Part shown: one piece after another, positions 1 through 34,877 of the stretch
How the letters are laid out: the number at the start of each line of letters is the position of its first letter
Numbering within the stretch: position 1 is the first letter of the stretch
Source: Phyllobacteriaceae bacterium
GTDB lineage: Bacteria; Pseudomonadota; Alphaproteobacteria; Rhizobiales; Rhizobiaceae
Direction of reading: 5' to 3'
Length of the DNA stretch: 34,877 nucleotides
Assembly: GCA_023954255.1 (NCBI GenBank)
Contig: JAMLIH010000030.1
Span: forward strand, 1-34,877
Notes under the pieces: generated by a model
Told to the model about the DNA's origin: nothing
The model's database searches: none
The model's input: the letters and a program-made list of their open reading frames with translations, nothing else
Translations under genes and position numbers: made by a program

Positions 1-400
1 TGCGGCCCGACTTGCGGCGCATCATCGGATAGGAAATCGCCTTGGTGAGGCGGAAGACGGCAGTCAGGTTTACCCGGATCACATCGTCCCAGTCGTCATT
101 GGGCATGCGGGCGAGCAGACCGTCGCGGGTGATGCCGGCATTGTTGACGAGGATGTCGACGCCTTCCATCTCGGCTTCCGCCCTTTCGCCAAGCGCATCG
201 ACGGCATCAAGGTCGGAGAGGTTCGCCGGCAGAACAATCGTCCGCTCGCCCAGTTCGCCAGCCAGTTCGTTGAGCTTTTCCTCGCGCGTGCCATGCAGGC
301 CGACAATGGCGCCGCGGGCATGAAACGTGCGGGCAATCGCCTCGCCGATGCCGCCACTTGCGCCCGTTACCAGCGCCTTCTTTCCTGTAAGGTCGAACAT
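1..400 (-). CDS. fabG: 3-oxoacyl-ACP reductase FabG (3' end outside window)
   Basis: NADPH-dependent reduction of 3-oxoacyl-ACP in fatty acid elongation, in the cytoplasm. The 133 visible residues begin MFDLTGKKALVTGASGGIGE, giving the Rossmann cofactor motif TGxxxGIG at residues 12-19, and contain the NNAG motif at 86-89. The catalytic Ser and YxxxK lie beyond the window edge, so the gene is partial by truncation of the window and not by mutation. The ATG at 398-400 is preceded by GGGAGA at a normal distance. It follows fabD by 92 bp on the same strand, the usual fabD-fabG order, and acpP would be expected just outside. Other SDRs share the fold, but the fabD neighbour and the N-terminal sequence make FabG very likely. 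Confidence 0.95.
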   Translation of the reverse strand, partial: MFDLTGKKALVTGASGGIGEAIARTFHARGAIVGLHGTREEKLNELAGELGERTIVLPANLSDLDAVDALGERAEAEMEGVDILVNNAGITRDGLLARMPNDDWDDVIRVNLTAVFRLTKAISYPMMRRKSGR

Positions 401-492
401 CGAAATCTCCCTGGGTTTGTTATCCGCCGGTACGCGGAAGCTGATTCCATTCAATGACTTGCCGCAGGTTTCTGCGAGCCGGATTCAACGGC

Positions 493-1434
493 TTAACCTG
501 CTGATTCAAGATAGGCGGCAACATCCTCCGGCGTTCCGACCGCCTTGGACCTCAGGTCGCGATTGATGCGTCGCGCAAGCCCGCACAACACCTTGCCGGA
601 ACCAACCTCGACCAGCGTGCCGACACCATTGGCGGCGAACCATTCCACGGTTTCGCGCCAGCGCACCTGGCCGGTAACCTGTTCGACCAGACGGGCGCGG
701 ATTTCATCGGGATCGCTGACCGGGGCTGCCAGCACGTTTGCGATGAGCGGCACCACCGGCGCCTTTACCTCGACGCCGCCAAGGGCTTCGCGCATGGCAT
801 CGGCAGCCGGAGCCATCAGCGCGGAATGGAAGGGGGCGGATACCGGCAGCAGCAGCGCCCGCTTTGCGCCCTTTTCGCTAGCAAGGCTGGCAGCCTTCTC
901 GACCGCCGCCTTCTCGCCGGAGATTACCAGCTGGCCGCCGCCATTGTCGTTGGCGATCTGGCAGATACCGTCTTGCGATGCTGCCTCACAGACCGTCTCA
1001 ACGTCCTGTTGTTCCAGGCCGATGATGGCGGCCATGGCACCCTTGCCCACCGGCACGGCGGCCTGCATGGCATTGCCGCGAATGCGCAGCAGCCGGGCGG
1101 TGTCGGCAAGCGAGATGCTGCCGGCGGCACAAAGCGCCGAATATTCCCCGAGCGAGTGCCCGGCAACATGGGAAGCACCCCCGGCCAGGCTGAACCCGCC
1201 CTCTTCCAGCGCTCTCAGCGCGGCCATGGAAACGGCCATCAGCGCCGGCTGCGCGTTGGCCGTCAGTGTCAGGGTTTCCTCAGGTCCCACGAAGATGACC
1301 TGCGACAGTTTTTCGCCGAGCGCCTCATCCACTTCCTCGAAAACCGCGCGGGAAGATGCGTAGGCATCGGCAAGCGCCTTTCCCATGCCGACCTGCTGAC
1401 TGCCCTGGCCCGGAAACGTGAACGCAACTGTCAT
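493..1434 (-). CDS. fabD: Malonyl-CoA:ACP transacylase FabD
   Basis: Transfers the malonyl group from CoA to acyl carrier protein, feeding fatty acid elongation. The protein has 313 residues, the normal family length. It shows FPGQGSQ at 7-13, the nucleophile elbow GHSLGEYSA with Ser94, the carboxylate-binding Arg in RIRG (about 119), and the catalytic His203 in PFHSALM. The ATG at 1434 is the only sensible start. It heads a minus-strand unit with fabG. Its upstream region (1435-1710) is shared with the divergent luxI-type gene and holds a TTGACA hexamer on the minus strand. Confidence 0.97.
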   Translation of the reverse strand: MTVAFTFPGQGSQQVGMGKALADAYASSRAVFEEVDEALGEKLSQVIFVGPEETLTLTANAQPALMAVSMAALRALEEGGFSLAGGASHVAGHSLGEYSALCAAGSISLADTARLLRIRGNAMQAAVPVGKGAMAAIIGLEQQDVETVCEAASQDGICQIANDNGGGQLVISGEKAAVEKAASLASEKGAKRALLLPVSAPFHSALMAPAADAMREALGGVEVKAPVVPLIANVLAAPVSDPDEIRARLVEQVTGQVRWRETVEWFAANGVGTLVEVGSGKVLCGLARRINRDLRSKAVGTPEDVAAYLESAG

Positions 1435-1464
1435 GGATATTTACCTGCTGTGGTTTGAAACCCG

Positions 1465-1496
1465 ATCCTAGTGAGCAACTTGCCTGCCCCTGTCAA
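1465..1496 (-). promoter_or_regulatory. Candidate fabD promoter
   Basis: On the minus strand 1496-1491 reads TTGACA, a perfect -35. The best -10-like hexamers are CACTAG at 17 bp or TAGGAT at 20 bp (1470-1465), so the -10 is poor or the spacing is long. The -35 lies inside a dyad, AACTTG (1477-1482) and CAAGTT (1494-1499) with an 11 bp gap, which could be an operator. Confidence 0.35.
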
Positions 1497-1577
1497 GTTC
1501 AGCCGGTTGCGGCATCAACAGACAGGTTGGTTTCACTTCTGAAATCCTCCGGTTCCGGCACCTCACGAACCGCAACC

Positions 1578-1583
1578 TATAAT
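1578..1583 (+). promoter_or_regulatory. Perfect TATAAT hexamer upstream of luxI-type gene
   Basis: TATAAT lies 127 bp before the luxI-type start. No convincing -35 is seen 16-19 bp upstream (TTCCGG or CCGGCA). If it is used, transcription would begin just before the dyad at 1596-1612, which would then sit in the early transcribed region. Confidence 0.3.
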
Positions 1584-1595
1584 TGCCTGTTCTCA

Positions 1596-1612
1596 CCCCC
1601 AATATCTGGGGG
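1596..1612. promoter_or_regulatory. Lux-box-like 17 bp dyad CCCCCA-N5-TGGGGG
   Basis: Perfect 6 bp arms around ATATC, 98 bp upstream of the luxI-type ATG. Its size and symmetry fit a LuxR-family binding site. I recall C/G-rich dyads of this sort for ExpR-type regulators in rhizobia, but could not check the consensus. A plain hairpin in the leader is the alternative. Confidence 0.45.
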
Positions 1613-1710
1613 GTTGTTTCTTGGTGATTGTGCGAAGCCCGGCGGCAGTGCCGAATTTATCCGGCTCGCGGGCTGTCCGTGCGGCCCGGCGGAAGGTGGG
1701 GAGCCCGCAC

Positions 1711-2337
1711 ATGATCATCTACATCACACCTGAAAGACGTCACCGGCACACCGAACAGCTGCGCCAGTATTTCGCGCTTCGAAAGCGTGTCTTCTGCGAC
1801 AGGCTGGGCTGGGTCGAACCGCGCCATGACCGCTACGAGACCGACCGTTTCGATCCCTGTTTCAATGTCTACATTCTCTGCATCGACCCAGACACGCAGC
1901 AGGTCTGCGGCGGGGTAAGGCTGATGCCCACCACCGGACCGACACTGCTTCACTCCGTGTGGGCCGACATGCTGCCCGAGGGCAACGCCATGCGTAGCCC
2001 CGGCATCTGGGAGGCAACGCGGTTCTGCATCGATGAAACGATGAGTTCCCGCAGGGCGAGCCTGGCCAACCGGGCAACGCTGGAACTTTCCATCGCGGTC
2101 GCCGACTTCGGCAATGCTAACGGCATTTCCCACGTTGTCGCCGTCTGCGAGCGTTATTTCTTCGACATGGCCGCGGTTTACGGCCCGCCTGCGCAGATGA
2201 TTTCCAGCAAGCTGGACGAAAACGGCCTCGAGATCGGCTGCGGTGTGTGGTCCACCGATGCGATCCGCGACAAGCTTACCTGGAGCCGCTCTTTCATCGG
2301 CAATGATGAGCCGGCCATCATCCGCAAGGTGGCATGA
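1711..2337 (+). CDS. LuxI-family acyl-homoserine-lactone synthase
   Basis: Makes an N-acyl-homoserine lactone from acyl-ACP and S-adenosylmethionine, a diffusible quorum signal. The 208-residue product has the family invariants at their standard positions: Arg24, Phe28, Trp34, Asp45, Asp48, Arg70, Glu101 and Arg104 (LRKRVF, RLGW, ETDRFDP, CGGVRL, WEATRF). The ATG at 1711 is chosen over upstream TTG/GTG codons because it begins MIIYITPERR, places these residues correctly, and has GGGGAG 7 bp upstream. No LuxR receptor gene lies within the window, so the gene is solo here. It is divergent from fabD, whose pathway supplies its acyl-ACP donor, and convergent with a hydrolase gene. The acyl chain length cannot be read from sequence. 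Confidence 0.93.
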   Translation: MIIYITPERRHRHTEQLRQYFALRKRVFCDRLGWVEPRHDRYETDRFDPCFNVYILCIDPDTQQVCGGVRLMPTTGPTLLHSVWADMLPEGNAMRSPGIWEATRFCIDETMSSRRASLANRATLELSIAVADFGNANGISHVVAVCERYFFDMAAVYGPPAQMISSKLDENGLEIGCGVWSTDAIRDKLTWSRSFIGNDEPAIIRKVA

Positions 2338-2344
2338 AGCCGGA

Positions 2345-3337
2345 TCAGCCTGATGCCGCCGAAAGCAGCCAGTTGAGGGCGTTGCGCCAGTCGACCATGC
2401 GCACCGGGGTGCCGTGATTGCCGGTGTCGAAAACCGTCATGCGCACGGGATAGGACTTGACGTTGAGCGCGCCATAGAAATCCTCCATGTCCTCCAGTTC
2501 ATAGACCGGATCGCGTGAGCCGTGGGCGATGTAGACGGGAATCGTCTTTACGGCGCCTGAATAGGCCGCCCGCAGGAAACCGCTGTCGGGAAAACCGCCC
2601 AGCACGACGAGGCCTGCCAACTGCTTGCGGATATCGCCATCGTCTGCCAGCGCCCAGCAGATTTTCGTGCCCAGCGAGCCGCAGGCAAGCACCACCGGCC
2701 CGCCGCCCTGCGCGGTTCTTGCCCTGATGAGGCTGGCAATGTCAGCAGCGCCCTCAGCCTCGAAATCCGAAAAGTCGGGGCTCAGATAGGCGCCGCCCGC
2801 TGCTGCCACCAGGTTCTTCAGCCGGTTGAAATTGCCGCCGAAGCGCTCGTCGTCGAAGCCCCAGGTGCGGTTGCCGTCGCGGCCATGCAGGTAGATCACC
2901 GTGAAACGGGCTGTGCCATCCAGCTTTCCGGCGCCGAGGACGGCAAGTTCCCTTCCGTTCGAGACATAGGTGAAGTCGCGTTCGGAAGAAGCCGGCAGCC
3001 GCTGGATGTAGCGGCTGTGCACCTTGCGCACCGGCATCTCGTCGCGCTGGTTGATGTCCTTCATTTCATCATAGGGAACGACCAGGTGGGCGCCGCCATC
3101 GCTCACTTCGAGCGGCTTGCGGTAGGCAAACAGCGCATCCTTGAATTCCGGCAACGGGCCTGCCGGCGTGCGGCGGCCTGCCGCCTGTTCGGCGGCGGAG
3201 GAGAGCGTGTCCGAGGTCTGACAGGCCGGTAGCGCCGCCAGGATGCCTGCAAGCGCCAGCGACAGGGCGGCGAACGCGGAAGCACGGCGCAGCCGGTTCG
3301 GAAAAACACGTGTCGGATTTGCTCGATCGGGAACCAT
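2345..3337 (-). CDS. Exported alpha/beta hydrolase, possible lipoprotein
   Basis: A 330-residue protein with a basic N-terminus, a hydrophobic segment at about 20-37, and LPAC, which resembles a lipobox with an unusual Pro at -2. Either lipid anchoring or ordinary Sec export is possible. The body looks like a serine alpha/beta hydrolase: YLHGRDGN as the oxyanion-hole loop, ACGSLGTK as the nucleophile elbow (Cys replaces the first Gly of GxSxG), GSRDP for the acid and GNHGTP for the His. The substrate is unknown. It ends 7 bp from the luxI-type gene on the opposite strand. A role in signal turnover can be imagined but nothing in the sequence shows it. No clear ribosome binding site was seen before the ATG. 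Confidence 0.75.
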
Positions 3338-3450
3338 TCAGGCCCGCATTACGCGCCCGGCGCCGGGTTTGTCCATCCCTTCCCTTGCCGTCCCCCTGCC
3401 CTTCCCTCGCAACGGATGCGGGCGCAGATGCCGCAAACGAAGCCTCCGGC

Positions 3451-3478
3451 TTGCATTTGCACCGGAAATGCGTATAAC
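3451..3478 (+). promoter_or_regulatory. Candidate promoter of the rpsF operon
   Basis: TTGCAT (3451-3456), 16 bp, TATAAC (3473-3478). The -10 is near consensus and the -35 is weak. It would give a leader of about 240 nt before rpsF, containing the hairpins described separately. The gene-free stretch 3338-3725 holds this promoter and leader and nothing else that I can recognise. Confidence 0.5.
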
Positions 3479-3524
3479 GCGCCCGTTCAAGTTCCGGGCG
3501 GTTACGCCGGAGACTGAAAGGAAG

Positions 3525-3625
3525 GTTCCGCAAATACCGGTAGACGGGTTCTATTGGGAACGGTTTGCGGAACAGGGTTCAAAAACGGACCGGCTTCCCT
3601 TGTCTCTGCTCTCAACCGTTCCCAA
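3525..3625 (+). promoter_or_regulatory. Structured rpsF leader with two competing hairpins
   Basis: Hairpin A pairs GTTCCGCAAA (3525-3534) with TTTGCGGAAC (3564-3573), and adds CCG (3537-3539) with CGG (3561-3563) across a 2-nt bulge. Hairpin B pairs TTGGGAACGGTT (3554-3565) with AACCGTTCCCAA (3614-3625), 12 perfect base pairs. They share 3561-3565, so both cannot form fully at once. Autoregulatory S6:S18-binding leaders with a CCG-containing bulge are known before rpsF in other bacteria. Whether this leader belongs to that class is inference. Confidence 0.5.
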
Positions 3626-3725
3626 ACGCCTTTCCCGCGATTGCGTCCTTTCGGATGATATCGCCCCAGAAAAGCGGTTTGGAGGCTTTGCGCGAAGGCG
3701 CCCGGCAGAAGAAAGGAAAGGCAAT

Positions 3726-4187
3726 ATGCCACTGTACGAACACGTTTTCCTGGCTCGCCAGGACATTTCCGGCCAGCAGGCCGATGCGCTCACCGAACAT
3801 TTCAAGGGCGTTCTTGAAAGCAATGGCGGCAAGGTCGGCAAGGTCGAGAACTGGGGCCTGAAAACGGCTGCCTACAAGATCCGCAAGAACCGCAAAGCCC
3901 ATTACATCATGATGAATGTCGATGCTCCGGCTGACGCGGTTTCCGAGATGGAGCGCCAGATGCGCCTGCATGAGGACATCCTGCGCTACATGACCATCAA
4001 GGTCGAAGCCCATGAGGATGGCCCCTCTGCGATGATGAAGAAATCCGACCGCGACGAACGCGGCCCGCGCCGTGACCGCGATGACCGTGGTGATCGTGGC
4101 GACCGCGGTGATCGTGGCGACCGCGGCCCGCGCCGCGGCCCGAGAAATGACGACGGCGACAGAAACGACGAAAGTGGAGACGAATAA
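3726..4187 (+). CDS. rpsF: 30S ribosomal protein bS6
   Basis: Small-subunit protein that binds 16S rRNA as a heterodimer with S18 in the platform. The 153-residue product begins [15 protein letters not shown] and contains the typical [18 protein letters not shown] stretch. The ATG at 3726 follows AAGGAAAGG closely. The C-terminus from about residue 105 is a charged, disordered tail of Asp, Arg and Gly with DRG repeats. It is encoded by two 18 bp tandem units (4083-4100 and 4101-4118) differing at one base, a possible slippage site. Such tails are common in alphaproteobacterial S6 but vary in length. It overlaps rpsR by one base (TAATG). Confidence 0.98.
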
Positions 4188-4423
4188 TGGCCATGGCTGC
4201 CCGCAGACCCTTCAACCGCCGCCGCAAGTCGTGCCCTTTCAGCGGCCCCAACGCGCCGGTCATCGACTACAAGGACGTCAAGCTGCTGTCGCGCTACATT
4301 TCCGAACGCGGCAAGATCGTTCCTTCGCGCATTTCCTCGGTTTCCAACAAGAAACAGCGTGAACTGGCGCAGGCAATCAAGCGGGCCCGCTTTCTCGGCC
4401 TGCTGCCTTACGTAATCGGCTAA
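4187..4423 (+). CDS. rpsR: 30S ribosomal protein bS18
   Basis: Partner of S6 in the 30S platform. The 78-residue product contains [15 protein letters not shown], the [17 protein letters not shown] core and the [24 protein letters not shown]-terminal signature in successive stretches. The start ATG overlaps the rpsF stop, implying translational coupling. A second in-frame ATG two codons later (4193) is an equally plausible start. Operon order rpsF-rpsR-DUF2232-rplI is standard for the group. Confidence 0.98.
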
Positions 4424-4443
4424 ACAAGCCGGTTGGCAATAAT

Positions 4444-4490
4444 GCGGCGGCGCGTTTCGCGCCGCTGCCATCCCCCGCCGCGATGGGGAT
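4444..4490 (+). repeat. Two adjacent GC-rich hairpins between rpsR and DUF2232
   Basis: The first pairs 4444-4454 with 4458-4468, 11 base pairs including one G-U, around a TTT loop. The second pairs ATCCCC (4470-4475) with GGGGAT (4485-4490). No T-run follows either, so they are not classical terminators. They could be a processing or stability element that separates rpsR from the membrane protein gene. Confidence 0.5.
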
Positions 4491-4566
4491 CGCGGTCAGG
4501 GACAGATGAACCCAGGTTGGCGCGAGATGCGCCTAACTGCCGAAAGCGGCAGGACAGCGAGAGACA

Positions 4567-5505
4567 ATGGCAAACCGTTCCATTCTGATCGGACTTCTGG
4601 CCGGACTTGCAGCCGGCCTTCTGGTGACGGCAACCGTCACCACCATGCCATTTGCGTTCTTCCTGCCCTTCGTTGCCGCCGGCGTCATCTACATCGCAAC
4701 GATGGGATGGGGTTTTCAGGCAGGCATCGCCTCGGTGATTGCCGGAACGGGCACAATTGGCGCGTTCACGGAAATCTCGACCGCGCTTGCCGGCTCCGCC
4801 ATGCTGTTCGTGCCTGCCGGCTGGGTCGGGCACCTGACCAATCTCGGCCAGACCGACGAGGACAGGGGCGGCATCCGCTGGTATCCGCTCGGCACCATCC
4901 TGTTTCACCTCATGGCGATCCTGGTGGTCGTCTTCATCACCATCGGCGCACTGGGCGGCGTGACCGAGGAAGCACTGGTAAACTCCTTCAAGCAGCTTTT
5001 TTCGGAAGTGATGCGCCAGCGCCCCGACATGAGCGGGCTAACGCCGGAGGTAATCGAGACCCAGGCGCGCGCCTATGCCACGGTCATTCCCCTGGTGGCG
5101 CCGGGCGTCTGGCTGCTGATGCATGTGCTGACGGCATTTGCCGCTGCCGCAATCACCCGGCGCTCCGGCATTCTGGCGCGCGAACGCGAGGATATCGCGG
5201 CCAGTGTCGCCCTGCCGCCACAGGCTGCAGGGTTTCTGGTTGCCGGCTTGGTCGGCATGCTGGTGCTCAGCGGCAGTGTGGCGCTTGCCGGCGCCGTGAT
5301 GCTCGGCATCGCCATTTGCGGCTACGGGCTGATCGGGCTGGCGCAACTGCACTTCAAGCTGCGCGGCAATCCGGCCGCCTTTCTGGTGCTCACCATCGCC
5401 TACGGATCGGTCATCCTGCTGGCGTTCCCGTTCATCGTTTTCACCATCATGGGCCTTTTGCGCAGCTTTTCGCAGCAGGCCCGCAACACACCCGGGCACA
5501 GCTAG
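4567..5505 (+). CDS. DUF2232 multi-pass membrane protein
   Basis: A 312-residue inner-membrane protein of unknown function in the DUF2232 family, found in alphaproteobacteria between rpsR and rplI. Hydrophobic segments are visible at about 5-25, 28-50, 55-80, 110-135, 175-195, 215-270 and 275-305, with a soluble loop around 140-170. No catalytic motif is evident. The ATG at 4567 begins [11 protein letters not shown]. Its location within a ribosomal protein operon is conserved, but what it does there is not known to me. Confidence 0.88.
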
Positions 5506-5549
5506 GCCCGGATTCAACACCAAAGCACGTTCAACAAGGAAACCAAACC

Positions 5550-6200
5550 ATGCAGATCATTCTTCTCGAACGCATCGCCAAGCTCGGCCAGATGGGCGAC
5601 ATCGTCAATGTCAAGGACGGCTATGCCCGCAACTACCTGCTGCCGCAGGGCAAGGCGCTGCGCGCCAACGACGCCAACAAGGCACGCTTCGAATCCCAGC
5701 GCGTCGAACTGGAAGCGCGCAACCTGGAGCGCAAGAAGGAAGCCGACGGGGTCAACGGCAAGCTCAACGGCTCCAGCTATGTGCTGATCCGTTCGGCCGG
5801 CGAAACCGGGCAGCTCTACGGTTCGGTCTCGACCCGCGACATCGCCGCGGAACTCGACGAGAACGGCTTCAAGGTCGCCCGCAGCCAGATCAGCCTGCAG
5901 AATCCGATCAAGACCATCGGCCTGCATTCGGTAGAGATCGTGCTGCACCCGGAAGTCACCTCCATGATCACCATCAACGTCGCCCGATCCGGGGACGAGG
6001 CCACCCGGCAGGCTGCCGGTGAAGACCTGACCAATCCGAACGCCGCCTTCGAGGCGCAGGAAGCCGCCGAAGGCGATATCGATCTGGAGGAAATCTTCGA
6101 AAATCCGGACGATGCGGAACTGGCTGCAGAAGAAGACGGTGAGGAAGAGGCTGCCGTCGAAGAAGAAGCAGCCGATGACGGCGAAGAGGCCGCTTCCTAA
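5550..6200 (+). CDS. rplI: 50S ribosomal protein bL9
   Basis: Binds 23S rRNA near the base of the L1 stalk and helps frame maintenance. The 216-residue product begins [17 protein letters not shown] and has the [16 protein letters not shown]-domain signature, a long connecting helix at about 43-70, and the C-domain with [14 protein letters not shown]. coli L9 is about 149 residues; the extra C-terminus here is strongly acidic (runs of Glu, Asp and Ala after residue 170), a common feature in this group. The ATG at 5550 is preceded by AAGGAAACC. It is the last gene before the terminator at 6241-6278. Confidence 0.98.
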
Positions 6201-6240
6201 GACGCTTGCCAGCCGGACGGCATTTGTGACACTTGTGAAC

Positions 6241-6278
6241 GGGGGCGCGGGAGAGGTTCCGCGCCCCCTTCTTTCTTT
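6241..6278 (+). terminator. Intrinsic terminator after rplI
   Basis: GGGGGCGCGG (6241-6250) pairs perfectly with CCGCGCCCCC (6259-6268) around an 8-nt loop, followed by TTCTTTCTTT. This is the clearest terminator in the window and closes the rpsF operon. Confidence 0.9.
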
Positions 6279-6316
6279 GGACAGGTCTTTCGGACAGACT
6301 CGGCAGGCGGGAGCAG

Positions 6317-7384
6317 ATGGCGAAATCCGGCAGCACGGAGAATGCAACGGTGCCGCCTGAAATCCGCCTCGAGCGGCGCTGGTGGCACGAAATCCCCATG
6401 TGGCTGTTTTACGTGCCGGTGGCGATCGGCATTGTGGCGATGCTGGCGCGTCACCGCAGCCTCAGCGCACCGCTTTGCGCCAATTACGGGCTCGCGCATG
6501 GCGGGCTGCACCCGGCTTCCAAGGAAGCCTTCTTTGCCCGCTTCAGGCCGGACTGCCCGCTGCTGATAAAACAGACCGCCCTTGCCACCGCCCTTTCCCC
6601 GGAAGAGGCGCTGAAGCGCTATGAGGCTTTCGTCGGGACGCTCGGCGGGACCCGCACCGTGCTGAAACCCGATGAAGGCATTCAGGGCATGGACGTGCTG
6701 ATGATCTGCAGCACGGAGGATTTCAGGCAGGCATGGCAGAAGGCTGCAGCCTCCGGCGGCACCTGGCTGCTGCAGGAATTCGTTGGCGGCGTGGAGGCCG
6801 GTCTGTTCTATGTCCGCGCCAATCCGCGCGAACCCGGCCGGATCGTCTCGATGACGCTGAAGCGCGGCTTTCCGGTGACCGGCGACGGCGCGCGCAGCAT
6901 TGGCGAACTGATCGATGCGGATGACGCCGTCAACGCCGACAAGGAAACGCGGCGGCGGGTCGCCAAATACAACCGTCACCAGTTGGAGCGCGTTCCCGCC
7001 CGGGGAGAGGCCATCGACCTGATGCCGGTGCGAAACCACCATCTAGGGGCGACGTTTCAGGACATTTCGGACTTCATCACCGACGGGCTCAATGCCGGTG
7101 TCGCGCCGCATCTCGATGCGATCGAGGGCTATCACTATGGCAGACTCGACGCGCGGGCACCCAATTACGAAAGCCTGTTTGCCGGCAGGGACATCAAGGT
7201 GCTGGAGGTCAACGCGCTCTATTCCGAGCCGGTACACGCCTATGACCCGCGCTACGGCCTGGCGGCGGCAATCGGGATTTTTCTCTCCCACTGGCGCATG
7301 GCGGTCGGGGCGGGGCTTGCCAATCAGCGCGCCGGGAAGCCGCGTATCGCCTTCTGGCCGGCCATTTTCAATGCAAAATCCTGA
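6317..7384 (+). CDS. Membrane-anchored ATP-grasp protein, function unknown
   Basis: A 355-residue protein with one N-terminal membrane segment (about 26-44, PMWLFYVPVAIGIVAMLA) and a cytoplasmic ATP-grasp-like body. Supporting motifs are VLKPDEGIQGMDV (phosphate-binding region), WLLQEFVGG (hinge between subdomains, where the adenine would bind), SMTLKRGFPVTGDG and a Mg-binding VLEVNALYSEP near the C-terminus. ATP-grasp enzymes join a carboxylate to an amine or thiol through an acyl phosphate. The substrate cannot be told here. It starts 116 bp after rplI, past the terminator, so it is a separate transcription unit set between the conserved rplI and dnaB genes. Not a D-Ala ligase by sequence, though of the same fold. 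Confidence 0.7.
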   Translation: MAKSGSTENATVPPEIRLERRWWHEIPMWLFYVPVAIGIVAMLARHRSLSAPLCANYGLAHGGLHPASKEAFFARFRPDCPLLIKQTALATALSPEEALKRYEAFVGTLGGTRTVLKPDEGIQGMDVLMICSTEDFRQAWQKAAASGGTWLLQEFVGGVEAGLFYVRANPREPGRIVSMTLKRGFPVTGDGARSIGELIDADDAVNADKETRRRVAKYNRHQLERVPARGEAIDLMPVRNHHLGATFQDISDFITDGLNAGVAPHLDAIEGYHYGRLDARAPNYESLFAGRDIKVLEVNALYSEPVHAYDPRYGLAAAIGIFLSHWRMAVGAGLANQRAGKPRIAFWPAIFNAKS

Positions 7385-7593
7385 TATCCTGCCGGGCGAA
7401 TCAGCTATTGCTGTCAAGGCAAAACTGAAGCATCGAAAAGAAAGCTGTTAATTGGCGTGGAAGTCGCCAACGGCTCTGGCAATCCCGGCCGGATGATGAA
7501 AACCCTGAAGCGGGTTGGCGGGTATTGCCGGGCAGCGCGCGAAGGGGTGTCAGTACGCGCGCAGCCTGCTCACGACATTTGCGTTTATTCAAA

Positions 7594-7609
7594 CATGCCG
7601 CTGGGCATG
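7594..7609 (+). repeat. Small hairpin just before the dnaB ribosome binding site
   Basis: CATGCC-GCTG-GGCATG, a perfect 6 bp stem with a 4-nt loop, ending 14 nt before the dnaB ATG. It could modulate initiation. The remainder of the gap 7385-7623 shows nothing convincing. Confidence 0.35.
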
Positions 7610-7623
7610 CCATTGGGACAAGC

Positions 7624-9135
<1,512 letters not shown>

Positions 9136-9151
9136 AGCGCAGGCAGGTTTT

Positions 9152-10288
9152 ATGGCAAAGACATATCCCTCGCCGCCGCACTCAAACGGGCGGCTGACCA
9201 TCGATCTTTCGGCCATCGTCGCCAACTGGCAGAAATTGCGCGGCAAGGCCGCACACAAGCAATGCGCCGCCGTGGTCAAGGCAGATGCCTACGGGCTCGG
9301 CACCCAGCCGGTGGCAAAAGCGCTCTATGGTGCCGGCTGCCGGGACTTCTTTACCGCCACCATCGGCGAAGGCGTGCTGGTGCGCCAGGTCGCGCCAAAG
9401 GCCAGGGTCTACATCTTCAACGGCTACAATGTGAAGGCGGAGGCCGAATACCGAAGTCACGGCCTCACCCCGGTGATCAACTCGCCGCGCGGCATCACCA
9501 ACTGGACGCTGAAGCGGCGCCAGGACCGGCGCCCTGCCCTGCACATCGACACCGGCATGAACCGGCTCGGACTCGGGGAAGATGAACTTGCCTGGCTCCT
9601 CGCTTCACCCGAGATAATGAAGAAGCTGAACCCGGAACTGATCGTCAGCCATTTTGCCTGTGCCGACGAGCCCGGCCATCCGCTCAATGCACACCAGATT
9701 GCAGCCTTCTCTGCCGCTAGGGCGCATTTTCCCGATGCGCGGGCTTCACTTGCCAATTCCGCCGGGGTGTTCCTCGGCAGGAAGGCGCATTTCGACCTGC
9801 TGAGACCGGGCATCTCGCTTTATGGCGGCGATGCGGTCAACGATGTCAGAAACCCGATGAAGCCGGTGGTGCGGCTCGAGGGCCGCATCATCCAGATGAA
9901 GCGGGCCAAGCGCGGCGAAAGCGTCGGCTACGGTGCGGCGGCCGTGCTGAAACGCGACACGGAAATCGCCGTCATCGGCATCGGTTACGCGGACGGGCTG
10001 CACCGGCAGGCTTCGGGTGCGGGAACCGCGCTGCGCAACCACAAGATCGGCTCGGGGGGCTGCGCGATGATCGGGCGCTATCGGGTGCCGATCCTCGGGC
10101 GGATCTCCATGGACCTGACGGCACTCGACGTTACCGATGTTCCGGAGCGCATCCTCGCCAAAACCGAATGGGTCGATCTCATCAACAGCCGGCTTCGCGT
10201 CGATGAGCTTGCCGCAAGCGCCGGCACGATCGGCTATGAACTGCTGACCAGTCTCGGCCAGCGCTACGAGCGCATCTACGTCAAATGA
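9152..10288 (+). CDS. alr: Alanine racemase
   Basis: PLP-dependent interconversion of L- and D-alanine, supplying peptidoglycan precursors. The 378-residue protein has the PLP lysine Lys43 in AVVKADAYGLG, the substrate-binding region HIDTGMNRLG, the C-domain SVGYGA with the second catalytic Tyr, and GYADG. It lies 16 bp after dnaB and 90 bp before the D-Ala-D-Ala ligase gene, which uses its product. Probably cotranscribed with dnaB. Confidence 0.95.
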   Translation: MAKTYPSPPHSNGRLTIDLSAIVANWQKLRGKAAHKQCAAVVKADAYGLGTQPVAKALYGAGCRDFFTATIGEGVLVRQVAPKARVYIFNGYNVKAEAEYRSHGLTPVINSPRGITNWTLKRRQDRRPALHIDTGMNRLGLGEDELAWLLASPEIMKKLNPELIVSHFACADEPGHPLNAHQIAAFSAARAHFPDARASLANSAGVFLGRKAHFDLLRPGISLYGGDAVNDVRNPMKPVVRLEGRIIQMKRAKRGESVGYGAAAVLKRDTEIAVIGIGYADGLHRQASGAGTALRNHKIGSGGCAMIGRYRVPILGRISMDLTALDVTDVPERILAKTEWVDLINSRLRVDELAASAGTIGYELLTSLGQRYERIYVK

Positions 10289-10378
10289 CAGGGTGACAAA
10301 TCCCGCCTTTCGCCGCGCCGCATGGCGTGGCAGTCTGGCAGGCCTCTGCATCCGATAAACAGGACCTGCCGCCTTTTC

Positions 10379-11452
10379 ATGCCCCTTTCCAATGACAGAA
10401 CTCGCATCGGCGTGGTTTTCGGCGGACGCTCCGCCGAGCACGATGTTTCCGTACTGTCGGCCACCAATGTGATGGCCGCGCTCGATCCGGCAAAATACGA
10501 TGCCGTTCCCATTTTCATCACCCGTGAAGGCAAGTGGCTGCTGAGCGGCTATGCCAATGGCGTGCTCGAACAGCCGGTCTCCGGTACGGAAGTCTGCCTG
10601 ATGCCCGGCGGTGAAGGGCGCATGATCGCGCTGGAAGGGGACGGCAGGGCGCGGGAACTGGGAAAGCTCGACATCCTGTTTCCCGTACTGCACGGATTGC
10701 CGGGCGAGGACGGTTCGGTGCAGGGTCTCACCGAGACCGCCTGCATGCCGCTTGCCGGCTGCGGCATTGCGGGCTCGGCAACGGCACTCGACAAGGACAT
10801 CGCCAAGCGGTTGCTCAACGAGGCAGGCATTCCGGCAGCCCGGTCGGTCACCATCCGGCGGGATGATGTCCCGGCATTCGATGTATTGGAAAAAGCGCTC
10901 GGGCTTCCGGTGTTCGTCAAGCCCGCCCGGCAGGGTTCATCCGTCGGCGTGAGCAAGGTCACCGGCAAAGCCGGTTATGCGGCAGCGCTTGAAGAAGGCT
11001 TCAAATACGACCGCGTGCTGCTGGCGGAGGAATTCATCAAGGGCCGCGAGATCGAATGCGCCGTCATCGAGGCGCCGGACGGCAGCCTGTTCGTTTCCAG
11101 GCCCGGCGAGATCGTGCCGGCGGAAAGCCACGGCTTCTACAGCTACGACGCCAAATACATCGATGCGGACGGCGCACTGCTGAAGGTTCCTGCCGAACTG
11201 CCGGAGGCGGTTGAAACCGCCATCCGCGAGACGGCGGCGAAGGCCTTTCGCGCGGTTGGCTGCGATGCCATGGCGCGGGTCGATTTCTTCCTGCGCGAAG
11301 ACATGAGCTTTCTCGTCAACGAGCTCAACACCATTCCCGGCTTCACCGACATCAGCATGTATTCCAAGGTGATGGCGGCAAGCGGTGTCAGCTATGCCGA
11401 AATCATCGACCGGCTGGTGGCGCACGGACTTGCCAGGGCCGGACGCCTGTAA
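10379..11452 (+). CDS. ddl: D-alanine--D-alanine ligase
   Basis: ATP-dependent joining of two D-alanines in the cytoplasm for the peptidoglycan stem peptide. The 357-residue product opens with RIGVVFGGRSAEHDVSVLSA and has FPVLHGLPGEDGS, KPARQGSSVGVSK (ATP-binding loop), the omega-loop GFYSYDAKY whose Tyr fits D-Ala rather than D-lactate specificity, and LVNELNTIPGFT (Mg ligands). The ATG at 10379 starts MPLSNDRTRIG. The longer in-frame start at 10322 lacks a ribosome binding site and adds nonconserved sequence. It sits beside alr. The ddlA/ddlB distinction is not made. Many relatives carry a ddl in the cell division cluster, so this may be a second copy. Confidence 0.93.
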   Translation: MPLSNDRTRIGVVFGGRSAEHDVSVLSATNVMAALDPAKYDAVPIFITREGKWLLSGYANGVLEQPVSGTEVCLMPGGEGRMIALEGDGRARELGKLDILFPVLHGLPGEDGSVQGLTETACMPLAGCGIAGSATALDKDIAKRLLNEAGIPAARSVTIRRDDVPAFDVLEKALGLPVFVKPARQGSSVGVSKVTGKAGYAAALEEGFKYDRVLLAEEFIKGREIECAVIEAPDGSLFVSRPGEIVPAESHGFYSYDAKYIDADGALLKVPAELPEAVETAIRETAAKAFRAVGCDAMARVDFFLREDMSFLVNELNTIPGFTDISMYSKVMAASGVSYAEIIDRLVAHGLARAGRL

Positions 11453-11455
11453 GCA

Positions 11456-12637
11456 TCAGCCTTGCCTGCGGCGTGTAAGCCAAAGCATGCAGATCAGGAT
11501 GCATCCGGCAGCGAGAAACGTGTACTGCATGCCGTCTGCCACATCTTCCGGAGCAATGTGATGCAGTCGGTCCGTTGCGCTGCGGGAAGCGAATATGGCC
11601 GACACAAGCAATGCACCCAGCATGAGACCGAGGTTGCGCGAGAAACCGAGCATGCCCGAGACGGTTCCCCTCCTTTGCTCCGGAATGCCTGCCATCACCG
11701 CCGTATTGTTCGCCGCCTGAAACAGTTGATAGCCGGGTGTCAGAACGGCGATTGCGGCCAGGTAGCCTGCCACGCCGAAGCTGTGCGGCAACCAGGCAAG
11801 CGCAAAGGCCCCGGCAACCATGGCGGCAAGCCCGAGTGTGCTGACTTGCCGGGCGCTCCATTGGTCGACCAGCCTCCCCGACGGAACCCCGCTGACCATC
11901 GAAATGATCGGACCCACGGACATCACAAAGCCGACCGCCGCCGGACCAAGCCCCAGGGTGATGCCGAGGAAGAAGGGGCCTATAACCAGCGTTGCCATCA
12001 TCACGGCTGCAACGCACAGATTTGCCGCCAGCCTCGGCAAAAGCCCCCCATGGCGAAGGAAGGCAAAGTCCAGCTTTGCAAGGCTTACGGGGTTTGTGCC
12101 TGACCGCAGGAAGCCTGTTGCAAGCACGAAGGCCAGCAATGCCAGGGGCGCCAGAACAAGAAACACGCTGCGCCAGCCTGCCAGCGAGATCAGAACGCCG
12201 CCCAGCGATGGCCCGGCGGCGGTACCGATTGCCGACATCGTACCCAGAAGGCCCATTGCCGTCCCGGCGCGCTTGGCGCCCACGGTTTCGCGCACGAGTG
12301 CAATCGTGATCGTCATGAGAAACGAGGCGCCGATCCCCTGAACCACCCGGGCCGCAACAAGCAATCCCAGGTTCGGCGCAAAGCCGCAGGCCAGGGAGGC
12401 GGCTGAAAAGAGCAGCAGGCCGAAGAGAAGCATCGGCCTGAGACCGAATCTGTCGCCAAGATGGCCAACCGCGATTGCCATCACCGTAAGCGAAAGAAGG
12501 TATGCCGTGACAACCCACTGCACGGCGGCAACCGGTTGCGACATGTCGAGCGCAATCGCCGGCAGGGCAATGTTGGCAATGCTGGTGCCCATGGATGCCA
12601 GAAGCATGGAAAGTGCGAGAGCAGAGAGCGCGCCCAT
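11456..12637 (-). CDS. MFS drug-efflux-type transporter
   Basis: A 393-residue inner-membrane proton antiporter of the major facilitator superfamily, probably 12 helices. It shows the conserved loop GHLGDRFGLRPML after TM2, ARVVQGIGA in TM4 and the antiporter motif C region LLGTMSAIGTAAGPSLGG in TM5, all typical of drug:H+ antiporters. The substrate is unknown. The ATG at 12637 (MGALSALALSMLL) is preferred because AAGGA lies 10 nt upstream. The longer TTG start at 12664 would leave almost no leader after the predicted -10. It is divergent from a MerR-type regulator and ends 3 bp from ddl on the opposite strand. Confidence 0.88.
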   Translation of the reverse strand: MGALSALALSMLLASMGTSIANIALPAIALDMSQPVAAVQWVVTAYLLSLTVMAIAVGHLGDRFGLRPMLLFGLLLFSAASLACGFAPNLGLLVAARVVQGIGASFLMTITIALVRETVGAKRAGTAMGLLGTMSAIGTAAGPSLGGVLISLAGWRSVFLVLAPLALLAFVLATGFLRSGTNPVSLAKLDFAFLRHGGLLPRLAANLCVAAVMMATLVIGPFFLGITLGLGPAAVGFVMSVGPIISMVSGVPSGRLVDQWSARQVSTLGLAAMVAGAFALAWLPHSFGVAGYLAAIAVLTPGYQLFQAANNTAVMAGIPEQRRGTVSGMLGFSRNLGLMLGALLVSAIFASRSATDRLHHIAPEDVADGMQYTFLAAGCILICMLWLTRRRQG

Positions 12638-12674
12638 GGCGTTGTTTTCCTTGTAAATGTCCAACTTCGATTGT

Positions 12675-12705
12675 AGCGTACAACTTCAAGTAAACTTGAG
12701 GTCAA
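12675..12705 (-). promoter_or_regulatory. MerR-type promoter/operator driving the MFS gene
   Basis: On the minus strand: -35 TTGACC (12705-12700), a 19 bp spacer, -10 TACGCT (12680-12675). The overlong 19 bp spacer contains an 18 bp dyad with 12684-12701, read as CCTCAAGTTTACTTGAAG. Family knowledge: MerR-type activators bind such dyads and twist 19-20 bp spacers into active form. From memory the dyad matches the SoxR consensus CCTCAAGTTAACTTGAGG at 16 of 18 positions. It ends 6 bp before the regulator's ATG and contains that gene's GAGG ribosome binding site. Confidence 0.75.
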
Positions 12706-12707
12706 GC

Positions 12708-13124
12708 ATGAAGTTGCTGGATATCGCAGAGGTGTCGGAGAAAGCCGGCCTGCCGCCCTCTACGCTGCGCTACTACGACGAGATCGGATTGATCACGCCT
12801 GCCGGGCGCAAGGGGTTGCGGCGCCAGTTCACACCCGACGCGGTGCTGCAGCTTGCCCTGATTGAAATGGGCAAGATGGCCGGATTTTCGCTGGACGAGA
12901 TTGCAGGCATGTTCGGCAGCGATGCGAAGGGCGATGTTCCAAGGGAACCGCTGCGCCGCAAGGCAGACGAGCTGGACCGGCAGATCCGCCGGATGAAGAC
13001 GCTGCGCGATCTGCTGCGCCATGTGGCGGAGTGCCCGGCACCTTCGCACATGGAATGCCCGACTTTCCGCCGGCTCGTCGAACTGGACGCCCGCCACGGC
13101 CGCACGGCGAGAAGCCGAAACTAG
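12708..13124 (+). CDS. MerR-family transcriptional regulator
   Basis: A 138-residue regulator with a winged helix-turn-helix at about 1-70 (DIAEVSEKAGLPPSTLRYYD, then EIGLITP) and a dimerisation helix at about 80-108. The short C-terminal effector part carries two cysteines, Cys109 and Cys117, in CPAPSHMEC. It lacks the CX2CXCX5C iron-sulfur ligand set of SoxR, even though the operator next to it is SoxR-like. The ATG at 12708 is chosen over 12657 because the family begins at the helix-turn-helix and the longer form would run through the operator. It likely controls the divergent MFS gene. The inducer is unknown; a thiol-reactive or metal-binding role for the Cys pair is inference. Confidence 0.88.
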   Translation: MKLLDIAEVSEKAGLPPSTLRYYDEIGLITPAGRKGLRRQFTPDAVLQLALIEMGKMAGFSLDEIAGMFGSDAKGDVPREPLRRKADELDRQIRRMKTLRDLLRHVAECPAPSHMECPTFRRLVELDARHGRTARSRN

Positions 13125-13159
13125 CGTTTGCCTGTCCTGCAACAATTGCCACCCCCGTC

Positions 13160-13199
13160 TTGCAAAACGGCAGGCACTTGCATAGAACGTAACATGAAC
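13160..13199 (+). promoter_or_regulatory. radA promoter with LexA-type SOS box
   Basis: TTGCAA (13160-13165), 17 bp, TAGAAC (13183-13188). Overlapping the -10 and the likely start point is GAAC-N7-GAAC (13185-13199), the reverse complement of GTTC-N7-GTTC, which is the established LexA box of alphaproteobacteria. Its position would let LexA block RNA polymerase. Confidence 0.6.
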
Positions 13200-13224
13200 A
13201 TTATGCCGACGGCGGCGGGGAAGC

Positions 13225-14646
13225 ATGGCCAAATCGAAAACCCAGTTCGTCTGCCAGTCCTGCGGCAGCGTTTCACCGCGCTGGTCGGGGCGGTGTGATA
13301 GCTGCGGGGAATGGAACACGCTGGTCGAGGAGCGCGGGGAATCGGGCGTGGGGGCGGCGCCCGCCGCGCGCAGAATGGAGACGGGCCATGCCGTCGAACT
13401 GGTGGCGCTGGCCGGCGATGCCCAGGAAGCGCCGCGCATTGCCTCCGGCATTGCCGAACTCGACCGGGTGACGGGCGGTGGCTTCGTGCCCGGTTCGGCG
13501 CTGCTGGTGGGCGGTGATCCTGGCATCGGCAAGTCGACCTTGCTGACCCAGGCGGCCGCCGCGCTCGCCAGGGGCGGCCACTCGGTGGTCTATGTTTCCG
13601 GCGAGGAGGCGGTGGCGCAGGTGCGCCTCAGGGCGAAACGGCTTGCCGCCGTCGAGGAGAATATCGGCCTTGCAGCGGAAACCAGCGTCGAGAACATTCT
13701 TGCCACGCTGAAGGCGGGCGAACCCCCTGCCCTGCTGATCATCGATTCGATCCAGACGCTGTGGACCGATACGGTCGAATCGGCACCCGGTTCCGTTACT
13801 CAGGTGCGTGCTTCAGCGCAGGCGCTGATCCGTTATGCCAAGCGGCACGGCACCATCCTCGTTCTGGTCGGCCATGTCACCAAGGACGGCCAGATCGCCG
13901 GGCCTCGCGTGGTCGAGCACATGGTCGATGCAGTGCTCTATTTCGAGGGCGAAGGCGGACATCATTTCCGCATTCTGAGAACGGTGAAGAACCGCTTCGG
14001 CCCGACCGACGAGATCGGCGTGTTCGAAATGTCCGATGGCGGGCTGAAGGAGGTCGAAAATCCGTCCGAGCTTTTCCTCGGCGAGCGCAACGCCAATGCG
14101 CCGGGGGCGGCCGTCTTCGCCGGCATGGAGGGAACGCGCCCGGTGCTGGTGGAAATCCAGGCGCTGGTCGCCCCTTCCTCGCTTGCAACGCCCAGGCGCG
14201 CCGTCGTCGGCTGGGACTCTTCGCGGCTTGCCATGGTGCTGGCTGTGCTGGAGGCCCATTGCGGCGTGCGGCTCGGCCAGCATGACGTCTATCTCAACGT
14301 TGCCGGCGGCTACCGTATCATGGAGCCTGCGGCCGATCTCGCCGTCTCGGCGGCACTGATCTCCTCGCTTGCGGGTGTTCCGCTCCCCGTCCAGAGCGTC
14401 TATTTCGGCGAAATCAGCCTTTCGGGAGCAACGAGGCCGGTTTCCCACGCCCCGGCCCGGCTGAAGGAAGCCGAAAAACTCGGTTTCGGCCGGGCGATCC
14501 TGCCGGCGGGCAGCATGGCGCGAAACAACGGCAAGACAAAAGCCGCAGCGCCAAGCGGGCTGGAACTGGTGGAAATCAGCGAACTGGCCGATCTGGCAGG
14601 CCGTATTCTCGCCAGGGCAAGTCCAACGCCGGAAGCTGGAGTGTGA
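13225..14646 (+). CDS. radA: DNA repair protein RadA
   Basis: RecA-related branch-migration helicase that assists recombinational repair. The 473-residue protein has a C4 zinc finger (Cys10, Cys13, Cys24, Cys27), Walker A GDPGIGKS (97-104), Walker B ALLIIDSIQT, the RadA-specific KNRFG motif (255-259) and a C-terminal Lon-like domain with LNVAGGYRI. Length and domain order are normal. It lies 100 bp after the merR-type gene with its own promoter carrying an apparent SOS box. The 235 bp after it (14647-14881) contain only a weak promoter-like TTGATT (14745-14750), 17 bp, CATTAG before cvpA. Confidence 0.97.
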   Translation: MAKSKTQFVCQSCGSVSPRWSGRCDSCGEWNTLVEERGESGVGAAPAARRMETGHAVELVALAGDAQEAPRIASGIAELDRVTGGGFVPGSALLVGGDPGIGKSTLLTQAAAALARGGHSVVYVSGEEAVAQVRLRAKRLAAVEENIGLAAETSVENILATLKAGEPPALLIIDSIQTLWTDTVESAPGSVTQVRASAQALIRYAKRHGTILVLVGHVTKDGQIAGPRVVEHMVDAVLYFEGEGGHHFRILRTVKNRFGPTDEIGVFEMSDGGLKEVENPSELFLGERNANAPGAAVFAGMEGTRPVLVEIQALVAPSSLATPRRAVVGWDSSRLAMVLAVLEAHCGVRLGQHDVYLNVAGGYRIMEPAADLAVSAALISSLAGVPLPVQSVYFGEISLSGATRPVSHAPARLKEAEKLGFGRAILPAGSMARNNGKTKAAAPSGLELVEISELADLAGRILARASPTPEAGV

Positions 14647-14881
14647 ATACCCGCCGGCGGACGGTTTGCATTGCTGCCCGGGGTACGGCCAATGGCTGGA
14701 AAACCACATATCCAAAGCCCATTTACCCAATCTGTTATTGGCGATTGATTTTTCGCCTGCAACGCGGCATTAGTCGCGCTGACGGACCACTGCCTTTTGC
14801 CGCCGGGAACCGGCTATGGACAGGGTGCGGCGCCAGTGTCGAATGGCCTGCATCGCGTGACTTGGGTCCTGAGGGAATGCA

Positions 14882-15436
14882 ATGATTACTCTGTTTGACG
14901 GTGTGCTGATCGGATTGATGCTGGTCTCCGGCCTGCTCGCCATGATCCGCGGCTTTTCGCGCGAAGTGCTTTCGGTCGCCTCCTGGGTGGTTGCAGCCCT
15001 TGCAGCACTGTATTTCTACAAGTCGCTTTCACCCTTCGCCTACAACTACACCAAGTCGATTTCCGACAGCCAGACGGTCGCCGACATCGCCGCCGCCGCC
15101 GGCATCTTCATCATCGCGCTGATCGTCGTCAGCGTCATCACGATGAAAATCGCCGACTTCATCGTCGACTCCAAGATCGGCCCGCTTGACCGCACGCTCG
15201 GCTTTGTCTTCGGCGCGGTGCGCGGCGCGCTGCTGGTGGTCGTCGGCCTGTTGTTCTTCAACTGGCTGGTGCCGGAAAACCAGCCCGGATGGGTTGCCAA
15301 TGCCAAGTCCAAGCCGATGCTCGAATCGATCGGCGAAGGGCTGGTGGAACTTCTGCCGGACGATCCGGAAAAATCGATCATCGACCGCCTGAAGCCGCAG
15401 GACGGCGCTGGCGAAGAAGAAGAAACCAACAGCTGA
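14882..15436 (+). CDS. cvpA: CvpA family membrane protein
   Basis: A 184-residue inner-membrane protein of the CvpA (colicin V production) family, whose precise role is unresolved. Four hydrophobic segments are seen at about 5-25, 30-48, 70-95 and 110-130. The family signature is visible in the GFSREVLSVASWVVAALAAL region and DRTLGFVFGAVRGALLV. The C-terminus is acidic. It stands 51 bp before purF, a pairing conserved widely in Proteobacteria, and the two are probably cotranscribed. Confidence 0.93.
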   Translation: MITLFDGVLIGLMLVSGLLAMIRGFSREVLSVASWVVAALAALYFYKSLSPFAYNYTKSISDSQTVADIAAAAGIFIIALIVVSVITMKIADFIVDSKIGPLDRTLGFVFGAVRGALLVVVGLLFFNWLVPENQPGWVANAKSKPMLESIGEGLVELLPDDPEKSIIDRLKPQDGAGEEEETNS

Positions 15437-15487
15437 TCCGCCAGCTTGCGGATCGGACTGAAACCGCAAAACAAAGACAGGACAGCC

Positions 15488-16960
15488 ATGGCTTTCGCTT
15501 CCAACTCCCCACTGGAAGATGGCGACACGCTTCACGAGGAATGCGGTGTCTTCGGCATTTTCGGCCACCAGGACGCCGCAGCACTGACGACACTGGGCCT
15601 GCACTCGCTGCAGCATCGCGGCCAGGAAGCCGCCGGCATCGTCAGCTATGACGGCAAGCAGTTCTTCGCCGAGCGCCATCGCGGCCTGATCGGCGATGCC
15701 TTCACCAAGCCCGACGTGCTGGAGCGGCTCAAGGGCTCGCGCGCCATCGGCCACAACCGCTACTCGACCACCGGCGGCGACGAGATGCGCAACGTCCAGC
15801 CCTTCTTCGCCGAATTCGCCGGTGGCGGCTTTGCCGTCGCCCACAACGGCAACCTGACCAATGCGCTGACGCTGCGGCGGCAATTGCAGCGCGACGGCGC
15901 GATCTTCCATTCCACCTCCGACACCGAGGTGATCCTGCATCTGATCGCCATGGGCAAGTCGGCGAGTTTCGAGGAAAAGCTCACCGATGCGATCCGCCAG
16001 CTCGAAGGGGCGTTCTCGCTGGTCGGCATCACCAACAAGAAGCTGATCGGCTGCCGCGACCCGCTCGGCGTGCGCCCGCTGGTGCTGGGCGATCTCGACG
16101 GCGCCTATATTCTGGCCTCGGAGACCTGCGCGCTCGACATCATCGGCGCGCGCTATGTGCGCGACATCGATCCGGGCGAACTGGTCATCATCACCGACAA
16201 GGGGGTGACCTCGACCTATCCGTTCGAGAAGACCGGCAACCGCTTCTGCATCTTCGAATATGTCTATTTCGCCCGGCCCGACTCGACCATGGCCGGCCGC
16301 AATGTCTACGACGTGCGCAAGCAGATCGGCGTTGAACTGGCAAAAGAGGCGCCGGCGGATGCCGATTTCGTCGTGCCGGTGCCCGATTCCGGCGTGCCGG
16401 CTGCAATCGGCTTCGCGCAAGGCGCGGGCCTGCCGTTCGAACTCGGCATCATCCGCAACCATTATGTCGGCCGCACCTTCATCCAGCCGACCGATGCCAT
16501 CCGCCACATGGGCGTCAAGCTGAAGCACAATGCCAACCAGCGCATGATCGAGGGCAAGCGCATCATCCTGGTGGACGATTCCATCGTGCGCGGCACGACC
16601 TCGAAGAAGATCGTGCAGATGGTGCGCGAGGCGGGCGCCTCCGAAGTGCATATGCGCATCGCCAGCCCGCCGACGGCCTCGCCCTGCTATTACGGCGTCG
16701 ATACGCCGGAGCGCCAGAAGCTGCTTGCCTCACGCATGAACGTGGAGGAAATGGCAGAGTTCATCCGGGTCGATTCCCTTGCCTTCATCTCGCTCGACGG
16801 GCTTTACCGGGCAGCCGGCGAAGCAAAGCGCAACAACGATGCGCCACAGTTCTGCGATGCCTGCTTCTCGCGGGAATATCCCACCGACCTGACAGACCCC
16901 AATCTCGGCGATGGCAAGGCCTCCAACATCTCCCTGCTGGCAGAACGCCAGGGACGCTGA
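15488..16960 (+). CDS. purF: Amidophosphoribosyltransferase PurF
   Basis: First committed step of purine synthesis: glutamine plus PRPP to phosphoribosylamine. The 490-residue precursor has an 18-residue propeptide before Cys19 (EECGVFG), which becomes the N-terminal nucleophile after self-cleavage. The PRPP-binding loop IILVDDSIVRGTTSK is at 359-373. Cysteines in NRFCIF, ASPCYYG and FCDAC match the four iron-sulfur ligands of the Bacillus-type enzyme. The ATG at 15488 (MAFASNSPLEDGD) is preceded by AGGACA. The longer reading from 15446 has no support. Followed 36 bp later by an SDR gene. Confidence 0.97.
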   Translation: MAFASNSPLEDGDTLHEECGVFGIFGHQDAAALTTLGLHSLQHRGQEAAGIVSYDGKQFFAERHRGLIGDAFTKPDVLERLKGSRAIGHNRYSTTGGDEMRNVQPFFAEFAGGGFAVAHNGNLTNALTLRRQLQRDGAIFHSTSDTEVILHLIAMGKSASFEEKLTDAIRQLEGAFSLVGITNKKLIGCRDPLGVRPLVLGDLDGAYILASETCALDIIGARYVRDIDPGELVIITDKGVTSTYPFEKTGNRFCIFEYVYFARPDSTMAGRNVYDVRKQIGVELAKEAPADADFVVPVPDSGVPAAIGFAQGAGLPFELGIIRNHYVGRTFIQPTDAIRHMGVKLKHNANQRMIEGKRIILVDDSIVRGTTSKKIVQMVREAGASEVHMRIASPPTASPCYYGVDTPERQKLLASRMNVEEMAEFIRVDSLAFISLDGLYRAAGEAKRNNDAPQFCDACFSREYPTDLTDPNLGDGKASNISLLAERQGR

Positions 16961-16996
16961 GCAGGCAGCCGCAAGCAACAGGAACACGGACCGATC

Positions 16997-17716
16997 ATGA
17001 AACGGCTGGAAGGCAGGATTGCGCTCGTCACCGGCGCCTCGCGCGGCATCGGCTATTTTACCTCGCTGGCGCTTGCCCGCGAAGGGGCGCATGTGATTGC
17101 GCTGGCGCGCACGGTCGGCGGGCTGGAGGAGCTTGATGATGCAATCGTCGAAGCAGGCGGTTCTGCAACCCTCGTTCCCCTCGACATCACCGACTACGAC
17201 GCCCTCGACCGACTCGGCGCCAGCATCGACGAGCGCTGGGGCAAGCTCGACATCTTCATTGCCAATGCAGGCATCCTTGGCGGACTTTCGCCGATCGGCC
17301 ATTACGAGCCGAAGACCTTCGAAAACGTGATCGCCGCAAACCTCACCGCCAACTGGCGGCTGATCCGCTCTCTCGATCCGTTGCTGAAAGCATCGGATGC
17401 CGGCCGCGCCCTGCTGGTCTCTTCGGGTGCCGCACGTACCTTCAAACCCTTCTGGGGCGCCTATTCGATCTCCAAGGCGGGGCTCGAAGCGCTCGGCGGA
17501 ACCTGGGCTGCCGAAAGCGCCAGCACCAACCTGAAAGTCAACATGGTCAGCCCCGGGCCGACCCGTACAGGAATGCGCGCCCAGGCGATGCCGGGCGAGA
17601 AGCCGGAAACCCTGCCGCATCCTTCCGAGGTGGCGGAGACTTTCCTGAAACTCGTCCTGCCTGAAAACACCGTCAATGGCGGCCTGTACGGCCACACGAG
17701 CCGGGGCTGGCTGTAA
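16997..17716 (+). CDS. SDR-family oxidoreductase
   Basis: A 239-residue classical short-chain dehydrogenase/reductase: cofactor motif TGASRGIG (12-19), NAG at 90-92, catalytic Ser near 142, and YSISK with Tyr156 and Lys160. The residues after the second strand (LART) suggest NADP(H) preference weakly. The substrate is unknown. The same gene follows purF in many rhizobia, so the linkage is conserved though no purine role is evident. It is not FabG by neighbourhood or by its NAG context. Confidence 0.9.
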   Translation: MKRLEGRIALVTGASRGIGYFTSLALAREGAHVIALARTVGGLEELDDAIVEAGGSATLVPLDITDYDALDRLGASIDERWGKLDIFIANAGILGGLSPIGHYEPKTFENVIAANLTANWRLIRSLDPLLKASDAGRALLVSSGAARTFKPFWGAYSISKAGLEALGGTWAAESASTNLKVNMVSPGPTRTGMRAQAMPGEKPETLPHPSEVAETFLKLVLPENTVNGGLYGHTSRGWL

Positions 17717-17785
17717 GCTCTTCCCTTCCCACCCTTTCCCTGCCAAACTCTTTTCCGGAGGAGTGAACGCGCGAAGGAGGCGTGC

Positions 17786-19333
17786 GTGGGAGAGACGGAT
17801 TTTTCATCCTGCTTTGCGGGACAGACCCTGTTCGATGCGCTGGTTGGAGCAAGCCGGCGCTACCGTTCCAGCGAGCCGCAACTGGAAGACGCAGTCGGGC
17901 AGAAATTTTCCTATGGCCGGGTGCTGCTGGGTTCGCGACTGCTCGCAAAAAGATTCGAGAAAGTCACGCAACCCGGTGAAATCGTTGCGGTATTGCTGCC
18001 CAATGCCAATGCGGTGGTGAGCACCTTCTTCGCCCTGCAATCGGCGGGCCGCATTCCTGCCATGCTCAACTATACGGCGGGGCCTGCCATCGTGGTGTCA
18101 GCCTGCCGGACGGTGAAGGCGCGGCTGGTGATCGCCTCGCGCACCTTCATCGAGAAGGCCGAACTCCACACCCTGCAGAAGGCGCTGGAGGATGCCGGCC
18201 TCGAATTCTTCTGGCTGGAGGACCTGATTACCAGCGTCGGCATTTTCGAGAAGGCGGCTGCCGCCCTTTTCGCCCGCCGCGCCGTGGCGAGGCCGAAGCC
18301 GGCATCGCCTGCCCTGGTGCTGTTCACCTCGGGCTCCGAAGGCCATCCCAAAGCAGTGCTGCTGTCGCATGAGAACATCCTGTCGAACTGCGCCCAGATT
18401 GCCGAACGCATCGATTTCGGACCGAAGGACAAGCTGTTCAACGTGCTGCCGGTCTTCCACTCCTTCGGCATTACCGGCGGCATGATCCTGCCGATGATGT
18501 ATGGGGTAAAACTCTTCCTCTACCCCTCGCCGCTGCACATGAAGATCATTCCCCAGGCAGTGGCAAAATCGAAGCCGACCATCCTGTTCGGCACCGACAC
18601 GTTTCTGACCGGCTATGCGCGGGCGGCAAAGGACAGCGATTTCGCCTCGCTGCGACTGGTGGTGGCCGGCGCCGAGGCGGTGAAAGAGGAAACCCGCAAG
18701 ACCTGGGCCGAGCGGTTCGACACGCTGGTGCTCGAGGGGTTCGGCATGACGGAGGCCGCCCCCGTCGTTGCCGTCAACACGCCGGAGGAAAACCGGCCTG
18801 GTTCTGTCGGCAAGCTGTTGCCCGGCATCGAAGTCCGACTCGAGCCGGTCGAGGGGATCAATGCCGGCGGCAGGCTGTGGCTCAGAGGCCCCAATGTCAT
18901 GCTCGGCTACATGACCCATGACCGGCCGGGCGAATTGCAGCCCCCCGAGGGCGGCTGGCATGATTCCGGCGACATCGTCGATATTGACGACGAAGGATAT
19001 GTGACGATCCGCGGCCGCGCCAAGCGCTTTGCCAAGGTCGCCGGCGAGATGGTGCCGCTCGGCGCCATCGAGATGATGGCAGGCAGATTGTGGCCGGAGG
19101 CAAACCACGCCGCCGTTACCCTGCCCGACAAGCGGCGCGGCGAGAAGATCGTGCTGGTCACCACCTGGCCACAAGCCGCCAAGGAACCGCTGATCGAAAC
19201 GGTCAAGGAACTGGGCTATCCTGAACTGATGGTGCCGAACCTGATCGTGAAGGTCGCTGAAATCCCCGTTCTGGGCAGCGGCAAGACGGACTACGTCACC
19301 ACCCAGGAACTGGCCGGCCAGCACTCGAAGTGA
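17786..19333 (+). CDS. AMP-binding acyl ligase, like the synthetase half of Aas
   Basis: A 515-residue adenylate-forming enzyme. Motifs in order: P-loop LFTSGSEGHPKAVLLSHEN, LPVFHSFG, GFGMTEAAPVV, DSGDIVDIDDEGYVTIRGR with the hinge following, and GSGKTDY with the C-terminal catalytic Lys. The sequence resembles the acyl-ACP synthetase domain of Aas (acyl-ACP synthetase/2-acyl-glycerophosphoethanolamine acyltransferase), but the N-terminal acyltransferase domain of full-length Aas (about 700 residues) is absent. It probably activates a fatty acid and transfers it to ACP or CoA. The start is GTG at 17786, with AAGGAGG 5 nt upstream, a strong site that settles it. Confidence 0.82.
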   Translation: MGETDFSSCFAGQTLFDALVGASRRYRSSEPQLEDAVGQKFSYGRVLLGSRLLAKRFEKVTQPGEIVAVLLPNANAVVSTFFALQSAGRIPAMLNYTAGPAIVVSACRTVKARLVIASRTFIEKAELHTLQKALEDAGLEFFWLEDLITSVGIFEKAAAALFARRAVARPKPASPALVLFTSGSEGHPKAVLLSHENILSNCAQIAERIDFGPKDKLFNVLPVFHSFGITGGMILPMMYGVKLFLYPSPLHMKIIPQAVAKSKPTILFGTDTFLTGYARAAKDSDFASLRLVVAGAEAVKEETRKTWAERFDTLVLEGFGMTEAAPVVAVNTPEENRPGSVGKLLPGIEVRLEPVEGINAGGRLWLRGPNVMLGYMTHDRPGELQPPEGGWHDSGDIVDIDDEGYVTIRGRAKRFAKVAGEMVPLGAIEMMAGRLWPEANHAAVTLPDKRRGEKIVLVTTWPQAAKEPLIETVKELGYPELMVPNLIVKVAEIPVLGSGKTDYVTTQELAGQHSK

Positions 19334-19448
19334 GTGCTTTCGACGTATTGCCGGCTTCCACTCGGTCTGGAGCAGTGGTCTCCTGACACCATCCTGTCAG
19401 CAGGATTACGCCAGAAACCCGAATAGTGTCTTTTTTCATTGCTTACTA

Positions 19449-19477
19449 TTGATATATATCGACCCGATATATATCTG
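19449..19477 (+). promoter_or_regulatory. Putative PadR operator and promoter
   Basis: A 25 bp perfect inverted repeat at 19451-19475: GATATATATCG, ACC, CGATATATATC. Each arm is also nearly self-palindromic. TTGATA (19449-19454) can act as -35 with TATATC or a neighbouring hexamer as -10, so a bound repressor would cover the promoter. It lies 70 bp before padR. The rest of 19334-19545 contains an imperfect hairpin (CTGACA/TGTCAG near 19384-19401) and no clear terminator. Confidence 0.7.
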
Positions 19478-19545
19478 CCCTGTGCCCCCCAGAGCCGCTG
19501 CCGAAGCTGCAGCGCGCCCGATCAGAACTGCATCAGGAAGCGATC

Positions 19546-20094
19546 TTGAACGCGACAACCCTCATCCTGGCGATCCTGAACTTTCAGGATGCGAGCGGCT
19601 ATGAAATCCGCAAGCTGGCCACCGACGGCCCGTACAGCTATTTCGTCGATATCGGCTATGGCTCGATCTATCCGACGCTGGCAAAGCTCGAGGCTCAAAA
19701 GCTGGTGACGAGCCGTGCCGAGCAGAGCCAGGGCAAGCCCGAACGCAAGGTCTATTCGATTACCGAGACCGGCCGCGCCGAATTCATTCGTTCGATGATG
19801 GAGCCGCCGGCCAAGGATGTCTTCAAGTCGGAATTCCTGCTGGTGGCGATGGCGGCGGACTTTGCGACCCCGGCAAGCGTCGAGAAAGCGATCGAGGAGC
19901 GTATCGAGACCGTCGAGGCGAAGCTCGCCGTGATCCGGCAACACCTTACCGATTGCGATCATCCGGGAAGCTGCTGGGTGGCACACTATGGCGAACACGT
20001 TTACCGCAGCAGCCTTGAATACCTCATTGCCAACAAGCAACGGCTGATCGAGATCGCCGGCGATGCCCTGCCGGGCGCGCTGGCCGCAGAATAG
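19546..20094 (+). CDS. PadR-family transcriptional regulator
   Basis: A 182-residue repressor-type protein with a winged helix N-domain (1-85: LILAILNFQDASGYEIRKL, GSIYPTLAKLEAQKLV, then a YSITETGRAE wing) and a helical C-terminal dimerisation part. The start is TTG at 19546, supported by AGGAAG 5 nt upstream and by the usual PadR beginning (Asn-x-x-Thr-Leu). It leads an operon with a periplasmic adaptor and an RND pump, so it most likely represses the pump through the dyad at 19451-19475 and is autoregulated. The ligand is unknown. Confidence 0.88.
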   Translation: MNATTLILAILNFQDASGYEIRKLATDGPYSYFVDIGYGSIYPTLAKLEAQKLVTSRAEQSQGKPERKVYSITETGRAEFIRSMMEPPAKDVFKSEFLLVAMAADFATPASVEKAIEERIETVEAKLAVIRQHLTDCDHPGSCWVAHYGEHVYRSSLEYLIANKQRLIEIAGDALPGALAAE

Positions 20095-20140
20095 ACCGAA
20101 TTTCGGGCCCGGTTACGAGCCCACGCAAGGAAGCAGAATC

Positions 20141-21289
20141 ATGGCCTTCAAACTCAAGGGCTCCCATATCCTCGCTGTCGCACTGGCCGGCGGCCTCGGC
20201 CTGTGGATGATGGCGGGCGACGTCAAGATCGGCGGGCAGTCGGACAGTGGCGAAAACGCCGCGCCGATCGCCGAGCGCGAAGCCGAGCGCAGTGCGGAAA
20301 TTTTCAAGGTGCGCCACGTGCCGCTGAAGGCCGAAGAGCGCCAGCAGATCGTGCTGGTACGCGGCAGAACCCGCGCCGATGCGGTTGTGACGGTTCGCGC
20401 AGAGACTGCCGGCGTGCTGGAGAAGCGGCTGGTGTCGAAAGGCCAGCAGGTTGAAAAAGGCGACCTCGTCTGCGTCATCGAGCGCGGCGCGCGCGAGGCA
20501 AACCTTGCCCAGGCGAAGGCGCAACTGGCGCAGGCGGAGACCGAATACAACGCCAACTCGACACTGAAGAAAAAGGGCTTTGCCTCGAACAACCGTCTTA
20601 CCGCGCTGAAAGCCTCGCTCGATGCGGCAAAGGCCGCCGTCGCTTCCGCCGAACTGGAACTTCAGCGCACGGAAGTGAAGGCGAATGCCGCAGGCATCGT
20701 GCAGGACCCGATCGCCGAGGAAGGCGACATGCTGTCGACCGGCGGCACCTGCGTGACGCTGATCGACAACGACCCGATGCTGTTTACCGGCCAGGTGTCC
20801 GAGCGCGATATCGGCAGGATCGAAACCGGCATGAAAGCCGAGGTCAAACTGATTACCGGCGATACGGCAACCGGCGTGATCCGGTACATCGCACCGTCTG
20901 CCGATGCCCAGACACGCACCTTCGCGGTTGAGATCGAATTCGCACCCGGCTCCGGCGTGCGCGACGGCATGACCGCCGAAGCGCGCATTTCGCTCGATGC
21001 CGGCAAGGCTTTCCGCGTCGCACCTTCCTGGGTAACGCTGGACGATGGCGGCGCCATCGGCATTCGCACCGTCCAGCAGGACGGAACGGTTGCCTTCGTG
21101 CCCGTGACCATCGTCTCGCAGGAAAAGGACGGTTTCTGGATTACCGGACCGGAAGAAGGCGACCGTGTAATCACGCTCGGCCAGGAATATGTCGTGCCGG
21201 GCGAGCCGGTGGAAACGGCGATTGACGAACGCTATGCCGATCAACTGGCGGCAGCCGGCGCATTGCAGAAATCGGGGACCGCACAATGA
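20141..21289 (+). CDS. RND efflux periplasmic adaptor (membrane fusion protein)
   Basis: A 382-residue HlyD/AcrA-type adaptor that bridges the inner-membrane pump and an outer-membrane channel. An N-terminal membrane anchor is at about 9-26 (ILAVALAGGLGLWMMAG). The lipoyl-like half-motifs AETAGVLEKRLVSKGQQVEKGD and EVKANAAGIVQDPIAEEGD flank a short alpha-helical hairpin (about 115-175). Beta-barrel and membrane-proximal domains follow. The ATG at 20141 has AAGGAAG 7 nt upstream. The earlier in-frame start at 20063 would overlap padR. It overlaps the pump gene by 4 bp (ATGA). Confidence 0.92.
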   Translation: MAFKLKGSHILAVALAGGLGLWMMAGDVKIGGQSDSGENAAPIAEREAERSAEIFKVRHVPLKAEERQQIVLVRGRTRADAVVTVRAETAGVLEKRLVSKGQQVEKGDLVCVIERGAREANLAQAKAQLAQAETEYNANSTLKKKGFASNNRLTALKASLDAAKAAVASAELELQRTEVKANAAGIVQDPIAEEGDMLSTGGTCVTLIDNDPMLFTGQVSERDIGRIETGMKAEVKLITGDTATGVIRYIAPSADAQTRTFAVEIEFAPGSGVRDGMTAEARISLDAGKAFRVAPSWVTLDDGGAIGIRTVQQDGTVAFVPVTIVSQEKDGFWITGPEEGDRVITLGQEYVVPGEPVETAIDERYADQLAAAGALQKSGTAQ

Positions 21290-24200
21290 CCGGAGCGCTC
21301 GAAACCGTTCTTTCGAGGCCGAAGACCGTTATCACCATGATGATCGTCATGGTGGTCGCGGGCATCCTCTCCTACATCTCGATCCCCAAGGAAGCCAATC
21401 CCGACATCGATGTTCCGGTCTACTATGTGTCGATCGGCCAGCGCGGCGTTTCGCCGGAAGATGCGGAGCGATTGCTGGTCAAGCCGATGGAGACCGAGCT
21501 TCGAGGCCTTGACGGGCTGAAGGAGATCACCGGCATTGCCTCCGAAGGCCATGCCGGCATCGTGCTCGAATTCGAGATCGGCACCGACAAGGACAAGGTG
21601 CTGGCCGATATCCGCGACAAGGTGGACCTGGCCAAGGCAAACCTGCCCGAGGAAGCCGACGAACCGGCGATCTTCGAGACCAATTTCGCCCTGCAGCCGA
21701 CGATCATCGTTACCCTTTCGGGCGATGTTCCCGAGCGTACGCTGTACAATCTCGCCCGTCAGCTTCAGGACGAGATCGAGGCGATTGCCACGGTTCGCGA
21801 AGCAAAGCTCAAGGGTGCGCGCGTCGAGCAGCTTGAAGTGGTGCTCGACCTCCTGAAGCTCGAATCCTACGACATCACCCAGGAGGAACTGCTCAACGCG
21901 TTGGCGCAATACAACCAGCTCGTTCCCGCCGGCTTCATCGACGACGGGGCGGCACGCTTCAACGTCAAGCTTCCGGGCCTGGTCGAAACGGCGCAGGACG
22001 TCTATTCGATCCCGATCAAGCAGAACGGCGAGGGCGTGGTGACGCTCGGCGAGGTCGCCGATATCCGCCGCAACTTCAAGGATGCCTCGACCTATACCCG
22101 CGTCAACGGCCAGCCGGCCATGTCGCTCGAGGTCGTCAAGCGCATCGGCACCAACATCATCGACAACAATACCAACGTTCGCGATGTGGTGGGGGAATTC
22201 ACGAAGAACTGGCCGCAGACGATCAAGGTCAACTACATGATCGACCAGTCGAGCTTCATCTATGAGGTTCTGGGTTCGCTGCAGTCCTCGATCCTGACGG
22301 CGATTTCGCTGGTGATGATCGTGGTTATCGGCTCGCTGGGGCTCAGATCCGGCCTGCTGGTGGGTCTCGCCATTCCCACCTCCTTCATGGTCGGCTTTCT
22401 CATCCTCGCCTTCCTCGGCATGACGGTGAACATGATGGTGATGTTCGGCCTCGTGCTGACCGTCGGCATGCTGGTCGATGGCGCCATCGTGATGATCGAA
22501 TATGCCGACCGCAAGATGGCCGAGGGCCTGCCGCCGGACGAGGCCTACAACCGGGCCGCCAAGCTGATGTTCTGGCCGATCGTCTCCTCCACGGCAACGA
22601 CGCTCGCAGCCTTCCTGCCGCTGCTGCTGTGGCCCGGCGTTTCGGGCGAATTCATGAGCTATCTGCCGGTGATGGTGATCATCGTTCTGACCGCCTCGCT
22701 GCTGACGGCACTGGTTTTCGTGCCGACAACGGGCCGTGTCTTCGCCCATTTCGGCGAGGGCGTGAACCGGCTGCTTGGCCGCCAGCGCAACGATCGCGCG
22801 ACAACCGCCGGCAAGATGCTGTCCGCCCAGGCCGAACTCGACCCAGGCAAGCTGCGCGGCGCGATGGGCGTCTATGTGCGCACGCTTGACGACCTGTCGA
22901 GCACCCTGTGGGGCAATCTCGTGGTCATTGCCACGGTAATCGCGCTTACAGTGGGCACCTTCATCAGCTTCGGCGCCAACTCGAAAGGCGTCGAGTTCTT
23001 CGTCGACGAGGAACCGGACATCGCCACGGTTTTCGTTCAGGCGCGGGGCAATCTTTCCGGCCAGGACATCCGCGACATCGGTATCGAGGTCGAGCGTGAA
23101 GTGCTGCAGGTTGCCGGCATCGACAACGTCGTGCTGACAGCAACCGCCCCCGGCGGTGGCGGTGGTGGCGGCGGGATCGATCTTGCCGCACCGCAGGACA
23201 TGCCTGCCGACGTTCTGATCGTCATGCAGATCGAACTCGCCGACTATTCCGAACGGCGCAAGGCGTCGGAAATCTTCGAGGAAATCCGCCAGCGCACCGC
23301 CGATATCGGCGGCATCAAGGTGGAAATCCGCAAGCTTGAGGGCGGGCCGCCCACCGGCAAGGACGTTCGGCTGCAACTGACATCGAACAATTATGACCTG
23401 CTGACCGAGCAGGTCGGCCGGGTTCGCGCCTTCTTCGACGGCCAGCAGGACCTGCAGGATGTCGAGGACAGCCGTCCCCTGCCCGGCATCGAATGGGAAA
23501 TCGCCGTCGATCGCGAGGAAGCAGGCCGCTACAATGCCGGCATTGCGGCTGTCGGTTCCATGGTGCAGCTCGTCACCAATGGCGTCGAGATCGGCAAGTA
23601 CCGGCCGGACGATTCCGAAGACGAAGTCGACATCATCGTTCGCCTGCCGGAAGAAGAACGCTCGCTCGACAAACTGTCGGAGCTGAGGCTGCGCACGCCC
23701 AACGGCCAGGTGCCGATCTCGAACTTCATCGACATGCGGCCCCAGCACAAGGTTTCCTCGATCACCCGGCGTGACGGTTTCTACGCCATGGATGTGAAGG
23801 CGAACCTGCAAAAGGGCGCGCAGTTCGAGGGCCGCGACATGGTGGCCGACGACAAGGTCAAGCAGATCCAGACCTGGCTCGACGGCCAGGAATGGCCTGA
23901 AGATTTGCGCTTCCGCTTCCGCGGCGCCGATGAGGACCAGAAGGAGGCCGGCCAGTTCCTCGTCTATGCGGCAGGGGGCGCGCTCTTCCTGATGTTCATC
24001 ATTCTGGTGACCCAGTTCAACTCGTTCTACCAGACCTTCCTGACGCTCTCGACGGTCATCCTCGCCATTGTCGGCGTCTTGATCGGCATGCTGATCACCG
24101 GCCAGAAATTCTCGATTATCATGACAGGGACCGGCGTGGTGGCGCTGGCCGGCATCGTGGTCAACAACGCCATCGTGCTGATCGACACCTACAACCGGCT

Positions 24201-24618
24201 GCGGTCGGAAGGCGTCGATGTGCATCAGGCGGTGCTGAAGACCTCCGCACAGCGTTTCCGGCCGATCTTCCTGACGACGTTCACGACCATCCTCGGCCTC
24301 ATTCCGATGGCGCTGACGGTCAACTTCGACTACATCAACCAGGTGATCACCTACGGTTCGATCACCTCGATCTGGTGGGTGCAGTTGTCGACCGCCGTCA
24401 TTTCGGGGCTGGCCTTCTCGACCATTCTGACGCTGGTGGTAATTCCGGTGATGCTGTCGCTGCCGGCAAACATCGCTGAAAAATTCGGCCGCCGCCGCAG
24501 GGTTGCCACCAGCGGCGAAGCGCCGATGGAAGCAGCCAATGACGAGCCAGCGGGCAAGGCCACGAAGGCGCGTGCAAAGGGTGGCGATGCGGCCGCGTTC
24601 AAGGACGCCGCCGAATAG
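21286..24618 (+). CDS. RND efflux permease
   Basis: A 1110-residue proton-driven inner-membrane pump of the AcrB/HAE1 type: TM1 at about 13-32, a periplasmic porter domain, TM2-6, a second porter domain, and TM8-12. In TM4 the relay motif reads GMLVDGAIVMIEYADR; Asp398 aligns with AcrB Asp407 while Asp408 is Gly. In TM10 GIVVNNAIVLIDTYNR has Asn where AcrB has Lys940. A run of eight glycines lies in the second porter domain (near 23151-23175), and a 40-residue Ala/Lys/Glu-rich tail ends the protein. Substrates are unknown. No outer-membrane channel gene follows, so a TolC-type protein must come from elsewhere. Confidence 0.93.
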   Translation: MTGALETVLSRPKTVITMMIVMVVAGILSYISIPKEANPDIDVPVYYVSIGQRGVSPEDAERLLVKPMETELRGLDGLKEITGIASEGHAGIVLEFEIGTDKDKVLADIRDKVDLAKANLPEEADEPAIFETNFALQPTIIVTLSGDVPERTLYNLARQLQDEIEAIATVREAKLKGARVEQLEVVLDLLKLESYDITQEELLNALAQYNQLVPAGFIDDGAARFNVKLPGLVETAQDVYSIPIKQNGEGVVTLGEVADIRRNFKDASTYTRVNGQPAMSLEVVKRIGTNIIDNNTNVRDVVGEFTKNWPQTIKVNYMIDQSSFIYEVLGSLQSSILTAISLVMIVVIGSLGLRSGLLVGLAIPTSFMVGFLILAFLGMTVNMMVMFGLVLTVGMLVDGAIVMIEYADRKMAEGLPPDEAYNRAAKLMFWPIVSSTATTLAAFLPLLLWPGVSGEFMSYLPVMVIIVLTASLLTALVFVPTTGRVFAHFGEGVNRLLGRQRNDRATTAGKMLSAQAELDPGKLRGAMGVYVRTLDDLSSTLWGNLVVIATVIALTVGTFISFGANSKGVEFFVDEEPDIATVFVQARGNLSGQDIRDIGIEVEREVLQVAGIDNVVLTATAPGGGGGGGGIDLAAPQDMPADVLIVMQIELADYSERRKASEIFEEIRQRTADIGGIKVEIRKLEGGPPTGKDVRLQLTSNNYDLLTEQVGRVRAFFDGQQDLQDVEDSRPLPGIEWEIAVDREEAGRYNAGIAAVGSMVQLVTNGVEIGKYRPDDSEDEVDIIVRLPEEERSLDKLSELRLRTPNGQVPISNFIDMRPQHKVSSITRRDGFYAMDVKANLQKGAQFEGRDMVADDKVKQIQTWLDGQEWPEDLRFRFRGADEDQKEAGQFLVYAAGGALFLMFIILVTQFNSFYQTFLTLSTVILAIVGVLIGMLITGQKFSIIMTGTGVVALAGIVVNNAIVLIDTYNRLRSEGVDVHQAVLKTSAQRFRPIFLTTFTTILGLIPMALTVNFDYINQVITYGSITSIWWVQLSTAVISGLAFSTILTLVVIPVMLSLPANIAEKFGRRRRVATSGEAPMEAANDEPAGKATKARAKGGDAAAFKDAAE

Positions 24619-24624
24619 GGCCTG

Positions 24625-25587
24625 TTACTTCGGCGCTGCCCTGCCCTGTTTTTGCCTGGCGGGTTTTGTCGCCGCGGGCCTGGCCGCGCCAGCCTTTTTC
24701 GGGGCAGTACCAGGCGCTGCAGCAGCCGGCTTGACCCGGCCTTCGCTGCGCTTCCTGCGCGCCACGTCCTCGTCCCTGCGGTGCTGGGCCTCCAGCTTGT
24801 AGTAGTAGTTGTGGAAGAAGGGCAGCGCGGCGAGATAGGCGATCGCGCACAGCGCCAGCACCTGCCAGGGATAGCTCAGCAGCAGGGCGACGAAGATCAC
24901 CGCGGCAAGGATCATCGGCATGGCGATGCTGCGCGGAATGCGCTTGCCGAGCGTCTTGCCGGAATAGGTCGGCAGGCTCGAGACCATGAGCAGGCCGATG
25001 GCCATAACGTAGCCGCTTACCAGTACGTCGAGAAACAGGGTTTCGCGCAGGCCGAGCAGTACCAGATAGATCGGCAGCAGTACCACCATGGCGCCGGCAG
25101 GCGCGGGAACGCCGACAAAGAAATCCTGCTGGAAGTCGGGCCGGTTAGGCGTGTCGAGCTGGACGTTGAAGCGGGCAAGCCTGAGGCAGGCGCACATGGC
25201 ATAGACCAGCGCCGAGATCCAGCCGAAGGGACGCAGTTCGTCGAGCAGGGTGAAATACAGCACCATGGCGGGCGCGACGCCGAAATTGACGAAATCGGCA
25301 AGGCTGTCCATCTGGGCGCCGAACCGTGTGGTCGATTTCAGGAAGCGCGCCACGCGCCCGTCGATGCCGTCCAGAATGGCGGCGAGGATGATGGCGCCAA
25401 GCGCTAGTTGAATGCGGCCCTCTATGGCAAAGCGAATCGCCGTCAGCCCCGAACAGATGGCGAGCAGTGTCAGAATGTTGGGAAACAGGGTTCTGAGCGG
25501 AATGTCACGCAGCCGGGTGCCGTTTGCCGGCGCCCGCCCGGCGGGCGTATCGTCATCCGGCTCGAAGGGGGGAAAGGGCGCGGCCAT
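24625..25587 (-). CDS. pssA: CDP-diacylglycerol--serine O-phosphatidyltransferase
   Basis: Makes phosphatidylserine from CDP-diacylglycerol and serine at the inner membrane. The 320-residue protein has the CDP-alcohol phosphotransferase motif DGx2ARx8Gx3Dx3D with Asp76, Gly77, Ala80, Arg81, Gly90, Asp94 and Asp98, followed by several membrane helices. The last 45 residues are Lys/Ala/Pro-rich and look disordered. Its stop is 6 bp from the stop of the convergent RND gene. It follows psd by 3 bp, so the two are one operon that makes phosphatidylethanolamine. Confidence 0.95.
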   Translation of the reverse strand: MAAPFPPFEPDDDTPAGRAPANGTRLRDIPLRTLFPNILTLLAICSGLTAIRFAIEGRIQLALGAIILAAILDGIDGRVARFLKSTTRFGAQMDSLADFVNFGVAPAMVLYFTLLDELRPFGWISALVYAMCACLRLARFNVQLDTPNRPDFQQDFFVGVPAPAGAMVVLLPIYLVLLGLRETLFLDVLVSGYVMAIGLLMVSSLPTYSGKTLGKRIPRSIAMPMILAAVIFVALLLSYPWQVLALCAIAYLAALPFFHNYYYKLEAQHRRDEDVARRKRSEGRVKPAAAAPGTAPKKAGAARPAATKPARQKQGRAAPK

Positions 25588-25590
25588 TGT

Positions 25591-26289
25591 TCAGCTCTTT
25601 CGCACGACCGGATTGACCGAGTCCTTGTCGAAACGGGCAAGGATGGTCTCGCCACCGATTGCCGTCTGACCGAGGGCAACGGTGGCTGTGGCGCCTGCCG
25701 GACAATAGACGTCGAGGCGCGAACCGAATCGGATCAGGCCGAAGCGCTCGCCGGTGACGATCTCCTCGCCCTCACCGGCCCAGCACAGGATGCGGCGGGC
25801 GACAAGGCCGGCGATCTGGACGACGCCGACATCGCCATTGGCGGAAGCGATCACCAGCGAATTGCGCTCATTGTCCTGCGATGCCTTGTCGAGTTCGGCG
25901 TTGAGGAAGGCACCCTTGCGGTAGACAATGCGGCTTATCCGGCCGCGAACCGGCGCCCGGTTGATGTGGCAGTTGAAGACGTTCATGAAAACGGAAATGC
26001 GCAGCATGGGCTCGCTGCCGAGCTGCAGTTCCTCCGGCGGAACGACATTCGCCACATGGGAGATGCGGCCATCGGCGGGGCTGATGATGAAATCGTCATT
26101 GACCGGGGTGACGCGCGGCGGATCGCGGAAGAACCAGGCGCACCAGGCCGTCAGCAGCAGGCCGATCCAGAACAGCGGCCCCCACAACCAGCCGAGCACG
26201 ACCGAGACGGCAAAGAAGATGGCAATGAACTTGTAGCCCTCGGGATGAATGGGCACGAGGGCATTCTTGATCGAATCGGAAACCGACAT
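25591..26289 (-). CDS. psd: Phosphatidylserine decarboxylase, short type
   Basis: Converts phosphatidylserine to phosphatidylethanolamine. The 232-residue proenzyme has a hydrophobic N-terminal stretch (about 20-50), FFRDPPR, SPADGRI, the [12 protein letters not shown] core and the self-cleavage site RFGSRLDVY, where cutting between Gly189 and Ser190 would form the pyruvoyl group. The FGS site and length match the shorter, PSD-A-like class and not the longer E. coli form with LGST. First gene of psd-pssA. Confidence 0.95.
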
Positions 26290-26323
26290 TCAGCACCGCG
26301 CGTTTTCGAGACAGGAGAGGCTC

Positions 26324-26352
26324 TAATAGCCGCCAAGGGGAGCGTGGTGCAA
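26324..26352 (-). promoter_or_regulatory. Candidate psd-pssA promoter
   Basis: On the minus strand: TTGCAC (26352-26347), 17 bp, CTATTA (26329-26324), ending 34 bp before the psd ATG. Both hexamers are reasonable for an alphaproteobacterial housekeeping promoter. Confidence 0.5.
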
Positions 26353-26387
26353 GCGAAAGGCTGCGAAATCGACGCGTCGGAGAGCGA

Positions 26388-26936
26388 TCAGCGATCGTAG
26401 AACAGCGCTTCGGGCAGGCCGTAGCGGCCAAGCCATTCATACCAGGCAACATCAGTCGGCCCGATGATGCGGTCGACGACCTGGAAGCCGCTGCCCGAGC
26501 GGCGCAGCAGCACCATGATGACATCGCTCATGGCATCCATCGCCCAGTCTTGGGCAAAGCGGGTTCTGCTCCAGTCGAGCGCGCTGCCGTCAGGATTGCG
26601 CGGCTCGGCCTGAAGATAGGCCCAGTCGCCATCGGTGCGCAGAACGGATACCCGGAAAATCACCGTCTGGCCAATGTCGGCGGAAACCGGAACGCGGGCG
26701 GCATCCATGATGGCACGGCGCTCGGCACTGCCCTTCTGGGGCGTGTAATAGTGCGAGGCAACCCGTGTGACGGTCATTGTGGCCGCAGGAGCCCCCAGTT
26801 GCGCAGCCGGTGGCGGAGGCACCGGCCCTGCCCCGGACGGGCCTGCTCCCGCCAGCAGGGCCGACAGGGCAAAGAGGAGCCCCCCGATCGTGGCTTGCCG
26901 ACGCATTCTGTTGTCACTCCCGGCCAAAGCCTTCAT
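26388..26936 (-). CDS. Secreted conserved protein of unknown function
   Basis: A 182-residue protein with an N-terminal signal-like segment (RRQATIGGLLFALSALLAGAG) followed by a Pro/Ala-rich linker and a compact domain of about 120 residues containing ASHYYTP, IGQTVIFRVSVLRTDGDWAYL and DVIMVLLRRSG. I do not recognise an enzyme motif. The start is uncertain: ATG at 26936 (MKALAGSDNRM, with GGGGA 4-5 nt upstream) is preferred; ATG at 26906 is also possible. The TTG start at 27053 would lie inside an FNR-type site and is unlikely. That site suggests control by oxygen status. It ends about 100 bp before psd. Confidence 0.7.
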   Translation of the reverse strand: MKALAGSDNRMRRQATIGGLLFALSALLAGAGPSGAGPVPPPPAAQLGAPAATMTVTRVASHYYTPQKGSAERRAIMDAARVPVSADIGQTVIFRVSVLRTDGDWAYLQAEPRNPDGSALDWSRTRFAQDWAMDAMSDVIMVLLRRSGSGFQVVDRIIGPTDVAWYEWLGRYGLPEALFYDR

Positions 26937-27012
26937 GACATCCCCACTGCGCGCGAAAACCACTATTTGACCCTCTTTGCCTGTCGTTGCGTCCCCACTT
27001 CCCACGGCAATA

Positions 27013-27053
27013 TCCATAACCGAACTCCATGCTCGTTCCTTGATCAGGATCAA
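27013..27053 (-). promoter_or_regulatory. FNR/FixK-type box and promoter of the secreted protein gene
   Basis: TTGAT-CAGG-ATCAA at 27040-27053 is a perfect match to the FNR-family consensus TTGAT-N4-ATCAA. On the minus strand a -10-like TATGGA (27018-27013) follows. It predicts a start near 27006, placing the box centre at about -41, the usual class II activator position. Confidence 0.6.
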
Positions 27054-27080
27054 TCGGTTCCCAAGGGTAAGAGTTTCAGC

Positions 27081-29096
27081 CTAACCGACCGTGAAACCGC
27101 GCTCCGACCCGTCCCTGCTGGTGGCACTGCTGAAACTCTTGTCGCGTTCGGGCCCTGTGGCGCCGCCTTCGCCCGCTGTCTTGCCACGCGAGATGATCCC
27201 CTGGCGGTCGCTTTCGCGCGCCTTGCGTAGCCGCTCCTCGGCCTCTGTCGCCTCGCGCTGGCGGTTCCACATCTCCGCGTAAAGCCCTTTCTTGCGCAGC
27301 AGCGCCTTGTGCGTGCCGCGCTCGGCGATTTCCCCGGCCTTCAGCACGATGATCTCGTCGGCGGAAATGACGGTCGAAAGCCGGTGGGCGATAACGAGCG
27401 TGGTGCGGTTTTTCGAAACCATGTCGAGTGCCGACTGGATTTCGCGCTCCGTCTGGGTATCGAGCGCGGACGTCGCCTCGTCGAGGATGAGAATGGGCGG
27501 CGCCTTGAGCAGGGTGCGCGCGATTGCCACGCGCTGCTTTTCGCCGCCCGACAGTTTCAGTCCGCGCTCGCCCACCTGGGTTTCGAAACCTTCCGGCAAG
27601 GCGCGAATGAACTCGCCGATCTGGGCCATGTCGGCGGCCTGCCTGACCTCGTCCTCGCCGGCATCGATGCGGCCATAGCGGATGTTGTAGGCGATGGTGT
27701 CGTTGAACAGCACCGTATCCTGCGGCACCATGCCGATGGCATGGCGCAGGGATTGCTGGGTTACGTCGCGCACATCCTGGCCGTCGATGGCAATGGCACC
27801 GCCGGTAACATCGTAGAAGCGGAACAGAAGGCGGGAGATGGTCGACTTGCCGGCACCTGACGGTCCGACGATCGCCACGGTCTTTCCGGCCGGCACTTCG
27901 AAGCTGACATTCTTCAGGATCGGCCGTTCGGCGTCATAGTGGAAGTGGACGCCGTCGAAGCGGATGCTGCCCTTGGCAACCTGCAGCGGTTCGGCTCCCG
28001 GCCTATCGGCGATCTCGCGTTCCTCGCCCAGCAGGCCGAACATCGCCTCGAGATCGGCAAAGCCCTGACGGATTTCGCGATAGAGAAAGCCGATGAAATT
28101 GAGCGGGATGGAAAGCTGCAACAGCAAGGCGTTGATGAGCACGAAATCGCCCAACGTCTGTTCGCCGCGCTGCACGGCGAGCGCCGACAGCACCATGCAG
28201 GCGCCCATGCCGATGCCGAGGATCACCGCCTGGCCGAAATTGAGCCAGGCAAGCGAAGTCCACACCCGGGTGGCCGCCTTCTCGTAACGGGCCATGGAGG
28301 CATCGAAGCGCCGTGCCTCCATCTCCTCGTTGCCGAAATACTTCACGGTCTCGAAATTGAGCAGCGAATCGACGGCCTTGGAATTGGCGTCCGTGTCGTT
28401 GTCGTTCATGTCGCGGCGGATGGAGATGCGCCAGTTGCTCGCGCGAACCGAGAACCAGACATAGGCCCACACCATGACCGAGATGATCGCGACGTAGAGC
28501 AGCCCGAACTCATACCAGATGACGGCTGCCATGAAGGCGAATTCGACAATGGTCGGGCCGCCATTGAGGATGGTGAAACGGACAATCGATTCGATGCCCT
28601 TGGTGCCGCGCTCGATCACCCGGGAAAGTCCGCCGGTGCGGCGCGCCAGATGATAGCGCAGGCTGAGCGCATGCATGTGGCGGAAGACCAGCGTCGCCAG
28701 ACGGCGCACGGCATGCTGGCCGACGCTGGCAAAGGCCGCATCGCGCAGGTTGTTGAACGCCACCACCAGAACCCGGCCGACATTGTAGGCGATGACCAGC
28801 ATGACCGGCGCGATGAGAAAGGCGGGCAGCCAGCCCGGCAGCACATCGCCGGCGTTGAGCGCATCGGTCGCCCATTTGTAGAAATACGGCACCAGAACGG
28901 TGATGATCTTGGCGACGACGAGCACCGCCATCGCGCCGGCAACGCGAAGTTTCAGGTCCGGCCGGTCCGCAGGCCACATATAGGGCCACAGATTGCGGAT
29001 GGTCGAATAGGTCTCGCCGCTTTGGGCGCTTACAACCGGCTGCTGCGGGGTTTTCTGCCCCGCGCCGGCAGGCCGGTTACGCATGGGAGCGTTCAT
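27081..29096 (-). CDS. Atm1/HMT1-type ABC exporter
   Basis: A 671-residue half-transporter with fused membrane and ATPase domains. Six helices lie within about 50-345, with the family-typical FNNLRDAAFASVGQHAVRR and RRTGGLSRVIERGTKGIE. The ATPase domain has Walker A GPSGAGKS (411-418), LSGGE (515-519), Walker B ILILDE (535-540) and the H-loop AHRLST. The LNFGQ segment near 285-289 resembles the glutathione-contacting part of characterised Atm1 proteins. Bacterial relatives export glutathione-linked metals or thiols and aid metal resistance. The final 60 residues are charged and disordered. It overlaps the ArsR-type gene by 4 bp, so that regulator controls it. Confidence 0.9.
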   Translation of the reverse strand: MNAPMRNRPAGAGQKTPQQPVVSAQSGETYSTIRNLWPYMWPADRPDLKLRVAGAMAVLVVAKIITVLVPYFYKWATDALNAGDVLPGWLPAFLIAPVMLVIAYNVGRVLVVAFNNLRDAAFASVGQHAVRRLATLVFRHMHALSLRYHLARRTGGLSRVIERGTKGIESIVRFTILNGGPTIVEFAFMAAVIWYEFGLLYVAIISVMVWAYVWFSVRASNWRISIRRDMNDNDTDANSKAVDSLLNFETVKYFGNEEMEARRFDASMARYEKAATRVWTSLAWLNFGQAVILGIGMGACMVLSALAVQRGEQTLGDFVLINALLLQLSIPLNFIGFLYREIRQGFADLEAMFGLLGEEREIADRPGAEPLQVAKGSIRFDGVHFHYDAERPILKNVSFEVPAGKTVAIVGPSGAGKSTISRLLFRFYDVTGGAIAIDGQDVRDVTQQSLRHAIGMVPQDTVLFNDTIAYNIRYGRIDAGEDEVRQAADMAQIGEFIRALPEGFETQVGERGLKLSGGEKQRVAIARTLLKAPPILILDEATSALDTQTEREIQSALDMVSKNRTTLVIAHRLSTVISADEIIVLKAGEIAERGTHKALLRKKGLYAEMWNRQREATEAEERLRKARESDRQGIISRGKTAGEGGATGPERDKSFSSATSRDGSERGFTVG

Positions 29097-29479
29097 GAAC
29101 GGGCTTTCTTGTTTCCTTCAGGCGCGGCAGATCCGGTTTCGTCTCCGGCCCGCAGCAATGAAGCAGCAGGCCCCTCATCGGAGGCGAGTTGCTGCAATGC
29201 GGAAACCAGTTCGTTCAGGCGCGCCCGGTTGAGCGTGTAGATCGACTTGGTTCCCTGCGCCTTCCATTCGACAATGCCGGCCGATTTGAGCATCTCCAGA
29301 TGCTGTGAAACGGTCGATTGGGCAATCGGCATGCAACAGCAGAAATCACCGGCGCAGCAATGGTCCTGACCGGACAGCTTGCGGATGATCTCAAGCCGCG
29401 AAGGGTGGGAAAGGGCCTTGAAACCCTCCGCCATCAGATGCTCGGGATCTGCCCGGCGGCAGTTTCTGGGACGCGCCAT
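29093..29479 (-). CDS. ArsR/SmtB-family regulator with a cysteine cluster
   Basis: A 128-residue winged-helix repressor: KALSHPSRLEIIRKL, then a recognition helix AQSTVSQHLEMLKSAGIV and a wing. The stretch before the recognition helix, DHCCAGDFCCCMP, holds Cys41, Cys42, Cys47, Cys48 and Cys49, where classical ArsR/CadC sensors have ELCVCDL. Cys7 near the N-terminus could add a ligand. This points to sensing of a thiophilic metal or metalloid, or of thiol oxidation. Which one is not decided by sequence. It is first in an operon with the Atm1-type exporter (ATGA overlap) and has its own operator. Confidence 0.9.
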   Translation of the reverse strand: MARPRNCRRADPEHLMAEGFKALSHPSRLEIIRKLSGQDHCCAGDFCCCMPIAQSTVSQHLEMLKSAGIVEWKAQGTKSIYTLNRARLNELVSALQQLASDEGPAASLLRAGDETGSAAPEGNKKARS

Positions 29480-29510
29480 GCCATTGTCGAAGGTCGTTGC
29501 GGTTGACGCC

Positions 29511-29539
29511 CTTTAATCGGTTTTTACCGATTTAGTCAA
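29511..29539 (-). promoter_or_regulatory. ArsR-type operator within the arsR-atm1 promoter
   Basis: On the minus strand: -35 TTGACT (29539-29534), 17 bp, -10 TTAAAG (29516-29511). Between and over the -10 lies a perfect dyad AATCGGT-TTTT-ACCGATT (29515-29532). A repressor bound there would block the promoter, the usual ArsR arrangement. Confidence 0.72.
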
Positions 29540-29587
29540 ATCACTTTTGATGCTGCCGGCACATGGCCGGACCCTGCCGAAAAGAGA

Positions 29588-31105
29588 TCAGCCGGAACCG
29601 GACTGGCCCGCATCGGCAGAGCCTTCGTCTTCGGGCACATCAAAGACCTGACCGGGGAAAATCAGGTTCGGGTTCCTGATCTGGTTGGTATTGGCCTCGA
29701 AGATCAGCGTATAGCGGCTGCCCTCGCCCAGCATGCGGCGCGAGATGCGCCACAAATTGTCGCCGCGGCGGATGATGACCGAGCGGCCCGTGGTGATGAC
29801 GGCTTCTTCCGCCGGCTCCGCAGCAGCGGTTTGCACCGGTTCCGGCGTTTCCTCATTCTGCGCGGTCCCGGGTTCCTGCTGCTCAACCGTTTCGGCAACC
29901 GGCTTTTCGGCGACAACGGCCTGGGCAGGTTCAGGCGCCTTGGCGGGTTCCGGCGTTTCAACGGCCGCAGCCTGCGGCTCGGCTGGTTCCGGCTCGGTTG
30001 CGGCTACCTCAACCTGCTTCGGTGCTGCCTCGGCTACCTGTTGCGGCGGTTCCGGCTGATGATCGACGGCAACCTGGGCGCGGGAAGCGACGGCGGCGCC
30101 ATCCTGACCGAGCATGTCGGCACGCAACTGGTGCCTGCCGGGTTCAAGCCCCTGTGCCAGTTCGAACAGGAAGGTGCCCTGCGGCGCAACGGCCGTCTCG
30201 CCCTTGAAGTCGCCATCGAGATATATGCGAACCGTGGTGCCCGGTTCGCCCTTGCCCGCGACGAACAGGCGATCCTTCTCCACGTCCACGGCCTGGACCA
30301 GGACCGGCGCCAGCGGTTTTACCGGTTCGGGTTCCTTCACCTGCGTTTCGGGCTCGCTGGCCGGCTCTTCGGTGGCTGCAACCTGCGCCGGTTCGTCTGC
30401 CTGTTTTTCCTCGGCGGACGCCACTTCCGCCACTTCCTGGGCCGCCGGCTCGCTGCCGGGACCTTGCAGAATGCGCGAGGCCGCACCATCGCGCGATATC
30501 ATGGCAAGCACCTCACCGCCCTTGCCGTCTGACTGGGGAATGGAGACGATGCCGGTTTCCACAGAAAGCACCGGCTCGCCCGCCTCCGGCAGCGCACGGA
30601 TCACCAGTTCGTGGTCGCCGGCGGGCAGCGGCTCATCGAAGACGATGGCGAAATCGCCGGAAGCGGCAGCCTTGCCGGTGGCAACGACCTTTCCGGCGGA
30701 CAGAATTTCCACCCCACTGCCGGGAAGCGCGGAGCCCGCGACCACCACGGAGCCATCGGGTTCAACACGCAGAATGTCGAAGCGCGGGGTGCCTGGCGGA
30801 TCCTGCACCACGGCGGCCGTTTCGCTGCCATCGGCGTCCTTCGGCAGGGCAGCAAGCTGCTGGGATTCCTGACTGCCGGAAGCCTGCTGCCCGGTCTGAT
30901 CCGCGCCGCCTGGAACCGCCGGGGATTCCAGTTGGGCCGGCGACGACAGAAGGGTGGAAATCAGCGGTTCGCCGGCATCGTTCTTGACCAGTGTTCCCGC
31001 CCCTATCGCTGCCCCAGCGCCAACCGTAAGGGCTGCCGCCAGGCCGGTCTTGCCGGTGGTCAGCAGGGATGCGAGACCCGATTTGCCGAATAAAGTGAAT
31101 GCCAT
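29588..31105 (-). CDS. LysM-domain cell-envelope protein
   Basis: A 505-residue protein with a hydrophobic N-terminal segment (about 12-40), two Ig-like beta domains (about 107-190, SVVVAGSALPGSGVEIL, and about 275-345, LFVAGKGEPGTTVRIYL), long Pro/Glu/Ala-rich linkers, and a C-terminal LysM at about 440-495 (RSVIIRRGDNLWRISRRML to NLIFPGQVFDVP). LysM binds peptidoglycan, so it probably acts at the periplasmic face. Length and order match a protein common in rhizobia whose function is not settled. AAGGAGG is 12 nt before the ATG. The long linkers cause many spurious ORFs on the other strand. Confidence 0.88.
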   Translation of the reverse strand: MAFTLFGKSGLASLLTTGKTGLAAALTVGAGAAIGAGTLVKNDAGEPLISTLLSSPAQLESPAVPGGADQTGQQASGSQESQQLAALPKDADGSETAAVVQDPPGTPRFDILRVEPDGSVVVAGSALPGSGVEILSAGKVVATGKAAASGDFAIVFDEPLPAGDHELVIRALPEAGEPVLSVETGIVSIPQSDGKGGEVLAMISRDGAASRILQGPGSEPAAQEVAEVASAEEKQADEPAQVAATEEPASEPETQVKEPEPVKPLAPVLVQAVDVEKDRLFVAGKGEPGTTVRIYLDGDFKGETAVAPQGTFLFELAQGLEPGRHQLRADMLGQDGAAVASRAQVAVDHQPEPPQQVAEAAPKQVEVAATEPEPAEPQAAAVETPEPAKAPEPAQAVVAEKPVAETVEQQEPGTAQNEETPEPVQTAAAEPAEEAVITTGRSVIIRRGDNLWRISRRMLGEGSRYTLIFEANTNQIRNPNLIFPGQVFDVPEDEGSADAGQSGSG

Positions 31106-31126
31106 TGCCTACCCCTGCCTCCTTCA

Positions 31127-31162
31127 GCGAAGCATGCTTCGCGCATGGGATTCGCCGGTCAA
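31127..31162 (-). promoter_or_regulatory. Candidate lysM promoter with 16 bp palindrome
   Basis: On the minus strand: TTGACC (31162-31157), 17 bp, AAGCAT (31139-31134). The weak -10 lies in the perfect palindrome GCGAAGCATGCTTCGC (31127-31142), which may be an operator or a hairpin. It lies between the divergent lysM-type and LOG genes. Confidence 0.4.
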
Positions 31163-31284
31163 TACCCGGCCCATAAAAGGATATATCCGATTGCCGGGAC
31201 AAAATCACCATTCACCAAACGGAAGGCGTTTCAATTCTCCACCATCGGGGCTACAGCAAGGCATGCAACGAAACGGATCAAATC

Positions 31285-31857
31285 ATGCCTGAAATCTCGT
31301 CCATTTGTGTCTACTGCGGTTCCCAGCCCGGCAACCATCCCGCCTTTCAGGAGGCTGCCCGGATTCTGGGAAAGACCATGGCGAAACGGAACATCCGCCT
31401 CGTCTATGGCGGCGGCGGCATGGGAATCATGGGCGAAATCTCCCGCGCCGTCACCGAGCATGGCGGCAGGGTTACGGGTGTCATTCCAAAATTCCTGATC
31501 TCCAAGGAACGCGGCACCATGGGCGCCGGCGATGACGACGAAGACGAGCTTGGCGAGGTCATCGTCACCCGCGACATGCATGAGCGCAAGACGAAGATGT
31601 TCGAACTGTCGCAGGCCTTCGTGGCGCTGCCGGGCGGCATCGGTACGCTGGAGGAAGTGGTCGAGATGCTGACTTGGGCGCAACTCGGCCGGCATAGCTA
31701 TCCGGTGGTCTTCGCCAATGTGGAGGGATTCTGGGATCCGCTGATCGACCTGCTGTCGCATATGGCCGAATCGGGTTTCATCCACACCAGGGGCCGGCTG
31801 AAGCCGCTGGTCGTGCGCGATCCGGCGAAAATCGTCGAGGAAATCCTGCGCGCCTGA
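31285..31857 (+). CDS. LOG-family protein (TIGR00730 type)
   Basis: A 190-residue Rossmann-like protein of the LOG family. Visible motifs are VYCGSQPG near the N-terminus, LVYGGGGMGIMGEISRAV and the signature PGGIGTLEEVVEML. Characterised members release free cytokinin or hydrolyse nucleoside 5'-monophosphates to base and ribose phosphate. For bacteria the physiological substrate is often unclear. The ATG at 31285 has only a weak ribosome binding site. The neighbours do not help with function. Confidence 0.9.
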   Translation: MPEISSICVYCGSQPGNHPAFQEAARILGKTMAKRNIRLVYGGGGMGIMGEISRAVTEHGGRVTGVIPKFLISKERGTMGAGDDDEDELGEVIVTRDMHERKTKMFELSQAFVALPGGIGTLEEVVEMLTWAQLGRHSYPVVFANVEGFWDPLIDLLSHMAESGFIHTRGRLKPLVVRDPAKIVEEILRA

Positions 31858-31888
31858 ACTCCATCCCCGACGGCAGGCGGCCGCGCGA

Positions 31889-32800
31889 TCAGGACGGCTT
31901 GCGCAGGGCCGACCAGGTGTAGATCACCAGTGCCGCCCAGATCATCGCGAAGGCCACCGCCTGCCAGAAGGAAAACGGCTCGCGAAAGACGAGAAGCCCG
32001 GTCAGGAAGATCAGGGTTGGCGCGATGTATTGCATCAGACCGATGGTGGAAAGCCGCAACCCCTTGACGCCGAAGGCATACAGGATGAGCGGCGCGGCGG
32101 TTACCGGCCCACAGCCCAGCAGCAGCGCCGTATAGCCGGCGCTTTCGAAGAAGGCTCCCTGACCCGACGCCTCGCGCCAGATGATGAAGGCAAGGGCAAA
32201 CGGGGCAAGCAGCATCACCTCAACCAGAAAACCCTGGGAGGGGCCGACATCGACGGTCTTTCGCAGGAAGCCATAGGCGGCAAAGGAGATGGCGAGCGTC
32301 AGGCTGACCCATGGAAGGGAGCCGCCGCGCACCGTCAGCAGCACCACGGCGAGCGCAGCCAGCGCAAGCGCAATCAACTGCGCGCGGGTAAACCGCTCGC
32401 CGAGAAATGCAGCCCCCATGGCAACGGTGATCAGCGGGTTGATGTAATAACCGAGCGCTGCCTCGATCGTCCGCCCGACGGAAATCGCCCAGACATAGAT
32501 GGTCCAGTTCGACGAGATGATGGTGGCGGTGATGAACAGGATTGCGAGCTTCTTCGGGCTTTTCAGCGTCGGCAGAACATCGCCGGTGCGCCCGATCAGC
32601 CACAAAACAACACCGGCGACGGGCAGCGACCAGAATGCCCGGTGGGCCATCACCTCGAAGGCGTCGATGTCCTCCAGAAGCTTCAGATAGAGCGGCAGGA
32701 AGCCCCACAGCAGATAGGCGCCGAGCGCGTAAAAGAAGCCGGCCCTTGTGTCGCCGGACAAGGCACTGACGGGTCGTGATTCGGCTTGCGCCACTCGCAT
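31889..32800 (-). CDS. rarD: EamA-family transporter RarD
   Basis: A 303-residue inner-membrane protein with ten predicted helices in two EamA repeats. RarD features are AYLLWGFLPLYLKLL at the start, AHRAFWSLP, SSNWTIYVWAI, EAALGYYINPL and LQYIAP-like GLMQYIAPTLIFL. The substrate is unproven. It ends 31 bp from the convergent LOG-family gene and begins 23 bp after the citramalate synthase stop, so the two may be cotranscribed. Confidence 0.92.
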   Translation of the reverse strand: MRVAQAESRPVSALSGDTRAGFFYALGAYLLWGFLPLYLKLLEDIDAFEVMAHRAFWSLPVAGVVLWLIGRTGDVLPTLKSPKKLAILFITATIISSNWTIYVWAISVGRTIEAALGYYINPLITVAMGAAFLGERFTRAQLIALALAALAVVLLTVRGGSLPWVSLTLAISFAAYGFLRKTVDVGPSQGFLVEVMLLAPFALAFIIWREASGQGAFFESAGYTALLLGCGPVTAAPLILYAFGVKGLRLSTIGLMQYIAPTLIFLTGLLVFREPFSFWQAVAFAMIWAALVIYTWSALRKPS

Positions 32801-32823
32801 GGGAATTTTCCGGAACGGGAGTT

Positions 32824-34416
32824 TCAGAGCGCCGATTTCATCAGCTTGTAGTTGATCGAATCGGTCAGCGCCTGGAAGGAGGCATCGATGATGTTATCCG
32901 ATACGCCGATGGTCGACCAGCGCTCGCCGCTGTCGTCGGTCGATTCGATCAGGACGCGGGTTACGGCTTCCGTACCGCCATTGAGAATGCGCACCTTGTA
33001 GTCGACCAGTTCAAGGTCGCCGATCTGGCCCTGATACTTGCCGAGATCCTTGCGAAGGGCCTGGTCGAGCGCGTTGACCGGGCCCTGGCCTTCGGAAACG
33101 GAAAGAAACATCTCGCCGTCGACCTCGACTTTCACCACCGCTTCCGAGACGGTGACGACATCGCCGCGGGCATTGAAACGGCGCTCGACCTGGGTGCGGA
33201 AGGATTCGACCCTGAAGAATTGCGGCACCGTGCCGAGATGGCGGCGCGCCAGCAGTTCGAAACTTGCTTCCGCCGCCTCATAGGCAAAGCCCTTGGCCTC
33301 TCGCTCCTTGACGATGGAAATCAGCGTATCGAGCGCCGGATTGTCCTTTTCGACCTCGATGCCCTTGCGCTTCAGTTCGGCGATGAAATTCGACTTGCCG
33401 CCCTGATCGGAAACCATCAGGCGGCGGCGGTTGCCGACGCTTTCGGGGGAGACGTGCTCATAGGTGTCGGGTGCCTTGACGATTGCCGAAGCATGGATGC
33501 CGGCCTTGGTGGCAAAGGCGGAAGAGCCCACATAGGGCGCCTGGTGATAGGGCGCCTGGTTGATCAGTTCGTCGAACTTGTGGGAAACCCGCGTCAGCGC
33601 CGCAAGCTGGCCGGGGGCGATGCCGATTTCGAACCGGCCGGCATAAACCGGCTTTAGGGCGAGCGTGGGAATGATCGTCGTCAGGTTGGCGTTGCCGCAG
33701 CGTTCGCCGATGCCATTGAGCGTTCCCTGCACCTGCCGGGCGCCCGCCTCCACGGCGGCAAGGGAATTGGCAACCGCCTGGCCGGTGTCGTCATGGGCGT
33801 GAATGCCGAGGTATTCGCCGGGAATGCCGGCCTCGATCACCGTATTGACGATCTGCGCCACTTCTGTTGGCTGGGCGCCTCCGTTGGTGTCGCACAGCAC
33901 GATCCATCTGGCGCCGGCCTCGTAGGCGGTCTTTGCACAGGCCAGCGCATAGCCGGGATTGGCCTTGTAGCCGTCGAAGAAATGCTCGCAGTCCACCATC
34001 GCCTCGCGGCCTGCGGCCACCGCAGCCTTGACCGAGCCGGCGATGGATTCGAGGTTTTCCTCGTTGGTGCAGCCCAGCGCCACCTCGACATGGTAGTCCC
34101 AGCTCTTGGCGACATAACAGATGGCGTCGCAATCGGCGGCGAGGAGACCGGCAAGGCCGGGATCATTGGAAACGGAAACGCCGGGGCGCTTGGTCATGCC
34201 GAAGCCGACAAAGGCTGCTTTCCTGGTGCGTTTCCTGGAGAAAAACTCGGTGTCTGTGGGGTTGGCGCCGGGATAGCCGCCTTCGACATAGTCGACGCCC
34301 AGTTCGTCGAGCATCGCGGCGATGTCGATCTTGTCGGCGACGGAAAAGTCGACGCCGGGCGTCTGCTGACCGTCGCGCAGGGTCGTGTCGAAGAGGTAGA
34401 TGCGTTCGAGAGTCAC
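32824..34416 (-). CDS. cimA: (R)-citramalate synthase
   Basis: Condenses pyruvate and acetyl-CoA to citramalate, the threonine-independent route to 2-oxobutyrate and isoleucine. The 530-residue protein has the HMGL-like TIM barrel with [17 protein letters not shown], metal-binding [19 protein letters not shown], and a C-terminal LeuA-type allosteric domain (about 400-530). The length and [13 protein letters not shown] favour CimA over 2-isopropylmalate synthase. The start is GTG at 34416 ([10 protein letters not shown]), with GGAG 8 nt upstream, in keeping with homologues. A GTG at 34425 is an alternative, whose GGGGAG ribosome binding site would come from the adjoining repeat. Confidence 0.92.
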
Positions 34417-34431
34417 TGTTTGCACTCCACT

Positions 34432-34478
34432 CTCCCCCCTTGCGGGGGAGATGTCACCGAAGGTGACAGAGGGGGGTT
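34432..34478 (+). repeat. Palindromic repeat, left copy, bracketing the DUF559 gene
   Basis: Two hairpins in a row: CTCCCCC (34432-34438) with GGGGGAG (34444-34450), then GTCACC (34453-34458) with GGTGAC (34462-34467) around GAA. They are followed by AGAGGGGGGT. The 16 bases from 34462 recur inverted at 34862-34877. Similar C/G-rich double hairpins are, as I recall, dispersed in rhizobial intergenic regions. It separates cimA from the DUF559 gene and lies where a cimA promoter might be expected. Confidence 0.85.
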
Positions 34479-34860
34479 ATTGATTAAATGCCTCTGAATC
34501 AATAGTCCCGACGACAGCAATGATGTGATCGCATACACCGTCAAGGTCTTTCATTACTTCGACATTCCAAAATCGCACCACCTGCCATCCGCTTTCACCC
34601 AGCTTTTCAGTGCGACGGGCATCATGTTTCAGGTTTGCCGGCTGGGCATGTGCCGAGCCATCAACTTCGATAACAAGTTTGTATTTTGGACAGGCAAAAT
34701 CCGCAATGTAGCGGCCGATGGGTAACTGCCGACGAAATCCAAGACCCGCCAAATGGTGAGCACGCAGCCGGCCCCACAGTTTCCGCTCTGCGGGCGTCAT
34801 CTCCCGGCGAAGACGAATTGCGTTTTCTCTCAACTGTTTTGGGGCCGGTGGATAAGGCAA
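34477..34860 (-). CDS. DUF559 (Vsr-like) endonuclease-domain protein
   Basis: A 127-residue protein with the DUF559 signature: MTPAERKLWGRLRAHHL, LGFRRQLPIGRYIADF, then KLVIEVDGSAH, giving the D...ExD pattern of a PD-(D/E)XK nuclease related to Vsr mismatch endonuclease. Its activity and target are unknown. The start appears to be TTG at 34860, since an in-frame TGA lies 15 bases upstream. GAGG 6 nt before it belongs to the right repeat copy. The TAA stop abuts the left copy. The gene is therefore bracketed tightly by inverted repeats, unlike its housekeeping neighbours. An internal ATG at 34800 would cut into the domain. Confidence 0.82.
   Translation of the reverse strand: MPYPPAPKQLRENAIRLRREMTPAERKLWGRLRAHHLAGLGFRRQLPIGRYIADFACPKYKLVIEVDGSAHAQPANLKHDARRTEKLGESGWQVVRFWNVEVMKDLDGVCDHIIAVVGTIDSEAFNQ
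34478..34504 (-). repeat. Hairpin at the 3' end of the DUF559 gene
   Basis: TATTGATT (34478-34485) pairs perfectly with AATCAATA (34497-34504) around 11 nt. It contains the stop codon and adjoins the palindromic repeat. It may end transcription or be part of a mobile-unit end. Confidence 0.5.
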
Positions 34861-34877
34861 TACCCCCCTCTGTCACC
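34861..34877 (-). repeat. Palindromic repeat, right copy (cut by window edge)
   Basis: On the minus strand this reads GGTGACAGAGGGGGGTA, identical over 16 bases to 34462-34477 but in opposite orientation, so both copies point toward the gene. Only the inner end is visible. It provides GAGG, a likely ribosome binding site for the DUF559 gene. Confidence 0.8.

Follow-up and report, generated by a model that had tools for sequence, protein, structure and literature searches.

The DNA analysed here (hereafter the window) is 34,877 nucleotides long and constitutes the entire contig C64 of a draft genome of 3.34 Mb in 139 contigs. Its last gene lies on the reverse strand at 34477–34860, has a TTG start and encodes 127 amino acid residues up to a TAA stop codon at 34477–34479. 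In a Pfam profile search this gene matched PF04480 (E 4.5e-38), the DUF559 family of Vsr/PD-(D/E)XK-like nucleases; among the NCBIfam models, the DUF559 model PRK09767, which we take to be the YcjD model, was matched below its cut-off and the vsr match was weak. A search of the window against Rfam at the gathering threshold gave no match, and PADLOC returned weak partial matches only.

The gene is packed between two inverted copies of a repeat, as an earlier note on this DNA had described: GGTGACAGAGGGGGGT is present at 34462–34477 on the forward strand and, inverted, at 34862–34877, and the window has no other exact inverted pair of 16 nt or longer whose copies lie within 1 kb. The stop codon does touch the left copy, with which it shares one base, and the TTG start is situated just inward of the right copy. 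The left repeat as a whole (about 34430–34477, forward strand) is, again as first described, a double hairpin, composed of hairpin 1 (34431–34451; pyrimidine arm TCTCCCCC, loop and purine arm GGGGGAGA), hairpin 2 (34452–34468; TGTCACC-GAA-GGTGACA, from the fold) and a G-rich foot, AGAGGGGGG(T) (34468–34477), which has base 34468 in common with hairpin 2 and points toward the gene. Folded as single-stranded DNA, this copy reaches −14.5 kcal/mol (z −4.1), and none of 200 shuffled sequences was as low. The foot segment AGAGGGGG mirrors the hairpin 1 purine arm GGGGGAGA exactly, as opposed to complementing it. The right repeat (34862–34877, reverse strand) is truncated by the contig end and seen only in part, since the window ends where the contig does; it comprises the last part of hairpin 2 and the foot. 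The hairpin 1–2 core GGGGGAGATGTC was found at three places in the same assembly, none of them a matching contig end. The right copy had also been suggested to supply the ribosome binding site, and its GAGG could indeed be a candidate for this gene, but the arrangement is not general, because repeat–gene distances vary in relatives.

A structure model of the window protein (mean pLDDT 85) matched 3HRL, which is from the gonococcus and is itself matched by the DUF559 profile (E 2.3e-37), and the domain of the homing endonuclease I-Bth0305I (E 6e-5), with a weaker match to E. coli Vsr (E 2.3e-3). The window protein contains E25, D54, E65, D67, H71, D80 and R83; in an alignment of 48 sequences E65 is conserved in at least 90% and the other six residues (E25, D54, D67, H71, D80 and R83) are invariant. 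These conserved residues presumably resemble the active site of the EDxHD nucleases, which we take to be the name of this nuclease group. The DUF559 protein thus has the fold of a nuclease and conserves acidic and histidine residues, two features that it shares with the Vsr-like/EDxHD nucleases (I-Bth0305I, E. coli Vsr, 3HRL); as a point of difference, the DUF559 gene is tied to a repeat family.

Repeats beside DUF559 genes

Four of the seven genomes of the window's genus carry DUF559, with six genes in all, and, by eye, each of the six adjoins C-rich/G-rich palindromes, which differ in sequence. A broad sample was then assembled by protein similarity (80 loci, the best 80 of at least 577 listed), of which the flank test used 76 and the both-sides palindrome count 75, the rest being dropped for flank length. 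When the 300-nt upstream and downstream flanks were matched in inverted orientation, with a threshold score of at least 20, this score was reached by 39 of the 76 loci (from the best 80 of at least 577 listed), compared with 3 of 429 shifted windows taken from these loci and 20 of 600 pairs that combined flanks of different loci. Pyrimidine–purine palindromes are concentrated in the four nearest 100-nt bins, with counts of 21 and 38 on one side of the gene and 38 and 20 on the other; the remaining bins of these loci, again from the best 80 of at least 577, hold 0 to 8, mostly 0 to 2.

The association extends over several phyla. An inverted score of at least 20 was obtained for 13 of the 25 loci with non-alphaproteobacterial or unclassified record titles, a set that includes Chloroflexi, Nitrospirae, Binataceae, Peribacteria and others. 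Some low scorers of this set, such as L060 and L089, have the layout by eye, and L049 hardly does. Eight named records were opened, and two reach the threshold, namely Sinorhizobium meliloti Ak57 (104) and Deinococcus proteolyticus (48.5). Picosynechococcus PCC 7002, Azospirillum brasilense, Neisseria gonorrhoeae and Sinorhizobium K101 score 9 to 16 and have, by eye, repeats on at least one side, and E. coli ycjD has only a repeat remnant directly beside it. No such palindromic repeat lies beside the DUF559 gene of a Parageobacillus plasmid (L240), possibly a different branch with another role; on this conjugative plasmid the gene stands directly behind a helix-turn-helix gene.

A second sample was drawn from the window's order, taken as Rhizobiales from our reading of the sequences. 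A pyrimidine–purine palindrome was present within 300 nt in 43 of 47 DUF559 loci, and on both sides in 26, in a set that is weighted toward high-scoring matches and multi-copy genomes (duplicates L152, L163 and L168 left out). Stand-alone GIY-YIG genes of the same order, used for comparison (29 of 30 loci, within L172–L201), had a pyrimidine–purine palindrome within 300 nt in 2 of 29 cases; they are a clean control for the DUF559-type palindrome only, because inverted flank repeats of other kinds (score at least 20) were found at 12 of the 29 (for instance L173, L179, L186, L187, L199 and L200). The repeat-flanked layout of the window is general for DUF559 genes. As a separate observation, L010 (from G002, in the window's genus) and L162 (from G187) have DUF559 genes with different repeats and, by eye, apparently the same neighbouring gene.

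Aligned relatives follow a common plan, in which hairpin 1, hairpin 2 and the foot precede the gene and the same elements follow it inverted. At L018, L048, L077, L078, L138 and S. meliloti Ak57, each side of the gene has a whole inverted pair with the feet outward, as in REPINs (L138 sits between apparent pheS and pheT, gene names being our reading of the sequences). Among 11 variants of the repeat class of the window (class A), 98.5% of the hairpin 2 cells pair and four of the six pairs change on both sides, with a covariation of 0.521 against 0.131 in shuffled alignments (reached by 0 of 500 shuffles); as the changes are compensatory, the shape of hairpin 2 is kept despite its varying sequence. 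More widely, 48 of 79 distinct spacers of at least 8 nt can form a stem of at least 5, compared with a shuffled mean of 1 in 79, and 27 of 123 elements have a spacer shorter than 8 nt and are therefore without hairpin 2. The commonest hairpin 2 loops are GCA, GAA and GTA, and GNA loops are very stable in DNA.

The mirror relation between foot and purine arm also recurs. A G-rich foot was found in 123 of 174 non-redundant elements, and in the 110 asymmetric ones the mirrored purine arm is a closer fit to the foot than the arm read directly in 66 cases and a poorer one in 10, with 34 ties; when one element per distinct arm is taken (35), the mirror wins by just 20 to 8. The mirror fit of arms to their own feet exceeded all 1000 shuffles, while the direct fit was reached by 38 of 1000, and the redundant set, on the gene side, gave 86 against 31 with 55 ties. 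In well-matched windows the bases of arm and foot face each other as G-G (176 cells), A-A (42), A-T (16) and other combinations (21), a table that is partly circular because these windows were picked for a mirror match of at least 75%. Judged from sequence, the facing code is that of an antiparallel purine third strand, and the purine foot could lie back along the first stem as such a strand.

Four repeat classes were distinguished by hairpin 1, and 105 of 132 loci could be classed. We noticed that the repeat class follows the protein clade: the nearest protein of less than 70% identity shares the repeat class in 84 of the 105 loci, against a mean of 29.7 and a maximum of 50 in 2000 permutations. 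With neighbours limited to less than 50% identity, agreement is at chance (35 of 105 against a permuted mean of 29.8). Four genomes hold paralogues with different repeat classes, and in such multi-class genomes the nearest foreign protein has the same class in 11 of 17 comparisons, as against 22 of 66 when a gene is compared with others within its genome (raw counts).

Dispersed copies and occupancy of sites

In a sample of 199 genomes of the order, exact patterns were counted for class A and for class B/C (class D repeats lie outside both), and DUF559 matches of E 1e-20 or better were called strong. DUF559 is present in 98 of these genomes, the class B/C pattern in 124 and the class A pattern in 10, nine of which carry DUF559 (the tenth, G221, has three class A copies). 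Three or more dispersed copies of class A plus B/C were found in 71 of the 82 genomes whose DUF559 match is strong, in 7 of the 16 with weak matches only and in 10 of the 101 with none, and the mean copy number is 42.8 with strong DUF559 against 1.3 without, counts that include the repeats beside the DUF559 genes themselves (a few per genome). The direction is the same in 14 of the 17 genera that contain both strong-hit and other genomes (p 0.013). There are exceptions: at least 5 copies were counted in 8 genomes that lack DUF559, and fewer than 3 in 11 that have a strong match. A distribution of the repeats independent of DUF559 would, according to the earlier note, have spoken against a joint unit; over the 199 genomes, copy number tracks DUF559. 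The draft genome of the window itself has only three class A and four class B/C matches, as would be expected either of a family with low copy number or of an assembly interrupted at repeats. At G000:C96:69274-69383 (L006) there is an inverted class A pair with feet inward, with no DUF559 seen beside it and a GIY-YIG gene about 2 kb away.

The 130-nt repeat pair of S. meliloti Ak57 gives a similar picture on a finer scale. It occurs at full length and at least 97% identity in only four plasmid-collection records, which carry it, at any length, at 39, 24, 22 and 25 places; these four are exactly the ones whose DUF559 is at least 89% identical to the DUF559 of Ak57. In all, 257 records gave matches to the repeat pair, and in the remaining 253 these were shorter or weaker. 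Some records of this collection (the sources of L236, L237 and L242) may be mislabelled, since their size or content is chromosomal: an E. coli record measures 4.8 Mb, one of N. gonorrhoeae 2.2 Mb, and the 'pSymB' record of S. meliloti Ak57 3.7 Mb, the last with a chromosome segregation SMC gene.

These data bear on two explanations in which DUF559 has no part in the repeats. The flanking palindromes might be terminators or regulators of a lone gene, with DUF559 merely located in intergenic hot spots for repeats; hairpins beside a short gene, and a right copy that may provide the ribosome binding site, would be in keeping with it. Nevertheless, small GIY-YIG genes of the same order mostly lack such palindromes (2/29), hairpin 2 varies with compensation, and the repeats are dispersed in numbers that track DUF559, so that we hold this explanation to be very improbable. 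Alternatively, the repeats could be ordinary REPs moved by Y1 (RAYT-type) transposases, on which DUF559 hitch-hikes, as their similar scale, extragenic position and inverted pairs of the REPIN kind might suggest. However, Y1 transposases were detected in 29 of the 199 genomes and are unrelated to repeat number (three or more copies in 13 of 29 genomes with Y1 and 75 of 170 without; odds ratio 1.03, p 1.0), no Y1 family match was found in the draft genome of the window or in the class A-rich genomes G128, G160, G187 and G253, and the foot is purine-rich instead of GTAG; we give this second explanation hardly any credence. The layout had been likened beforehand to that of RAYT units, with a Vsr-like nuclease in place of the Y1 enzyme, and the PF04480 match together with the lack of a Y1 match in this draft genome agrees with that description.

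Comparison of occupied and empty sites was possible between apparent glyQ and glyS in genus g61, probably Mesorhizobium (glyQ and glyS are our reading of the sequences), for which 30 loci were fetched from 41 matching genomes. Twelve loci have the unit (542–553 nt), four the right-hand repeat only (78–83 nt) and thirteen are empty (43–48 nt); one, L231, is truncated and was left out of the tree of the other 29. At one locus (L206) the DUF559 gene looks frameshifted. Filled, solo-repeat and empty states are scattered on the tree, with 10 changes, at least five of which are forced by supported branches. The DUF559 gene and the region next to it have diverged to the same degree (0.149 and 0.154, respectively; rho 0.72), and the gene therefore looks old at this site and not recently mobile. 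The unit between glyQ and glyS has the appearance of an old allele, subject to loss or exchange, whose decay can leave a repeat behind; comparison of its filled and empty alleles identified no target duplication. RAYT genes are inherited mainly by descent, and the same is seen for DUF559 at this one site. Beside this site, immediately ahead of glyS, the 5' end of glyS is duplicated in L205, L211, L212 and L202, with an inserted stretch that has a GCGCC-GAA/GGA-GGCGC-like hairpin, and L212 has a further tandem copy.

Other sites were less simple. In the window, cimA (32824–34425, reverse strand; the gene name is carried over from the earlier note) adjoins the left repeat and lies outside the unit. 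It was matched in 47 of 61 family genomes, and DUF559 lies within 1.5 kb upstream of it in 3 of the 30 loci fetched, the locus of the window among them. A filled/empty series was thereby ruled out in any simple form, because the DUF559–cimA distances differ among these three loci. The three (L092, L093 and L102) come from three genomes in two genera and differ in intervening sequence too; this hints at a recurrent neighbourhood. Sinorhizobium K101, compared with S. meliloti Ak57 as a possible clean excision, was rejected, as the deletion runs through half of the DUF559 gene, between short matches (CCGAT), and ends at hairpin 1. Of 5426 E. coli genomes, 3333 match a sapF–ycjD–fabI query over 80% or more of its length. 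The three short-match strains opened (L245, L246 and L247) have a pair of MFS and outer-membrane efflux genes after sapF and no ycjD; these sites are therefore replacements and were rejected as clean empty sites. In one further E. coli strain ycjD is annotated as incomplete. Empty sites, which the earlier note had suggested looking for, were thus found between glyQ and glyS, but cimA gave no simple series and no target duplication was identified.

The occupancy data are relevant to another explanation, in which DUF559 is a free-standing homing endonuclease gene that colonises repeats by cutting repeat-bearing or empty sites and being copied in by recombination, the repeats themselves having spread otherwise. 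The similarity of fold and profile to I-Bth0305I makes it a serious rival, as does the occurrence, at a single site within one genus, of alleles with the unit, with a repeat alone or with neither, scattered on the tree with at least five forced changes. Homing alone does not, however, produce a mean of 43 repeats with the gene against 1.3 without it, and in aligned loci the gene is flanked by whole inverted repeats and not by the halves of one site; we regard it as rather unlikely. What was first suggested as a mobilisable or repeat-maintaining unit of nuclease and repeat is well supported as a unit, by its flanks, class matching and co-occurrence; its mobility is at most putative, the glyQ–glyS gene looking old.

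A proposed partner for triplex-type repeats

One of the published triplex motifs is located, in E. coli K-12, 167 nt downstream of the DUF559 gene of this organism, ycjD; the chance that one of 23 motifs falls within 300 nt of a given gene is about 0.005. By map position, we assume that it is motif number 9. Its sequence is that of motif 9 in the parts of PMC4666352 available, shared with motifs 16, 19 and 22 of Table 1 there. According to the same parts of that paper, motifs with a pyrimidine arm, a purine arm, a loop and a purine third strand occur in more than 260 genomes, with 23 copies in E. coli MG1655; a triplex was demonstrated in vitro for the E. coli motif, no stable triplex was detected in cells by footprinting, no mobility-providing activity was found around the E. 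coli copies, and intrastrand triplex repeats are tied to local instability. These elements (TM/TMECO, earlier PIT) are arranged like the repeat described here, the pyrimidine arm being followed by a purine arm, a second loop and a purine third strand. The search in the available text of PMC4666352 allowed loops of 1–6 nt, whereas the second loop of the window is the 17-nt hairpin 2 and many other copies likewise have a hairpin there; and the triplex observed in vitro is that of the E. coli motif, a triplex in the two-hairpin form of the window being putative. A word-start search of the main text of PMC4666352 returned none of the words nuclease, endonuclease and DUF, and no link between DUF559 and such repeats appeared in the titles and abstract beginnings of the literature searched, mostly outside subscription journals. 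The triplex-type repeat is already known, and a DUF559 partner for it is apparently new.

The instability ascribed to such repeats in the available parts of PMC4666352, the Vsr-like fold, and a DUF559-domain Vsr-like protein of Caulobacter tied to DNA damage in the accessible portion of PMC12907096, all speak for another serious rival, namely that DUF559 is a host repair or guard nuclease resolving folded repeats of other origin, which would select for retention of the gene and accumulate near it. A guard nuclease would need neither flanking repeats of its own class nor paralogues matched to different classes, and we consider it unlikely.

The closest parallel is the REPtron, formed by a RAYT gene and GTAG REPs (PMC3733652). 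As far as the available text of that paper goes, it resembles the DUF559 unit in having a small solitary gene that adjoins a palindromic repeat or is enclosed by inverted copies of it, in the dispersal of this repeat in the genome, also as inverted pairs (for DUF559, in relatives, with few copies in the draft genome of the window), and in the existence of several repeat classes with matching proteins. It differs in that its enzyme is a Y1 HUH transposase and not a Vsr/PD-(D/E)XK-like DUF559 nuclease, and in that its repeat carries the GTAG tag, while DUF559 repeats have a mirror-symmetric, G-rich purine foot (AGAGGGGGG in the window) and often comprise two hairpins. The unit is not a member of the RAYT family, since a search for the Y1 enzyme and for the GTAG tag found neither.

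We think that the locus is probably a repeat-plus-nuclease unit, in which DUF559 serves as the nuclease that acts in trans on the dispersed repeats of its own class, and we propose, by analogy, that DUF559 nucleases may act on triplex repeats as RAYT transposases do on REPs. DUF559 would recognise its cognate repeat when the strand folds in single-stranded DNA, for example at a replication fork, and would nick or cut the folded repeat strand. Repair or recombination could then copy, spread or maintain the repeats and REPIN-like inverted pairs elsewhere, with the gene between two inverted repeats as the source copy, which beyond the glyQ–glyS site, too, would be inherited mainly by descent. To our knowledge, PD-(D/E)XK nucleases have no strand-joining chemistry, and spreading would therefore need host repair.

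The inverted flanks of the GIY-YIG genes may be a parallel case. Six of the twelve loci are clearly of the CGTC type (GTCATYC...GGATCCA) and the rest are related or different. CGTC-tagged REPs are, in the available text of PMC3733652, dispersed and mainly alphaproteobacterial palindromes that seem to be without a dedicated transposase; they differ in sequence from the DUF559 repeats and are found here beside some GIY-YIG genes and not beside DUF559. The CGTC-type pattern was detected in 54 of 101 genomes, and three or more copies occurred in 32 of 69 genomes with at least two GIY-YIG matches against 7 of 32 with fewer (p 0.027). A joint reading, in which DUF559 proteins would be the missing enzymes of triplex repeats, reading the folded single strand (hairpin plus third strand) and spreading the repeats by break and repair and not by transposition, and GIY-YIG proteins would be the same for CGTC REPs, is offered tentatively, as one that may well prove wrong; we lowered our confidence in it because only six of the twelve GIY-YIG loci are clearly CGTC. 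If true, REP-like repeats would be served by at least three unrelated folds (Y1, Vsr-like and GIY-YIG) with a convergent life style.

DUF559, a family of unknown function, would gain a role, and the REP–RAYT idea would extend to a nuclease without transposase chemistry. The question of the partner could be put to the test in E. coli K-12 or Mesorhizobium, using a single small protein and a single oligonucleotide. In the DUF559 family, a widespread class of bacterial repeat probably has its missing partner.
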